Both the position numbers and the translations under genes were made by a program. The notes beneath the pieces were generated by a model. That model saw only the letters and a program-made list of their open reading frames with translations, did not search any database and had not been told where the DNA came from. A stretch of DNA of 58,842 nucleotides from Hyphomonas atlantica corrig. (lineage in GTDB: Bacteria; Pseudomonadota; Alphaproteobacteria; Caulobacterales; Hyphomonadaceae): NCBI RefSeq assembly GCF_000682715.1, contig NZ_AWFH01000010.1, positions 1-58,842 on the forward strand, read 5' to 3'. Each line of letters opens with the position of its first letter. Positions within the stretch are counted from its first letter, which is position 1. This document shows, one piece after another, positions 1 through 58,842 of this stretch.

Positions 1-305
1 ATAACGGACCACTTTTCGGGAGGCAGACCAGTTTGACTGCGTACCAGCCACAGCGCCAGTAAGAAAACGAGTGCAGAGCCGCCGAAGATTGCGAGGTTGA
101 TCCGGCTGTCCTTGTACATGTTTAACATGAAGCTCAACATGACGACGGCCATGGCGGCACCCATGATGAAGGTCATGTAGAAACGCGTTTCACTCCACCG
201 AACGTGCTCGAAGGCGTAGGTGTTGAGATACATCAGTCCGAACATCACAATCATCGACGTGCCGATCATGGCACCGAACTTCCAGTAATTGCTCTTGTTC
301 TCCAT
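1..305 (-). CDS. DUF305-type membrane protein, N-terminal part (3' end outside window)
   Basis: The reading frame starts at an ATG at 305 on the minus strand, with AGGAG about ten bases upstream, and runs off the left edge, so only about 100 N-terminal residues are visible. It begins MENKSNYWKFGAM and has three hydrophobic stretches (about residues 9-27, 43-61 and 70-88). This N-terminal membrane region resembles the one placed before the periplasmic DUF305 domain in many proteobacterial proteins. The DUF305 domain itself, with its histidine/methionine metal-binding pattern, would lie outside the window, so the family call rests on the membrane half alone. Such proteins are often found near copper-handling genes, but nothing here confirms that. 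It is probably unrelated to the hut genes to its right, which it trails on the same strand after about 140 bases. Confidence 0.6.
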   Translation of the reverse strand, partial: MENKSNYWKFGAMIGTSMIVMFGLMYLNTYAFEHVRWSETRFYMTFIMGAAMAVVMLSFMLNMYKDSRINLAIFGGSALVFLLALWLVRSQTGLPPEKWSV

Positions 306-445
306 AAATTGCGTCCTCCTAATACTATGGTGGGGTATGGGAACCGACCAACGGCGTGGAGACCTAAAAGTTCCGTCCACCATTTGAAGTTGGCACAACG
401 ACTCACGGACTGACTTCTGTAATAAAACCAGTATGCGCTGTTGTA

Positions 446-1147
446 TCAGATCGATGTTTCGATCTGGTAGCCAGGAGCAAAAATTAATCGAACCGTTGTT
501 ATCGACCGACGATTATTGCGGGTCGTCCGTTCAATAACGAAAAGTGCGGCGCCGGACGGGCAATCGAGTAGTCGCGCTGTTTGGGTATCTGCGTTGAGTG
601 ATGAAAAGGCGATAGTCCCAGCGGTGAATGGCACATGTGTAACAAGCCATTCATTAGGGCTCAGATTGCTGAATGCTTCCACATCTGAGCTGTCAGCAAG
701 ATTTTGATCGATCCATCTATCCTCAATTACATACGGACTTGTATTCGCGAAATGCAGACCGACGATGTGTAGGCCTTGTCTGGCGGCTGTCCAGCCCAGT
801 CGTACCGCGACATCTGTTGGCGGCACTTCTGCCTCAAGACTTACAAGAGAATAGGAGTAGTCATATCCCTTCGCGATAATGTCTTCCCTGATGACTGGGA
901 CGGACAAAGTGGCTTTTCGCGCAGGATATAGCGGTACACGCGTCCCTGCTTTTCGGCGCCGATCAAGCAGGCCTTCATCTGCGAGGGCCCGCAGGGCTCG
1001 ATTGACTGTCGAACGTGAACAGCCAAATTCCTCGGCCAGGTCAGCCTCGAATGGAATCAGCTGGCCGGGTTTCCAGCGACGAGAGTGAATTCGAGCAAGC
1101 GCCTCCTCCTTGACTGACTGCCAGCTCTTCTGCTTCTCATCCGTCAC
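446..1147 (-). CDS. GntR-family regulator of the HutC subfamily, coupled to hutF
   Basis: This 233-residue protein has an N-terminal winged helix (about residues 8-75, with PGQLIPFEADLAEEFGCSRS and the wing following) and a C-terminal UTRA ligand-binding domain (about 90-230, with IEDRW, SPNEW and a closing APGYQ motif). It starts with a GTG at 1147 that overlaps the hutF stop as GTGA, and AAGGA lies just upstream inside hutF, so it is translationally coupled to hutF. HutC-type proteins repress histidine genes and respond to urocanate; position argues for a role in hut control. Its UTRA domain is clearly more diverged from classical HutC than that of the second regulator at 7844-8548, so it may sense a different intermediate, for example formiminoglutamate (inference). 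Confidence 0.85.
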   Translation of the reverse strand: MTDEKQKSWQSVKEEALARIHSRRWKPGQLIPFEADLAEEFGCSRSTVNRALRALADEGLLDRRRKAGTRVPLYPARKATLSVPVIREDIIAKGYDYSYSLVSLEAEVPPTDVAVRLGWTAARQGLHIVGLHFANTSPYVIEDRWIDQNLADSSDVEAFSNLSPNEWLVTHVPFTAGTIAFSSLNADTQTARLLDCPSGAALFVIERTTRNNRRSITTVRLIFAPGYQIETSI

Positions 1148-2508
1148 AACACATCCTTTAGGTTCTGCATCACTTTCCGGTATTGCTGCTCAATTGACGC
1201 ATGGTGAATATGGCGGCCCTCAACGACCAGATGTCGTCCTGAGGACCAAACGTCCGCCACCAAACTGTCGCTTCCCGAAAAAATGTAACTGTCGAGGAGT
1301 GAATCTCCCTTGCGATTTGCCAGACAGATATTGTTCGAATCCAGCGCGACCAGATCAGCCACGTAGCCTGGTGCAATCCTTCCACTATTTCGTCCCGCCG
1401 CACGCGCCCCACCAGCATTGATGGCTTCGAATAATCTCCGACCCGTAGATTTGTGCTGAGAGGCAAGAGCCGCGCGGGAATGATCACGCAATCGCTGCGA
1501 ATACTCGAGCATGCGCAATTCCTCGGAAAGAGAAATGCGAACATTTGAATCTGAGCCGATGCCGATCGAACCGCCCGCCGCCATCCAGTCGCTGGCATTG
1601 AATATACCGTCCCCAAGGCTGGCCTCTGTGATGGGGCAAAGTCCCGCCACAGCTCCGCTTGCTGCAAGGGAGCGAGTTTCATCAGCATCCATTTGGGTGC
1701 AGTGAATGACACACCAATCTGCCGGTCTCATGCAAGATTCAAGAAAAAGGCGAACCGGCTTCATGCCATGGGAAGCAACCACTTCATTCACCTCAGCCAT
1801 CTGCTCTGCCAGATGCATGTGTACAGGCCCGCCCGCTGCCATTTGCTCGATCTTGACAATGTCATCTGGAGACACGGCACGCAGACTATGCGGAGCCACG
1901 CCAATACGGCTGTCCGGCGGAAGCTGGCTGACGCTGTGGGTTGCGGACTCGAACAATCTCTGAAAATCATCAAGGCTGTTGCCAAATCGGATTTGACCTC
2001 GGCCCAGAGGACGCTTGTCGCAACCTGCGTATTGATAAAGGACGGGTAGCAGCGTCAGTCCGATGCCGGTCGTTTGCGCGGCTGCGACAATTCTGTCGCT
2101 CATTTCAGAGACGGCCGCATACGGACGACCATCCGATTGGTGATGAAGATAGTGGAATTCGACATTTGTTGAGTACCCTGCTTCCAACATTTCCATCTGA
2201 ACGAAGGCAGCAATCGCTTCAACGTCGTCTGGGGTCAGTTGGTCCAGAAACCGATACATCAGTTGACGCCAAGTCCAGAACGAATCGGACGGATCCGGTC
2301 CGCGTCGCTCGGTTAGCCCCGCCATTGAGCGCTGGAAACTATGGGAATGCACGTTTGTCGGCGAAGGCAGAACCACGCCCCTTCTGATGCCTTCGGGTGG
2401 CGTATCAGGCGTTACAGATTCAATGAGCCCATTTGCGTCGATGGCGATGCGGACTGCTTCGAACCAGCCATCTTTCAGTAACGCGGATCCGGCCCAGACA
2501 ATAGCCAT
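1144..2508 (-). CDS. hutF: Formimidoylglutamate deiminase (HutF)
   Basis: HutF hydrolyses N-formimino-L-glutamate to N-formyl-L-glutamate and ammonia, feeding HutG. The 454-residue product is an amidohydrolase: after a short N-terminal beta segment comes the metal motif HSHSFQRSMAG (His54, His56), later HCTQMD and a GIGSDSN segment typical of the family, and the length matches known HutF proteins. An ATG at 2544 would lie inside the operator and promoter, whereas the ATG at 2508 has AAGGA eight bases upstream, so 2508 is chosen. It is transcribed away from hutI and coupled at its 3' end to the GntR gene. The presence of HutF plus HutG, rather than a formiminoglutamase, makes this the five-step histidine pathway. 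Confidence 0.93.
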   Translation of the reverse strand: MAIVWAGSALLKDGWFEAVRIAIDANGLIESVTPDTPPEGIRRGVVLPSPTNVHSHSFQRSMAGLTERRGPDPSDSFWTWRQLMYRFLDQLTPDDVEAIAAFVQMEMLEAGYSTNVEFHYLHHQSDGRPYAAVSEMSDRIVAAAQTTGIGLTLLPVLYQYAGCDKRPLGRGQIRFGNSLDDFQRLFESATHSVSQLPPDSRIGVAPHSLRAVSPDDIVKIEQMAAGGPVHMHLAEQMAEVNEVVASHGMKPVRLFLESCMRPADWCVIHCTQMDADETRSLAASGAVAGLCPITEASLGDGIFNASDWMAAGGSIGIGSDSNVRISLSEELRMLEYSQRLRDHSRAALASQHKSTGRRLFEAINAGGARAAGRNSGRIAPGYVADLVALDSNNICLANRKGDSLLDSYIFSGSDSLVADVWSSGRHLVVEGRHIHHASIEQQYRKVMQNLKDVL

Positions 2509-2519
2509 TCGGTCTTTCC

Positions 2520-2547
2520 TTGACTCTCGAATATGTGTAGACATATT
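2520..2547 (+). promoter_or_regulatory. Predicted hutIHGU promoter
   Basis: A TTGACT -35 box (2520-2525) and a CATATT -10 box (2542-2547) are separated by 16 bases and lie about 33 bases upstream of the hutI ATG. The -10 box sits inside the right arm of the inverted repeat at 2530-2547, the expected arrangement for a repressor that blocks RNA polymerase. The boxes were found by eye, without mapped transcript ends. Confidence 0.5.
2530..2547. promoter_or_regulatory. Predicted HutC operator between hutF and hutI
   Basis: The sequence AATATGT-GTAG-ACATATT is a perfect inverted repeat with 7-base arms and a 4-base spacer. Its core, TGT-G-TAGACA, resembles the TGTA/TACA-type sites bound by HutC-family GntR repressors. 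It overlaps the predicted -10 regions in both directions, so one bound dimer could silence both hut operons. The same core recurs in the promoter of the TonB-dependent receptor gene at 14282-14293. Confidence 0.7.
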
Positions 2548-2571
2548 AAGCCTGTCTTCGTCACAACGCAA
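2543..2571 (-). promoter_or_regulatory. Predicted hutF-gntR promoter
   Basis: On the minus strand a TTGCGT -35 box (2571-2566) and a TAATAT -10 box (2548-2543) are separated by 17 bases. The -10 box overlaps the inverted repeat at 2530-2547. It would start transcription about 25-30 bases before the chosen hutF ATG at 2508 and makes the upstream ATG at 2544 unlikely as a start. Confidence 0.45.
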
Positions 2572-2580
2572 CTCGCTATC

Positions 2581-3777
2581 ATGCTTCTTATCAACGCCAA
2601 TCTCGCCACACTCGACGGCAGTGATGCTTATGGCCTCATACAGGATGGGGCGATTTGGATTCGTGGCGGACGGATACTGTGGGCAGGGTACCACGACCGA
2701 ATGCCTGACGAGGCGAGAGACCAAGAGGCGCTTGACCTTGACGGGCGGCTGGTAACTCCGGGCCTCGTCGACTGTCATACGCACATCGTTCATGGCGGAG
2801 ATCGAGCGAGCGAATTCGAGTCTCGCCAGCAGGGGGCGACCTATGAAGAAATTGCGAAAGCGGGAGGTGGGATCATCTCGACCGTGCGCGACACGCGTAG
2901 GGCGAGTTCAGATGAATTGCTCGCGAGTGCTCTAAGCCGTGTAGATGAGTCGTTGGCTGGTGGGGTAACAACTTTAGAGATCAAGTCGGGTTATGGACTC
3001 GATATCGACACTGAACTCAAGATGTTGCGGGTAGCTCGAGAGATAGCTCGTCAACGGCCGGTCAGAATAAAAGCTACGTTTCTCGGCGCCCACGCCGTCC
3101 CTGCAGAGTATGCAGGGAAGGCTGATATGTATCTGCAGGATGTATGTCTGCCAGCCTTGGAGCAGGCCCACGCCGAAGGACTTGTGGATGCGGTAGATGG
3201 GTTCTGCGAGAATATTGCATTCTCAGCAGACCAAATTCGGACCGTATTCGAGAAGGCATCGCAGCTAAATCTGCCGGTCAAGCTGCACGCAGAGCAACTG
3301 TCGCGAATAGGCGGGACACAGGCGGCAACCGCGTACCGCGCGCTTTCTTGCGATCATCTCGAGTACTCCTCAAAGTCCGATATCGACGCCATGGCTCAAG
3401 CCGGCACAGTGGCTGTGTTGCTTCCGGGCGCCTTCTATTTTCTTCGGGAGACGAAGCTGCCTCCGATTGCGCTATTCAGGAACAGGGGCGTGGATATGGC
3501 TCTCGCGACTGACTGCAATCCCGGGTCTTCGCCGCTGACTTCGATGCTTCTCTGTATGAATATGGCGTGCACACTGTTCGGGCTGACGCCTGCGGAGGCG
3601 CTGGCGGGTGCGACTATGAACGGTGCGAAGGCGCTAGGTCTCGACGATGTGGGGTGCATCCGTGCCGGCAATTATGCCGACCTTGCTGTATGGGATGTCG
3701 GACACCCGGCAAAATTGTCTTACCTGATCGGCTCAACGCCTCTGCATATGCGGATCTTCGAAGGAGAAATCGCATGA
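2581..3777 (+). CDS. hutI: Imidazolonepropionase (HutI)
   Basis: HutI opens the ring of 4-imidazolone-5-propionate to give N-formimino-L-glutamate, the third step of histidine degradation. The 398-residue protein is an amidohydrolase with the metal motif [10 protein letters not shown] (His66, His68), then the [20 protein letters not shown] segment typical of HutI, a second histidine in KLHAEQL and the late [10 protein letters not shown] motif. The length is normal for the family. The ATG at 2581 is preferred: a frame-compatible ATG at 2533 lies within the operator and promoter. No strong ribosome-binding site is seen, so the leader may be short. It is the first gene of a tightly coupled hutI-hutH-hutG-hutU operon; its stop overlaps the hutH start as ATGA. 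Confidence 0.95.
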
Positions 3778-5312
3778 TTGTCCTGGAGCCGGGGCGTACC
3801 TCGCTGAAAATTCTAGAGAACATCTGGAGAAACGATCACCCCGTCAGACTGTCGGAATCGGCGAGGGATGGCGTAGACCGTGCTGCCGAGATCGTCGCTC
3901 GACATTCCGAGGGACGCGAGGCGATCTATGGCGTTAACACCGGATTCGGTAAGCTTGCTTCGATCAAGATAGCGCCGGAGGACACGCAAGCACTGCAGAC
4001 CAACCTTGTGCTGTCGCATTGCTGCGGTGTGGGAGAGACGCTGGATATTCCGACAACGCGATTGATGATGACGCTCAAGCTGCTCTCGCTTGGACGAGGC
4101 GCATCGGGCGTTCGATGGAGCGTGATCAGTCTTATAGAAGATATGCTAGAGCGGGATGTCGTGCCGGTCGTGCCCGCCCAAGGGTCGGTAGGGGCGAGTG
4201 GTGATCTCGCGCCCCTGGCCCATATGGCAGCGGCAATGATCGGCGCGGGTGAAGTTTATTACCGTGGTCGACGCGTTAATGCGCGGGAAGGATTGGAATC
4301 GGCTGGATTGATGCCGGTTCAATTAGGCCCCAAGGAGGGGCTCGGTCTGATCAACGGGACCCAGTTTTCGACAGCGTGTGCCCTTGCAGGCCTATTCGAC
4401 GCAAACAGGAATCTCGTTCAGGCGCTCGTATCTGCTTCATTGTCTACGGATGCGGTAATGGGGTCAACTGCGCCGCTATTAGCGGAAATTCATGAGTTGC
4501 GTGGTCATCCCGGACAGATACGCGTAGCTGCTGCAATGCGTACTATCATGTGTGGCTCCGAGATACGAGAAAGCCACAGGCAGGATGACGTGCGGGTGCA
4601 GGATCCTTACTGCATCCGATGTCAGCCACAGGTTGCGGGCGCCGCGTTGGATCTTCTCGTTCAGGCGGGCAATGTACTCGAAATAGAAGCAAATGCTGTC
4701 TCCGATAATCCCCTGGTGCTCGTAGAGCGCGAGGAAATTGTGTCGGGGGGAAATTTTCATGCCGAACCTGTGGCTTTCGCAGCTGATCTGATCGCGCTGG
4801 CGATTGCAGAAATTGGGGCAATCGCTCAACGACGTATCGCGGTAATGGTTGACCCGACATTGTCGTTTGACCTTCCCCCTTTCTTAGCAAGCTCTCCGGG
4901 TTTGAATTCCGGCATGATGATCGCTGAGGTCACGACTGCGGCATTGATGAGCGAGAACAAGCATCTTGCCAATCCGTGCTCCACTGACTCCACACCGACA
5001 TCGGCAAATCAGGAAGACCATGTTTCAATGGCGGCGCATGGCGCCCGTCGGTTGGCACGTATGAACCAAAATCTCAGCATGATCCTTGCAGTCGAATTTC
5101 TCTGCGGGGCTCAGGGCGTTGAATATCGAGCACCATTGCGGACAAGTCCTGCTCTGGCGCGCGCCATCCAGACGCTACGCAAGGATATTGCGCCGCTCGG
5201 GAACGATAGATTTATGGCTCCCGACCTCGAGCATGCCGGGCGTTTGGTTCGAAGCGGCGTACTCTCTGAAGCGGCGGGCCTGCCGGCTGACCTCAGTGAG
5301 ATCGCGTTGTGA
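3774..5312 (+). CDS. hutH: Histidine ammonia-lyase (HutH)
   Basis: HutH eliminates ammonia from L-histidine to form urocanate, the entry step of the pathway and the source of the urocanate inducer. The 512-residue protein has the [12 protein letters not shown] segment near residues 50-61 and the Ala141-Ser142-Gly143 triad (in [15 protein letters not shown]) that cyclises to the MIO prosthetic group. The late region contains the conserved [11 protein letters not shown] segment. The frame is open upstream to 3567, but the ATG at 3774 overlaps the hutI stop as ATGA and gives the family's usual length and N-terminus. The stop overlaps the GTG start of hutG. Confidence 0.96.
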
Positions 5313-6112
5313 ATCCGGTTGCTGTCTCAAGAGGGCAGTCACCCCTTATCCTGGGGCTGCCTCATAGCGGAACCTATGTGCCGCCTGAAATTTTCAACGC
5401 ACTGAATGCTCGGGGGCAAAGGCTCGCTGACACAGATTGGCATGTTGATCGCCTGTATGATGGCATATTCCCTGAAGCGACAACTGTGAAGGCAAACTTC
5501 AACCGCTACGTTATTGACGCGAACCGATCTCCTGATTCCGAGAGTCTTTACCCGGGGCTGAACACGACAGGGCTGGTGCCGACGACGGACTTTGACGGGT
5601 TGCCCATTTGGGAGAGCGAACCTCTTAGCGATGAGATAGACGCGCGACGAACTGCTTGGCACGCTCCTTATCACGCAGCGTTGGCGCACGAAATTCACCG
5701 CGTTCGGGAGTTGCATGGAATCGCTGTGCTCTACGATTGCCACTCCATACGTTCTTCGGCCCCATACCTTTTTCAAGGTCGTCTGCCGGACTTCAATATC
5801 GGTACAAATTCCGGGCTGTCCTGCGATGTCAGAATCGCCGATGCCGTTGAAGAAGTGTGTCACAAAGCCCAAGGCTTAACCACAGTACGTGATGGCCGCT
5901 TCCGGGGAGGCTGGACCACCCGACACTATGGCTGCCCGGACAATGGTATTCACGCGATCCAGATGGAGCTGGCTCAATCGGCATACCTGTCTACCGAGAG
6001 CGAACCGTTTAACTACGACATTGAAAAGTCGAATACCCTCCGCGGCCATCTGCGATCGATCCTCGACGCCATTATCGCCGAGATAACTACTCTGGAAAGC
6101 AAGACATTATGA
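5309..6112 (+). CDS. hutG: N-formylglutamate deformylase (HutG)
   Basis: HutG hydrolyses N-formyl-L-glutamate to glutamate and formate, the last step of the HutF branch. The 267-residue protein carries the N-formylglutamate amidohydrolase family signatures: [11 protein letters not shown] near the N-terminus, DWHVDRLYD around residue 45, VIDANR and SLYPGLN, and a YDCHSI metal-binding segment near the middle. It starts with GTG at 5309, overlapping the hutH stop (GTGA), and its own stop overlaps the hutU start (ATGA), so translation is coupled through the operon. Confidence 0.93.
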
Positions 6113-7770
6113 ATCCCCGACATAACCAAAGAGACATCTATCCCCCTACTGGCAATCAGATTACTGCGAAAAGCTGGTTGACGGAGGCGCCGATGCGTAT
6201 GCTGATGAATAATCTTCATCCGGATGTCGCCGAGAACCCTCACGAGCTTGTCGTTTACGGCGGTATTGGGCGGGCGGCGCGCTCGTGGGCTGACTTTGAC
6301 AAGATTGTGGACAGCTTGAAGCAACTGGAGGAAGACGAAACTCTTCTGGTTCAATCCGGCAAACCGGTAGGTGTGTTTCGAACACATGCCGACGCTCCGC
6401 GTGTCCTGATCGCCAATTCAAATCTTGTCCCTCATTGGGCGAACTGGGATCACTTCAATGAACTCGATCGCAAGGGTCTGGCCATGTACGGTCAGATGAC
6501 TGCGGGGTCATGGATCTATATCGGCTCACAGGGAATTGTTCAGGGCACGTATGAAACTTTCATGGAAGTCGGCCGTCAGCATTACCAGGGCGACTTGAAA
6601 GGGCGCTGGATTCTGACGGGCGGACTTGGCGGTATGGGCGCAGCTCAGCCGCTCGCTGCAGTCATGGCCGGCGCGTGCTGCCTGGCAGTTGAATGCGATG
6701 AAACGCGCGTCGATTTCCGGATGCGCACTGGCTATGTCGACGCAAAAGCTGAATCTCTTGACGAAGCTTTGGGAATGATCGCAGACTGGACGGCCAAAGG
6801 AGAGGCAAAGTCTGTCGCGCTTATCGGCAATGCGGCAGAAGTTCTTCCCGAGATCTATCGGAAGGGTGTGCGACCAGATATTCTAACTGATCAGACCAGT
6901 GCGCATGATCCATTGCATGGATACCTTCCGAAGGGATGGAGTGTTGCCGAGTGGAGAGAGCGACAGACTACCGATCCCAAAGCTGTCGAGGCAGCTGCTC
7001 GCGCCAGTATGGAAGTCCATGTGCGGTCCATGGTAGACTTCTGGAAGGATGGAGTCCCGACACTGGATTATGGCAACAACATTCGCCAGGTCGCACTGGA
7101 GCAGGGGTTCGATGACGCTTTTGCGTTTCCTGGATTCGTTCCAGCCTATATTCGTCCGCTCTTCTGTCGGGGAATAGGGCCCTTTCGTTGGTGCGCACTT
7201 TCTGGAGATCCGGAAGACATCTACAAGACGGATGCGAAAGTCAAAGAACTCGTCGATGACCCGCATCTGCATAACTGGCTCGACATGGCCAAAGAACGGA
7301 TTGCATTTCAAGGGTTGCCTGCGAGAATTTGCTGGGTGGGTCTTGGTGTCCGTCATAAACTCGGTCTCGCTTTCAACGAGATGGTTCGCACAGGGGAACT
7401 TTCTGCCCCTGTCGTGATCGGTCGTGATCACCTTGATTCCGGTTCCGTCGCATCGCCCAACCGCGAAACAGAATCGATGCGGGATGGTTCTGATGCGGTA
7501 TCGGACTGGCCATTGCTGAATGCATTGCTCAATACCGCGTCCGGGGCGACCTGGGTGTCCCTGCACCATGGGGGAGGAGTCGGTATGGGTTTTTCGCAAC
7601 ACTCTGGCATGGTCATTTGCTGTGATGGAAGCGTTGAAGCAGATCGTCGCCTGGAGCGGGTGCTGTGGAATGACCCAGCGACAGGCGTAATGCGGCATGC
7701 TGATGCAGGGTACGATATTGCCTTGGAATGCGCGCGCGACAGCGGGCTCAATCTGCCGGCCATCCTTTAA
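6109..7770 (+). CDS. hutU: Urocanate hydratase (HutU)
   Basis: HutU adds water to urocanate to make 4-imidazolone-5-propionate, using tightly bound NAD as an electrophile. The 553-residue protein matches the family end to end: an N-terminal [14 protein letters not shown] segment, [10 protein letters not shown], the glycine-rich [12 protein letters not shown] segment of the Rossmann-like NAD domain, [14 protein letters not shown], and a C-terminal [15 protein letters not shown] motif. It is the last gene of the hutIHGU operon and ends convergently with the HutC-type regulator gene, with 73 bases between the stops in which no clear hairpin terminator is visible. Confidence 0.96.
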
Positions 7771-7843
7771 AGGGGTATAAGTAGTGATTTCGGACACCGA
7801 CTGGCCGACGCCGCAATCAGTGTTGCAAACTCTTGAGCCTTTC

Positions 7844-8548
7844 TCAAGATGTGAGGTGACTGTCGAGGAACTCGTAGCGCGAGCCGGGGTGAACCATGCT
7901 CGCGAAGGAAACAACTTGCCTGCGACTCCACGTCCGACGGAGGAGCAACAAACAAGGTTCTGACTTGTTAATTTTTAACAGTCGTCTTGCCTCGGCGTCA
8001 GGCATAATTGAACGCACGCGGTGCTCGAACTTCTGCAGGGGAGCATGCTCCATCAGATACTCGTTAGGCGTGCTGCATGAGAAATCTATTGCACCATACC
8101 CCGGGAGAACAGCTTTCGGAACGAAGCGCTCTTCCAATTGTAGTGGGACACCATTTTCCTGATGAACGACAATTGAATGATAAACGGGGGCACCAGCCTC
8201 GATCTCCAGCTGCCTCGCTACGGCGCGGGAGGCACTTTCAAGCGAATTTTGAACCATTATTGCTGAGTAGGTGCTGCGCCGACTCCGGATTTCGTCTGCA
8301 ATATTGTTGATCGCGATCAGCTGTCCCCGGGATTGAGTTTCGGCAACAAATGTGCCGACCCCCGCTATACGCATGACCACGCCTGAATCTTTAAGTTCCT
8401 TTATGGCGCGATGGACAGTCATCCGCGCAACATTAAATTCTGCCGCCAGATCCGTTTCCGACGGAATACGGTCATTCGGCTTGAGATCTCCCGATTCAAT
8501 CAGACCCGTGATATGTTGTTTTATTTTTACATAGAGCGGAGCAGGCAA
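7844..8548 (-). CDS. hutC: HutC-type GntR repressor of histidine utilisation
   Basis: The 234-residue protein has an N-terminal winged helix (about residues 3-70, IPSETDLAAEFNVARMTVHR recognition region) and a C-terminal UTRA domain. The UTRA part carries the segments I associate with classical HutC: LEERFVPKAVLPGY, TPNEYLMEHAPL, EPCLLLLRRTWS and HPGSRYEF. HutC represses hut genes and is released by urocanate. Of the two GntR genes here this one is the closer match. It is convergent with hutU and lies downstream, on the same strand, of the TonB receptor-PepSY genes, so it may be cotranscribed with them. No inverted repeat of the hut type is visible in the 200 bases upstream of its start (8549-8748), which argues against a private autoregulated promoter. 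Confidence 0.88.
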   Translation of the reverse strand: MPAPLYVKIKQHITGLIESGDLKPNDRIPSETDLAAEFNVARMTVHRAIKELKDSGVVMRIAGVGTFVAETQSRGQLIAINNIADEIRSRRSTYSAIMVQNSLESASRAVARQLEIEAGAPVYHSIVVHQENGVPLQLEERFVPKAVLPGYGAIDFSCSTPNEYLMEHAPLQKFEHRVRSIMPDAEARRLLKINKSEPCLLLLRRTWSRRQVVSFASMVHPGSRYEFLDSHLTS

Positions 8549-8748
8549 GGAAGGAGCATCCTCAATTTGTTCAAATTCGAGTACAAGTGAATTGGTTTAT
8601 CGGGTAATCAAGGAAAAAACCTGTGTCGGATTAGGCCACCCTAAACCAAACCGGACTGAAAGGAATACTCACAATCGGAATACATGTTCGGCTAGGGGGC
8701 CAATTCAGAAAGCAACGCTATTCCCTGAGATCTGGGCGTAGGAAAGAT

Positions 8749-10590
8749 TTATGAACCAAAATCATCGAACGCGATCCTGTCTTTCGAAACCTCAAAAGAT
8801 TCGAGAAGCGCAAGCGTGGCTTTCAGCATTGCCGGTGGCCCGCATATATAAAAACTGCAGCTTCCGAGATCAGGGTGTCGTGCGAGAAACTGGTCTCGGA
8901 GGGTTTCATGGATCATCCCGCGGTGTCCGGTCCAGTCCAGGTGTTCGGAGAGGTCGGAAATGGCCACGTGCCATGAGAAATTTTGATGTAAGTCCCCGAG
9001 TGACTTGAAATCCTCTTTGTAGACGACATGATCAGGCGTTCTCACGCCATACCAAAATGAAATGGGGCGGGATGTCTTTTTTCTCCGCAGTTGGTCGATA
9101 ATCATGGAGCGAATAGGTGCGATCCCCGCACCACCTGCGATGAAAACGAGTTCTTCGGCTTCTTCATCGACACGAAAGTCCCCGAACGGGCCTCGAAGAC
9201 GAACTTTGTCGCCCCGATTCAGGCTGGTGAGATAAGCAGACCCGAGACCGACTGGAACGCCCGCCTTATCTGGTTTTGCAAGCGCTAGACGAATGTTGAG
9301 AATGATTTCATTGCCAAATTCGCCCGGCGCATTCGCCAGTGAGTAGGTGCGGTAGACGTTTTGATCAGTTCCGAATGTCCGGTCAGTGCCGGATGCTTCC
9401 CACTGCGATTTCACTGTCGGCGGCAACGGCAACTTGTCGAGGTGTGACTCGAATGGCGGAACTTCGACCTGCAAATAGCTTCCAGCTCGAAAATCCAGTG
9501 GTGACGGCAAGACAAGGCGAAGTTCGTACATATCCGGTGTCAGAAAAGTCGCTGAAACGACGCGGCCGTCCAGCTCGGCAGCATCTAGAAGGCCATGTGG
9601 GAGGGTAACTGTGACGGGTGCCTCGATCGTATGTTGACAAGCAAGTCGATAGCCAGCTTCTAGTTCCGTCTCTGGAATTTGGCGGCGGTCAGCTGGAACA
9701 ATTGGCCAGTCTGAACTGACCTTGACCCGGCATAGCCCGCAAGTGCCTCCCCCTCCGCAGGTTGAAGGCAGGGGATATCCCAGATTCTCCATCGTGGAAA
9801 AAAGCGAGCGAAGCGGTCGTGTCTCAACCTTCTTCAGCGCAGTTCCTTCGCTATCGACGAGTGATAATGGTATGCTGTGGTTCCGATGAAGCCATCGGCG
9901 CGTCAGATTGAAATCTCTGGCCCGGAAACTATCCCACCAAAGTGCGATGCCGCTAACGCCCAGCCAGAGTACAATAAGGGCCGCAATGACGATCAGCGGG
10001 TGATTGAAATCCGTGCGGTTCTGATAGTCCATGATGTGGAGCATCCAGAATACATCAAAGGCCCGCCAGTAATTGTTGCGCCGTTCAAGAATCTCACCCG
10101 TCGCAGCTGACACATAGATCGCGGTAGCTTCAGCATCGGAGAAGTCGATCCGCCAGGTGGGGTCGGAATGGTTGCGTGTCTCCAGCGTGCTCTCGCTAAG
10201 GTATTCTGCTTTTTTGACAGTGCCTGGCCCGGAGTAATCACTTTTGGCGATAGCTATAGCCAGGTCTTCTCCAATGCCGATCGGCGCTCCTGTAACCGCA
10301 TCGCTTAAAATCACGCCATCCTCAGTTTCGATGCGGTAGACAAGCATACCGTACAACGGCTGTAGTGTGATTTGGCGGACATCCGTCCCTTGCGGAAGAG
10401 TTGGCATTACCACGGGGTCGGGTGCCAATCTGGCGAGCGGGAGGGGATCTTCCGGCGCAGACTGACGGTGCGCACCCGCCACTTTATCATGCGGAAGAAG
10501 AGCCATTCCAAGGCCGCTCAACATCCAGAGCGCCAGCTGAATGCCAAGGAGGAGCGCAATCCATTTATGAGCTTTTCGAATGAGGATCAT
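8749..10590 (-). CDS. PepSY membrane protein fused to NqrF-like FAD/[2Fe-2S] reductase
   Basis: The 613-residue product combines two modules. Residues 1-230 form a PepSY-type membrane part with helices near 10-31 and 198-219 and a large extracytoplasmic loop, ending in the YWRAFDVFWMLHIMDY segment. Residues 250-613 resemble the cytoplasmic half of Na+-NQR subunit NqrF: a plant-type 2Fe-2S domain with Cys278, Cys284, Cys287 and Cys318, an FAD-binding RTYSLANAPGE motif (414-424) and an NAD-binding GGAGIAP motif (486-492). It probably passes electrons from NAD(P)H to a membrane or periplasmic acceptor, plausibly a metal chelate brought in by the neighbouring receptor (inference). The ATG at 10590 overlaps the previous gene's stop as ATGA; a longer frame to 10635 is rejected for that reason. 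Confidence 0.85.
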   Translation of the reverse strand: MILIRKAHKWIALLLGIQLALWMLSGLGMALLPHDKVAGAHRQSAPEDPLPLARLAPDPVVMPTLPQGTDVRQITLQPLYGMLVYRIETEDGVILSDAVTGAPIGIGEDLAIAIAKSDYSGPGTVKKAEYLSESTLETRNHSDPTWRIDFSDAEATAIYVSAATGEILERRNNYWRAFDVFWMLHIMDYQNRTDFNHPLIVIAALIVLWLGVSGIALWWDSFRARDFNLTRRWLHRNHSIPLSLVDSEGTALKKVETRPLRSLFSTMENLGYPLPSTCGGGGTCGLCRVKVSSDWPIVPADRRQIPETELEAGYRLACQHTIEAPVTVTLPHGLLDAAELDGRVVSATFLTPDMYELRLVLPSPLDFRAGSYLQVEVPPFESHLDKLPLPPTVKSQWEASGTDRTFGTDQNVYRTYSLANAPGEFGNEIILNIRLALAKPDKAGVPVGLGSAYLTSLNRGDKVRLRGPFGDFRVDEEAEELVFIAGGAGIAPIRSMIIDQLRRKKTSRPISFWYGVRTPDHVVYKEDFKSLGDLHQNFSWHVAISDLSEHLDWTGHRGMIHETLRDQFLARHPDLGSCSFYICGPPAMLKATLALLESFEVSKDRIAFDDFGS

Positions 10591-11303
10591 GATGCAATCT
10601 GCCCCCGGCGCCTGAAGCTGAAGAAGAGGAGGCACATACCCACCAGGGAAAGCAAAAGACCGAGGCCTGCTGCAATACGAAGCAATGGATTGTTCACATC
10701 AGCACGCTCTTCATAGTCCATGATGTGGAGCATCCATGCAAAGTCGAACAACCGCCAGTATGTATGACGACGCGTCACGAGCGAGCCATCACTGGGTGAC
10801 ACATAGAATGCTGTGGAACCAGGGTCGTCGAAGTCGATTCTCCACAATGGAAGGGGGCGCGACTGGATTTCGCTGGGCGCGTCCGCCTTATCCTCAAGTA
10901 GAGTTGCAGACCGGACTTCATTGTCCCGGGTATAGTGGAAGCGTGCGACGGCGATTGCGTCAGACTCCTGAATCGGCGACAGGACCACCCCAGAACCAGC
11001 ATCAACAAGTTTCAGACCTTCATCAGACGTGACTCTGTAGACGGGCCGGCCGACCCAGTTCGCTAGTGTGATGCTTGTGGCGTCGGGATATTCTGAAACG
11101 ATTTCCGCGAATGTGACTGCAGGCTCGTCGTCTGCCTCAATGATCTCTGTCATGTTCGTTACAAGGTGATCACCATGTATGAAATCGAGATCGACAACCA
11201 CCATGTAAACCCCGGACGCTAACCAGAGCAGCACTTGTCCTCCGATGGCCAAAGAGAGCCATTTGTGCCATTGGCGCAGCTTGAATGCGATCTTCTTGCT
11301 CAT
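10587..11303 (-). CDS. PepSY-associated membrane protein
   Basis: The 238-residue protein has an N-terminal helix (about 14-35, after the positively charged FKLRQWHKW start), an extracytoplasmic PepSY-like region with YRVTSDEG and YVSPSDGS strands, and a C-terminal helix (about 208-230) followed by a basic tail. The segment YWRLFDFAWMLHIMDYE is shared almost exactly with the reductase fusion encoded next, so the two arose by tandem duplication or work as a pair. Conserved histidines in WHKW and MLHIMDY are possible haem or metal ligands (inference). It is coupled to the next gene by an ATGA overlap and lies downstream of the TonB receptor, from which a strong hairpin separates it. Confidence 0.8.
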   Translation of the reverse strand: MSKKIAFKLRQWHKWLSLAIGGQVLLWLASGVYMVVVDLDFIHGDHLVTNMTEIIEADDEPAVTFAEIVSEYPDATSITLANWVGRPVYRVTSDEGLKLVDAGSGVVLSPIQESDAIAVARFHYTRDNEVRSATLLEDKADAPSEIQSRPLPLWRIDFDDPGSTAFYVSPSDGSLVTRRHTYWRLFDFAWMLHIMDYEERADVNNPLLRIAAGLGLLLSLVGMCLLFFSFRRRGQIAS

Positions 11304-11449
11304 CGATCATCCTGATCCTTTTGTACCTTGGCTGCTCGCACTACACGGCGATACGCTCATGAACTATGTCCTTATCCGGACTATAGATCTGACGAATGTT
11401 TGCATTGAGCATTTGGTTAGCTCAACGGACACAAAGAGGGTAACCGAAA

Positions 11450-11479
11450 GCCTGCAGACGTCTTGTGGCGTCTGCAGGC
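11450..11479 (-). terminator. Hairpin downstream of the TonB-dependent receptor gene
   Basis: GCCTGCAGACG (11450-11460) and CGTCTGCAGGC (11469-11479) form a perfect 11-bp stem with an 8-base loop, beginning ten bases after the receptor stop codon at 11489. On the minus strand it is followed by TTTCGGTTA, a weak U-rich tail. It is probably a partial terminator or an mRNA-stabilising hairpin between the receptor and the PepSY genes. Confidence 0.65.
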
Positions 11480-11488
11480 TTCTGGCAA

Positions 11489-14224
11489 TTACCGCCGATA
11501 TGTCAGCCGGACGTATCCGCGACGCCCCAGCAGATCGTACGTCATTGTGTCAGTATTGCCGTCTGTCCAGCTCGCCACAAAAGGAGGGTCATTCTGGAAG
11601 ATATTGTCGATACCAAGTGTAAACCGCAATTCCTCCGACACATCGTAGCTGAACTGCGCATTGTGGTAGAATTGCGCCGGGATATTAGAGCCCGGTCCGG
11701 AAGTCGCGAAGAAATCATCGCCTTCGCCGATCATCTGTACGGAATATGTCCCTGACCATCTATCAGCAGTGGTGGTCCAGGAACCGAGAGCTCGCCACTC
11801 AGGGTAGCCGCCGTTGCCACCGCCAATGTAGCCGTTGATAACCGTGGGCTGATCGCCTGCAAACGCGACGGTTTCGTACTCCGACAGATACGTCGCGTTG
11901 AAATCGATTGAGTGAGCCAGTCCGAACTTGTCGAAATCGTAAACAACGCCGATGTCGAGCCCCTTCATTGTTTCGCTACCTGTATTGGCGTTCTGCGTCG
12001 AAAGGTAGTTCACATCGCCGTTGAGCGGGTTTCTCGTATGATGTTCCGGGCCGCAGAACTGATGTGAAAGATTTGGGGACTCATAGCAAAGGGCAAGCTT
12101 GGTCGAGCCCGGTGTGGTCCGGATCGCGTTGTCAATCTCGATATCGAAGTAGTCGAGTGTGACCGACAGGCCTTCAAGCGGTTGCAACACTGTGCCGATG
12201 GTGAAGGATTCTGAAGACTCAGGCTCCAGATCAGGGTTTCCGCCCGCATCAGTTAGGATGGTGTTCCCGAGCTGCACGTAATTGACAGGAACCCCCGCAG
12301 CCTGACAGTTTTGGGAAACATTGCTTGACGGTGAAAGACTTGCCCAGCCGGAGCATGGATCGACCGTTGTGAGGTTGCCTTCCGACACACCGCCAAAAAG
12401 CTCAGGCACATTGGGGATTCTGAATGCGGTGGCAAATGTTCCGCGAAGTTTGATCGCGTCGTTGACCCGCCAGTTGATGCCAGCTTTGTAGTTCGTATCG
12501 CTTCCAAACAGGTCATAATCCGAATAACGGACTGCGCCATCCAGATCGAGGGACTGCACAAATGGCCTGTCCTTCAAAACAGGCACGCTCACTTCAGCGA
12601 AGACTTCCTTGGCAGTTGTCGATCCGGAAATCGGGTCTTGCTGGTTACCTAATGCCAAGCCTGCGACAGCGAGGGAGTCAGGGTTTCGCCAGCCCTTGTC
12701 TTCGCGCCACTCCGCACCGAACGCTGCGCCAACTGTTCCGGCTGGGAGCGCAAACAGATCACCGCTCACGCTGGCGCTTAGGGCTTTCTGCTCGTTGCCA
12801 CCAAGCCCGGTTTCAGTGAAGACGATGTAGTCCAGCACCTCCGGCGTGACATCACCATAGCCAAACAAGTCGGCGCAAGGAATACCGTTTGAGCCGCACA
12901 CCGTTGTGTCGAGTGTTTGAGAAAGGCGACCGGTATTGATATTGTTGAGGATTGAGTCCGAGCCTGTGTTTCTGCCCCAATTCAAGGACGCTTCGTAACT
13001 CCACGTGTCGCCGAGAGAGCCGCGTAGGCCTGTTACAATCCGGAACGTGTCCGTCTCCTGCTCAAATGTACGGGCACCGTTTTCGAGTAGTCTGCGGCGT
13101 TCTAGAACAAAGTCCACACCCGTTGGGTTTCTCGGGTGATTGGCGTCGAACGCGATATCTACGAGTGTCGCAGGAGAGGCGGGCTGGGTAGACCAACGTT
13201 TTGTGTAGAGGAGCTCGGCAAACAGATCTGTCGTGTCAGTCAGGTGATAGGTGCCAAACGTTGCAAAGCTGAGGCGTTCCAAGGGGTTCGAGGCGTTAAA
13301 GTACCGGTTGTAGTTGAAGCCATCTCGCACGCCGTCATAGATTTGGAATGAATCTCCATCGCCTCCCGGCACCTGGTTGAAGTTGACCCGAGTGGGGCCA
13401 GTGAGGACGGTCCCGTCCGGCATGACATAGCCCGCTGGAAGCGTACCGCGGCCGCCAATCGTTGAGGAGCTTAGACCATCACAAACAAAGCCGTTCGGTG
13501 TAGGGGTTCCCGGACATGGAGCGCGACTTTCGTCCCATAGCGGTGCGGCCCCATTGTCTTGGTAGCTTACATTGAACATGACGTCGGCTTTGTCGCTGGA
13601 GGCTCCCCAGTTCAGGTCCAGGAGCAACTCTTCGCCATCGCCTTCGTCGGTCATTCCGTACTTTGCGGACAGCTCGAAACCGTCATAGCTTTCTTTGGTG
13701 ATCAGGTTGATCACGCCTGCGACTGCATCAGCTCCATATGTTGCCGAAGCCCCGTCCTTGAGAACTTCGATGCGCGACACCAGCGACATCGGGATCATGG
13801 ACAGGTCTACGGCACTGTTAGCGCCTGTGCCGCCATATACGATCCGGCGGCCATTCAGAAGCACGAGCGTGCGGTTCACGCCGAGGCCCCTCAGGTTGAT
13901 CTGCGGCGTACCCCAACCATTGGAGACCCAATATGCACTGGTCGAATTTCCACCAAACCCAGCAGAGGAGGGGAGGCGTTGAAGCAGCGTTTCGAGATTT
14001 GTGATGCCTGATTGTTCAATTTCAAGGCTATCCAGAACTGTGACGGGTCCCACACTGGTCAAATCTGTGCGCTTGATCCGGCTACCTGTGACCGTAACGG
14101 TTTCCTGAACCTGAGTGTCGTCAGTAGCCGGTGCGTCCTGGGCGACCGCAGTAGCTGCTGCCAGGCATGCCGCTAGCGGAAAGATCGCTGCACTCTTCAA
14201 TATGTTGTTCTTCAGATGGTTCAT
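11489..14224 (-). CDS. TonB-dependent outer-membrane receptor (hut-linked)
   Basis: The 911-residue protein has a signal peptide (about 1-28, ending AVAQDA), a TonB-box-like stretch around ETVTVTGSRIKRTD, a plug domain (about 45-170, with LNGRR, GASATYGADAVAGVINLITK) and a beta-barrel to the C-terminus. Such receptors move bulky or scarce solutes across the outer membrane using TonB energy; the substrate cannot be read from the sequence. The barrel ends in LTYRR, without the usual terminal aromatic residue. AAGGAG lies about eight bases before the ATG. The promoter carries the same operator core as the hut promoter, and the downstream genes are PepSY reductases and hutC, so import of histidine, urocanate, a histidine-containing peptide or a metal-histidine complex is a reasonable inference. 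Confidence 0.88.
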   Translation of the reverse strand: MNHLKNNILKSAAIFPLAACLAAATAVAQDAPATDDTQVQETVTVTGSRIKRTDLTSVGPVTVLDSLEIEQSGITNLETLLQRLPSSAGFGGNSTSAYWVSNGWGTPQINLRGLGVNRTLVLLNGRRIVYGGTGANSAVDLSMIPMSLVSRIEVLKDGASATYGADAVAGVINLITKESYDGFELSAKYGMTDEGDGEELLLDLNWGASSDKADVMFNVSYQDNGAAPLWDESRAPCPGTPTPNGFVCDGLSSSTIGGRGTLPAGYVMPDGTVLTGPTRVNFNQVPGGDGDSFQIYDGVRDGFNYNRYFNASNPLERLSFATFGTYHLTDTTDLFAELLYTKRWSTQPASPATLVDIAFDANHPRNPTGVDFVLERRRLLENGARTFEQETDTFRIVTGLRGSLGDTWSYEASLNWGRNTGSDSILNNINTGRLSQTLDTTVCGSNGIPCADLFGYGDVTPEVLDYIVFTETGLGGNEQKALSASVSGDLFALPAGTVGAAFGAEWREDKGWRNPDSLAVAGLALGNQQDPISGSTTAKEVFAEVSVPVLKDRPFVQSLDLDGAVRYSDYDLFGSDTNYKAGINWRVNDAIKLRGTFATAFRIPNVPELFGGVSEGNLTTVDPCSGWASLSPSSNVSQNCQAAGVPVNYVQLGNTILTDAGGNPDLEPESSESFTIGTVLQPLEGLSVTLDYFDIEIDNAIRTTPGSTKLALCYESPNLSHQFCGPEHHTRNPLNGDVNYLSTQNANTGSETMKGLDIGVVYDFDKFGLAHSIDFNATYLSEYETVAFAGDQPTVINGYIGGGNGGYPEWRALGSWTTTADRWSGTYSVQMIGEGDDFFATSGPGSNIPAQFYHNAQFSYDVSEELRFTLGIDNIFQNDPPFVASWTDGNTDTMTYDLLGRRGYVRLTYRR

Positions 14225-14281
14225 GGGGCCGTCTCCTTGTTTCTGGTGGCTATAGGGTTACGTCACACGATTAATACATAC

Positions 14282-14293
14282 CTGTATAGACAG
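14282..14293. promoter_or_regulatory. Predicted HutC operator upstream of the TonB receptor
   Basis: CTGTATAGACAG contains inverted CTGT/ACAG arms and a core, TGT-A-TAGACA, that differs by one base from the core of the perfect hut palindrome (TGT-G-TAGACA). It lies 58 bases before the receptor start and covers the predicted -10 box. The outer bases are less symmetrical than in the hut site, so binding may be weaker. Confidence 0.55.
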
Positions 14294-14312
14294 CTTGGAG
14301 GTTGGCGATCAA
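14283..14312 (-). promoter_or_regulatory. Predicted TonB-receptor promoter
   Basis: On the minus strand a TTGATC -35 box (14312-14307) and a TATACA -10 box (14288-14283) are separated by 18 bases. The -10 box lies inside the operator-like palindrome at 14282-14293. The remaining intergenic DNA up to 14496 is A+T-rich near 14310-14330 and contains a small hairpin, TGCCTGC-TCG-GCAGGCA (14368-14384), of unknown role; I see no gene in it. Confidence 0.45.
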
Positions 14313-14496
14313 TTAAATATTAAAAATACCTTCATGAATTGGTCGGGTGATCGTTTTGTGTGCGGAATGCCTGCTCGGCAGGCAGTTGGGATCCAGCGCA
14401 TATACTATGAGGGGATTTGGTTTGGTCGTGAGTAATGCTTACATGCTGTCTGTGATGAATTCACTGACGCGCAATGGGTTCTGGCGTTCATTCGCA

Positions 14497-14919
14497 TTAG
14501 TCCCTCTTGAAACTCTTGTGCATCAGAAAAAAGACGAGCGAGGCTGAGCAGGAGATGAGCAGAAAGCCATTCAGGGATTCCAGCCCAGCTAGAAATCTCG
14601 AATGTCCCGTGGGGTAGATGTCACCAAGGCCGAGCGAAGTGTAATTGACCAGAGAAAAATAGAAGATGTCCATGAAACTATCGCTGTCGCCTCCCTTGAA
14701 TCCGCCCAGCCCAGTTGAGTCCATCACCGCAAAGCCCAATGCGTAAAGCATGGCTTCGATAAGGTGCGCAGCGCCTGCGCCGCAAATACCGGCCAGCATA
14801 GCCCAATATCCCGGCTTCAATCGCGCCGTGATTACGCCATACAGCCGGGTCAGCGCAAAATAATGGACCGTGCTTGCGAGGCAGAAAATGAGAACGCCGA
14901 TGAGAATGGACCCGGTCAT
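14497..14919 (-). CDS. Two-transmembrane ion-channel protein with an atypical filter
   Basis: The 140-residue protein fits the bacterial two-helix ion channel family (Ion_trans_2). Hydrophobic helices lie near residues 4-24, 40-66 and 106-132, and the pore loop NYTSLGLGDIYP (residues 92-103) carries the filter TSLGLGD in place of the canonical TVGYGD of potassium channels. It is therefore a channel or channel-like protein, probably potassium-permeable, but its selectivity is uncertain. The ATG at 14919 overlaps the stop of the upstream small membrane gene as ATGA; a longer frame to 15120 is an artefact that would overlap that gene entirely. No regulatory domain is attached, so gating may come from the partner protein. 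Confidence 0.72.
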   Translation of the reverse strand: MTGSILIGVLIFCLASTVHYFALTRLYGVITARLKPGYWAMLAGICGAGAAHLIEAMLYALGFAVMDSTGLGGFKGGDSDSFMDIFYFSLVNYTSLGLGDIYPTGHSRFLAGLESLNGFLLISCSASLVFFLMHKSFKRD

Positions 14920-15173
14920 GACGGATCCATGTGATCGTGGAAAGTGCTTTGATCGGAGCTTTGGTTCCGCAAGTGACGAAGGAAGAATCGTTCGAAGGCG
15001 AACACGGTTGTCATGCCTCCAATTGCGATAAGAATGATCGTTGGATCGGCCTGCCATTTCAGGATCAGAAATGCGCCAAGCGCCACTGCATCCAGCACCA
15101 AAGCTGTCACGAGGATGCACGAAAGCGGTCCGAAGAAGACCGTAAAGACGAGATTGAGGAAGTCAGCCTTCAT
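14916..15173 (-). CDS. Small two-helix membrane protein coupled to the channel
   Basis: The 86-residue protein has two hydrophobic helices (about residues 6-35 and 40-58) and a polar, histidine- and aspartate-containing tail (FHDHMDPS). I recognise no family. The ATG at 15173 has AAGGAGG eleven bases upstream, whereas a longer frame beginning at 15224 has no such signal. The stop overlaps the channel gene's start (ATGA), so the two are made together and the small protein may be a channel subunit or regulator (inference). The gene is head-to-head with the sigma-like gene: the two chosen start codons are fewer than 20 bases apart, so each promoter must lie within or very near the other's coding region. 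Confidence 0.55.
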   Translation of the reverse strand: MKADFLNLVFTVFFGPLSCILVTALVLDAVALGAFLILKWQADPTIILIAIGGMTTVFAFERFFLRHLRNQSSDQSTFHDHMDPS

Positions 15174-15191
15174 CAGGGTGACCGCCTCCTT

Positions 15192-15671
15192 GTGATTGCG
15201 AAATACTTCGCGACGCGGGCGCATCTCAGTCCTGAGGATCTCCTGCAGGAAGCACTTACAAGGGTGCTTTGTGGAGATCGCGAGAGGCCTCCGGATGTCG
15301 ACATTGTTGCCTTTCTCGGCGGTGTCATGAAGAGCATTGCAAGTTCAGAAGTGCGAAAGCGCGCCCGTCGTGAGGATGCCGGATATGCTGAAACGCCCGC
15401 CGATCTCGGCTTGTTCGCAGATACTGTGAGCGATGGTCGGGCAGGTATTGAAGACACTATCTGCCGTAAGGAGCATGACGCCGAATTTCATGCCTGGCTG
15501 TGTGAGCAATTCGAAGATGACGAAACCATGCTGGTTTTGCTGGGCATGTTTGAAGGGCTGTCGGGTGAAGAGCTTTGCTCTCAGACAGGCGTCACAAAGG
15601 GCCAGCTCGCCACCATCAGGCGAAGGATTCGCCGCAAGATAAATGAATTCGAAGGTCGGAGAGGATCATGA
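15192..15671 (+). CDS. Sigma-70-like RNA polymerase factor
   Basis: The protein (159 residues from a GTG at 15192) shows a region-2-like segment, HLSPEDLLQEALTRVL followed by DVDIVAFLGGVMKSIASSEV, and a C-terminal region-4-like helix-turn-helix, GLSGEELCSQTGVTKGQLAT, then a very basic RRRIRRKI tail. This is the layout of short ECF-like sigma factors. The start is uncertain: the frame is open to an ATG at 14931, but that extension is antisense to the small membrane gene and looks non-coding. No good ribosome-binding site precedes the GTG. The stop overlaps the next gene's ATG (ATGA), so it is coupled to the unknown protein and the ImmA/IrrE peptidase, which may control it. Confidence 0.7.
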   Translation: MIAKYFATRAHLSPEDLLQEALTRVLCGDRERPPDVDIVAFLGGVMKSIASSEVRKRARREDAGYAETPADLGLFADTVSDGRAGIEDTICRKEHDAEFHAWLCEQFEDDETMLVLLGMFEGLSGEELCSQTGVTKGQLATIRRRIRRKINEFEGRRGS

Positions 15672-16102
15672 CCGATTCTAAAAAGCGCGCCGAGCTCGAC
15701 CGTCTTGATGACGCCATGCTCGACGACATTCTCGGTATGACCAATGCGGAGATTCAGCAAGAACTGGAATCTCTGGGTCACAAGACTGGCGATGGCAAAT
15801 CCATGTTTGGCCGTGCATTAATTGCGGCGAAAGGGCATGCGGGTTTTGTTGAGCTCAAGAAGGCGCGCGTTGAACTCTTGGAGGATCGACGAAAGCGAGA
15901 GGCGCGCAGCCGGTCTCAAACGCCAGACGAGGCGCGCGCTTTCTTGCACCGGGTTCAAGCAGAACTGAGCGAACTAACGATCGCGGCAAGAAACGCGGAT
16001 GGTTCAGAGCTGTCGGACAGGGATGCATTGGCGCAGCTCGAAGATGTTTTGGAGCTGCTTGGGGAGCTTAATATAGATCTGAATGATGAAAGCAAAAAGT
16101 GA
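15668..16102 (+). CDS. Unknown protein between sigma factor and ImmA/IrrE peptidase
   Basis: This 144-residue, strongly charged and mostly helical protein has no family I recognise. Residues 1-60 contain acidic and basic patches (LDRLDDAMLDDILGMTNAEI, then GHKTGDGKSMFGRALI), and the middle (about 60-90) is a likely charged helix or coiled coil rich in Lys, Arg and Glu. There is no signal peptide or membrane segment, so it is cytoplasmic. Its start overlaps the sigma gene stop and its stop overlaps the GTG start of the peptidase gene. A soluble partner lying between a sigma factor and a regulatory peptidase could be an anti-sigma factor or the peptidase's substrate, but this is inference from gene order only. 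Confidence 0.65.
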   Translation: MTDSKKRAELDRLDDAMLDDILGMTNAEIQQELESLGHKTGDGKSMFGRALIAAKGHAGFVELKKARVELLEDRRKREARSRSQTPDEARAFLHRVQAELSELTIAARNADGSELSDRDALAQLEDVLELLGELNIDLNDESKK

Positions 16103-16908
16103 CTACCTTTCAGCGTCCTGAACTCCTTATGCAGCGCTACGGTATTGTCACGCCGGAGCAGATCGATCTGGAGGCGTTAGCGTGGTTGCTCAATGCGAGG
16201 GTCCGTTATCGCCCGCTGGATGGCTGTGAAGCGCAAATCATGGGTATCAGGGATAGGGCAATCATTACAATTGATGACCGGGGAGGCGCCGAACGTGCCC
16301 GCTTCTCGCTCGGGCATGAAATTGGACACTGGCAGTGCCACAAGAACCAGAATCTGCACTGCTCCAAAGAAGTCATCGGCTCGACCCGGGACGCTGGTTC
16401 GGCGAAGGAGTGGCAGGCTGATACTTATTCAGCTGGACTGCTTATGCCGAGATACATGTTTGAGCCTAGAGCCAAGTCTTATGATCGTCCTTCGTTTCGC
16501 TCGATCAGCGAATTAGCATCAGAGTTCCGGATAAGCCGCACAGCTACCGCGCTTCGCTTCGTCGGTACAGATCCAGTCTACTCAATCTTGATTTGCTACG
16601 GACCAAATGGCCGAAACTGGTTCCGAAAATCGAGGAACTGGCCCTCAACGTTGATCCCTGCCAGGGAGGTGGGCGCGAACTCGGACGTACTGGGTCTCCT
16701 TTTCGAGCGATGCACTGAAGCGCGCGACGCACGGCGAGAACCGGCCAGCACTTACTTCAATGGCAACGACCTTCAGGATGAGGAGGTCTTTGCCCATGCT
16801 GTGCGCACTGGAGCAAGCGATGATCCAGTTGGGCGGAGTGTCATGGTGCTGGTGGTGCCAGTCAGGAGCCGCCTGATCGAGCTCGCTGAGCGCAGAAGTG
16901 CGTGGTAA
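16099..16908 (+). CDS. ImmA/IrrE-family zinc metallopeptidase
   Basis: The 269-residue protein carries the zinc-peptidase motif HEIGH (residues 73-77, in ARFSLGHEIGHWQCH) and a downstream acidic ligand region EWQADTYSAGLLMP (from Glu104), the pattern of the ImmA/IrrE (COG2856) family. Known members cleave regulators: ImmA of ICEBs1 cuts the repressor ImmR, and IrrE/PprI of Deinococcus cuts DdrO after DNA damage. The C-terminal part (about 150-269) has no recognised domain and may be a sensor. It starts with GTG at 16099, overlapping the upstream stop, as the third gene of the sigma-unknown-peptidase operon. The natural inference is stress-triggered cleavage of one of the two partner proteins. 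Its stop (16908) directly meets the convergent gene ending at 16910. Confidence 0.85.
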   Translation: MTTFQRPELLMQRYGIVTPEQIDLEALAWLLNARVRYRPLDGCEAQIMGIRDRAIITIDDRGGAERARFSLGHEIGHWQCHKNQNLHCSKEVIGSTRDAGSAKEWQADTYSAGLLMPRYMFEPRAKSYDRPSFRSISELASEFRISRTATALRFVGTDPVYSILICYGPNGRNWFRKSRNWPSTLIPAREVGANSDVLGLLFERCTEARDARREPASTYFNGNDLQDEEVFAHAVRTGASDDPVGRSVMVLVVPVRSRLIELAERRSAW

Positions 16909-16909
16909 A

Positions 16910-17455
16910 CTAGGATGCTTTGCCGAGTGGCAGAGTACCTTGGCCATCCGGGTAGGCTCTGCGCGATTTTGAATTTGGTTTCGACGCAGGACGATCGCTC
17001 AATAGAGGTTTGAGGTCCTGAGGCGCCTTGAGATGAACAAAGCCCTTGGAAGGAGCGTAGTACAGCGCGACTTTTTTTCCAGCTTCCAGCAGGGTTTCGG
17101 CATTCGAAATCGATCCTTTCGATTCGCCGTCCCATAAGATGAAGCCATACTCTGCTGCCTCCGCCATGGCCTTGTCCTTGACCGTATAGAACGCTCTGCC
17201 TTTCAATTTTGGGTCAACGTCAACCGCTTCTACCGGCCAAGAGCCAATATTGTTCCGGCATTTGCCGGCCGAGCAAAAGACAGTGACAAACAAGTAGTGC
17301 TGGTCGGCCAAGTATGATTGCATGGCTTTGTCAGCGCCATTGGCATCACCGACCACGATCTTCAATTCCTTGCGCATCATATTCTGCAGACGCTCTCGAA
17401 TCTGGTCGTTGAGACGACTTATGTTTCGAGATCCCGAAAGGAACACCGTGCTCAT
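16910..17455 (-). CDS. SLOG-like Rossmann-fold nucleotide-binding protein
   Basis: The 181-residue protein starts MSTVFLSGSRNIS and continues with KIVVGDANGADKAMQSYLA, a Rossmann-like pattern (SGSR turn, then VVGDAxGAD) typical of the YspA/YpsA-like branch of the SLOG superfamily. Later segments GFILWDGESKGSISN and KKVALYY fit the same fold. The last 40 residues are basic and low in complexity. SLOG domains bind or process nucleotides and occur in many nucleotide-based conflict and signalling systems; the precise activity here is unknown. The ATG at 17455 overlaps the stop of the phosphoribosyltransferase gene (ATGA), so the two are coupled. The gene is convergent with the ImmA/IrrE peptidase gene. 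Confidence 0.68.
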   Translation of the reverse strand: MSTVFLSGSRNISRLNDQIRERLQNMMRKELKIVVGDANGADKAMQSYLADQHYLFVTVFCSAGKCRNNIGSWPVEAVDVDPKLKGRAFYTVKDKAMAEAAEYGFILWDGESKGSISNAETLLEAGKKVALYYAPSKGFVHLKAPQDLKPLLSDRPASKPNSKSRRAYPDGQGTLPLGKAS

Positions 17456-18045
17456 CGATTGCTTCGCGTTTTTGTCATCGTCAAAACACATACGCGTGCT
17501 GCGCCTCCTTCGGTAAGCAGTATATCAGTCGCCACGTTCAACGTCGAACCTGACCGGAAGAGATCATCAACGAGTAAAATTTGCTTTCCTTTCACTCTCT
17601 CTCCTTTGTGAAGAGATAGAGCTTTCCGAAGTAGGTCCAACCGAGCGACCGGATCAGTTATTCCTTTGAGCTCCTCATCACCGGAATTTAAGAGCAGATC
17701 GTCAAGAACGCTCACTTTTCTCCTTTTTCCAATTTCGGCAGTTATCAGCTGGACCGGCTGATAGGCGCGCTTCTTGTTTGTTGCAGGTATCGGAACCAGG
17801 GCGTCGAATCCCTCTATTCCCTTTATCTGATCAAGCAATTCCACAATTCTCGCAACAGCCCCCCGATTCTGGGCGTATTTCAGTTCATATACAAGCTGCC
17901 CCATTTCACTCCGCTTTGTGTCGTAGCGGTCTCGCCCTCCCGCATCCACGCCGAGATACTCGCTGGAAACAGTATGGATATCGAATGCCTTGCCGACCGC
18001 CCAATTACCTTCAATGCTTTCTACCATCGGGAAGGAATCCCCCAC
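17452..18045 (-). CDS. ComF-like phosphoribosyltransferase
   Basis: The 197-residue protein has the type I phosphoribosyltransferase PRPP loop ILLVDDLFRSGSTL near residues 158-171. Earlier segments, MGQLVYELKYAQNRGAV and DALVPIPATNKKRAYQPVQ, match ComF-type proteins, but the zinc-finger N-terminus of ComF is absent. The substrate is unknown. The longest start is a GTG at 18045; an ATG at 18027 with GGGGGA twelve bases upstream is an alternative that would remove six residues. It is coupled to the SLOG-like gene by an ATGA overlap; a phosphoribosyltransferase beside a SLOG nucleotide-binding protein suggests production or salvage of a nucleotide-type molecule. This stretch is visibly richer in A+T than the flanking operons, hinting at acquisition from elsewhere. 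Confidence 0.7.
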   Translation of the reverse strand: MGDSFPMVESIEGNWAVGKAFDIHTVSSEYLGVDAGGRDRYDTKRSEMGQLVYELKYAQNRGAVARIVELLDQIKGIEGFDALVPIPATNKKRAYQPVQLITAEIGKRRKVSVLDDLLLNSGDEELKGITDPVARLDLLRKALSLHKGERVKGKQILLVDDLFRSGSTLNVATDILLTEGGAARVCVLTMTKTRSNR

Positions 18046-18220
18046 TTCTATGTTGGTCGGCGACCTTAGGCTGACTCGGCAGAGCTTGTCTTTAAGTGTC
18101 GCCGAAGCGAAACTCGAACGAACATGCGTTATTACTGCCGTAGAACGCAGTTGGCCAATTCGCCCGACGTCTTCGAAAGTTTTAATGCCTTGTAATAAAA
18201 GGAATTACTAGCTTACTCTT

Positions 18221-18250
18221 TTGTTGGGTGCGCCCTCCCGCACCCAACAA
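18221..18250. repeat. Perfect 12-bp inverted repeat at the island edge
   Basis: TTGTTGGGTGCG (18221-18232) and CGCACCCAACAA (18239-18250) form a perfect 12-bp stem with a 6-base loop (CCCTCC). It lies in the 253-base gap between the phosphoribosyltransferase start and the thioesterase stop. The rest of that gap, 18046-18220, presumably holds the phosphoribosyltransferase promoter; I see no gene there. Confidence 0.75.
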
Positions 18251-18284
18251 GCCCCTGATATCCTCGCGGATTTCGGGGGCTTTT
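18249..18284 (+). terminator. Terminator-like hairpin followed by TTTT on the plus strand
   Basis: AAGCCCC (18249-18255) pairs with GGGGCTT (18276-18282), with further imperfect pairing of GATATCC and GGATTTC inside, and the plus strand continues TTTTCC. The U-run is on the plus strand although both flanking genes are on the minus strand, so it either ends an unseen plus-strand transcript from 18046-18248 or works loosely in both directions for the leftward thioesterase gene that stops at 18299. Confidence 0.55.
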
Positions 18285-18298
18285 CCTTTGGTGCCTGT

Positions 18299-18733
18299 TC
18301 AGGCGCGTTTGGCCGGGATGACCGCTACGGTAAATCGCGAAATACAGACCAGTCGACCGTCCTCATCCACGATGCGGATAGACCAGATCTGAGTTGTTCG
18401 GCCCAGCGCCTCTGGGGTTGCCTTCGCATACACGTATCCGCTCATGACCGGGCGGATATGGTTGGCATTGATTTCAAGACCGACACCGACCTGTTCACTG
18501 GAATCAAGCGTGAGGTTGGACGCAATAGAGCCAACGGTTTCTGCCAGGGCCACTGACGCGCCACCATGCAGGCGGCCGTGAGGCTGAACCGTGCGGCCAT
18601 CGACAGGCATCCTGGCAGTCAGCGAATTTTCTGTTGCGTCAATGACTTCAATCCCGAGGTGTTCAACCAGGGTAGGTGACTCGTAATGTGTGAGGGCTTG
18701 CGGTTGCGGGACCCCATTCTTCCAGATCGACAT
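18299..18733 (-). CDS. PaaI/YdiI-type hotdog thioesterase
   Basis: The 144-residue protein is a single hotdog domain with the motif HGRLHGGASVALAETVGS; Glu65 and the His56-Gly-Gly turn match the active site of the PaaI/YdiI acyl-CoA thioesterase family. It would hydrolyse a medium-chain or aromatic acyl-CoA. GGAG lies about ten bases before the ATG at 18733. The frame is open far upstream (to 19234), but that part is antisense-like shadow over the SDR gene. It is the last of three same-strand genes, 104 bases after the SDR gene stop, and probably clears CoA esters from the monooxygenase/SDR pathway (inference). Confidence 0.85.
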   Translation of the reverse strand: MSIWKNGVPQPQALTHYESPTLVEHLGIEVIDATENSLTARMPVDGRTVQPHGRLHGGASVALAETVGSIASNLTLDSSEQVGVGLEINANHIRPVMSGYVYAKATPEALGRTTQIWSIRIVDEDGRLVCISRFTVAVIPAKRA

Positions 18734-18837
18734 GTGTGATGCTCCGAAACTTGATGCTTTCGAAGCAGACTTAGCAAACAGATTCAGGCGCGTCGCCGAT
18801 GCCCCAAAGGCAAGCAGGTTGGAGGGGTGCCGTGAAT

Positions 18838-19704
18838 TCAGGCTTTGGAAGTGAGCTTGCGTTGAATGCGTTTCGTCGCGTTGGAAATGATCTTCGGATA
18901 GGATGCGGGCAGTAGACGTGCGAGCCGGTCCAAATGCTTGGCCTGCGGCGTGACAATGATACGGCACTTGCCCTTGGCAACGCCGTTGAGGATATCCATC
19001 GCCGCGGCATCCGCTGGATAAGTCAGGAATTTCTTTTCGTAGACCGACAGCACTTTCAAAGCCTGCTCGCGTTCTTCTGGCGTCATCTTTGCGAGATCTG
19101 CTTCCTTCGCTTTGGCGATGTTGGTTTTGACGCCGCCAGGGTGGACCACGACCACCTGCAGATTCGCGCCGGAAAACAGGGCGTCCGTCCGGATGGCTTC
19201 TGTAAGGCCACGGACTGCAAACTTGGTCGTGCAATAGATGGCGACGTTCGGCTGTGCGACGAGGCCATTCAGACTGGAGATATTGACGAGAATCCCTGAA
19301 CCGCTGCTTTCCAGGTGGGGCATGAAGGCGCGCGAGGCGTGCAGAACCCCCATCAGGTTGATGTCGATGACTTTCTGGATGGTTTCCAAAGGCGTGTCGG
19401 CTATGGAACGTCCGCCACCGGATATTCCGGCATTGTTGTAAAGTTGGTGGATTGCGCCAAACTTGCTGAGAATGGCATCGGGGTAGGCATAGATCGCAGC
19501 GCTGTCGGACACGTCCAGAATTTGACTGTGCAGTTGCACGCCCTCTGCGTGCAGCATCTGTTGGGTTTCATCGAGGCCGACAGGGTCAATGTCCGAAATT
19601 GCCAGACGAGCGCCGGCGCGTGCCAGTGCGAGGGCCAACTCCCGACCGATACCACTGCCGGCACCGGTGACGACGCAAGTCTTGCCTGCATATTTCTTGA
19701 TCAT
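18838..19704 (-). CDS. Short-chain dehydrogenase/reductase
   Basis: The 288-residue protein is a classical SDR: cofactor motif TGAGSGIG (residues 13-20), NNAG (90-93), the serine pair NISS (141-144) and the catalytic YCTTK (Tyr157, Lys161). A C-terminal extension of about 40 basic residues is longer than in minimal SDRs and occurs in members that act on lipid or hydrophobic substrates. Asp38 after the second strand suggests NAD preference. It lies 45 bases downstream of the monooxygenase gene on the same strand; oxidation of an alcohol to the ketone that the monooxygenase then attacks is a sensible inference. The substrate is unknown. Confidence 0.88.
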   Translation of the reverse strand: MIKKYAGKTCVVTGAGSGIGRELALALARAGARLAISDIDPVGLDETQQMLHAEGVQLHSQILDVSDSAAIYAYPDAILSKFGAIHQLYNNAGISGGGRSIADTPLETIQKVIDINLMGVLHASRAFMPHLESSGSGILVNISSLNGLVAQPNVAIYCTTKFAVRGLTEAIRTDALFSGANLQVVVVHPGGVKTNIAKAKEADLAKMTPEEREQALKVLSVYEKKFLTYPADAAAMDILNGVAKGKCRIIVTPQAKHLDRLARLLPASYPKIISNATKRIQRKLTSKA

Positions 19705-19749
19705 CTGACGTATCCTGAATGTCTTGAGCTGGATTGGCGGTTGGAATGG

Positions 19750-21225
19750 CTAGAAAAGCTCCAGGGCCGGGTCGATAACCTTGCCCCGTTTGAACAGGGC
19801 AATATCTGTCGTGTAGTCAGACGACATCTCCCACGGATAATCATCTCCCTGTTTCGGCATTGAAGCGACCGCGCGTTTGACGTAGCCGGCGCCAAAATCC
19901 ATCAAGGGCCGTGTAACGATCTCCCCTTCAGGGCGTCGAGGAATGCAGACTGTTTTGCCCTGGCGATCCATTTCCTTCAGCAGTTTGCAGAGATAGCCGC
20001 ACACCAGCCCAACTTTTAAAGTCCAGGAGGAATTGGTGTAGCCGATCGCGAAACTGTAGTTTGGGATACCGTCGAGCATCAGGCCTTTGAAAACCAGGTG
20101 ATCAGATACGTCGACCGGTTTTCCGTCTACGGTGAAGTCGATGCCGCCCATCATCTTTAGCTTCAGGCCGGTCGCAATGATGATCGCATCTGCATCTACA
20201 TGTTCGCTCGACTTCATCTGAATTCCGGCAGGTGTAAACCGTTCAATATGACCGGTCACGATAGATGCCCGCCCGGCAGAAATATCCTTGAAGAAGTCGG
20301 CATCTGGAACAGCGCAGAGCCTTTGGTCCCACGGATTGTAAGGTGGCTTGAAATGCACATCTACGGGATAGTCGGCTGGCAGATGTTGGCGGTTCAGCTT
20401 ACGGATCAGCCGTCGCGCGCGGTTAGGGAATTTCTGGCAGTACAGATAGAACCAGCGCTGTACGCGCGTGTTTTTCCAACGGGTCAGCCCATAGGCGACC
20501 TTGGGCGGCAACCATTTTTTTAACCAAAGCGCGACCTTGTCCTGTTTGGGGCGCGGCATGATATAGGTCGGGGTGCGTTGGACCTGAACGACGTGTGCAG
20601 CCCTGTCTGTCATGGAGGGCACCAGCGTGACCGCGGTGGCTCCACTTCCGATTATGGCAACGCGCTTTCCGGAATAGTCGAAGTCTTCAGGCCAGAATTG
20701 AGGGTGGATCTTCGGGCCGTGAAAGGCATCCTCATCCTCGAACGCTGGTCGGAAGCCTTCGTCATAGTCATAGTAACCGGTCGCGCCGAAAAGCCAGCGG
20801 CATTTGCGGGTCTCGCGCGCGCCGGTCTGGCTATTTTCGATTGTGACTGTCCACAACGCTTCATCACTTTCCCACGACGCGCTGACGACTTTCCGATTAT
20901 AGGAGATCCGCTCCAGCACGTTGTGCTCTTCGGCGGCTTCCTTGAGATAGGACATGATCTCCTCGGCCGATGCGAGGGCGTTCGGACTGGTCCAGGGTTT
21001 GAAGTCGTAGGAGAAGGTGTAGAGATCGGAGTCCGAGCGGATGCCTGGATATTTGAACAAGTCCCAGGTCCCGCCAAACGTCTCACGCGCTTCCACAATT
21101 TCCCAGCTCTTGCCGGGTAGTTCACGCTGCAGGTAGCACGCGCAGCCAATTCCAGAGATACCAGCGCCGATGATCAGCACATCAATCGGTTCAACAGAGA
21201 AAGCGGGATCGGTTTCAATTGGCAT
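19750..21225 (-). CDS. Flavin-containing (Baeyer-Villiger-type) monooxygenase
   Basis: The 491-residue protein has an N-terminal FAD-binding motif GAGISG (residues 20-25), the segment FGGTWDLFKYPGIRSDSD, the Baeyer-Villiger-type fingerprint FHGPKIHPQFW (168-178) and a second, NADPH-binding GSGATA motif (193-198). It would insert oxygen beside a ketone carbonyl to form an ester or lactone. The fingerprint fits the FxGxxxHxxxW pattern with Phe168, Gly170, His174 and Trp178 in place. GGAGG five bases before the ATG at 21225 decides the start over an ATG at 21237. It heads a monooxygenase-SDR-thioesterase series and is divergent from the PucR-type regulator, which probably controls it. Confidence 0.85.
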   Translation of the reverse strand: MPIETDPAFSVEPIDVLIIGAGISGIGCACYLQRELPGKSWEIVEARETFGGTWDLFKYPGIRSDSDLYTFSYDFKPWTSPNALASAEEIMSYLKEAAEEHNVLERISYNRKVVSASWESDEALWTVTIENSQTGARETRKCRWLFGATGYYDYDEGFRPAFEDEDAFHGPKIHPQFWPEDFDYSGKRVAIIGSGATAVTLVPSMTDRAAHVVQVQRTPTYIMPRPKQDKVALWLKKWLPPKVAYGLTRWKNTRVQRWFYLYCQKFPNRARRLIRKLNRQHLPADYPVDVHFKPPYNPWDQRLCAVPDADFFKDISAGRASIVTGHIERFTPAGIQMKSSEHVDADAIIIATGLKLKMMGGIDFTVDGKPVDVSDHLVFKGLMLDGIPNYSFAIGYTNSSWTLKVGLVCGYLCKLLKEMDRQGKTVCIPRRPEGEIVTRPLMDFGAGYVKRAVASMPKQGDDYPWEMSSDYTTDIALFKRGKVIDPALELF

Positions 21226-21241
21226 AGAGGCCTCCATCAGA

Positions 21242-21284
21242 CCACACGATCTATTAGTTCTGTGTGGAATGGGATGTGCACATC
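21242..21284. promoter_or_regulatory. Two palindromes between monooxygenase and PucR-type regulator genes
   Basis: The 85-base divergent gap contains CCACAC (21242-21247) and GTGTGG (21262-21267), an inverted repeat with a 14-base spacer, followed by a perfect 12-base palindrome GATGTGCACATC (21273-21284). Either could bind the regulator encoded at 21311; no binding consensus is known to me for this protein. Confidence 0.4.
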
Positions 21285-21310
21285 ATACCTTTTCGGGGTA
21301 TAGTGAGTGC

Positions 21311-22507
21311 ATGATGAACAGTTTCGATGGGCGCGTGGACGAGCTATTGCGACAAGGCGCAGAGCGTGTGCTGAAGGCGCCGCAATCCTGGCGCGATGAG
21401 GTGGGCAAGGCCGTGGTCACCGCTATCGAGTCGGACAATTTGCCCTTCGTTGAAAGCGTCATCCGGCGAGAAAACCTGATTGGCGTAATGCACTGGGCCA
21501 ATTCCATTCTGTCAGATCCGAACGGGCCGATCACACCGGTTATCTCTTCGGAATTGTACGCCATCATTCGCGAGCAAGTGCGCAAGGGAGAACTTGATAT
21601 TTCGCTGAACGGGTATCGGGTTGCGCAGAATATCACCTGGCGCCGCTGGATGCGGATCGTCTTTGACCTGACATCTGACAAACACGAGCTTCAGGCCGTT
21701 CTGGATCGTTCGGCGCGCAGCATTGGTGACTATACTGATGCGGCTTTAGCGATCCTCTCGAGATTCATCGATGCAGAACGGGCTGAACTCGCGAAAGGGG
21801 CGCCGGCTTTACAGCGAGAAGTGCTGCAACAGGTATTGAGCGGGAAATTGGGGGATCCGTTTTCCGCTGGTCAAAGGCTGGGGTATCGTTTTGATCGCAG
21901 CCACACAGTTGTTCGAATTTGGGCGATGGATGTGCAGCCTGATAGCGCCCTGGTAAACCGCGCGACAGATCAGATAGTACAGGTTCTGGGGCACGCGCCG
22001 GGGCTGCGCGTTGAGGAGGGCGAAAGCTCCATATTTCTTTGCTTTGACAAGCAGATCCAGGCTGCTGAATTGGAGTCAGAGTGTCCGGACGGCGTAATGG
22101 TGGCGATCGGACGTTTGGGGCAGGGGTTTGCCGGGTTTCTGGAAAGTGCAAACTCTGCGCGCATTGTGCGCAATATTCTCGCGGGGGCGCGGAATGGGCG
22201 ACGCGTTGCGGACCATGATCTGGTCAGGCTTCAAACAGTCTTGATCCCGGATGATGGCGCGTTCCAGCGGTTTGCGTCTGATGTCCTCGGAGACTTGCTC
22301 AGGGCGCCGGAGGATTTGAAGCGCAACCTCCTCACATATCTGAAACAGGGCTGTAATGCGGCGTATACGGCCGACCAGCTTGGCATTCACCGAAATACGC
22401 TCAATCGGCAATTGGACCGGGTGAATGATTTGCTTCCTCAGGCCTTGGGAGACGGCAACCGTATGAACATCGCTGTCGCGCTCGAAGGCTTGCTTTGGCG
22501 GCCGTAG
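21311..22507 (+). CDS. PucR/CdaR-type transcriptional regulator
   Basis: The 398-residue protein has a C-terminal PucR-type helix-turn-helix (about 335-398, LLTYLKQGCNAAYTADQLGI then HRNTLNRQLDRVNDLLP) and a central GGDEF-like region that CdaR/PucR regulators share. The N-terminal 160 residues form an all-helical segment that I cannot assign. The ATG at 21311 is immediately followed by a second ATG, either of which could be used; the longer frame to 21170 overlaps the monooxygenase gene. It is divergent from the monooxygenase operon across 85 bases with two palindromes and is most simply that operon's activator. Confidence 0.82.
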   Translation: MMNSFDGRVDELLRQGAERVLKAPQSWRDEVGKAVVTAIESDNLPFVESVIRRENLIGVMHWANSILSDPNGPITPVISSELYAIIREQVRKGELDISLNGYRVAQNITWRRWMRIVFDLTSDKHELQAVLDRSARSIGDYTDAALAILSRFIDAERAELAKGAPALQREVLQQVLSGKLGDPFSAGQRLGYRFDRSHTVVRIWAMDVQPDSALVNRATDQIVQVLGHAPGLRVEEGESSIFLCFDKQIQAAELESECPDGVMVAIGRLGQGFAGFLESANSARIVRNILAGARNGRRVADHDLVRLQTVLIPDDGAFQRFASDVLGDLLRAPEDLKRNLLTYLKQGCNAAYTADQLGIHRNTLNRQLDRVNDLLPQALGDGNRMNIAVALEGLLWRP

Positions 22508-22591
22508 GATTGGCGGTCAGGAAGGATCAATGTCGATCAGCAGTGGAGCAAGCCCACCCGTTGAGCCACGTTCTCAGGCTAGCCCTCGAAA

Positions 22592-24700
22592 TCATATCGT
22601 CACGCTGGCATTCAGCAGAGCTGCCGGATCGCTGGTTCCGCCGACATGGATCGTGTGCGTGCCCGGTTCGATCCGCCAAGTGCCGGTGCTGGTATCATAG
22701 TATTTCAACTGTTCCAGCGGCACGTGGAAACGGATTGTCTTTCGTGCCCCGAGGGCAAGGGTAGTACGTTCAAAGCCGCGCAACAATTTGTTCGGGCGAT
22801 ACACCAGATCCCCCGGGAAGCCGATGTAGAGCTGAGAAATTTCTGTTCCGGCGGTGTCGCCCGTGTTGACCAACGTGACTTCGGCATCGATCCCTTCCGC
22901 CGTAGTGCGAGCCTTCAGGGCGCGGTAGCTGAACTGTGTGTACGACAGGCCATGGCCGAACCAGAACATCGGCTCGGTTTCCGTGCTCTCAAGAAGCGTA
23001 TATCCGTGGAGTGGGCCGTATTCGATCTCATCAGCATCTGGATCAAAGAACGGGTAATCGGCTTCTGAATACGCAACCGAGAAGGGCAGCTTTCCGGAGG
23101 GATTTACTTCGCCATAGAGGAGGTTTGCCAGGGCAGTGCCGCCTTCCATACCCGCATAGAAAGTTTGCAAGATGGCTCCCGCCTTATCGGCCCAATCACA
23201 AATGATTGCCGATCCGCAAACAAGCACGACGATTGTGTTCGGGTTATTCTCGGTGACCGTGTCAACAAGCGCTTGCTGATGGTCGGGCAGGCGTAGTTTG
23301 CGCCGGTCTCCACCGCGATCCTTACCGCTCCCGAGAGGTCCGGCGTTTTCGGCGGACTTTTCTTCAGATGTCTCGGATTGCGTGCTTAGATTTCCTGGAA
23401 TGTACTCGCCTTCGTCATCTGCGGTGGTGCCGACAATGACGATTGCGATCTCGGCATCCCGCGCTGCGGCGGCAGCTTGTTCGAGATCGGTTTCGTCGCC
23501 AGCCAAAGTCAGGTTGCGTCCGACATATGTGGAAAGACCTTGAAGGGGCGTAACCACATGAGGCGGCCTGACCGTGGAGGAACCGTGATCCCCCGTATTG
23601 GCGATTGTCGCCAAGCTACCGAAAACCGAGACGTTGCTGGATTTCCTGAGAGGCAGGACGCCATTATTGGTCAGAAGCACAGCGGATTTTTCAGCTGCTT
23701 CTCGCGCGAGCGCTACATGCTCCTCATTTGCCACCATATCAATCGTGTAGGCTTCAAATGGATCTTCAGCCGCTAGAAGTTTGTAGGCAGTGGTCAGGAT
23801 TCGCCGACAGGCCGTGTCGATTACACTCGGTGCGACCGCGCCTTTCTTGACAGACTTGATGAGGTTTTGCCCGAAATAGATCGGCTCCGGGTTTTCTACG
23901 TCGAGCCCCGCAGCCGCTCCATAAGGTTTGTACACGCCGAAAATCCAGTCTGAGTGGACGAAGCCTTCAAAACCCCATTCACCGCGCAGGATGTTTGTGA
24001 GCAGGTCGTGATTCTGGCCGCAATACTCACCATTCATCTTGTTGTACGCACTCATCACAGTTGCGCAGCCGGAGTCGAGTACGCGTTTGAAATGCGGCAA
24101 GTAGACTTCGCGCAACGTCCGGTCATCGACCTTTACATCGACCTTGAAACGAGAATTCTCGATTGAATTTACAGCGAAATGTTTGACCGTTGCGGCGACA
24201 TTGTGGGTCTGGATGCCTGTGGACAATGCTGCCCCCATCTCACCGAGATGATAAGGGTCTTCCCCATAGGTTTCCTGCGCGCGGCCCCATCCTGGATGGC
24301 GCAGCAGATTGATGCACACCGCGCCGGAAAGATTGCAATCCTGGGCGCGGATTTCCTTGCCCATTGCCTCGCCAATGCGTTGTTCCAGGTTGCAGTCCCA
24401 ACTTGCGCCGCGGGCCATCGTTGTGGGGAAACACGTTGAATTGCCGCGGGCTACGCCGCGAGGGCCATCTGTGAAGTAAAAGGCTGGTGCGCCCAACCGT
24501 TCGCATCCGCCACCTGCCTGGTAAGGTTCTGCGCCCCAGCGATTATTGGTCCGTTGCATGGACTCCATGAATCCCCGTCCAGACATCATGGCGACTTTTT
24601 CTTCGAGGGTTGCGTCCTTGATGACGCCTTCAACCATCTCCCGAATTTCAGCCTCGCTGAGGCCTTTCCGGGGGGCGTAGTTTGGGGGGGTGTCGCTCAA
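22592..24700 (-). CDS. GH3 beta-glucosidase-type glycosidase (copy 1)
   Basis: The 702-residue protein spans the N-terminal GH3 barrel, the C-terminal alpha/beta sandwich (from about residue 330, with VLLTNNGVLPL) and a fibronectin-III-like domain at the end (FWFGHGLSYTQFSY then LYIGFPGD). The catalytic nucleophile is Asp251 in FVHSDW. No signal peptide is seen, so it probably acts on glycosides already inside the cell. AAGGAG eight bases before a TTG at 24700 marks the start; with that start every GH3 landmark falls at the same residue number as in the second copy (Asp251 in both), which confirms it. A strong terminator separates it from the TonB receptor gene upstream. It likely removes beta-linked glucose or a related sugar. 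Confidence 0.9.
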   Translation of the reverse strand: MSDTPPNYAPRKGLSEAEIREMVEGVIKDATLEEKVAMMSGRGFMESMQRTNNRWGAEPYQAGGGCERLGAPAFYFTDGPRGVARGNSTCFPTTMARGASWDCNLEQRIGEAMGKEIRAQDCNLSGAVCINLLRHPGWGRAQETYGEDPYHLGEMGAALSTGIQTHNVAATVKHFAVNSIENSRFKVDVKVDDRTLREVYLPHFKRVLDSGCATVMSAYNKMNGEYCGQNHDLLTNILRGEWGFEGFVHSDWIFGVYKPYGAAAGLDVENPEPIYFGQNLIKSVKKGAVAPSVIDTACRRILTTAYKLLAAEDPFEAYTIDMVANEEHVALAREAAEKSAVLLTNNGVLPLRKSSNVSVFGSLATIANTGDHGSSTVRPPHVVTPLQGLSTYVGRNLTLAGDETDLEQAAAAARDAEIAIVIVGTTADDEGEYIPGNLSTQSETSEEKSAENAGPLGSGKDRGGDRRKLRLPDHQQALVDTVTENNPNTIVVLVCGSAIICDWADKAGAILQTFYAGMEGGTALANLLYGEVNPSGKLPFSVAYSEADYPFFDPDADEIEYGPLHGYTLLESTETEPMFWFGHGLSYTQFSYRALKARTTAEGIDAEVTLVNTGDTAGTEISQLYIGFPGDLVYRPNKLLRGFERTTLALGARKTIRFHVPLEQLKYYDTSTGTWRIEPGTHTIHVGGTSDPAALLNASVTI

Positions 24701-24751
24701 GGGAAGCTCCTTGATGTTTGTGGGAGGACGTAACTGGAGATGGGGTGTCGG

Positions 24752-24789
24752 AAAAAAGGGAGTTTGCATCCGGTATGGACGCAAACTCC
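24752..24789 (-). terminator. Rho-independent terminator after the second TonB receptor
   Basis: GGAGTTTGC (24759-24767) and GCAAACTCC (24781-24789) form a perfect 9-bp stem with a 13-base loop. On the minus strand the stem is followed by a run of six T (24757-24752). It lies between the receptor stop (24834) and the GH3 start (24700), leaving only about 50 bases for a separate GH3 promoter. Confidence 0.8.
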
Positions 24790-24833
24790 GTCAAGTTTTG
24801 GAGATTTGACTGCCTTTCTCCATTTGGGACCGA

Positions 24834-27494
24834 TTAGAACTTTGCTTTCAGGCCGAGATAGATAACGCGACCGAGGGTGGACCCGTTCGCGAAGCCATCT
24901 CCATCCGCGAAGAATGGTGGATCTTCGTCGATGAGATTGTCGACATTCAGCGTCAGTTTGAGTTCGTCGACATAGTCCGGCGTCGGCAAATCGTAGCCAG
25001 CATAGTAGTTGACAGTCGTGAAGCCATCGACGCTAGCTGTCGGGTTTGCGTCGTATCCGGAGTTATGATTGATGCGGACGGTTGTATCAAAGCGATCAGC
25101 ATGCCAGCCGAACGTGGCAACGGCTTTCAGCCGACTGACGCCAAATTCCAGTCCATCAGAGGCGGACGCGCCTTCGAAGGGAGTAACATCGCGATTGAGC
25201 GCATAGGTTCCGCCGAGGCTGGAATAGAAGGCGCCCATGTCGGTCGGGTGCAAGTAGCTGACTTCGAAATCAAGGCCATCAGTTTCGACTGAACCGAGAT
25301 TGATTCGGCGCGCGTCCAGAACGACGTATGGAGAAGATGTTGCGAATACGGTGGCGATGTTCGGCAGCCCTTCGACCCGAAGGTCGCCTGCACGTGCCAG
25401 CACCTGCTCAAGTGTCGGATTGATATCGTACAAGCTATCATAGGCCGGCGTCAGGAAGAATGCTGGCTCAAGAATAGGCGGCACAGCGATCTGGTTCTTG
25501 AAGTCCACCTTGTAGTAGGTCAGGCTTGTGCGCCATCCCTCAAATGCGCCGCTTGAAGGGGCCCAGTCGAAACCGATGGTCATCGTGTCAGCTTCCTGAG
25601 GCTTTATGTCAGGATTTGACCCAGCGACCACGACCGTGGGACGGAACAGGTCGGTCGGCAGCGAGTCCGGGGCGCGTACCGGGCTAACCGGAATGATTTG
25701 ATAGCGCAGATCTGCCCCGCCGACAGAGTCGTTTAGCGAAGGCGCATTGAACGATGTGCCGACGGATCCGCGAATGGTCAGATCCTCAATTGGCTTGTAG
25801 TTGAAACCGACTTGCGGATTTGTCGTGTCACCCGCATCACTGTAGGAGTCGTGACGGGCTGCCAAGGACACCTCAAGGCTACCGGTGCCGGAGTCTTCAG
25901 ACAGGATCGGAACCAGAACTTCTCCGAAGAAGGAGGTGATCTCGCGAGAAGGGTTTGCTTCATAGCGCGTTGGATCACTGCGTGTTCCTTCCAGGATTGC
26001 GGCGTCCAGAGATTCCTCGGTATATTCCGCGCCCACTGCCAGCTTGACGGTTCCGGCCGGCAATTCGAACGCATCGCCGTCCAATACGGACCGGATCTGG
26101 AACAATTCCTGTTCTGAAACGCCGCCCGTTGTGTAGTCACGCAAAGCTGCGAGAACTGCCGGATTTGTTTGGCTGAGATCATAGGGGTTCAGCGCAGTTA
26201 GTGGGTTTGAGGAAGCCAGCGCTGCGGCTTGAAGCGCCGGGTTGATCTTGGGTTCGAGGATCTCATTGTCGCTCTTACCGTAATTCAGTGACGAGGTTAG
26301 ATTCCAGGAATTATTGATCTTCCAGGAAAGTTTGGGCGTAATCCCCCATGCACTCAGGTTTGTCGTGAATTCTTCCGTATTAGTCCCAAAGACTTCGTCA
26401 TAACTGAAGCTAACCTGGTGGGCGGGCTCTCCTACAATGGTCTGGAAAAACGGGTTGGCTGCGGTAATCAGGCCGCTGCCGCTGAGGCCTGTTCCCAGAA
26501 GCAGTCCTCCACCTTGGTTGGTGACTTCGCGGTCTGAGTAATAAGCCGTAACGTCGAATACGAGAGACTCACCAAATGACTGGGTGAGGTTGGCGAAAGC
26601 ACGTGTGTTTTCCTGTTCGGGATACAGGGTCGTGAAGTCAGTCTCAGCGCAACGGTTCTCGCCCGGCAGGCGGTTTGGCAGAAAGAAATTGATGTCGCCA
26701 AGCGTAATATGTCCGGGCGAACAATTCAAAACACGGAAGTCATCGCCACCGCGAGACGTATGGTCCTGCTGAACATAGTCGCGATCTCGACCGTATACTT
26801 CATCATTATTCGTATGGTTGAGCGTGATGTACGCATCACCTGACTCCCATACCTTACCGAGTGAGAGAGAGGCGTCAGAGGATTTGTACTTGTCGCCGAA
26901 ACCGTGCCGGTAGCTGGCTTCAATACCGTCAATCTCGTTTCGTGTGATGAAGTTGATCACGCCGCCGACAGCGTCAGAACCATAGGTGGCCGACCCACCA
27001 TTCGCGACAACTTCCAGGCGGCCCAGAACTTCTGGTGCAATCGTTGTGACATCTGGCGCAGATTGTAGCGCGCCTGAGCCGACCAGCCGGTGGCCATTGA
27101 GAAGCGTCAGTGTAGTGTCTGACCCGGCGTTTCCAAGATTTCGGATGTTGGGTCGCGGGAATGGTACGCCGACATTGCCTAGTGCGGTTGGCAGCGTATT
27201 GAAGGTGTTCGTCACCTGCGGAACGCGGGCCAGCAGGTCGATGGAAGATGCCGGTGCGATCTCGGCAATGGCTTCCTGATCTATGCTGAGCACGTTTGCA
27301 CCAACTGGGCTGACGCCGCGAAGCAATGTGCCAGTAGAAACCGTAACCGTGACGGTATCGAGTTCTCGAGAGTCCTCATCAGTGACCGCAGGTGGCATAT
27401 CGGTGGCGTCCTGTGCCATTGCGATAGGCGCGACGAATCCCGTGCTCGCCAGAGCGACAGACGAAAGTAACAGCTTGCGCTGGATGTTTCCCAT
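24834..27494 (-). CDS. TonB-dependent outer-membrane receptor (glycoside locus)
   Basis: The 886-residue protein has a signal peptide (about 1-27, ending AMAQDA), a TonB-box-like stretch (ELDTVTVTVSTG), a plug domain with LNGHRLVG and GGSATYGSDAVGGVINFITR, and a beta-barrel ending in a canonical C-terminal phenylalanine (LGLKAKF). GGGAGG seven bases before the ATG at 27494 fixes the start. It should import an oligosaccharide or glycoside for the GH3 enzymes; the exact ligand is not evident. A TetR-site look-alike lies 115 bases upstream (27609-27632). It differs from the first receptor (11489-14224) in plug and barrel sequence, so it is not a recent duplicate. Confidence 0.88.
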   Translation of the reverse strand: MGNIQRKLLLSSVALASTGFVAPIAMAQDATDMPPAVTDEDSRELDTVTVTVSTGTLLRGVSPVGANVLSIDQEAIAEIAPASSIDLLARVPQVTNTFNTLPTALGNVGVPFPRPNIRNLGNAGSDTTLTLLNGHRLVGSGALQSAPDVTTIAPEVLGRLEVVANGGSATYGSDAVGGVINFITRNEIDGIEASYRHGFGDKYKSSDASLSLGKVWESGDAYITLNHTNNDEVYGRDRDYVQQDHTSRGGDDFRVLNCSPGHITLGDINFFLPNRLPGENRCAETDFTTLYPEQENTRAFANLTQSFGESLVFDVTAYYSDREVTNQGGGLLLGTGLSGSGLITAANPFFQTIVGEPAHQVSFSYDEVFGTNTEEFTTNLSAWGITPKLSWKINNSWNLTSSLNYGKSDNEILEPKINPALQAAALASSNPLTALNPYDLSQTNPAVLAALRDYTTGGVSEQELFQIRSVLDGDAFELPAGTVKLAVGAEYTEESLDAAILEGTRSDPTRYEANPSREITSFFGEVLVPILSEDSGTGSLEVSLAARHDSYSDAGDTTNPQVGFNYKPIEDLTIRGSVGTSFNAPSLNDSVGGADLRYQIIPVSPVRAPDSLPTDLFRPTVVVAGSNPDIKPQEADTMTIGFDWAPSSGAFEGWRTSLTYYKVDFKNQIAVPPILEPAFFLTPAYDSLYDINPTLEQVLARAGDLRVEGLPNIATVFATSSPYVVLDARRINLGSVETDGLDFEVSYLHPTDMGAFYSSLGGTYALNRDVTPFEGASASDGLEFGVSRLKAVATFGWHADRFDTTVRINHNSGYDANPTASVDGFTTVNYYAGYDLPTPDYVDELKLTLNVDNLIDEDPPFFADGDGFANGSTLGRVIYLGLKAKF

Positions 27495-27608
27495 AATTTT
27501 CCTCCCTTCGCACAACGTGTGCGGGGCCGTTGGCCCATCTTTTCTAATCCGCTGTCCGACGTTGCGTTCAGCAGCTGATTTCGTGAGGGGACGATGCTCC
27601 GAAACCTA

Positions 27609-27632
27609 AAAACATGTCAAGTGCAATCTTTT
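27609..27632. promoter_or_regulatory. TetR-operator look-alike upstream of the TonB receptor
   Basis: The 24-base stretch beginning AAAACATGTC and ending GCAATCTTTT matches the perfect palindrome at 29599-29622 at 19 of 24 positions, counted by hand, and keeps both A/T-rich ends. It lies in the 238-base gap between the esterase stop and the receptor start, in a position suited to control the receptor gene. Confidence 0.4.
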
Positions 27633-27692
27633 TGGCTTGGGCGAGTTTTTAAGTAATGCGTGGCAGGTGTGGCAGAGATGTGGAGGGTGGCC

Positions 27693-27724
27693 CCAGGCTG
27701 GAGCGCGATTCCGCTCCAGCCTGG
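27693..27724 (-). terminator. Perfect inverted repeat after the carboxylesterase gene
   Basis: CCAGGCTGGAGC (27693-27704) and GCTCCAGCCTGG (27713-27724) form a perfect 12-bp stem with an 8-base loop, nine bases after the esterase stop at 27733. No T-run follows on the minus strand, so it is either a factor-assisted terminator or an mRNA end-protecting hairpin. Confidence 0.55.
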
Positions 27725-27732
27725 TTTCGTGG

Positions 27733-29550
27733 TCAGGAGTTGCAATGATCAGCCTGGTAGGCTTCCCAAGGCTCCATTTCACCGCCAACGATGTTCATGA
27801 TTTCCAGTGCCATATCAGCGGTTTTGCATCGCACACTCTGCTTGCGAAAGCGCTTGTCATCCTGGAAGGCTTCGAACAATTCCTCGGCTGATGGAATATC
27901 GTGGATCATTCGGACGCCGCCATCCTCCTCTGTGTCAAGGATCATCAGTCGGTCCGTGTCATCACCTCGTTTCCAGGCGGACCATTCTGGTAATGTGCCG
28001 GAGCGACCTTTGCCGGGGGCGCCTTCATAGGCGAAATTGGCCCAGTACTCCATCATTTTTCCGGATAGCGATTCGCGGCCAGCCCTGTTTTTCTTGTTGA
28101 AAAACACGCCCATCGGGTCTCCGACCTTGTCATCAAAACCGCCAATAACGAATGGGATCTCGAGTGAATGAGAAGCACCAACCAGGAAGCTCACATCCGT
28201 TGTGAACGCTTTGCCTTGCTCGTCCCAATCAAACCGGTACGTGTAGACAGGCGATGACCGATGACGTGTCCAGTAATCAGCCACTTCTTCGACCCCATGA
28301 TAAGACCAGAGGGCATTCGGATAGTATCCGTATGCGGTGTAGGCTTTCTTGTTTTTTGGCCAGAATGCGATGTTGAAGAAATTGCCGACCATTTCCTTGT
28401 CGACGAACGCTATGCCTTTGAATTCATCCTTCGTGGTGCCGACCATCAGGGGCACATCCCGCATTTCGGAGCCGTTGATGAGGGCATTGCGAATGCCTTC
28501 TTCTGGCAAGGCAACGCCGTCGTGGGAAATATCGACCGGATTGATCAACCCAGCTGCGTCTACCGCGATGGGGAGCTTCTTGTAGGCGTCAAAGATCTCA
28601 GCGGGCGACATTGCCCGAAGGCGCGTGGCCAACTCCTCAGGACTCATGGAGTCCTGGGGGGGGAGACTGCCCATATCGACCAAGTGAGCGACAAATTCTT
28701 GTGACGCAGCGCCCCGCCGACGCGCTTCGTTGGCGGGGCCATCAACAGCATCCTGATAGGACGTACTGCGAAACCCGCCGCTCTGGACGATCGCCTTATG
28801 GAACAGGTCTTCGGTAAGTGGCGAAGAAATCAATGCGGCGACGTTAAACGCGCCGGCCGATTGGCCGAATACGGTTACGTTGTTCGGATCTCCACCAAAC
28901 GCGCCGATGTTCTTCTGTATCCATTCGAGGGCGGCAATCTGGTCCAGCGTGCCAAAATTCATGGAACGGTCGAGATCTGTTTCGGCCGTCGACACGATCG
29001 AAGGATGCCCGAACCACCCCATCATGGCGAGGCGGTAATTGATGCCCACAACGACAACATCTTGTGATTGAGCCAAGCGACCCATTTCGTATTGTCCGGC
29101 ATAGCCCCAGACATTGGCGCCGCCGTGGATCCAGACCATGACCGGCTTGGGCTCACTGTCCGAATTCGATGGGGCCCAAACGTTCAGATACAAGCAGTCT
29201 TCTTTTCCCGCGAGCTCGCCTTCTTCGCGATCGGGCTCAAAACTGCTGGTCAGCTGAGCGCAGCGGTTGAAGGGAAAGGTGGCTTCGAGTGGCGTGTCCC
29301 ATGCCTCGACCGGGCGAGGCGCACGCCACCTGAGGTCTCCGACCGGCGGAGCCGCAAAAGGAATTCCGTACCATGCAAAGGCATCATCCCGACCGCGCGT
29401 GCCTATAACTTCGCCGTCAGCCAATGTGACGCGCGTCGCTTCGTCCAGTTCGTAGGTCAAAGCAGGGGCCTCGGAATTGGTCTTGTCGCCACAAGCCCCA
29501 AGGGCCAGGCCCGCAATGAGGGCGATAGATAATGTTCGAATGCGTTTCAT
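27733..29550 (-). CDS. Type-B carboxylesterase lipoprotein
   Basis: The 605-residue protein has a lipoprotein signal with lipobox Leu-Gly-Ala-Cys (Cys20) and then a type-B carboxylesterase/lipase domain: EDCLYLNVWAP (117-127), the oxyanion-hole segment WIHGGA (140-145) and the nucleophile elbow FGQSAGA with Ser231. The usual elbow is GESAG; Gln replaces Glu here. It is probably anchored in the outer or inner membrane facing the periplasm, where it would remove acyl groups from the imported glycoside (inference). GGGGAG just before the ATG at 29550 sets the start; a frame to 29610 would cross the palindromic operator. It has its own promoter region, carrying that operator, and is followed by a strong hairpin. 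Confidence 0.87.
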   Translation of the reverse strand: MKRIRTLSIALIAGLALGACGDKTNSEAPALTYELDEATRVTLADGEVIGTRGRDDAFAWYGIPFAAPPVGDLRWRAPRPVEAWDTPLEATFPFNRCAQLTSSFEPDREEGELAGKEDCLYLNVWAPSNSDSEPKPVMVWIHGGANVWGYAGQYEMGRLAQSQDVVVVGINYRLAMMGWFGHPSIVSTAETDLDRSMNFGTLDQIAALEWIQKNIGAFGGDPNNVTVFGQSAGAFNVAALISSPLTEDLFHKAIVQSGGFRSTSYQDAVDGPANEARRRGAASQEFVAHLVDMGSLPPQDSMSPEELATRLRAMSPAEIFDAYKKLPIAVDAAGLINPVDISHDGVALPEEGIRNALINGSEMRDVPLMVGTTKDEFKGIAFVDKEMVGNFFNIAFWPKNKKAYTAYGYYPNALWSYHGVEEVADYWTRHRSSPVYTYRFDWDEQGKAFTTDVSFLVGASHSLEIPFVIGGFDDKVGDPMGVFFNKKNRAGRESLSGKMMEYWANFAYEGAPGKGRSGTLPEWSAWKRGDDTDRLMILDTEEDGGVRMIHDIPSAEELFEAFQDDKRFRKQSVRCKTADMALEIMNIVGGEMEPWEAYQADHCNS

Positions 29551-29598
29551 ATTCTCCCCAGAGATTGTCTGTTTCTGATCTGCGGGGAGGATACACTC

Positions 29599-29622
29599 AA
29601 AACATTTCAATGGAAATGTTTT
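29599..29622. promoter_or_regulatory. Perfect palindrome upstream of the esterase: predicted TetR operator
   Basis: AAAACATTTC (29599-29608), a 4-base spacer AATG and GAAATGTTTT (29613-29622) form a perfect inverted repeat with 10-base arms. It lies between the esterase start (29550) and the stop of the TetR regulator gene (29666). The length and symmetry fit a TetR-family dimer site, and partial copies occur at 27609-27632 and 33962-33985. Confidence 0.65.
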
Positions 29623-29665
29623 TATCGAAAAACAGTACGCTTATCTGCGCTTCCAATTCTTGAAA

Positions 29666-30322
29666 CTAGCTTCCGTTGCGCACCAGCACAGCCATGACAG
29701 CATCGATGTGCTGCTCAATTGCTGGGTTCTTTTGCAGGTCGAGTTTGTGGAGAAGCTTGATTTCCTTGGAGAGGACAAAGGGCATCTGACACATTGAAAC
29801 GATAATGTAGAACATCGAAACCGGTGGCAGATCGGGCAGCAGTCCTGATTTGATCTGTTTCTGCGTTTCCTTCATCAGGATCTTGTGGGCAGGCTTGATG
29901 AAGTTTTCTGCCATCCACTCGAGCCGCGGGCCGCCGCGCACGGATTCTGAAATCATGATGCGTGCATGGTCAGGGTTGTTTGCCGAATAGCGGATGTAGC
30001 GCGACAGGAACTCCCGCATGCTTTTGACGGGATCTTTTATGTTCAAAAGCTCCGTGCCGTCCTCACCATAGACGTGCATGCGTAGCTGGTGGAACATCGT
30101 CTCGATGGTTTTCTTCCAGAGCTCTTCTTTCGTGCCAAAATGATAGCGGATCGCGCCATGCGTCGCGCCAGCCTCGTCCGCAATGTCGCGCGTGTTGGCC
30201 CCGTCATATCCGCGTTCGGCGAAGGTTTTCATCGCGACTTCAATGATTCGGGCGCGCGTCTCGATGGCTCGTGCTTGCACGGGTTGCTGGGGTGTTTTCG
30301 TGGCCGTTTTCGAATTTGTCAT
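29666..30322 (-). CDS. TetR-family transcriptional regulator
   Basis: The 218-residue protein has an N-terminal TetR helix-turn-helix (about residues 20-70, RARIIEVAMKTFAERGYDGA followed by TRDIADEAGATHGAIRYHF) and an all-helical C-terminal ligand-binding domain. Its first 18 residues are a Thr/Gln/Pro-rich tail. It is the third gene of a symporter-GH3-tetR series on the minus strand, 46 bases after the GH3 stop, and probably represses that operon and its neighbours. The perfect palindrome at 29599-29622 is the leading candidate for its site. Its ligand is unknown; a sugar, or an acyl-CoA made by the nearby synthetase, are both possible. Confidence 0.9.
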   Translation of the reverse strand: MTNSKTATKTPQQPVQARAIETRARIIEVAMKTFAERGYDGANTRDIADEAGATHGAIRYHFGTKEELWKKTIETMFHQLRMHVYGEDGTELLNIKDPVKSMREFLSRYIRYSANNPDHARIMISESVRGGPRLEWMAENFIKPAHKILMKETQKQIKSGLLPDLPPVSMFYIIVSMCQMPFVLSKEIKLLHKLDLQKNPAIEQHIDAVMAVLVRNGS

Positions 30323-30368
30323 GCAAATTCCTTACACTGGCTTTGGGCTGGGGACCATATGGCAATCT

Positions 30369-32474
30369 TCATGAGTCGTCTGCCGGCTCTGTTTCAAAGC
30401 GAACGGTGCGGGTGAGTGCGTCTTCGCAATTCGCGCCGATATGTGCCGTATGACCAACAGGTTCGACTTGCCAGGACCGTGAGGTCTCGTCGTAATAGGC
30501 CAGGTCCTGATGGGTCACGGAAAAGGCGACTGTTTTTGTTTCGCCCGGGCGAAGGAATAGTTTTTCAAAACCTCGAAGCAGTTTGACGGGGCGGTCGATC
30601 AGGCTCTCGCCAAAGCCGATGTAGAATTGCACGGTTTCGGTGCCGGGTTTGTCGCCCGTGTTTGTAACATCGATCTCGAATGTTGGCAGTTTGTCGCCCT
30701 TTGTCGCTCTGATGTCGCCATATGTGAATTCAGTGTAGCCAAGGCCGAAGCCGAACGGGAAGGCCGCACGCTGCCCCGATTTTTCCAGCAGCGTGTAACC
30801 GTGGTAGAGACCGTATTTGATGTCGTCTGCTTCGGCATCGAAGAATGGCAAATGGTCCGCATCGGTCGGAATTGTGAATGGCAGGCGTCCTTCCGGATTG
30901 ATGTCGCCAAAAATGGCCGAGGCAAAGGCGTTGCCGCCTTCCATGCCGGGGTACCATGTCATCATGATTGCCGCAGGTTTGTTGCGCCAGGATTCCATGA
31001 TGACCGCGCTGCCGGACATTACGCCAACCAGCAGACGGTCATTCGCATCCGACAGTTCAGCGATCATGTCTTCGTCGGATTTCAGCAGATTGAGGAACGA
31101 TCGATCACCGCCGCGCGATGGCATTTGTTTGTCCGGGTCCAGACCTTCCAGGGCTTCATTTCCGGGGATAAACTCTCCTTCATCCTCCCAGGTATAGCCA
31201 ACAATGGCGATCACCACGTCAGCAGCCTTTGCGCATTCGATCATGCGTGCAGGGTCAGATCCGTCGTCAAATACAATCTGCGTGTCTGGTCCGGCGGCAG
31301 ATTTCAGGCCATCAAGGATCGTAACCGCATAGGGCGGGTTCACGCTGGATGAACCTCGATCACCGAGATTCACTTCGGCGGCAAGTTTGCCGATCACAGC
31401 GATTGTTTGCGGCTTGTCGCGATCAAGCGGGAGCAGACCGTCATTTTTCAGGAGGACGAAACTTTTCCCGGCGACTTCCCGCGACAACTGGATATGGGCT
31501 TCGCAGGCAAGGTCTTCTTCGGAATAGGTTCTGGGATCGTCGGCCCGCGCGAATGTGAACTGGGTGCGCAGAATGCGCGTCACCGCTTCGTCGACATGTG
31601 CCTCATCCACTTCCCCACGTTCGACAGCGCCTTCGAGGTTGCTGCCATAGAAAATTCCTTCGGGCATCTCGACATCCAGACCAGCCGTAACTGCGTCGGC
31701 GCCGTAACATCCTTTCACCCAGTCAGAGTGGACGAACCCTCTGAAGCCCCATTGCTCTTTCAGAATATTCCGCAGCAACGGAACGCTGTGGGCGCAATAG
31801 TCGCCATTGATCTTGTTATAGGCGCTCATGACGGACGCGCAGCCTGACATCAGCACACGTTTGAAATGCGGCAGGTAGACTTCATGCAATGCGCGGTCGG
31901 TGACGCGCACATCAACCTTGAAACGCGAGTTTTCGATGCTGTTGACTGCAAAGTGTTTTGCGGTGGCGATGATGTTGTGAGTCTGAAGTCCCTCTGTGAG
32001 CGCTGCGCCCATTTCACCGAGGTGCACGGGGTCTTCGCCATAGGTTTCCTGTGCGCGGCCCCAAGCCGGATGGCGCAGCAAGTTGATGCAGACGGCACCG
32101 GATATTGAGGCGCCAAGCGCGCGCGCTTCAATCGCGATGGCTTCACCCACGCGGCGTTCAATGTCGCGATCCCAGGTCGCTCCGCGCGCCATGGTGACTG
32201 GAAAGCAGGTGGTATTCCGCTTGTGTCGCGCGCCTCTCGGCCCATCGCAGAAGTATAGCGACGGAATATCGTGACGTTCGTTGCCGCTGCCCGCAGGATA
32301 GGCGCGTTGACCGAACTGTCGATTTTCCTCGCCAAAGAACTTCTCGAAGAAGCCGTGTCCTGACAGCATCTTCACCTTCTCGGTCAGAGACAAGTCATCG
32401 ACGATGGATTTGACTTCCTGCTCAAGAGCCGGGTCCAGAGGGGCCGTGTTGAAGTCTTTGTGTGCATTGACCAT
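30369..32474 (-). CDS. GH3 beta-glucosidase-type glycosidase (copy 2)
   Basis: The 701-residue protein has the same domain order as the first GH3 copy: barrel, alpha/beta sandwich from about residue 330 (VLLKNDGLLPL) and terminal fibronectin-III-like domain (FPFGFGLGYTEFTY). The nucleophile is Asp251 in FVHSDW, and the long segment CINLLRHPxWGRAQETYGEDP is shared. There is no signal peptide, so the enzyme is cytoplasmic. It lies 18 bases after the sugar symporter gene and is surely cotranscribed with it, which ties transport to hydrolysis. The region linking the sandwich strands differs between the copies, so they may prefer different linkages or sugars. Confidence 0.9.
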   Translation of the reverse strand: MVNAHKDFNTAPLDPALEQEVKSIVDDLSLTEKVKMLSGHGFFEKFFGEENRQFGQRAYPAGSGNERHDIPSLYFCDGPRGARHKRNTTCFPVTMARGATWDRDIERRVGEAIAIEARALGASISGAVCINLLRHPAWGRAQETYGEDPVHLGEMGAALTEGLQTHNIIATAKHFAVNSIENSRFKVDVRVTDRALHEVYLPHFKRVLMSGCASVMSAYNKINGDYCAHSVPLLRNILKEQWGFRGFVHSDWVKGCYGADAVTAGLDVEMPEGIFYGSNLEGAVERGEVDEAHVDEAVTRILRTQFTFARADDPRTYSEEDLACEAHIQLSREVAGKSFVLLKNDGLLPLDRDKPQTIAVIGKLAAEVNLGDRGSSSVNPPYAVTILDGLKSAAGPDTQIVFDDGSDPARMIECAKAADVVIAIVGYTWEDEGEFIPGNEALEGLDPDKQMPSRGGDRSFLNLLKSDEDMIAELSDANDRLLVGVMSGSAVIMESWRNKPAAIMMTWYPGMEGGNAFASAIFGDINPEGRLPFTIPTDADHLPFFDAEADDIKYGLYHGYTLLEKSGQRAAFPFGFGLGYTEFTYGDIRATKGDKLPTFEIDVTNTGDKPGTETVQFYIGFGESLIDRPVKLLRGFEKLFLRPGETKTVAFSVTHQDLAYYDETSRSWQVEPVGHTAHIGANCEDALTRTVRFETEPADDS

Positions 32475-32492
32475 AGGGCGTGCGGGGTCCTT

Positions 32493-33881
32493 TTACTGAG
32501 AGTCGGAATGGCTTTCGCGCAGCTCGATGTCACGGACGATCTCTCGGTGTCGCGCCTGGTCGAGCTTGTAGTTGAGGATCAGGACGAGACAGGTGATCGC
32601 CGCCATGAAAGGGATGACAGAAATCATGAGTTTCAGGCCCATCAGCGCCTGTGGCGTCTGCTCCTGATTGGCGACATATCCGAAAGCATCGAGCAGGAAG
32701 CCGCTGAACAGGGTGGCAACGCCAAGCGACAGTTTCTGTGCAAATGCGATTGCGCCGAAAACAAGCGATTCAGACCGAACGCCGGTTTTCCATTCGCCAT
32801 ATTCAACCGTGTCAGGAAGCGTGGACCAGACACTGACATAACTTGCCGATGATCCGATCGCCCCGAAGATTAGGATCAGCGTAACGACAAGAGCCGTCTC
32901 CACAGGATTAAAGAAAAGTAGCGCCGTCGTGATGGCTGAAATGGAGGCGCCACACGCCCAGACGGCCCGTTTGCCTATCCGCCGGGAAAGAAAGCCCCAG
33001 ATCGGTACGCAGAACATTACCATCAAAGTGATGCTGAACATCACCACGCCGAACAGGTGTTCGGCATTCAGATTGTATTTCAGGTAATACAACATCGCCT
33101 TGCCAGCGATGGTGGAGCCGATACCCCCGATCACTGTCGTGGCGAAGACGATCCAGAACGCAGAGTTCTGTCGCATCATGCGGGCTTGGTCTCGCAGGGC
33201 TGCGGATGGCTCGTTCTGGTCAATATCAGGCTCGCGCGTGAAGACGGCACATGCCAGGACGGCGGCGGCGCCGAGCGCGGCGTACACCATTGCCAGGCGT
33301 TCAAAACCAAGCTTGAGGTCCCCGCCGCCGAGCACCGCAGCGCCGTCTCGTGTGAATGCAGCGATCAGGATGCCGGCGGTGGTGGCGAATACCATTCTGT
33401 AGACTGCCAGCGCGCTTCGCTCGTTCGGGTCCTTCGTCATGCGAGCCGACAAGGATCCATAAGGAACACTGACAACTGTGTAGAAAGTTCGGAAAATGAT
33501 CTGCGTGGCAAAGGCGTAAAGCGCCAACGCACCCAGTTCGAGATTGCCGGTCCTGAACATGAACATGAAGGACAAGCCGAGCGGAATTGCGCCAAGGAAA
33601 AGGTAGGGGCGGAAGCGGCCAAGCCTTGTGCGGGTGCGGTCCGCGAGCAGACCGACGAGTGGGTCTGTCACCGCATCCCAGAGCATCGCTCCGAAGATCA
33701 CGAGCCCGGCCATGAAGTTCGGCAGGCCCGCGACATCAGTATAGAAGAACATGGCGAAAAGATTCGTCATGTTCCAGAAAATATTGATGCCGAAATCGCC
33801 GAGGCCAAACCCGGCTCTGCGTCCGAAGCCGATTTGGGTGGCAGGCGAGACCGATAGGCCCTGAGACGCAATAGAGTTCAT
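32493..33881 (-). CDS. GPH-type sugar/glycoside:cation symporter (MFS)
   Basis: The protein (462 residues from the ATG at 33881) has about twelve hydrophobic helices and the signature of the glycoside-pentoside-hexuronide:cation family: GLGDFGINIFWNMTN near the start, then DAVTDPLVGLLADRTRTRLG in the first cytoplasmic loop and VPYGSLSARMTKDPNERS. MelB-like members use an Asp pair in that first segment for cation binding. It likely brings glycosides through the inner membrane for the GH3 enzyme encoded just downstream. The start is uncertain: a TTG at 33902 has GGAGG eleven bases upstream, whereas the ATG at 33881 has no clear ribosome-binding site. Confidence 0.88.
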   Translation of the reverse strand: MNSIASQGLSVSPATQIGFGRRAGFGLGDFGINIFWNMTNLFAMFFYTDVAGLPNFMAGLVIFGAMLWDAVTDPLVGLLADRTRTRLGRFRPYLFLGAIPLGLSFMFMFRTGNLELGALALYAFATQIIFRTFYTVVSVPYGSLSARMTKDPNERSALAVYRMVFATTAGILIAAFTRDGAAVLGGGDLKLGFERLAMVYAALGAAAVLACAVFTREPDIDQNEPSAALRDQARMMRQNSAFWIVFATTVIGGIGSTIAGKAMLYYLKYNLNAEHLFGVVMFSITLMVMFCVPIWGFLSRRIGKRAVWACGASISAITTALLFFNPVETALVVTLILIFGAIGSSASYVSVWSTLPDTVEYGEWKTGVRSESLVFGAIAFAQKLSLGVATLFSGFLLDAFGYVANQEQTPQALMGLKLMISVIPFMAAITCLVLILNYKLDQARHREIVRDIELRESHSDSQ

Positions 33882-33961
33882 AAAGTGCCAATGTCGGCGC
33901 AAGCGGCCGACATCCTCCCGTAAATATTTTTGCCAAGCCTGTTGCCGACCGGTTCAAACAG

Positions 33962-33985
33962 AAATAATTTCAATTGGAGAAAATT
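33962..33985. promoter_or_regulatory. Possible TetR half-site in the symporter/acyl-CoA synthetase gap
   Basis: In this 172-base divergent gap the stretch contains ATTTCAAT, identical to the left half of the 29599-29622 palindrome, but the right half is poorly kept (about 15 of 24 positions agree overall). Two direct repeats, TTTCAATTG (33968-33976) and TTACAATTG (33984-33992), overlap it. It could control both the symporter operon and the acyl-CoA synthetase operon, but the match is weak. Confidence 0.3.
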
Positions 33986-34053
33986 ACAATTGCCATTTGT
34001 GATCTGTTGCGCGAGCTTAGCGATCAGATAAAAAGATTACAAGTGGAGAAAAA

Positions 34054-35910
34054 GTGGAGGAAGCTTTGGATTTGTCGCTTGCGAAGCGGGGTGCCAAGCC
34101 TGCGGACCAATCTGATCGTCGTGATGGCGGCGCACTTTCCCGCTTGTGGAAGCAGATTGTCTATACGGCAAAGCTCCGACAGATCGATCAGGACACCAAA
34201 GCTTTCACGCCGCTTGGGTCGGTGCTGATCCCGGACGTTCTTGAAGGCACGGTTGATCGCTTCGCGGACAACACCGCTTTTATCTTTGAAGGCGCGCGCT
34301 CCACCTATGCCGATCTTGAGGCGCGGGCGAACAGGATAGCGGCCTGGGGGCAGAATATAGGGCTGAAGCCCGGAGACACGGTCGCCCTGTTCATGGACAA
34401 CCGACCGGACTATGTCGCGGTGTGGTTCGGCCTGTCGAAGATTGGTGTGATAACGGCGCTGATCAATTCGCATCTGTCTGGCACCGGCCTGACGCATTGT
34501 CTTAATGTGGCTGAAGCCAAGGCAATCATTACCTGTCAGGAGCTGGACGCCCGTGTGCGGGACATTCGCGCCGATCTGGTAGACAGCACTGTGCCTGTCG
34601 AAATTCTTGATCCGGGCAGCACGTTCTCCAACTGGCTCGAAACTCTTTCCTCGGATCGCCCTGACCGATCTCAAAGGGATGCCTTGCGGGGCAAGGATGT
34701 CGCGCTTCTAATCTACACGTCCGGCACCACTGGCCTGCCCAAGGCGGCGAAGATGACCCATGCGCGATGCCTGATCATGATGCGCAGTTTCGCGACCCCG
34801 TGCCAGGTCGGGCCTGATGATGTGATCTACGAGACGCTCCCGCTCTATCACGGGACAACCGGCGTCTGCGGTGTGGGCATTGCGTTGACCACGGGGGCCG
34901 CAATCCTCTTGCGTCGCAAATTCTCGGCCAGCGCCTTCTGGAACGAAGCCCGCGAGTATGGCGCGACCATGTTCATCTATGTTGGAGAGCTTGGGCGGTT
35001 CCTGATGAACCAGCCACCCAGCGATGCGGAGCGGACGCACAAGATGACCCGTGGCCTCGGGAATGGCATGCGGCCTGATGTTTGGCGGCAATTTGTAAAC
35101 CGAACGGGCATCAAGCAATTGTTCGAATTCTACGGATCAACAGAAGGTAATATCTCTCTCATCAATCTGGATGGAACGATTGGGTCGGTGGGCTGTGTGC
35201 CTCCCATCATCCGTAAGCAGATGTTGATAAGGGTCGTGAAGACCGACCCAGTTACAGGTGAGATCCTTCGAACGCCTGATGGCCTCTGCATGGAGGCAGA
35301 TATAGACGAGCCCGGCGAGGCCATTGGTGCAATCAAGCAGACGGAAACCCGCAACAGTTTTGAGGGGTATAGCGACAAATCCGCGACTGAGAAGAAGATC
35401 CTGCGCAATGTATTTGAAGCAAATGATGCCTGGTTCCGTTCGGGTGACCTGATGCGCCGGGACAGGATGGGACGTTTCTATTTTGTGGACCGGGTTGGCG
35501 ATACTTTCCGCTGGAAGTCGGAAAATGTATCGACCACAGAGGTCGCGGAAGTGATGTCCCATGTTCCGGGGGTGACCATTGCCAATGTGTTCGGCGTGCC
35601 CGTCCCAGGGTTTGACGGCAAAGCGGGAATGGCGGCTGTGTCGGTCGATGAGACGTTCTCAGTGGCATCTGTATACGAAGAGATTGCAAAGCATTTGCCG
35701 TCATATGCACGGCCCGTCTTTCTGCGTATCGTCGACGGCCACGACACAACGGGGACGTTGAAGCTGTCCAAAGTGGATTTGGTCAAGCAGGGCATTGACC
35801 GGCTTGCGAACGTGGATGGCGTTTTCATTCTGGACGAACGGGAAAAGAGCTACAGGCCGTACACCATCTCGGACCGGGATGCGCTGGCCGAGGGTGCGCT
35901 GCGCCTTTGA
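34054..35910 (+). CDS. Fatty-acyl-CoA synthetase (FATP/FadD-like)
   Basis: The 618-residue protein is an ANL-superfamily adenylating enzyme: the P-loop-like motif IYTSGTTGLPKAAK, the EFYGSTEGN segment, FRSGDLMRRD and a C-terminal lid (GTLKLSKVDLVKQG) are all present. The sequence between the motifs resembles the FATP/very-long-chain acyl-CoA synthetase branch. It would join a fatty or other carboxylic acid to CoA. GGAG five bases before the GTG at 34054 sets the start. It is divergent from the sugar symporter and heads an operon with the GH106-like and PHP-domain genes, which fits release and activation of an acyl group from a glycosylated lipid (inference). Confidence 0.9.
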   Translation: MEEALDLSLAKRGAKPADQSDRRDGGALSRLWKQIVYTAKLRQIDQDTKAFTPLGSVLIPDVLEGTVDRFADNTAFIFEGARSTYADLEARANRIAAWGQNIGLKPGDTVALFMDNRPDYVAVWFGLSKIGVITALINSHLSGTGLTHCLNVAEAKAIITCQELDARVRDIRADLVDSTVPVEILDPGSTFSNWLETLSSDRPDRSQRDALRGKDVALLIYTSGTTGLPKAAKMTHARCLIMMRSFATPCQVGPDDVIYETLPLYHGTTGVCGVGIALTTGAAILLRRKFSASAFWNEAREYGATMFIYVGELGRFLMNQPPSDAERTHKMTRGLGNGMRPDVWRQFVNRTGIKQLFEFYGSTEGNISLINLDGTIGSVGCVPPIIRKQMLIRVVKTDPVTGEILRTPDGLCMEADIDEPGEAIGAIKQTETRNSFEGYSDKSATEKKILRNVFEANDAWFRSGDLMRRDRMGRFYFVDRVGDTFRWKSENVSTTEVAEVMSHVPGVTIANVFGVPVPGFDGKAGMAAVSVDETFSVASVYEEIAKHLPSYARPVFLRIVDGHDTTGTLKLSKVDLVKQGIDRLANVDGVFILDEREKSYRPYTISDRDALAEGALRL

Positions 35911-35984
35911 CGGCGTGGCATACCTGCTGAACAATCATAGCTGGCCGGAGCAACTGCCAGCCGACAAAACACGAGGGAAGAAAC

Positions 35985-38900
35985 ATGGGCCGGATATTGA
36001 AGTGGCTGGGAATCGGCATCGGGGCGCTTGTCGTGCTTGCACTGCTCGCGGTGGCGATTGGCTGGTTCTGGCTGAATGGCAAGATCAAATCCCATATGAC
36101 GCTTCCGGATAATAATCCCGAGGTGAGCAGTTTGCTGGAGTATCGGGAGCAGGTCGGCGCACCAAAAAGCGCGATCAATCTCAGCTATGAACTGGACCTG
36201 ACCCAACCGGGAGCCCTGACCCATCCGCCGGAGGAGCGCCGGCCGTGGACCCGGTGGTGGTGGCCCGGTGGAGATGTTTCGGCCGAGACGGCATGCGCGC
36301 AGCTAACAGCCTTTGATGCCAAAGGGTTTGGCGGCGTCGAGATTCAGGCGTTCGCAGCGGGACTCGATATTGATTCAGACGAAATCCAGGCAAGTATTCG
36401 ATCGTTCGGATCAGATGAATTCAACGCCGAACTCTCCGAGGTCATGGCGTGTGCATCAGACCTGAACTTCGATTTGTACCTGAACCATCTGAGCGGTTGG
36501 CCGGCAGGTGGTCCACAGGTGCCGGTTGATGAAGGACTTCGGGAATTGCGTTTCTCCGAGAAGACGGTTTCCGGTGGTCGAGAGGTCAGTTTTGATCTGC
36601 CAGCACCGAAAGCGGGCTTTGGGGACCATCTGATGGCCTATGGCGAGATGGCGTTCAGCCATGCGTCGCCCGGGGCAGACCTGAACAATTTTGTGCCCGA
36701 GCTGGGCCAGCTGGTAAGCGTCGTCGCGGCCAAAAAGATTGGCGGAAAGCGAGACGGAAGTCCGATGGTTGCAACCGACACTGTAGAGCTGGACGGTGCG
36801 TCAGCTATTGTCCTGACAGACCGCGTTGTGGATGGTCGGCTGTCCTGGGATGCGCCTGAAGGCGAATGGGTCATTGTTTCGGCGTGGAGCCAGCCCTCCG
36901 GGTCTGCACCGGTTCTTGTGGCCGGGGATTCTTCCGGCTTCGTTGTGGACCATCTGGATACAGAAATCCTGAGCGGGCACTACGCCTACGCGTTTGGGGA
37001 GCGCACAGGTTTGAGCGCGCATTATGGCGACGGGTTCACCGGTTTCTTCAATGACAGTATCGAATTTATGGCAGACCGCCTGGGCACGCCTGATATTCTG
37101 GAGGAGTTCGAGAGCCGTCGGGGATATGATCTTGCGCCCCTTATTCCTGCTGTCTTCGTCGATGTGCGCGACAATTTCTATGTGCGAGACGTGGCTCGGG
37201 TCTACGCGGCACCAAGCTTCAAACTAACAGAAAACGACGAGCGCATTCGCTTCGATTATCAGAAGACAATTTCTGATCTCCTTGTGGATCGCTTCGTTGG
37301 GGGGAGCGCGGATTGGGCAGAGGCCCGGGGCTTGCTGTCCAAGGGCCAAAGCTACGGAATGGATTTGGATGCGATTCAGGCACTTGGTCGCAATCACATT
37401 CCGGAGATGGAGCAATTGTATGGCGGCGGTTCGGAATTCTCGTTGAAGCTCGCGGGAGCTGCGGGACTGCTCTATGACCGACCAGTTATCGCAAGCGAAT
37501 CCTTCGTGTGGTCGGAAATGGGCTATGCTGTTTCGCCGGCACGGATCAAGGCGGCCGCAGACAAGCTGTTCCTGTCTGGCGTAAATCAGATTCTCTATCA
37601 TGGCGTGCCCTATGATTCCGATCGGCCAGAATATGCAGAGGCATTCGGTGAAATGGGCTGGCACCCCTTCCACGGAAGTGGCGGAGAGTTCAATTATTCC
37701 GGAAACTATGGGCCAGAATCCTCAATCTGGAATACGTTGGAAGAGATCAACACCTATCTGGTCCGTTCACAGAACCTTCTACAGGCAGGTAAGCCAGATG
37801 CTGACGTCCTGATCTATTATCCATTCCTCGGATTCCCGAGTGAGCTGTCCATCAGCGAGCAAGCAAAGGATCTGTTCCTCTTCATGGGCGCTATGCCCGA
37901 CGAAGTCGACCGCGCTGATAAAGAGGCAGGTGGCAGCATTCCCTTCGTCAAGCTGCCTGAGATCGAGAAACTGGAAAGCACGCTTTGGCTCGAACGCCTC
38001 ATGCCGATCGTGAAAGAACTGGATGAGCGTGGCATTACATGGACCTGGATAAATGATGACGCACTCACGCATCGTCTCGATACGCTCAATACGGACCAGA
38101 AAATCCTGTTGTTTGATACGCCGTGGATCGAGCTGGAATCGGCCCAGGCGCTTTCGGCCATATCGGATCGCGTCGCTATCATGGGGCGCACACCAACCCG
38201 TCAGCCAGGTTATTTGGATCATCAGGTGAGAGATGCCCAAATCGCCGACATAATGCGCGTGCTGGAAGCCAACCGTACATTGTCGGATGCGGGCGCGTTG
38301 CAAGCCTGGGCGAAAGGAAACTTCGTCTTTGCCGGGGCCAGTACTGTACGCCGGGTTACCCGTGTTCAGTCGGATGATAGCGCAATTCACTTCCTCTCAA
38401 ACCAGAGTGCGACGGCGACCCGCGTGACTGTGGACGTGATGCTGGATGAGGGTAGCAGTCTCTATGCATTTGATCCGAAATCGGGTCAGGCATTCAAATT
38501 TGAGGAAGCCAGCCAAGGGCAGGTCGAGCTAGCCTTTCCGGCTCTGGCGTCTCTCTTCCTGATCGAGACGCCCGGCGAACTGCCCGGCGCTGTCGTCTAC
38601 GAGTCGTTGCCCATTGGCGAAGGCATTTCAGTGACAGAGTGGTCGCTGAAGGCTGGCACCTTTGAGGCCGAGTTGAAGTCTCCACTCGTTGATGCGGCAA
38701 GCCTTGAAGGATTTCGTGACGAAGGGACCGGGCTCGTCTATTCAGCCACCACTTCTGTGTCCGAGATCCCGGGTCCGATCTATCTGGTGATGGAGCGCGT
38801 CGAAGGTAGCGTGGCGGTTTCGGTGAATGGAAGCGACTTGGGGCGGCTTGTGCTGCCACCATATGAGATCGATATCTCCTCCGCGCTTCACGCAGGCGAG

Positions 38901-39074
38901 AACCAGATCACGCTGACCGTAACGCCGCCACGGTTCCACGAACTGGTTGCGCGAGCAGAGTCCGGTGAAGAACCGAAAATGGAATTCATGGCAGGGCTTG
39001 GCGAGAAGAAGCATCCAAAGATCGGATTGATCGGTGATGTTCGCCTTGTCACTCAATCTGTTCTAAATCCCTGA
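35985..39074 (+). CDS. Membrane-anchored GH106-like glycosidase
   Basis: The 1029-residue protein has an N-terminal membrane helix (about residues 8-30) and a large extracytoplasmic region. The segment RPWTRWWWPGGDVS (86-99) followed by GFGGVEIQAF resembles the start of GH106 alpha-L-rhamnosidase-type catalytic domains (family pattern PRxWWHWxxG). The C-terminus (about 900-1010, VAVSVNGSDLGRLVLPPYEI and LHAGENQITLTV) looks like a GH2-type sugar-binding jelly roll. Substrate and catalytic acids are not certain from sequence; rhamnosidase is the best guess. It lies 74 bases after the acyl-CoA synthetase gene and is followed by the PHP-domain gene, all on the same strand. The anchor places it in the periplasm, where it could trim sugars before uptake. 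Confidence 0.7.
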   Translation: MGRILKWLGIGIGALVVLALLAVAIGWFWLNGKIKSHMTLPDNNPEVSSLLEYREQVGAPKSAINLSYELDLTQPGALTHPPEERRPWTRWWWPGGDVSAETACAQLTAFDAKGFGGVEIQAFAAGLDIDSDEIQASIRSFGSDEFNAELSEVMACASDLNFDLYLNHLSGWPAGGPQVPVDEGLRELRFSEKTVSGGREVSFDLPAPKAGFGDHLMAYGEMAFSHASPGADLNNFVPELGQLVSVVAAKKIGGKRDGSPMVATDTVELDGASAIVLTDRVVDGRLSWDAPEGEWVIVSAWSQPSGSAPVLVAGDSSGFVVDHLDTEILSGHYAYAFGERTGLSAHYGDGFTGFFNDSIEFMADRLGTPDILEEFESRRGYDLAPLIPAVFVDVRDNFYVRDVARVYAAPSFKLTENDERIRFDYQKTISDLLVDRFVGGSADWAEARGLLSKGQSYGMDLDAIQALGRNHIPEMEQLYGGGSEFSLKLAGAAGLLYDRPVIASESFVWSEMGYAVSPARIKAAADKLFLSGVNQILYHGVPYDSDRPEYAEAFGEMGWHPFHGSGGEFNYSGNYGPESSIWNTLEEINTYLVRSQNLLQAGKPDADVLIYYPFLGFPSELSISEQAKDLFLFMGAMPDEVDRADKEAGGSIPFVKLPEIEKLESTLWLERLMPIVKELDERGITWTWINDDALTHRLDTLNTDQKILLFDTPWIELESAQALSAISDRVAIMGRTPTRQPGYLDHQVRDAQIADIMRVLEANRTLSDAGALQAWAKGNFVFAGASTVRRVTRVQSDDSAIHFLSNQSATATRVTVDVMLDEGSSLYAFDPKSGQAFKFEEASQGQVELAFPALASLFLIETPGELPGAVVYESLPIGEGISVTEWSLKAGTFEAELKSPLVDAASLEGFRDEGTGLVYSATTSVSEIPGPIYLVMERVEGSVAVSVNGSDLGRLVLPPYEIDISSALHAGENQITLTVTPPRFHELVARAESGEEPKMEFMAGLGEKKHPKIGLIGDVRLVTQSVLNP

Positions 39075-39103
39075 TTTCAAATAAGCTCGGGGGAGGGAGT
39101 TTT

Positions 39104-41134
39104 ATGAAAAAACGTCGTATTGCGAAGTACATTCTGATTGGCGTGGCCGTTCTCTTTATTGTGGGCTTCCTGTGGCAGAGGATCAGCCGGATGGAAACTT
39201 TCGAGAAGAAAGCGGAAGAGATCAATCCGAACATTACTGCCCTTGTGGAACCAGCTGTCATGCCGGCCCACGTATCTGCGCCTATACGCGTCAGAATTGC
39301 CTTTCCGGATGGTCTCAAGCGCGGTTCGAATATCAGTACGCAGCTGCCCAACGCTGCGCTGACCTATGACCTCAGTTACTCGCTTACCAAAACCTTGCAG
39401 AAGCCAGCTTCCATTGTAGACGTGATCGGCGTCGCGATCGGCTACATTTTTACGGGACGGGCTGACACGCGGGAGATCATGCTCTGGGACACGGTCACCG
39501 TTACGTCGCCCGATGCACCGAAGGCGAAATTCAGTCTTCGCATCCGCAGGCTGCAGTTTGACGATGTGGGAAAGGCGGCGGCAGAGCGTCACGGCCAGCG
39601 GGTCACGGCTGTGCTGAAGGGCGCGGATATTCCGCCCGGCGGCGAAGTCGTCATGACCTACTCCACTACCACACCCTGGGTCGCCAGTGGGGCATTTCCG
39701 GTGCGCGTGGATGTGAACAAGGTTCGCATGGCACAGGACCCGACTTTTGTCGTAGAGGCAGGATCGACAGCGTCCCGGCAAGTTATCGTGCCGTCATCTG
39801 TACGGCCGGGTGAGCCGTTCAAGGTAGAGATCATTTCACGCGACAAGTATGACAATCTGTCCGCCAGCGAAGACAGCGTGAATCTATCGCTGGACGGAGA
39901 GGTCCTTGATGAGATGATCCTGTATACGGGACGCGTTGAACGCGTCGTCACGCTGGACGGGCCCGGCATCTATCGGTTCGATGTCAGTGGCACCTTGTCC
40001 AATCCCGTTCGGATTACGGACACGCCGAACGGGCCGTGGTGGGGAGATTTGCACTCCCACAATGCCTGGAGCGCGGACGCGCTGAGTTCGGTTGCAGATC
40101 CTGATCATTATACATATGCGCGAGATGTCTCCGCGCTCGACTATGCGGCGCTAACCAATCATGTGTTTGGATTGGAAGCGGGATACTGGCAGAAGACCCA
40201 GGATTGGTGTGAGTCATACAACTCGCCCGGTGAGTTCGTAACGATCCTCGGGTTCGAAGGCGGTATCGGCTATCATCTGGATGGCTATTTCCCGACCTGC
40301 TCCGGACCTGCCATTGAAAGCCAACGGTATGGCGCGGGCAGGGGGATGAACGAAGACAAATTGACTGCGCTCGAAGAGGATATTGATCGAGAGCAGATGA
40401 TTGTCGCGACGCATCACACAGGCATCGGCTGGGGCGGCGCGAACTTTGACGGCTCACACCGTTTCCCGCGACAGATGCGTCACATCGAGATATTCAGCGC
40501 CCACGGCCAGAGCGAGATGTACGACCCATCCGACCCGCTATCCTATGAGAATGCGGGAAGTACGCCTGGCTTCTCCCTGTCGAAACGCGGGGCGCATTAT
40601 GTGCGAGACGCCTGGGCGGCGGGGATGAAGCTGTTCACGCTGGCGGCGTCAGACGATCACAACGGACAGCCGGGCAAACGCGCCAACGGACTAACGGCTA
40701 TCATGGCCCCTGAACTAACCCGTGACGCACTCCTGCAGTCCATGCGGGATGGGGCCATGTATGGCACGACGGGTGAGCGCATCCTGCTCGACTTTTCTGC
40801 CAATGGTCAGCCGATGGGCAGTGTTCTCTCAGAAGATGTGACGGAGCTTGATTTCCGGCTGGAAGTTCATGGAACGGCCGGCATCTCGGAGATTGAAGTC
40901 TACCGCTACGTGTTCGGCGAAGATGCGGAGTGGGAGCCGGTGTTTCATCGCAGCGGAGATCTGGGGCTGGACTTCGAAGCAGAGTGGACGGCGCCAGCCG
41001 TCGGGCACGCGATCTATTATGCCCGCGTAGAACAGGCGGCGCCTATACGCGTGACCATTCCCACGCTTCAGGACAGGCCTGTGCGCGCATGGAGTTCCCC
41101 CATCTGGGTCGGTGAGCCGGAGATTGACTGGTGA
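39104..41134 (+). CDS. Membrane-anchored PHP/DUF3604-type metalloprotein
   Basis: The 676-residue protein has an N-terminal membrane helix (about 8-24), then roughly 280 residues of beta-rich, Ig-like sequence, then a PHP-like metal centre: GDLHSHNAWSADA (His317, His319), ATHHTGIGWG and AASDDHNGQPG. This order matches DUF3604 proteins, which share the PHP fold but whose reaction is generally unknown. A tail of about 90 residues after the metal domain is also beta-rich. GGAGGG before the ATG at 39104 sets the start, 29 bases after the GH106-like gene. Its place at the end of a glycoside/acyl operon suggests a hydrolytic role on a phospho- or sulfo-substituted substrate outside the cytoplasm, but that is only inference. 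Confidence 0.72.
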   Translation: MKKRRIAKYILIGVAVLFIVGFLWQRISRMETFEKKAEEINPNITALVEPAVMPAHVSAPIRVRIAFPDGLKRGSNISTQLPNAALTYDLSYSLTKTLQKPASIVDVIGVAIGYIFTGRADTREIMLWDTVTVTSPDAPKAKFSLRIRRLQFDDVGKAAAERHGQRVTAVLKGADIPPGGEVVMTYSTTTPWVASGAFPVRVDVNKVRMAQDPTFVVEAGSTASRQVIVPSSVRPGEPFKVEIISRDKYDNLSASEDSVNLSLDGEVLDEMILYTGRVERVVTLDGPGIYRFDVSGTLSNPVRITDTPNGPWWGDLHSHNAWSADALSSVADPDHYTYARDVSALDYAALTNHVFGLEAGYWQKTQDWCESYNSPGEFVTILGFEGGIGYHLDGYFPTCSGPAIESQRYGAGRGMNEDKLTALEEDIDREQMIVATHHTGIGWGGANFDGSHRFPRQMRHIEIFSAHGQSEMYDPSDPLSYENAGSTPGFSLSKRGAHYVRDAWAAGMKLFTLAASDDHNGQPGKRANGLTAIMAPELTRDALLQSMRDGAMYGTTGERILLDFSANGQPMGSVLSEDVTELDFRLEVHGTAGISEIEVYRYVFGEDAEWEPVFHRSGDLGLDFEAEWTAPAVGHAIYYARVEQAAPIRVTIPTLQDRPVRAWSSPIWVGEPEIDW

Positions 41135-41155
41135 CCGGCTGGCGACGGCGAGTGG

Positions 41156-43543
41156 TCAGATCTGTTTCGCGAGGCGTATCTTGCGCCCGGCTGAGAGGTG
41201 GTTTGCGGCGGAGACGATGGCGTCGGCATCAATCATGAAGTGCCGATAGAGATCGTTGATTGTGCCGGTTTGACCGAAATGCTCCACGCCGAGCGGCGCT
41301 GTGCGGTGTCCCATGACCGAGCCGATCCAGGCCAGCGTCGCCGGATGGCCATCCGTCACCGTGATCAGGGTTGCATCGCGTGAGACCGACCCCATCAGTC
41401 GTTCAATCTGGCTGGTAGCATCCACATGACCTCTGGCTCTCGCACGCCTTGCGGCGGTCCAGCCCGAATTCAGTCTGTCAGCTGAGGTAATTGCCAATAC
41501 GCCGATGTCACGCCGGTCATTGCCGATGCGGCCGGCCGCTTCAATTACCTCCGGCGCGACACAGCCCTGATAGGCGATCACGACTTCGCAGTTTGGACCG
41601 GGTTCGCGCAGCCAATAGCCACCATCGACAACGCCGCGCTGAAACTCTGCGTCGTCGCGTGCTTTGAGGCCAAGCTGGTCAATGGAGCGGGTGGTCAGCC
41701 GAAGATAAACGGAGCCGCCTGTTTCATCGCGGAGCCATGTGCGTTCATCGGGGTCGCCTTCGCCGCTGCGCTGAAGGTAGTCGAATGACCAATCCATGAT
41801 GATGGACAACTCGTCCAGGAATGCCGGTTCGAATGAGACCAGTCCGTCCTGACTCATGCCGATTAGCTGCGCGCCGATAGACTGGTGCGCGCCACCTTCC
41901 GGGGCCAGCGTGACGCCCGATGGCGTTCCGACAATGATGAAGCGGGAATCCTGATAGCAGGCATAATTAAGCGCATCGAGGCCACGCGCCACAAAGGGGT
42001 CATACACTGTGCCGATGGGAAGGATACGTTCACCAAATAGGCTGTGTGACAATCCCGCTGCGCCCAGCATCAGGAACAAATTCATTTCGGCAATGCCAAG
42101 TTCGATATGCTGGCCCTCGGGGGAGAACTGCCATTTCTGCGTCGAGGGGATTCTCTGTTCCCGGAACGTATCTCCCTTGGACTCGCGTGCGAACAGGCTG
42201 CGCCTGTTTACCCACGGGCCAAGATTGGTTGATGCAGTAACGTCAGGCGAGGTGGTGAGGATGCGGTCCGCCAGTTCGCTGTCAGATTTGGCGATTGCGT
42301 CCAGAATCTTTCCGAAGCCTGCCTGGGTCGACTGGTTTCGATCGTCAAGGAATACCGGCCCGGAGCTCTCCACTCGTGGGGCTTCAAAGCGGCGGCGCCC
42401 CTCTGCGAAGAAGGCGGCAGTGTCCATCAGTGCCTGAAGCGCGTCGGGATCGTCGATGCCTGCCAGTCTCTCCCATTCCTGCCCTTCGGGCACATTCATG
42501 CGCTTCTGGAAGTCTGCCATTTGCGGCGGGTTCATCAGGCCGGCATGGTTGTCCTTGTGTCCGGCCAGCGGCGTGCCCCAGCCCTTGATCGTGTAGGCAA
42601 GGAAGACTGTAGGCTGATCATCGTTGATACTGTCGAAAGCATCTGTCAGCGTCTGAACGCACTGCCCGCCCAGATTGTTCATGAGCGCGCTTAGCTCTTC
42701 ATCGCTTCGCTTTTCCAACAAGGCTGTAACATCGCCCTGGTCGCCAATATCGTCCAACAGGCGTTTGCGCCATGCCGCGCCGCCCTGATAGGTGAGGGCA
42801 GAGTAGTCAGCATTTGGACAGGACTGGATCCATTCCTTCAGCGCCTCACCACCGGGTTCTTCAAAGGCGGCCCGTTGCAGCACGCCGTGACGCAGCACCA
42901 CGGTTCGCCAGCCGAACGCCTTGAAGATCGCGTCGATTTTTTCCCAAAGCCCCTCATGGACCACGCCGTCCAGACTCTGGCGATTATAGTCGATCACCCA
43001 CCATGTATTGCGCAGGCCATGTTTCCAGCCTTCCTGCAGGCATTCATAGACATTGCCTTCGTCGAGTTCGGCATCGCCAACCAGAGCGATCATGCGCCCC
43101 AGTTTTCGGTCGCCGGCCCAATCTTTCGCTTCCAGATAGTCCTGCATCAGGGAGGCGAAGGCCGTGATTGCAACGCCAAGCCCGACCGATCCTGTGGAGA
43201 AGTCGACGTCATCCACATCCTTGGTGCGGCTGGGATAGGATTGGGCGCCGCCATAGCCGCGAAAGTTTTCGAGTTTTTCGCGCGTCTGGTTTCCCATCAT
43301 GTATTGCATGGCGTGAAAGACAGGTGATGCGTGGGGCTTCACCGCAACGCGGTCTTCCGGGCGCAATGTGTGGAAGTAGAGCGCGGTCATGATGGACACC
43401 ATCGACGCGCAGGAAGCCTGATGGCCGCCGACTTTAACGTCTCCGTCTTCCTTTGGGCGAAGATGGTTGGCGTTGTGCACGATCCAGGATGACAGCCAGA
43501 GCAGGCGTTGTTCCATGGATTTCAGTGCGTCGAAATTCGTCAT
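41156..43543 (-). CDS. AceE/transketolase-like ThDP 2-oxoacid dehydrogenase E1
   Basis: The 795-residue protein resembles homodimeric pyruvate dehydrogenase E1 (AceE) and the related MdeB-type enzymes. It has the thiamine-diphosphate motif beginning GDAELDEGN (156-164), the WWVIDYNRQSLDG segment (181-193), a central pyrimidine domain with EGQHIELGIAEMNLFLMLGA and a transketolase C-terminal domain. It is about 90 residues shorter than typical AceE. No dihydrolipoyl acyltransferase or dihydrolipoamide dehydrogenase gene is nearby, so the reaction partner is unclear; it may be a free-standing 2-oxoacid decarboxylase or transketolase. It ends convergently with the PHP gene, 21 bases apart. No strong ribosome-binding site precedes the ATG. 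Confidence 0.78.
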   Translation of the reverse strand: MTNFDALKSMEQRLLWLSSWIVHNANHLRPKEDGDVKVGGHQASCASMVSIMTALYFHTLRPEDRVAVKPHASPVFHAMQYMMGNQTREKLENFRGYGGAQSYPSRTKDVDDVDFSTGSVGLGVAITAFASLMQDYLEAKDWAGDRKLGRMIALVGDAELDEGNVYECLQEGWKHGLRNTWWVIDYNRQSLDGVVHEGLWEKIDAIFKAFGWRTVVLRHGVLQRAAFEEPGGEALKEWIQSCPNADYSALTYQGGAAWRKRLLDDIGDQGDVTALLEKRSDEELSALMNNLGGQCVQTLTDAFDSINDDQPTVFLAYTIKGWGTPLAGHKDNHAGLMNPPQMADFQKRMNVPEGQEWERLAGIDDPDALQALMDTAAFFAEGRRRFEAPRVESSGPVFLDDRNQSTQAGFGKILDAIAKSDSELADRILTTSPDVTASTNLGPWVNRRSLFARESKGDTFREQRIPSTQKWQFSPEGQHIELGIAEMNLFLMLGAAGLSHSLFGERILPIGTVYDPFVARGLDALNYACYQDSRFIIVGTPSGVTLAPEGGAHQSIGAQLIGMSQDGLVSFEPAFLDELSIIMDWSFDYLQRSGEGDPDERTWLRDETGGSVYLRLTTRSIDQLGLKARDDAEFQRGVVDGGYWLREPGPNCEVVIAYQGCVAPEVIEAAGRIGNDRRDIGVLAITSADRLNSGWTAARRARARGHVDATSQIERLMGSVSRDATLITVTDGHPATLAWIGSVMGHRTAPLGVEHFGQTGTINDLYRHFMIDADAIVSAANHLSAGRKIRLAKQI

Positions 43544-43691
43544 GACGATGATCCCGTATTACATCGGCGCGCGTTCGTTCGCCGTTTGAACAGGACTGGT
43601 AACACCGCGCAGGGGCGAGATCATCCCCAATGCTCATGGGTGCGCGAAAATGTGTACTCCATAATCGTGTGAGCGGGGTAAAATGTGCGCG

Positions 43692-43997
43692 TCAGAGCTC
43701 TGCGAATAGGTCGCCTGTTTCCTCGTCGCGTGCCGGGGCCATATCATCCCCTCTATAAAAGCAGGGATGTTTGATCCGGCTGAAATTGCGGTGACGCTCA
43801 TAGTGAACCCAGCCGCCATTTGGCATGCGCTGGCTGAGGATCGGCGCGCCGCAGATTGGGCATGCGGAATGACTCGATCGCTCCGGACTGCCGCTTTCAT
43901 TGCGTTCAATGGGCATCCAGGAGGCCGCAACCTCAACAGTTTGGCCGGACGGAAGGCGGCGCATATGCGCCCTGCGGCGAACCCATTTAATCGACAT
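43692..43997 (-). CDS. Small zinc-ribbon-like protein
   Basis: This 101-residue protein contains a CPICGAPI knuckle around residue 46 followed by HYERHRNFSRIKHPCF, which could supply further Cys/His ligands for a zinc ion. The N-terminal half is basic (VRRRAHMRRLPSG). GGGAG lies about eight bases before the ATG. I recognise no function; a nucleic-acid-binding role is possible for such a basic zinc-ribbon protein. An overlapping frame at 43634-43936 lacks these features and is rejected. It is on the same strand as the AceE-like gene, 148 bases upstream of that gene's start. Confidence 0.6.
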   Translation of the reverse strand: MSIKWVRRRAHMRRLPSGQTVEVAASWMPIERNESGSPERSSHSACPICGAPILSQRMPNGGWVHYERHRNFSRIKHPCFYRGDDMAPARDEETGDLFAEL

Positions 43998-44163
43998 GGT
44001 CAGCTCCCGAAATCGCGTAGCCTGAGGAGGCGGCGATTCGGTTAAGCGATTATGGCCCGCAAGACGGGACGCCGGCTGAGGCTGTCACAGAACTTTATTA
44101 CTCCCGACATTAAACCGTACAGAAAAGCGCATATCGGTGCAGCAACTGCAGAGGGGCATAGCT

Positions 44164-44514
44164 GTGTCAAGCGACTTTGAGCTGGTTTATTCCTTGGAAA
44201 TCAAGGTTTTGGACCTTGAGAAGAAGGTGTCTGACCTTGAACAGTCGGTCGCCGGCCTGGCGCAGCAACTGAACTCGGTCGAAAGCGATGCCGCCGCCAA
44301 TGTGCCGGAGGAAGTCTCTGAGCGGATTCGCGAGGGCGAAAACCCGGTAAGGGTTGTCCGGCAATACCGACTGATGACGCAGAAGGACTTGAGTGATCTG
44401 TGCGGCATCCGGCCAAACCACATTTCGGCGATCGAGCGCGGAATGTCTTACGGCCTCAAGACGGCGAAGCGATTGGCAGACGCCCTCGATGTGCCGGTGG
44501 ATCTGCTGACCTGA
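44164..44514 (+). CDS. Coiled-coil plus XRE-type helix-turn-helix protein
   Basis: The 116-residue protein begins with a heptad-patterned coiled coil (about residues 8-42, EIKVLDLEKKVSDLEQSVAG onward) and ends in an HTH_3/XRE DNA-binding domain (about 58-114, TQKDLSDLCGIRPNHISAIE). It is probably an oligomeric DNA-binding regulator. GAGGGG seven bases before the GTG at 44164 favours that start over a GTG at 44137. It lies just upstream of, and on the same strand as, the type II secretion operon, with about 100 bases between, so control of that operon is plausible but unproven. Confidence 0.78.
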   Translation: MSSDFELVYSLEIKVLDLEKKVSDLEQSVAGLAQQLNSVESDAAANVPEEVSERIREGENPVRVVRQYRLMTQKDLSDLCGIRPNHISAIERGMSYGLKTAKRLADALDVPVDLLT

Positions 44515-44610
44515 TTGGCAGGCGCGGTTCGCGCGAGTTAAGGAGTTATCTGGTGAGACGCCGACCAAACGTCGCGATCTGATCCAGGTTGAGAGATTGA
44601 GTGAAAGGGC

Positions 44611-45537
44611 TTGCGACACGAATCGCGAGCCCGTTGGTCGTTGAAAGACCGGGGAAAGTGGGTCGAGTTGAGCGTGGAACGGTTCGAATCTCTTGCGAAG
44701 ATTGCGCGGCAGGGTGCCAGCCCGGCATTGCGCGCAATTGAAGCCGTTCTTGTGATCGGACTCGGCCTGAGCGCTGCCAAGCTCGCCTGGCTTGCCATTG
44801 AGCCCGGCGGGGCTGTGTCGCCAGACATTCCTGTACGTGCTTCGGTACAGGGACCAATGGTCACGACATCAGCAATCGCGGTGGATACATCCCGATTGAT
44901 TCATGAGAATCCCTTCGGTGCCGGTGCGGCGATTCTGGCCGACACACCCGATGCTCCGGAGACCAGCCTGAACTTGCGTCTCCGCGGCGTCCGCGCCTCT
45001 TCAGACGAGGCCGATGGCATTGCCTGGATCACGACACCGAACAACGAGACCGCGGCCTACAGGCCGGGAGAAGTCATTCTGGATGGCGTCACACTTCACC
45101 GGATCTATGCAGATCGGGTGACCCTCCGAAAGGCGGGACAAACCGAAGCCCTGCTCATGGAGGGCGGCGCGGGATTACTGTCAGTGCTGACAACTCCCGG
45201 CAGTAACGAGGCGCGCGACGGCTTGTCTCCCAATACAACGACATCCCGGGTCGCGCGCGCGGATCTGGTATCCAGCATCACGATTGATCCGGTTCACCGC
45301 GGAACCGATTTCGTTGGCTACCGGATCGGCTCGCGCGGCGATGAGACTGTTCTCATCCAGGCCGGCCTTCGACCGGGTGATGTCGTGATCGGCCTCGACG
45401 GCGCCGCGATCACAGACGTGCCGCCCGCAGAACTCGCCCGCAAATTTTCAGATCCCGCCCCGGTTCGGCTGACGCTCGACCGCGATGGACAAACATTCGA
45501 CCACACGCTCGCGCCAGAGGAGGCCCGATCCCGATGA
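44611..45537 (+). CDS. gspC: Type II secretion protein GspC
   Basis: GspC spans the inner membrane and links the assembly platform to the secretin. The frame gives up to 308 residues with a membrane helix (about 43-63), the HR-domain start ENPFGAG near residue 100, a conserved beta-rich LRLRGVRASS stretch and a C-terminal PDZ domain (about 210-300, with LIQAGLRPGDVVIGLDG). The exact start is unsure: the longest start is a TTG at 44611, and TTG codons at 44641 and 44668 or a GTG at 44674 are alternatives with modest ribosome-binding sites. The stop overlaps the gspD ATG (ATGA), making this the first gene of the gsp operon. Confidence 0.85.
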   Translation: MRHESRARWSLKDRGKWVELSVERFESLAKIARQGASPALRAIEAVLVIGLGLSAAKLAWLAIEPGGAVSPDIPVRASVQGPMVTTSAIAVDTSRLIHENPFGAGAAILADTPDAPETSLNLRLRGVRASSDEADGIAWITTPNNETAAYRPGEVILDGVTLHRIYADRVTLRKAGQTEALLMEGGAGLLSVLTTPGSNEARDGLSPNTTTSRVARADLVSSITIDPVHRGTDFVGYRIGSRGDETVLIQAGLRPGDVVIGLDGAAITDVPPAELARKFSDPAPVRLTLDRDGQTFDHTLAPEEARSR

Positions 45538-47483
45538 AACTCAAAACCCTCTTGTCAGCGACAGCGTTCATAGCGGCGACACCGTCCGCTTTTGCCCTCG
45601 CCAATCAGGCGCCTTCAGATACAGCGCGCCACGTGCTCAACTTCGAAGACGTTGAGCTTTCGGCCCTGATTGCGGATGTGTCGACGGTCACCGGATACAC
45701 ATTCGTGGTTCACCCTGAAGCCCGCACCAAGCGCATCACCGTGTCTTCGACCACGCCATTGACGCGCCAGCAGGTCTTCGATGTTTTCCTGTCATCGCTT
45801 CGCGTGCATGGTTTCGCGGCGATCCCGGCGGGCAAGGCAACTTACCGCATTGTCCCGGAACAGAGCGCTGTTGGTGAGGCCGGTATGTCTGCCTACGGCT
45901 CAAACGCGTTCACTACGGAGATCTTCAATCTGAAGCATGTGAACGCGGTGGAAGCGGCGAAAATGCTGAAGCCGATTATTGATGAGCAGGGGCAGGTAAT
46001 CGCCAACAGCCAGTCAAATACGCTCGTGGTCGTCGACTATGCGTCCAACGTACCGCGCCTGCGGAACATGGTTGGCAATATTGATGTCGACCCGTCCGTG
46101 ACAGCGACCATCCAGTTGGCGAACACATCTGCCACGGAAGTGGCGAGCATCCTTACGTCGCTGAACGCGAGCACGTCTGAAGACAGCTACAAGACCAATT
46201 TCAAGGCCATCGCATCGGAAGCCGGCAATGCGCTCATCCTCCGGGGGGATCCTGCTGCGGTTGAGCGGGCGAAACTGGTTACAGCCGACCTGGACGGACG
46301 CGACCGGTTGAAAGACACAATCCGTGTAGTTCCGCTGAACAATGCTGACGCAAACGAGGTCGTGCCAATTCTTCAGCAAGTCGCATACGCGATCGACAAG
46401 CGTCGCGGTCTTGCGGAGCCGAACGAGGCAACAACCATCGCGCATCATGATTCCACGAATTCGCTCGTGATCAGCGCCGCGCCGGAAACACTCCTCAGCC
46501 TTGAGCGCGTGATCTCTGACCTGGACCGTCGCAGGGCTCAGGTTCTCGTCGAGGCGATCATCGTCGAAATGTCAGACGACACGGCGCGCCAACTTGGTCT
46601 GCAATTCCTGTTGTCCGGCACGGGCAGCAACTCGACGCCATTTGCGACAACCAATTTCTCCGCATCTGCCCCGAACCTGCTGACCCTGGCAGGCGCGATC
46701 AGCGATGATACGCCTTTCTCCGGCGATGATGAGACCGTCAATGAGGCGCTGACCACCGCAGCCCTCAATTCCCTGCTTGGCCTGACCGGTCTGACCGTTG
46801 GCGTAGGGGGACAGGATGGTGATACGCTGTTCGGCGCGGTGCTGACAGCTGTCGAGGCCGACACGAACTCCCGTATCTTGTCGAAGCCGTTCAATATGAC
46901 CCTCGACAATGGAACATCCTCGCTTCTGGTCGGTCAGAACGTGCCGATCACAACGGGACAGGTCCTGGGTGATGATAACAGCAACCCGTTCACCACGGTC
47001 GAGCGAAAGGATGTTGGTGTGTCTCTTACCGTCACGCCACGCATTTCCAACGACAATACAATTCGCATGCAGATCGAACAGGAAGTGTCGAATGTTGCGG
47101 GGGCTATCGCCGCCGGCGTCACCGATGTTGTCTTCAACACGCGCGAAATCTCAACCAGTGTAATCGCGGATGATGGTGAAATCATCGTGCTCGGCGGCTT
47201 GATCGAGCAGAAAGAGGAATTTTCCAATCAGAAAGTTCCGGTGCTGGGGGACATTCCGGTTGCGGGTCGGTTGTTCCGCACGGAAGGAAAATCCCTCGGC
47301 CGGACCAATCTGATGGTCTTCATCCGCCCCACGGTTATTCGTGACCGCAGGGATGCGGCAGGTGCGACCAGCCGGTCCTACAACTACATTCGTGCCGAAG
47401 AACTGTGGGAAGGTGAAAGCGATGGCACATCCTCCATCGACAATTTCATCACGGAAGTGCTGGGAAGCCCGCCCCCGAAATGA
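45534..47483 (+). CDS. gspD: Type II secretion secretin GspD
   Basis: GspD forms the outer-membrane channel. The 649-residue protein has a signal peptide (about 1-23, ending SAFALANQ), N-terminal N0-N2 domains (NFEDVELSALIADVSTVTGY at N0; ANSQSNTLVVVDYASNVPRL in N1) and a secretin barrel, with ILSKPFNMTLDNGTSSLLVG, VGVSLTVTPRIS and VPVLGDIPVAGRLFR motifs. The length is normal for GspD. There is no S-domain extension of the kind that binds a GspS pilotin in enterobacteria, or at most a short tail after LMVFIRPTVI. It is coupled to gspC and gspE by ATGA overlaps. Confidence 0.95.
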   Translation: MKLKTLLSATAFIAATPSAFALANQAPSDTARHVLNFEDVELSALIADVSTVTGYTFVVHPEARTKRITVSSTTPLTRQQVFDVFLSSLRVHGFAAIPAGKATYRIVPEQSAVGEAGMSAYGSNAFTTEIFNLKHVNAVEAAKMLKPIIDEQGQVIANSQSNTLVVVDYASNVPRLRNMVGNIDVDPSVTATIQLANTSATEVASILTSLNASTSEDSYKTNFKAIASEAGNALILRGDPAAVERAKLVTADLDGRDRLKDTIRVVPLNNADANEVVPILQQVAYAIDKRRGLAEPNEATTIAHHDSTNSLVISAAPETLLSLERVISDLDRRRAQVLVEAIIVEMSDDTARQLGLQFLLSGTGSNSTPFATTNFSASAPNLLTLAGAISDDTPFSGDDETVNEALTTAALNSLLGLTGLTVGVGGQDGDTLFGAVLTAVEADTNSRILSKPFNMTLDNGTSSLLVGQNVPITTGQVLGDDNSNPFTTVERKDVGVSLTVTPRISNDNTIRMQIEQEVSNVAGAIAAGVTDVVFNTREISTSVIADDGEIIVLGGLIEQKEEFSNQKVPVLGDIPVAGRLFRTEGKSLGRTNLMVFIRPTVIRDRRDAAGATSRSYNYIRAEELWEGESDGTSSIDNFITEVLGSPPPK

Positions 47484-48970
47484 TGCCGTCTGAACTCGCC
47501 CCCACACAATTCACCTATGCCTTTGCAAAGGACAAGGGTCTGGTCGTCCTGTCCGGACGTGACCGCCTAACGGTTGCTGTCCGTCAGGGGGCTGACCCAT
47601 TGGCTCTGATCGAGGCGCGCCGCGCGCTTGGCGACGTGTTTGCGGTCGAGGCTTTTGACAAGGACAAGTATGACCAGATCCTGGCCGAAGCGTTTGCAAC
47701 CGGTCCCATGGCGGATGACGACATTGACGCTGCTGTTGAAAGCCGGGGTGGGCTTGAAAGCCTGATTGACGACCTACCGAAGGCGGCTGACCTGTTGGAT
47801 GGTCAGGATGATGCGCCGGTTATTCGTCTCATCAATGGTTTGATCCACGAAGCCATCAAGCGGCGGGCATCGGATATCCATATGGACCCGTTCGAAAGCA
47901 ATCTTTCCATCCGCTATCGGATTGATGGGGATCTTGTTGAAGTCTTGACGCCCCCCCGAAAGCTGGCTGCGCCGATTGTCTCGCGTATCAAGGTCATGGC
48001 CCGGCTGGATATCGCGGAGAAACGCTTGCCCCAGGACGGGCGCATCTCTCTGTCAGTTGGCGGGAGGTCCATCGATGTGCGTGTTGCCACGCTGCCCACG
48101 CGATATGGCGAGCGGGTCGTGCTGCGCCTGCTGGACACGAAAAATGCCCTGGTGGGCCTGACGGAACTGGGCATGGACGAGAAAACACTGGCGCGCTTCT
48201 CGGATGCGCTGGCCCAGCCGAACGGCGTCATCCTCGTGACCGGACCTGTTGGCTCCGGCAAAACCACGACTCTTTATGCCTCCCTGTCCCGGCTCAACAA
48301 CGGCCGCGATAACATCATGACCCTCGAAGATCCCGTCGAGTACGGACTTCCGGGCATCAGTCAGACCCAGATGGACCACAAAGTCGGCCTCAATTTTGCG
48401 GCAACGCTCCGCTCGATTCTGCGCCAGGATCCGAATGTCGTGATGGTGGGTGAGATCCGGGACTCCGAGACTGCCGAAGTCGCGTTCGAGTTTGCATCCA
48501 CGGGGCGTCTTGCGCTCTCAACGCTGCACACGAACAGCGCCGCCGGGGCCATTACCCGCCTGCGCGACATGGGCGTCGAGGCGTATTTGCTCGCGTCTAC
48601 GCTGCGCGCCGTGATGGCGCAGCGTCTGGTGCGTCGCCTCTGCCCGAATTGCAAGACAGAGCGCCCGGCGACCGGGGCCGAACTGGAAGCGCTTGGCTTC
48701 TCCTCCGGTGACGCAGTCATGGTCGGGGAGCCGAATGGATGCTTCTCTTGCGGCAATACCGGGTTTGATGGACGCATCGGCATCTACGAGCTTTTGACCG
48801 TTGATCACGAAATTCGCGACCTTCTGGGCAGTGAAGCCAGTGAGCATCAGATCGATGAGGCTGCCTTCAGCGTCCATGATCGCCTGATCGACAATGCGCG
48901 TCGCTACGTGGTGTCTCAGGACACCAGCCCTGCCGAAGTCCTGCGCGTCTGTCGCAAGGGAGGCGCGTAA
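47480..48970 (+). CDS. gspE: Type II secretion ATPase GspE
   Basis: GspE is the cytoplasmic ATPase that drives pseudopilus assembly. The 496-residue protein has an N-terminal GspE domain, the Walker A motif GPVGSGKT (255-262), an Asp box near LEDPVEYG, the Walker B region MVGEIRDSETAE and the His box STLHTNSA. The tetracysteine zinc element is intact (Cys389, Cys392, Cys422, Cys425). It starts at 47480, overlapping the gspD stop; two ATG codons in tandem allow either start. Confidence 0.95.
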   Translation: MMPSELAPTQFTYAFAKDKGLVVLSGRDRLTVAVRQGADPLALIEARRALGDVFAVEAFDKDKYDQILAEAFATGPMADDDIDAAVESRGGLESLIDDLPKAADLLDGQDDAPVIRLINGLIHEAIKRRASDIHMDPFESNLSIRYRIDGDLVEVLTPPRKLAAPIVSRIKVMARLDIAEKRLPQDGRISLSVGGRSIDVRVATLPTRYGERVVLRLLDTKNALVGLTELGMDEKTLARFSDALAQPNGVILVTGPVGSGKTTTLYASLSRLNNGRDNIMTLEDPVEYGLPGISQTQMDHKVGLNFAATLRSILRQDPNVVMVGEIRDSETAEVAFEFASTGRLALSTLHTNSAAGAITRLRDMGVEAYLLASTLRAVMAQRLVRRLCPNCKTERPATGAELEALGFSSGDAVMVGEPNGCFSCGNTGFDGRIGIYELLTVDHEIRDLLGSEASEHQIDEAAFSVHDRLIDNARRYVVSQDTSPAEVLRVCRKGGA

Positions 48971-50178
48971 TGCCAGCCTTCGAGTATGTTGCGGTTGACG
49001 GACATGGTCGCCGTCAAAAGGGTATCATCTCTGCCGACAGTCCACGCTCCGCACGACGGGAATTGCGTCTGAGAGATCTCATGGCGCTTGATGTGAACCC
49101 GGTAAGCGAGACAGCTGCCAAAGCGAGCCGTGTCCGCGGCGGTATCAGCGAGAAACAGCGGGTTCTGCTCGTGCGGCAATTGTCAGTTCTGCTCCAATCC
49201 GGCTTGCCAGTTGAACAGGCCCTTGCCGCGGCTGCGGAGGATGCCTCGACGCCGCAATCCCAAAGAGTGCTACATGCCATTAAGGCCGAAGTGACTGAGG
49301 GCGCGCGCCTGGCGGACGCCATGTCGATCGCGCCAAAGGCGTTCCCTCCGCTCGTGCGTTCAGTGGTGTCCGCCGGTGAAATGTCAGGTCGCCTGGGTGA
49401 TGTCACCGAACGGCTCGCCACTTATCTGGAACGCAGTCATCAACTTCGTCAGAAAGTTCAGGCGGCGCTGATTTACCCTGCGGTGCTTGGGGTGATGGCG
49501 GTCGGTATGATCATTGCCATGATGCTGTTCGTGGTGCCGCGTCTGGTCGAGCAATTCGATCTGTTCGATGCGGACATACCGCTCATTACCCGGATCGTCA
49601 TCGGCATGTCGGAGACGTTGAAGGCGCATGGTATCCTCATTGGTCTCGTTTTGGCGACAGGTATCTTCCTGATTGTCCGTGCCGCGCGATTGCCTGTCGT
49701 CCGCCGGGCATTGGATCATTACAGCTTGCTCATGCCCATTATTGGCCCATTGAACCGCACCGTCTGTGCGGGTCGGTTCGCCCGCGTGTTCGCCACGCTG
49801 TCCGGCTCGGGAGCGACCGTGCTTGAGGCGCTCGCGGGCGCCAAGGGGGCGTCGGGAAACCTCGTCTTCAGCAATGCCGCCGATCAGATAGCAGAGCGCG
49901 TCCGGGAAGGTGGTTCCTTTGCTGGCGCCTTGAAGGCCACGGGCGTCTTCCCGCCGATGATGGTGCACATGGTGTCGAGCGGTGAGGCGGGCCGGGACAT
50001 TCCGGGCATGATGACCCGCGCCGCTGACTTTCTGGATTCAGAATTCGAAACTGGCTCTTCGACCCTGCTGTCCTTGCTGGAACCGCTGATCATTGTTGTT
50101 CTGGGCGGGATAGTCGGGCTGATCGTCCTGTCGGTCATGCTGCCAATCCTGCAACTCAACACACTCGCTATTGGATAG
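48970..50178 (+). CDS. gspF: Type II secretion platform protein GspF
   Basis: GspF is the polytopic inner-membrane platform protein. The 402-residue sequence contains two copies of the T2SSF domain (about 70-195 and 270-395), each with a LL..GLPVEQAL or GSGATVLEAL-type start, and membrane helices near 170-190, 220-238 and 370-395. Both length and repeats are typical. The ATG at 48970 shares one base with the gspE stop (TAATG). Confidence 0.95.
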   Translation: MPAFEYVAVDGHGRRQKGIISADSPRSARRELRLRDLMALDVNPVSETAAKASRVRGGISEKQRVLLVRQLSVLLQSGLPVEQALAAAAEDASTPQSQRVLHAIKAEVTEGARLADAMSIAPKAFPPLVRSVVSAGEMSGRLGDVTERLATYLERSHQLRQKVQAALIYPAVLGVMAVGMIIAMMLFVVPRLVEQFDLFDADIPLITRIVIGMSETLKAHGILIGLVLATGIFLIVRAARLPVVRRALDHYSLLMPIIGPLNRTVCAGRFARVFATLSGSGATVLEALAGAKGASGNLVFSNAADQIAERVREGGSFAGALKATGVFPPMMVHMVSSGEAGRDIPGMMTRAADFLDSEFETGSSTLLSLLEPLIIVVLGGIVGLIVLSVMLPILQLNTLAIG

Positions 50179-50187
50179 GAGGCTTTC

Positions 50188-50646
50188 ATGGACTTCAAAG
50201 CACCCGAAACAGAACAGGGCCGTCGCAACATGTCGGCAGGCTTTTCACTCGTTGAATTGATGGTGGTTGTTTTCATCATGGGTCTGTTGGCCACGCTGAT
50301 CGTCATCAATGTTGCGCCCGCAACGGATCAATCCCGTATCGGCAAGGCGCATTCTGATATCGCGGCGCTCGAAAGCGCGCTCGATATGTACAATCTGGAC
50401 ATGTACAATTACCCCTCTGCGGATCAGGGTCTGGCGGCGCTCAACACTGCGCCCACGGGGCCGCAGGCGGCTCAGTATCGCCCCGGCGGATACATCAAGC
50501 GCCTGCGCACCGATCCCTGGGGCAATGCCTATCAATACGCCTATCCGGGCACACGGTCGGGCGGCGCATATGATGTGTTCTCGACAGGGCCGGATGGTCA
50601 GGCCGGAACGGATGATGATATCGGCAATTGGGATTCCATGTCCTGA
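50188..50646 (+). CDS. gspG: Major pseudopilin GspG
   Basis: GspG is the main pseudopilus subunit. The 152-residue precursor has an 18-residue leader ending in Gly, cleaved before FSLVELMVV, with Glu at position +5. The C-terminal region carries the GspG landmarks NYPSADQGLAAL, RTDPWGNAYQY and GPDGQAGTDDDIGNW, the last part forming the calcium site. AGGAGG a few bases before the ATG at 50188 sets the start. The leader is longer than in classical GspG. The prepilin peptidase (GspO) that would process it is not in the window. Confidence 0.95.
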   Translation: MDFKAPETEQGRRNMSAGFSLVELMVVVFIMGLLATLIVINVAPATDQSRIGKAHSDIAALESALDMYNLDMYNYPSADQGLAALNTAPTGPQAAQYRPGGYIKRLRTDPWGNAYQYAYPGTRSGGAYDVFSTGPDGQAGTDDDIGNWDSMS

Positions 50647-51104
50647 TGAAGCTGTCATCGTCCTCTCAGTCGGGCATGTCATTGGTGGAAGTGCTTGTCG
50701 CCTTGTTCATTCTGGCGCTTGCCAGCGCGGCCATCGTCATGACGCTCCCACGTCAGCCGTCCGGGCTGGATCGTGAGCTTGCGCGATTGGAGGACGCAAT
50801 CGAACGCATTTCGGATGAGGCGATCTCGTCCGGTGAATTGCGCGCGATCCACCTGACTGCTCAGGGATACCAATCTCAATCTTGGGCCAATGGCGACTGG
50901 GTGGCGATGGCCAGGTCAAACCACCGTTTGCCGTCTTCCATCCAGTTGGCGGTTCGCAAGGGCCGAGACGATCGCAAGGACTGGCCCGCCATTGTGGCCG
51001 ACCCCACAGGCATGGTCAGCGGTCGACCACTAACGCTGAGAGAGGGCACTGCCGTACGGACGATCAATGTTTCTGCGGCTGGTCAGTTCAGGGTGGAGCG
51101 TTAG
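50646..51104 (+). CDS. gspH: Minor pseudopilin GspH
   Basis: The 152-residue protein has a 10-residue leader (ending Ser-Gly) and cleavage before MSLVEVLVALFILAL, with Glu at +5, followed by a beta-rich C-terminal domain that matches GspH in length and in operon position. The ATG at 50646 overlaps the gspG stop by one base (TGATG). The position +1 residue is Met rather than the usual Phe, which prepilin peptidases tolerate. Confidence 0.85.
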   Translation: MKLSSSSQSGMSLVEVLVALFILALASAAIVMTLPRQPSGLDRELARLEDAIERISDEAISSGELRAIHLTAQGYQSQSWANGDWVAMARSNHRLPSSIQLAVRKGRDDRKDWPAIVADPTGMVSGRPLTLREGTAVRTINVSAAGQFRVER

Positions 51105-51105
51105 G

Positions 51106-51483
51106 ATGGCCATCACGCGTCAGGAGCATGGATTTACACTGGTTGAGGTGCTGGTCGCATTGGGCGTCTTCAGCATCGCGGCCATGTCACTGGCGCATCT
51201 GGGCAATGAAACGCTCGTGGGCGCCCGGCATGTTGACCAGCGCTTCCTGGCGACGGTCGAAGCGGACAATCAGATCGCGGAAATCATGGCAGTGTCGGAC
51301 ACGTTCGCGCCGGGTATCCAGTCTGGAACGAGCGTGCAGCGGGGCCGAGCGCTCGCATGGACGCGCACGATCGCGGCGACAGATCGGCAGAACCTGTTCG
51401 CGGTGCAGGTGATTGTCAGCGACGCAGAGACAGACCAGCAATTGGTGACCCGCCAAACACTTGTGCACAGGGCCGCGCCATGA
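51106..51483 (+). CDS. gspI: Minor pseudopilin GspI
   Basis: The 125-residue protein has a short leader MAITRQEHG, then FTLVEVLVALGVFSIAAMSL, the type IV pilin-like helix with Glu at +5, and the compact C-terminal domain of GspI (EADNQIAEIM, ALAWTRTI). The ATG at 51106 lies directly after the gspH stop. GspI with J and K forms the tip of the pseudopilus. Confidence 0.9.
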   Translation: MAITRQEHGFTLVEVLVALGVFSIAAMSLAHLGNETLVGARHVDQRFLATVEADNQIAEIMAVSDTFAPGIQSGTSVQRGRALAWTRTIAATDRQNLFAVQVIVSDAETDQQLVTRQTLVHRAAP

Positions 51484-52076
51484 GCAGGACTGCTGGTTTC
51501 TCGCTTATTGAAATGCTCGTTGCCCTGGCGGTGACATCCCTTCTGATGGTTGCCGGCTCTACCTTGCTGATCCAGACATTACGCTCCGGGCAGATGGTGG
51601 AAGCCCGCACAGACATGGTGCGCAGCCAAAGCGCGGCGCATAGCCTATTGAGGGATGATCTTGCCAATGCGACTTTGCGGCGGACACGCCCCGCGAACGG
51701 GCTAGATGCGCCAAGGGCGTTCAGTGGAGGGTATTCCACACTTGAACCCTTGATGGCGTTCACCCGTGCGGGCTGGTTCAATCCGGATGAAACCGATCCG
51801 CGCGGAGACTTGCAACGGGTCGAGTATCTTCTTGATAATGGAAGCTTGGTGCGCCGAGCGTGGTTGCGGCCAGACCCGGTTTACAGAACGCCGTATGCTG
51901 ATCGGGTCTTGGCGCAAGGTCTCGAAACGGTGGGCATTCGGTTCTTCTCCAGTGAGAACTGGCGGCTGGACTGGTCGGGGCAGGCGGATGCGTTGCCGGA
52001 ACTGGTAGAGCTCACGCTTGTGTTCGGAGAGGGTGACGAATTGCGGCAGGTCTTCCTGGTGGGAGGCGCCGGATGA
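51480..52076 (+). CDS. gspJ: Minor pseudopilin GspJ
   Basis: The 198-residue protein has a six-residue leader MSRTAG and cleavage before FSLIEMLVALAVTSLLM, with Glu at +5. The C-terminal part has the GspJ-type segment RVEYLLDNGSLVRRAWLRPD and WRLDWSGQADALPELVELTL. It begins at 51480 in an ATGA overlap with gspI and ends in an overlap with gspK. GspJ belongs to the tip complex. Confidence 0.92.
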   Translation: MSRTAGFSLIEMLVALAVTSLLMVAGSTLLIQTLRSGQMVEARTDMVRSQSAAHSLLRDDLANATLRRTRPANGLDAPRAFSGGYSTLEPLMAFTRAGWFNPDETDPRGDLQRVEYLLDNGSLVRRAWLRPDPVYRTPYADRVLAQGLETVGIRFFSSENWRLDWSGQADALPELVELTLVFGEGDELRQVFLVGGAG

Positions 52077-53059
52077 TGAAATCAGAAAACCGCGATACTG
52101 AACGCGGCGCGACGCTTCTCAGTGTTCTGTTGCTGATAGTGTTGATGTCGACCGCTGCGCTGGCGGCGACCGACGCGCTCGCCAGATCGGTCCATGTTTC
52201 GCGCGTTTCCACCGACAGGGCGGATCGCTTCTGGGCGGCGCGGGGGGCGATTTCAGTTGGCGAAGTCATCGTCAATGAAATGCTCGCTCAGACAAATGGG
52301 AAACTGGATGCCGACTCTGCCATCTTCGCTGAGCCGATCCGCTTCACCTATCCCCGCGGCGTCATCACCGTAGACCTGTATGATGCCACGAATTGCCTGA
52401 ATCTGAATTCCCTGGTCCTGTCGGACGCCGAAGATGCGGGCGGCACGGTCTCGACGGATCAACTTCATCGCCTGCTGGAAGGGGCTGGACTGTTCAGCAC
52501 CGAAGCACGCGAAATGGTTGATACGCTGGCAGACTGGATGGACGCGGACTCCAGTCCACGCGCGTTCGGCGGCGAGGACGCGCTGTATTTTGATCGCGAT
52601 GTCCCGCATCGCACACCGGGCCAGCGTCTCGTGTCCCGTCAGGATCTGAGGGCCATCAAGGGCTATACGCCAGAAACGCGCGCCGCCATTTCAGACCTTG
52701 TCTGTGTACGCTCGGACACGAACAATCCCCCCATGAACATCAATACGCTGACCGAGTCACAGGCGCCACTGCTGGCGGCGCGGCTGTCAGAAGAGCTGAG
52801 CGTCAGTGAAGCTGAACGACTTATCTTGTCGCGGCCAAGTGGGGGCTGGTTGAATGTTGAGGAATTTCTGCTTTCAGAGAATGTGGTGAGCATCGCGCCG
52901 GAACTGCGCCGGGATCATGAGCTCTCTACGGTTTCGAGCGTAATTGGCGCCATCATCACAGTGTCTTCGGGAACGGGTGATATCGCAATAGACGCTCTAT
53001 ACGGGCGGGGTGATAATGGCCGTTTCGTCCTGCTGAACTCGCACAGGAGCCTTCGCTGA
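52073..53059 (+). CDS. gspK: Minor pseudopilin GspK
   Basis: The 328-residue protein is the large tip pseudopilin. Its leader ends TERG and the mature part begins ATLLSVLLLIVLMS; position +5 is Ser, not Glu, which is the hallmark of GspK. The mature domain contains LNLNSLVLSD, LADWMDADSSPR and MNINTLTESQAPLLAA, typical of the helical insert domain. Two tandem ATG codons (52073, 52076) could both start translation; the gene overlaps gspJ as ATGA. Confidence 0.92.
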   Translation: MMKSENRDTERGATLLSVLLLIVLMSTAALAATDALARSVHVSRVSTDRADRFWAARGAISVGEVIVNEMLAQTNGKLDADSAIFAEPIRFTYPRGVITVDLYDATNCLNLNSLVLSDAEDAGGTVSTDQLHRLLEGAGLFSTEAREMVDTLADWMDADSSPRAFGGEDALYFDRDVPHRTPGQRLVSRQDLRAIKGYTPETRAAISDLVCVRSDTNNPPMNINTLTESQAPLLAARLSEELSVSEAERLILSRPSGGWLNVEEFLLSENVVSIAPELRRDHELSTVSSVIGAIITVSSGTGDIAIDALYGRGDNGRFVLLNSHRSLR

Positions 53060-54165
53060 TGCGCACGCGTATATATACGGAAATTCCCGCCAGTGGCGCT
53101 GAGTGGCGTTTCGTGCGCAGTGGTCCGCATGGGATTGAAACGCTACCGCCAAATGCAACCCTTCCCTCCGGGGCGGATATGGTCGTGTTCGTGCCGGGCA
53201 CGGAGGTGTCTGCGCACAGGGTGCGGATGACAGCGAAACGGCCCGCCGAGATGACACGGCTCGCGGCATTTGCCATCGAAGATGAACTCGCCGTTCCCGT
53301 CGATACGATGCATGTTGCAGTCGCAGCCGCGCAAGAGGCCAGTGACCACAGGCTCGTCTATGCGGTTTCAAGGCAGAGCATGGCGGGCTGGTTGGACGCA
53401 TTGGACTCTGCCGGGATTGGGGCTGCGCGTCTTGTGCCAGACCTGTCCGTGCTGCCCGCGTCAACGCATGTGGATTTCGGTTCGCGACAGCTCGCAACAA
53501 TCAGCGGACGTCCCGTCGCGATTGATCCGTATTGGCCATCAGATGTGATGGCGGCGCTGATGCGGGAAACGGGCGCTGAGCCGAACATTCAGCAGACCGA
53601 CAGCCTCACCCAACTCGCCAGCTGGGCAGAGAATGCACCGCGCCTCGTCGATTTCAGGCAAGGCGAATACGCTCGTCCATCTGAACAATCGATCAATCTC
53701 ACCCGCTTCCGTCTTCCTGCTGCGTTGGCGGCATCGCTCTTCCTGGCCTGGACCGCGCAGTCCGTCTGGTCCATCGAGAAGATGAAACAGCTGACGGCCG
53801 GTCTGGATGCGGAAACAGCGCGTCTCTATGCGGCGGCATTTCCAGACCAGCCGATGCCCTCCAATCCCGCCGCTGCCTTGCGCGCGAGCGAGGGAAATGC
53901 GTCGCGCAGTCCGACCGCCGATTTCGAGCAAACAAGCGCGGTGCTCTATGGCGCGGTGGCAGAGACACCGGGGGCGTCACTGGTCAGCTTGCGTTATGAC
54001 CGCAACATGGGCGAACTGCGCGCCACACTGACCTATCCCGCCTTCGGCGCAGACCAGGATTTGAAGCAGGCTGTCGAACAGACCGGCATGCGTGTGAATC
54101 TGGGCGATACGCGACTGGAGGATGGGCTCGTCGTCGGGGATCTTTCCATTGGAGGCCGCTCATGA
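53059..54165 (+). CDS. gspL: Type II secretion protein GspL
   Basis: GspL recruits GspE to the membrane. The 368-residue protein has an actin-like cytoplasmic domain (about 1-210), one membrane helix (about 214-232, LPAALAASLFLAWTA) and a periplasmic ferredoxin-like domain at the C-terminus. Sequence conservation is low, as usual for GspL, so gene order and the domain plan carry the call. The ATG at 53059 shares a base with the gspK stop. Confidence 0.85.
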   Translation: MRTRIYTEIPASGAEWRFVRSGPHGIETLPPNATLPSGADMVVFVPGTEVSAHRVRMTAKRPAEMTRLAAFAIEDELAVPVDTMHVAVAAAQEASDHRLVYAVSRQSMAGWLDALDSAGIGAARLVPDLSVLPASTHVDFGSRQLATISGRPVAIDPYWPSDVMAALMRETGAEPNIQQTDSLTQLASWAENAPRLVDFRQGEYARPSEQSINLTRFRLPAALAASLFLAWTAQSVWSIEKMKQLTAGLDAETARLYAAAFPDQPMPSNPAAALRASEGNASRSPTADFEQTSAVLYGAVAETPGASLVSLRYDRNMGELRATLTYPAFGADQDLKQAVEQTGMRVNLGDTRLEDGLVVGDLSIGGRS

Positions 54166-54638
54166 TGCAATATTGGAACGAGCGGTCGGGGCGCGAAAAG
54201 GGCTTGCTGGCCGTGGCAGCGTTGCTTGTGATCTTTGCTCTGGCGCAGTTTGGGGTTGTGCGCCCCGTGACGGCCGCGCGCGCCGATGCATCCATGAAGC
54301 TGGAAGCCGCAAGCCGGCAATTGGACGTGGTCTCCGCGGAACTGGCGACAAGATCCACAGGCACCGGACCTGCCGAATCATCTGAAGCGTCCAGCGGCAA
54401 TGTGCGGGCGGACCTGTTGCAGCTTGCCAACGCCCGCGGTCTGTCTGTGTCACGCCTGCAGACCACAGACGATGACCGGCTGATCCTGCAATTCGAACAG
54501 GCCGCACCAACACTTGTTTATGCGTGGCTGGCTGATGCAGATGACTCCTATGGTATTGTGCCAGAGCGGGTTTCCATGTTTGCCGAACCGGGCGGATATG
54601 TTCGCGCCAGCTTTGAGTTCGCGGGAGGAGATACCTGA
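54162..54638 (+). CDS. gspM: Type II secretion protein GspM
   Basis: The 158-residue protein has a cytoplasmic start (MMQYWNERSGREKGL), a membrane helix (about 15-33) and a small periplasmic domain, the plan of GspM, which pairs with GspL. Sequence similarity is weak and the call rests on topology and position between gspL and gspN. It overlaps gspL as ATGA with a second ATG adjacent. Confidence 0.8.
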   Translation: MMQYWNERSGREKGLLAVAALLVIFALAQFGVVRPVTAARADASMKLEAASRQLDVVSAELATRSTGTGPAESSEASSGNVRADLLQLANARGLSVSRLQTTDDDRLILQFEQAAPTLVYAWLADADDSYGIVPERVSMFAEPGGYVRASFEFAGGDT

Positions 54639-55381
54639 TGCGAAGCAGCACGCTCTTTGTCATCCTGTTTCTGATCACGCTTGTCGGGGGTCTCATCGCA
54701 TTCACGCCGCTGTCGTTTGTCTTGCGTCAATCCGGTATGGCGGAGCGAGGATTGGGCTGGCAGCAGGCGCGCGGCTCGATCTGGCATGGTCAGGTGACGG
54801 GCCTTTCCTGGCGCGGCACGCCCGTAGGGGCGATCAATCTGGATTCTGACTTGCTGCGCATGCTGGGCGGTGGACCATCGCACCATGTCAGCTGGGTCGG
54901 CCAGCAGGGGCAGGGACAGGCGGACATCAAAGCCAGTCGGGACTCCGTTCTTGCGGATCACGTCAATCTCAACCTGCCTCTCACAGACGAATGGAATGTA
55001 GACCCCATGATCGCGCAGCTTGGAGGCTCCATTCGCTTATCCGATGGTCAGGTCCGGCTGGCAGGCGAGCGCTGCGAGTCCGCGGCGGGCACTGTGACGA
55101 GCGACGTAGTGCGCCTTGCGGCGGCTGGCTTTGGCCGCGACTGGCCGATCGTGAGTGGACCGCTTGGGTGCCTGAATGGCCAATTCGAAGCCGACCTGTC
55201 GGGTAAGGCGGCGGACGGTACCGTACTGCATATGATGTTCAGCCAATCTGCGGGCCTGCGTGTCACCGTTGCGGAGGCAGATGATGAAGTGAAGGCAAAT
55301 CTGGCCTTCGCTGGCTTTCGGGACGAGAATGGCACGCTGATCTATGAGCGTCCGCTAAAACCAGAAGGGAGCCGTCCATGA
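54638..55381 (+). CDS. gspN: Type II secretion protein GspN
   Basis: The 247-residue protein has an N-terminal membrane helix (about 5-24) and a periplasmic beta-rich region starting GLGWQQARGSIWHGQVTGL, the typical start of the GspN domain. GspN is present in only some T2SS operons and its role is unclear. Two cysteines (in GERCESAAG and GPLGCLNG) may form a periplasmic disulfide. The ATG at 54638 shares a base with the gspM stop. Confidence 0.85.
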   Translation: MRSSTLFVILFLITLVGGLIAFTPLSFVLRQSGMAERGLGWQQARGSIWHGQVTGLSWRGTPVGAINLDSDLLRMLGGGPSHHVSWVGQQGQGQADIKASRDSVLADHVNLNLPLTDEWNVDPMIAQLGGSIRLSDGQVRLAGERCESAAGTVTSDVVRLAAAGFGRDWPIVSGPLGCLNGQFEADLSGKAADGTVLHMMFSQSAGLRVTVAEADDEVKANLAFAGFRDENGTLIYERPLKPEGSRP

Positions 55382-55851
55382 AGCGGTTGATTGCGATGTT
55401 GACGGTGGGCACGCTTGCCCTGGCAGGCTGCGCGAGTGGGGCAGGAAAGGCGCCAGTCCCGCCGGCGCCGGATGTGCCCATTGCGGGGAATCTTCCCGCG
55501 CAGGATCTTGAACCCGGTGAGTGCGGCCTGTTTCTCTGGACCCAGGGCGATCCCCGCCGCTTCATTTATTTCTCCAGGGCCGGCGCCAGCACCGCCGAAA
55601 CCATGCTGGCTGAGACCCAGCAGACGCTTGCCATGGTTCGTCAGGGCGGCAGCCTGTTCGGGCAATTCATGACAGAGATGGACTATATCGGCCCCGAAAG
55701 TGAGTCGGTTTTCTTGAAGATTACCCCCGGCGAGACCGTCGAAGGCGGACAAAAAATTTCATCTGGCCGCATAACGCTCCTGAATTCTGGAGGTTGGGAA
55801 ACCGTCATTCCCGTCTCAGGATTGCGCGCGTGCCAGCCCGATACTGAGTAA
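55378..55851 (+). CDS. Unknown lipoprotein at the end of the gsp operon
   Basis: The 157-residue precursor has a lipoprotein signal with lipobox Leu-Ala-Gly-Cys (Cys18, followed by ASGAGKAPVPPAPDVP, a flexible linker). The domain (about 45-150) contains CGLFLWTQGDPRRFIYFSR and is beta-rich; I recognise no family name. Its start overlaps the gspN stop as ATGA, so it is made with the secretion apparatus. Ser or Ala follows Cys, with no Asp at +2, so it should be sorted to the outer membrane. That location makes it a candidate secretin-pilotin replacement, since no gspS gene is seen (inference). Confidence 0.7.
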   Translation: MKRLIAMLTVGTLALAGCASGAGKAPVPPAPDVPIAGNLPAQDLEPGECGLFLWTQGDPRRFIYFSRAGASTAETMLAETQQTLAMVRQGGSLFGQFMTEMDYIGPESESVFLKITPGETVEGGQKISSGRITLLNSGGWETVIPVSGLRACQPDTE

Positions 55852-55954
55852 ATTCAGGTGCTTGGATCATTAAGCTGAAAACGCCGATACGGAAAAGATA
55901 CGCAATTTTGTAGTTACTTGACGCAAATTCGTCGCAAAATGTATTGTGACAGTT

Positions 55955-56602
55955 ATGTTACAGAGATGCTACAAATATATGTCAATCTCGGCTCTGGCGC
56001 TCGCGGCGCTGGGACTGGCAGCAAATGCCGATCAGGAATGCGACCTGTCTGACGGGCTCGCCCTTCAGCCCGCAGCTTTCCAATCAGAGACTGTAGCCTG
56101 CCTCCAATCGGCGCAGGGTGTAGAAGCTGATCCATTCATGCAAACCGAACTCAGCCGTTTGACGGATGCGATGCGGACCAGTCAGGGCGCCGATGGCCTG
56201 AAGAGCCTTCAGTCGCTTAACGAAGCTGCGCGTATCCATGCCTATGACATGGCCACACGGGATTACATCGCGCACAGCGATCCGGAAGGTCGTGGGCATC
56301 TGGACCGCGTCCGCATGTTGGAGCGTACGCATCTGATTGGTGCATTCGGTGCGAACATGGCCGTGATCTCTGATTTCGGAACCGCAGCCGAAGCCTTCAA
56401 TGCGCTGAAATCCGATCCGGTGAACGCGGCGAATATGGCGCGGTCCGAATTTGATCACATGGGCATTGCCGCCGTTCGTGCGAATGGCAAGATCTACATC
56501 GTCCAGCTCTTCTCGGGCGTTGAAGGCCGTGTGGACTCGCCATCTCCAGACTATGTCAGCAGCAAGGTGAATTCCGAGGTCCGCCTCGCACAAGCTCGCT
56601 AG
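55955..56602 (+). CDS. Secreted CAP/SCP-domain protein
   Basis: The 215-residue protein has a signal peptide (positively charged start MLQRCYKYMS, cleavage after about residue 25, ANADQ) and a CAP domain: LNEAARIHAYDMATRDYIAH followed by SDPEGRGHLDRVRML, then FDHMGIAAVRANGKIYIVQLF near the end. This is the bacterial YkwD-like type, of unclear function. The frame opens at a GTG at 55946; the ATG at 55955 gives a better signal peptide, and an ATG at 55979 would lose the charged start. It follows the type II secretion operon by about 100 bases and may be one of its cargoes (inference). Its own promoter probably lies in the A+T-rich 55852-55950 gap. Confidence 0.78.
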   Translation: MLQRCYKYMSISALALAALGLAANADQECDLSDGLALQPAAFQSETVACLQSAQGVEADPFMQTELSRLTDAMRTSQGADGLKSLQSLNEAARIHAYDMATRDYIAHSDPEGRGHLDRVRMLERTHLIGAFGANMAVISDFGTAAEAFNALKSDPVNAANMARSEFDHMGIAAVRANGKIYIVQLFSGVEGRVDSPSPDYVSSKVNSEVRLAQAR

Positions 56603-56607
56603 GCATC

Positions 56608-56631
56608 AGAGGGCCGGCTGACAGGCCCTCT
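56608..56631 (+). terminator. Hairpin just after the CAP-domain gene
   Basis: AGAGGGCC (56608-56615) and GGCCCTCT (56624-56631) form a perfect 8-bp stem with an 8-base loop, directly after the stop at 56602. It is followed by ATTCGCG without a T-run, so the stronger terminator is the next one at 56676. Confidence 0.5.
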
Positions 56632-56675
56632 ATTCGCGAATTTCTGATCGATGTCCCCAAGACGCCTTTCAGAAT

Positions 56676-56705
56676 GGTCGGCCCGACACGGGCCGGCCTT
56701 TTTTT
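56676..56705 (+). terminator. Rho-independent terminator before crcB
   Basis: GGTCGGCCC (56676-56684) pairs with GGGCCGGCC (56690-56698) across a 5-base loop, with one G-T wobble, and is followed by seven T. This is a strong intrinsic terminator separating the secretion/CAP region from crcB. Confidence 0.9.
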
Positions 56706-56791
56706 GTGCTACGTGCTTGGTCATGACGGCCCGAGCCACCTCACGGTGTTTCGCCCTTTAAGAACGTCGTGTGAACGGGTAGAAGGCCGCC

Positions 56792-57175
56792 ATGAACGGA
56801 TTTCTCGCAGTTGCAGCAGGCGGCGCTATTGGCGCATCGCTTCGGCATGGCGTCGGTCTTTTGGCCGTGCGCCATCTGCCGGCGGGCTGGCCGCATGGCA
56901 CGTTTGCCGTAAACCTGCTGGGCAGCCTGCTGATGGGCCTGCTGGTTGGCTGGCTGGCGCTGAAAGCAGAAGGGCTGCACCAGACGACGCGGCTCTTCCT
57001 GGCGACTGGTGTGCTTGGCGGGTTCACCACGTTTTCGGCCTTCTCGCTGGAAGTGGCAGAATTCCTGCGCAAGGGCGAGACGGTGAAGGCGGGGGCCTAT
57101 GCGGGCCTGTCCCTGTTGCTGGGCGTAATGGCGCTGTTCATTGGACTTTGGATTGCGCGGAAGGTGTTCGCATGA
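56792..57175 (+). CDS. crcB: Fluoride channel CrcB/FluC
   Basis: The 127-residue protein has four hydrophobic helices and the Fluc signatures GGAIGASLRHGVG near the start, HGTFAVNLLGSLLMG (residue 35 onward, with the pore Asn) and GVLGGFTTFSAFSLE (about 74-88, with the phenylalanine-box and sodium-site residues). Fluc proteins are dual-topology dimers that export toxic fluoride. GAAGG lies about five bases before the ATG. No convincing fluoride riboswitch is seen in the short leader. The stop overlaps the pseudouridine synthase gene (ATGA). Confidence 0.94.
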   Translation: MNGFLAVAAGGAIGASLRHGVGLLAVRHLPAGWPHGTFAVNLLGSLLMGLLVGWLALKAEGLHQTTRLFLATGVLGGFTTFSAFSLEVAEFLRKGETVKAGAYAGLSLLLGVMALFIGLWIARKVFA

Positions 57176-58218
57176 GCGGCCAGATTGTTACAGAAACGGT
57201 TTCCGACAAGGAATCCGGCACCCGGCTTGACCGCTGGGTCAAGCGTCGCGTGCCAGTCACGCAGGGCCAGATCGAGAAGATGCTCCGCACGGGGCAGATC
57301 CGCGTCGACGGGTCTCGCGCCAAGGCGAATACGCGGCTGGAGACTGGCCAGCAGGTGCGCCTGCCGATCCTGGAGGCGGATGCAACGCGCCCGGCCCAGA
57401 AAAAGGCGGATCGCGTCTCCGAGGAAGATCGCCGGTTCATCCGTGACCTGATCCTCTATGAGGATGACGAGATGATCGCCATCAACAAGCCAGCCGGCAT
57501 CGCCGTGCAGGGCGGATCGGGGCAGGGCCGCCATATTGATGGCATGCTGGCCGCGCTGGGCGATGGCGAGCACCGCCCGGTCCTCGTCCACCGGCTCGAC
57601 AAGGATACGAGCGGCGTGCTGCTGCTGGCCAAATATCCGAAGGCCGCCGCACAACTTGCCGAAAAGTTTCGCAGCCGCGACATGGACAAGGTCTATTGGG
57701 CGGTCACGGTCGCCGTGCCCAATCCGCCTTTCGGCCAGATACGTTGCTGGATGGTAAAGGGCATTGAGGATGAGCGCGAGCCGGATGGCTACCGCGTGAT
57801 CCACCCGAAGGCCCGGGGCCGCCGCGATGCCGACCGGGAGCGCATGTTCCGCTCTGCGCAAGGCGTTGAAGGCGCACGTCATTCGATCACGGATTATGCG
57901 GTTGTTTCCACCGCCGGGCAGAAAGCGGCCTGGGTCGCGCTGAAGCCGGAAACCGGTCGCATGCACCAGCTGCGCTTCCACATGCTGGAAATGAACACGT
58001 CCATTCTGGGTGATTTCAAATACCAGTGCCGTCGGGAAGTGCCTCAGGGCCTCGCGCCCGGCCTGCATCTGCATGCCCGCGCCCTGATCATCCCGCGCGA
58101 GAATGGCAAGCCGATCAAGATCGTCGCGCCGTTGCCGCCGCACATGAAACAGACCTTTGAGGCGCTCGGCTTCCTCGAACAGGAAGCGGGCAAGGACCCG
58201 CTCGCGCCCTTTGTATGA
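57172..58218 (+). CDS. rluC: RluC-type 23S rRNA pseudouridine synthase
   Basis: The 348-residue protein has an N-terminal S4 RNA-binding domain (about 18-65, TRLDRWVKRRVPVTQGQIEK) and a RluA-family catalytic domain with the motif HRLDKDTSG that holds the catalytic Asp, then LKPETGRMHQLRFH. RluC modifies three uridines of 23S rRNA; the exact sites are assumed from the family. The frame is open to 56674, but the ATG at 57172 overlaps the crcB stop and gives the usual length. It is coupled to the HAD gene by an ATGA overlap. Confidence 0.92.
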   Translation: MSGQIVTETVSDKESGTRLDRWVKRRVPVTQGQIEKMLRTGQIRVDGSRAKANTRLETGQQVRLPILEADATRPAQKKADRVSEEDRRFIRDLILYEDDEMIAINKPAGIAVQGGSGQGRHIDGMLAALGDGEHRPVLVHRLDKDTSGVLLLAKYPKAAAQLAEKFRSRDMDKVYWAVTVAVPNPPFGQIRCWMVKGIEDEREPDGYRVIHPKARGRRDADRERMFRSAQGVEGARHSITDYAVVSTAGQKAAWVALKPETGRMHQLRFHMLEMNTSILGDFKYQCRREVPQGLAPGLHLHARALIIPRENGKPIKIVAPLPPHMKQTFEALGFLEQEAGKDPLAPFV

Positions 58219-58842
58219 GTGACAGTCTGAAACTTGCCATCTGGGACGTGGACGGAACACTCGTCGACAGCCGCCAGTCGATCCATGAGATCATGGTGGA
58301 GGCCTTTCGCCTCTCCGCGCTGACCCCGCCGGACTATGAGGGTACCCGAAAGATTGTCGGACTCAGCCTGCATCAGGCGTGCGGCCAGCTGGCGCCGGAG
58401 GCCGGCGCTGACGACATTGAAAAGCTGGTGCAGGACTATCGGGACTCCTGGGTGCGTGCCCGCGCCCGTCCGGATTTTGCGCAGCCGCTTTATGATGGTG
58501 CGCTGGAGACGCTGGAAATGCTGCGCGAGGAGGGCTGGCTGATCGCCATGGCCACCGGCAAGACGCACAAGGGCATCGCCAGCCTGTTCGAGGCGCATGA
58601 CATCAAGCATTTCTTCGACACGATCTGGTGCGCCGATGATGGCCCCGGCAAGCCGCATCCGCACATGGTGGAACAAGCGATGGGCGCGCTGGGCTGCGCG
58701 CCGCATGAAAGCCTGATGATCGGCGATGCGATCCACGACATTTCCATGGGCCGCGCCGCCGGCGTCTACACCCACGGCGTCAGCTGGGGCTTCGGCGCCG
58801 CCCACGAACTTGAAGACGTCGGCGCCCACGAAATCCACCATG
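58215..58842 (+). CDS. HAD-family hydrolase (3' end outside window)
   Basis: The frame starts with ATG at 58215, overlapping the pseudouridine synthase stop, and remains open to the window edge, giving at least 209 residues. It has HAD motif I (DVDGTLVD near residue 11), motif II Thr in MATGKT, motif III Lys in GPGKPHPH and motif IV GDAIHD, so it is a Gph-like HAD-IA phosphatase. The substrate is unknown. Coupling with crcB and rluC is common in alphaproteobacteria as far as I recall. Confidence 0.9.
   Translation, partial: MSDSLKLAIWDVDGTLVDSRQSIHEIMVEAFRLSALTPPDYEGTRKIVGLSLHQACGQLAPEAGADDIEKLVQDYRDSWVRARARPDFAQPLYDGALETLEMLREEGWLIAMATGKTHKGIASLFEAHDIKHFFDTIWCADDGPGKPHPHMVEQAMGALGCAPHESLMIGDAIHDISMGRAAGVYTHGVSWGFGAAHELEDVGAHEIHH

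Follow-up and report, generated by a model that had tools for sequence, protein, structure and literature searches.

What does a sigma factor do in one operon with an ImmA/IrrE peptidase and a third protein of unrecognised family, and which genes would it switch on? This question is raised by three genes on the plus strand at 15116-16908 of a stretch of 58,842 nucleotides from Hyphomonas atlantica, called the window here. They encode an ECF-like sigma factor, a protein designated X and a CapP-type peptidase. Host-killing immune operons must remain silent until required, and we consider it reasonably probable that sigma factor, X and CapP constitute a conserved cassette predicted to turn on divergently oriented immune operons, the copy in the window being truncated.

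Organization and conservation of the three genes

The sigma factor gene (15116..15671, plus strand) is truncated at its 5' end; homology to the sigma protein P0051 and to the sigma factors of two genomes of the same genus, G062 and G063, begins at about 15116. On the same strand follow the gene of X (15668..16102), a helical protein of 144 amino acids described by a 67-row family and a predicted structure, for which we propose a role as anti-sigma factor and CapP substrate, and the gene of the CapP-type ImmA/IrrE (M78) peptidase (16099..16908, GTG start, 269 amino acids), which was assigned from profile matches and predicted structure. Sigma and X genes overlap in ATGA at 15668-15671, X and CapP genes in GTGA at 16099-16102. 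Both overlaps comprise 4 nt and confirm the stop-to-start coupling of three genes reported in the preliminary description.

To collect related loci, named genomes were scanned with an alignment of CapP; 307 loci were confirmed, and the analysed set comprises the best 80 of them. Sigma factor, X and CapP occur in the same order in 75 of these 80 CapP-anchored loci. Among the five exceptions two lie at contig ends (L012 and L038, the latter retaining X), one has only the tail of X (L015) and two contain CapP alone (L032, L062). No gene fusions within the triad were seen in the best 80 of 307 loci. In 70 measured loci from this set a start codon at the 4-nt overlap was found 58 times for sigma/X and 47 times for X/CapP, with a slight bias in these counts as the start nearest to the overlap was taken. 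The association of the three genes is more than chance. The hosts in this best-80-of-307 set belong to Alpha-, Beta- and Gammaproteobacteria and Thermodesulfobacteriota, besides one metagenome-assembled genome labelled Acidobacteriaceae.

The cassette is uncommon, and its sigma family also occurs outside it. A match to capP was obtained in 80 of 398 genomes of the phylum, and among 30 of these loci, chosen without three matches stronger than 1e-33, the window's own locus and L199 were the only sigma-linked ones. L199 is itself a 5'-truncated relic of the sigma-linked type. In a draw of 40 other genomes of the genus the cassette was present in two (G062 and G063). A sigma-anchored search of likewise 398 genomes returned four matches other than the window's own, one of them (L165) with a piece of X, and no CapP was found within the 12 kb examined around any of the four; the sigma family is therefore wider than the cassette. 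This means that the co-occurrence of the three genes, which had been put forward as a check, holds when the search is anchored on CapP but fails when it is anchored on the sigma factor (CapP in none of four). Thirty-three plasmid records contain relatives of the peptidase, and conjugation is predicted for 14 of these plasmids; phage records yielded no CapP relative at E 1e-5. Of 48 loci on viral contigs two were examined (L082 and L083), and both match the profiles of sigma factor, X and CapP. The sigma gene of L082 is cut by the contig start and that of L083 is short.

The CapP-type peptidase

The assignment of the third gene product to the ImmA/IrrE peptidases stands: it matches Pfam Peptidase_M78 with E 1e-13, and PADLOC capP, with E 8e-47, is by far its top PADLOC match. 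Its structure was modelled with a pLDDT of 89.6. The top Foldseek match is CapP of Thauera (7T5T, E 1.2e-12), which is covered over the full length, i.e., peptidase, HTH and GAF-like part (TM 0.67/0.65, 269 columns), and the next match is PprI of Deinococcus with ssDNA (8sln, E 1.1e-8). The HEXXH zinc motif (16315..16329) with H73, E74 and H77 is found in 80 of the 81 rows of the alignment, the remaining row being gapped, and the downstream zinc-motif glutamate E104 is kept in 79 of 81 rows. Cysteine C88 (16360-16362), located 15 residues past the first HEXXH histidine, is present in 80 of 81 rows (one gapped) and aligns with a cysteine of 7T5T. It is a candidate switch residue, the role of a cysteine after HEXXH as a switch being described in the part of PMC13273310 consulted.

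The repressor CapH is missing from these loci. Neither in the best 80 of 307 loci nor in the window locus did a CapH profile match a frame next to CapP, and its only matches in those 80 were two distant frames. Among 28 other CapP relatives 25 have a CapH-like HTH frame (E <=1e-3; the misses are L196, L208 and L209), a count made with a profile built from 13 of the same 28 relatives and with no filter on distance inside loci of 2.5-3.8 kb. In a phylogenetic tree 42 sigma-linked CapPs together with the relic L199 are separated from these 28 other relatives by a branch of length 1.16 with support 100/100.

The sigma factor

The window protein alone remains below the cut-off of TIGR02937 sigma70-ECF (38.8 bits, E 7e-10; cut-off 42.9) and matches Sigma70_r2 with E 0.0038. 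The profile of its family, however, covers sigma regions 2 and 4 and matches the ECF sigma factor SigH (5zx2) with E 2.9e-9, so that the claim of a sigma-like protein is upheld; a further match is that to sigma-E (1or7, E 7e-4). The first gene had been taken to start at 15192, which has to be corrected: coding homology begins as far left as about 15116, with the native start codon and some five codons lost. The possible starts left in the window are GTG at 15192 (159 amino acids) or in-frame GTG/TTG codons further upstream at 14931-14973.

Protein X

The middle protein was rightly described as a member of no recognised family. X matches nothing above cut-off in Pfam or NCBIfam, including any DNA-binding family (a weak match to DUF1127, E 0.006, is the only one), and it has no match among the PADLOC models. 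No anti-sigma domain was matched in Pfam, NCBIfam or PDB profile searches. When X alone served as the query, a homology search retrieved no more than two proteins, of which one is identical or almost identical to X of the window; relatives were therefore collected by their position between the sigma and CapP genes. The resulting family comprises 67 aligned rows with a mean column identity of 35%, and only M1, A106 and R108 are invariant. The last two belong to a (T)xAAR motif, in the window TIAAR at residues 104-108 (15977..15991), in which A106 and R108 occur in 67 of 67 rows, A107 in 64 and T104 in 57.

The structure model of X shows six helices (pLDDT 85.5, pTM 0.48) and places the (T)xAAR motif near a predicted loop. 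A fold search of this model against the PDB gave no match (best E 2.6). In profile searches of the PDB only weak matches appeared, i.e., to ankyrin repeats (E 0.006, no passing stretch) and, non-significantly at E about 0.05, to SkgA and CtsR, which are HTH regulators. A derivation of X from CapH was considered and rejected, hhalign giving a probability of 0.2% for X against CapH. It is a reasonable guess, and no more, that the arginine motif may be the site where X is cut or where CapP docks, since in VapB52, which cleaves itself, an 'FR' motif is the probable site (PMC13273310, in the part consulted) and an arginine in the cleavage loop of DdrO is important in the case of PprI (PMC10904395, likewise in part).

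Divergent immune operons

Genes of CBASS, of ubiquitin-like (Bub-type) systems or of an MBL-E1/E2 type lie divergently within 4.5 kb in 42 of the best 80 of 307 loci, as counted with HMMs of 16 neighbour clusters that were picked after having been seen upstream. By Bub-type we understand here operons with multiubiquitin, E2, ThiF-JAB and DUF6527 genes. On the downstream side of the best 80 of 307 loci the same HMMs gave no E1-JAB match, one CD-NTase match and one of HNH/SAVED type. Since these HMMs were chosen post hoc, a comparison of the two flanks by protein families and PADLOC models is the fairer control. In 74 loci the nearest minus-strand ORFs upstream of sigma, 143 in total, contain, among the 25 of 53 families listed, ThiF (29), Multi_ubiq (15), Prok-JAB (13), DUF6791 (8), Prok-E2_E and DncV-like NTFase (6 each), SMODS, Prok-E2_A and DUF6527 (5 each) and Patatin (4). 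Among these 143 divergent ORFs up to 27 are matched by PADLOC E1-E2 models. On the downstream side, for which 121 of 148 ORFs were taken, no such model is among the 25 of 244 families listed. There, restriction-modification models lead among the families listed, with at most 5 matches each.

No recognised immune gene was identified on the divergent side in 38 of the best 80 of 307 loci. Concerning the labels, single members were checked in L053 (E2_A and ThiF) and L035 (SAVED), and the MBL label is based on a Lactamase_B match below threshold (E 0.001). Annotated plasmid records agree with the divergent immune-gene pattern. Plasmid pDE of the laboratory strain Cereibacter sphaeroides 2.4.1 carries sigma factor, X and CapP with a promoter pair beside a CBASS-type nucleotidyltransferase and SAVED; the copy on plasmid p1 of a Paracoccus sp. 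has annotated multiubiquitin, ThiF and DUF6527 neighbours, and that on a plasmid of Pseudosulfitobacter pseudonitzschiae annotated multiubiquitin and ThiF neighbours.

Twin promoter-like sites

The intergenic regions between the sigma genes and their divergent neighbours contain the arms CGGACA...TGTCCG, each followed at a fixed distance by an element resembling a -10 box. For promoter counts 68 of the best 80 of 307 loci were used; five have no sigma gene, and L014, L046, L066, L067 and L078 (near-copies or truncated sigma) as well as L044 and L055 (short sigma ORF) were set aside. Of the 68 regions 45 have the arms in strict form, with 0.2 expected from mononucleotide shuffles. The weight matrix learned from these regions consists of a -35 element TGTCCGA, a spacer of 14-15 and a -10 element SMGCMTW. 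It finds a site on either strand in 65 of 68 regions (30 of 198 random segments) and on both strands in 60 of 68 (2 of 198). A back-to-back pair is present in 59 of the 68 upstream regions of sigma. Random segments drawn from these loci have it in 9 of 2710 cases, and the 28 other CapP loci, of which 25 contain a CapH-like frame, have it in none. The nine remaining regions have no pair at the threshold. Outside the training set of the matrix the pair was found in six of eight loci (G062, G063 and L130-L133), of which L131 is from the same species as L006 and G062 and G063 are close kin of one another; the two loci with no pair are L082, where sigma lies at the contig start, and L083 with its short sigma.

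Left and right sites vary together. In 46 loci with less than 60% sigma identity the match between the two -10 elements inside a locus was 6.54 of 8, against 4.65 +/- 0.18 after permutation, and that between the two -35 elements 6.37 of 7 against 5.81 +/- 0.07; none of 5000 permutations reached either value. The left and right -35/-10 spacers have the same length in 49 of 57 cases, and the distance between the two -35 elements (the arms) varies from 6 to 49 nt. Such a pattern, constant between -35 and -10 but variable between the two -35 elements, would be expected of one sigma factor at two divergent promoters and not of one operator. Mutual information between sigma residues and the -10 variant gave no specific signal, and the best-scoring column of CapP ranked above those of sigma. 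A looser promoter pattern was tried as a reverse finder in 385 genomes and proved unspecific (11 sites, 21 in the reversed-pattern control), and no cassette was found near those 11 sites in the loci of 1.8-3.1 kb examined.

The copy in the window

The two other genomes of the genus with the cassette, G062 and G063, are complete in this respect and contain Multi_ubiq/Prok-E2_E, ThiF and DUF6527 genes, the twin sites and a full-length sigma gene. The JAB part of their ThiF gene is under the cut-off. The DNA of the window matches these genomes (84%) only from 15116 rightward. On the left side of the junction lies a gene pair of 2TM/ion-channel type that is present in five other genomes of the genus examined, and the 2TM homology of these relatives ends at 15131 and aligns only leftward from there. 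Since sigma homology begins at 15116 and 2TM homology stops at 15131, these limits indicate that a deletion or rearrangement has fused the sigma gene, from about codon 6 onward, in head-to-head orientation with the 2TM gene at its 5' end (junction 15108..15131, no strand assigned). An assembly error is unlikely because the long-frame sigma protein P0050 was clustered from three contigs, the longest of 152,507 bases, and hence from another contig as well.

The window is thus left with neither the sigma start, nor the two promoter-like sites, nor the Bub-type operon. No promoter pair was found in the 58.8-kb window, no promoter-like site of its own upstream of the window sigma gene and no CBASS or Bub operon adjacent to the cassette; elsewhere in the genome no Bub-type E1 was found beyond one match of 34% to the ThiF region. 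A downstream SLOG/PRTase pair was considered as target of the window cassette and rejected, as 17900-18400 contains no promoter-like site scoring more than 7 bits. Because its own recognisable promoter and target are missing, the window cassette probably represents a relic; if it is active at all, this would be through outside promoters. That it still works and controls other genes, e.g., from such an outside promoter, we regard as unlikely. Its three frames are open, the same long-frame sigma was clustered from three contigs, and dN/dS of the triad against its kin is 0.07-0.16 (CapP dS about 1; 0.11-0.30 for G062 against G063), yet this ratio spans the whole divergence and is no proof of present activity, as it may reflect the time before the deletion. 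Against activity speak furthermore the lost native start codon, the missing promoter pair and the lack of a clear Bub-type E1.

Proposed mechanism and alternatives

For the intact cassette we propose that X holds the sigma factor inactive as an anti-sigma factor. As in CapH-CapP and PprI-DdrO, ssDNA would activate the peptidase, here when phages attack or DNA is damaged, and CapP would then cleave X, perhaps at the TxAAR segment. The freed sigma factor would read both divergent promoters, so that its own operon and the immune operon are raised together with positive feedback. That sigma reads both sites, that X is an anti-sigma factor cut by CapP and that ssDNA is the trigger, we infer. The preliminary description had left it open whether the sigma factor is released or destroyed by regulated proteolysis. 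A proteolytic sigma switch appears to be the best reading, and release is likelier than destruction since the characterised CapP and PprI peptidases cut a negative regulator.

Destruction would mean that the sigma factor is the substrate of CapP, either without help or through X as an adaptor, and that the immune operon is thereby turned off. Peptidase and sigma factor are encoded together, and for proteolysis of an ECF sigma factor with no anti-sigma factor involved there is the precedent of AntA and ClpXP (PMC8999054, in the part consulted). We nevertheless think this quite improbable: X is as constant as its partners (75 of the best 80 of 307 loci) and has an invariant short motif, and according to the consulted parts of PMC13373217 and PMC10904395 CapP and PprI cut a repressor and so turn their targets on.

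An even smaller chance is given to the idea that a repressor, e.g., X, uses the inverted TGTCCG arms as its operator and that the sigma factor acts elsewhere. The arms are palindromic, the related controller CapS uses palindromes (PMC13373217, in part), and X matches SkgA and CtsR, if only weakly and non-significantly. Nonetheless the arms are spaced by 6 to 49 nt while each keeps its own -10 element at a constant 14-15 nt, the elements of both sides co-vary, and X belongs to no DNA-binding family above cut-off. Finally, it is highly improbable that the triad is a mere passenger of mobile DNA clustering in defence islands with no regulatory link, as its plasmid records, partly conjugative, and the restriction-modification models on the other flank might suggest, because clustering alone predicts neither the one-sided, divergent position of the ubiquitin-like and CD-NTase genes nor the paired promoter-like region that they share with sigma. 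We therefore retain the release of the sigma factor through cleavage of X as the preferred reading.

Comparison with known systems

Among the papers listed in searches of CC-licensed PMC full text none describes a sigma-linked CapP, in agreement with the earlier statement that the triad is not a described system. A review on non-canonical ECF sigma factors (PMC8999054) does not mention IrrE, and M78 peptidases are absent from its section on soluble anti-sigma factors. We lean slightly towards the view that these loci represent a class of controllers in which a damage-sensing peptidase frees a dedicated sigma factor, with all-or-none positive feedback for CBASS, ubiquitin-like and undescribed operons. 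If this is true, the controller amplifies itself, and one kind of regulator serving unrelated operons is explained. It would also provide a likely role for the unannotated X family, and the twin-promoter signature may signpost defence or immune operons that are still unrecognised.

The DNA-damage controllers CapH-CapP, CapW/BrxR and CapK-CapS work via DNA-binding repressors, as described in the consulted part of PMC13373217. According to the same source CapH-CapP controls CBASS and Bub operons, and a link to CapW or to CapH and CapP is given for 219 of 544 Bub operons; some sigma-linked CapP cases could have been counted among those 219. The present cassette resembles CapH-CapP in its CapP-type peptidase with HEXXH and switch cysteine, located in relatives beside CBASS or ubiquitin-like operons. 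It differs in that the HTH repressor CapH is absent and sigma factor and the unrelated X are found in its place, and therefore control would be by activation and not by de-repression. CapK-CapS is likewise a DNA-damage-responsive controller beside Bub operons (PMC13373217, in part) but consists of a kinase and a STAS-wHTH repressor and includes neither peptidase nor sigma factor. With PprI(IrrE)-DdrO of Deinococcus the cassette shares an M78 peptidase of similar fold, which there is stimulated by ssDNA and cuts the regulator at an arginine loop (PMC10904395, in part); DdrO, however, is a DNA-binding repressor, and no sigma factor is involved.

The proposed logic is also met in type III-E CRISPR, where Csx29 cuts Csx30, an inhibitor of the ECF sigma factor CASP-sigma, and where motifs bound by sigma lie in the own locus, at cas1 and two other genes (PMC10028731, in the part consulted). 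Both cases would combine a protease that cuts a sigma inhibitor with motifs at the own locus. In contrast with type III-E, the peptidase described here is of the M78/CapP type instead of TPR-CHAT, the proposed trigger is ssDNA instead of target RNA, and the targets would be operons of CBASS and Bub type.

Divergent operons and neighbouring genes

In the relatives with an intact cassette of sigma factor, helical protein X and CapP-type peptidase, the operon running away from the sigma gene, downstream of the twin promoter-like sites, often has a small gene in first place. This gene is DUF3892-like (cluster 7 of the neighbour genes) in loci L018, L025 and L057, DUF2188-like (cluster 29) in L007 and L059, and a gene of about 100 aa (cluster 14) in L016, L035 and L049, with no Pfam match found for the L016 member; the two DUF labels were given to each locus by cluster membership and reading. 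Behind the small first gene of L007, L018, L025 and L057 no known immune gene was identified, and the divergent operons of these loci are therefore candidates for new immune operons.

Several cassettes (L006, L011, L043, L067 and L081) have a gene of one single cluster nearby, whose member in L131, a relative of L006, is annotated as ‘anti-phage dCTP deaminase’.

Relics and further uses of the sigma family

Locus L165 (genome G098) contains the sigma gene and a piece of X without CapP, amid transposase-like ORFs (read by eye), and L199 (G103) a 5'-truncated CapP of the sigma-associated type; both are relics. The sigma-family relatives L166, L167 and L168 have neither X nor CapP in the 12 kb fetched, which means that this family also serves elsewhere.

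Flanks of the cassette in the window

Left of sigma lies a gene pair for a 2TM membrane protein and an ion channel (14497-15224, minus strand), which is present in five further genomes of the genus (L154-L158) and is joined by its 5' end head-to-head to the truncated sigma gene. Beyond CapP, and convergent to the cassette, follows a pair encoding a SLOG/DprA-like protein (a weak match, E 0.03) and a phosphoribosyltransferase (16910-18045, minus strand), its last stop codon 1 nt apart from that of CapP. The phosphoribosyltransferase matches PsyrT (E 3e-12) and ShosT (E 5e-7) in PADLOC, and the pair resembles toxin–antitoxin defence of the PsyrTA/ShosTA type.
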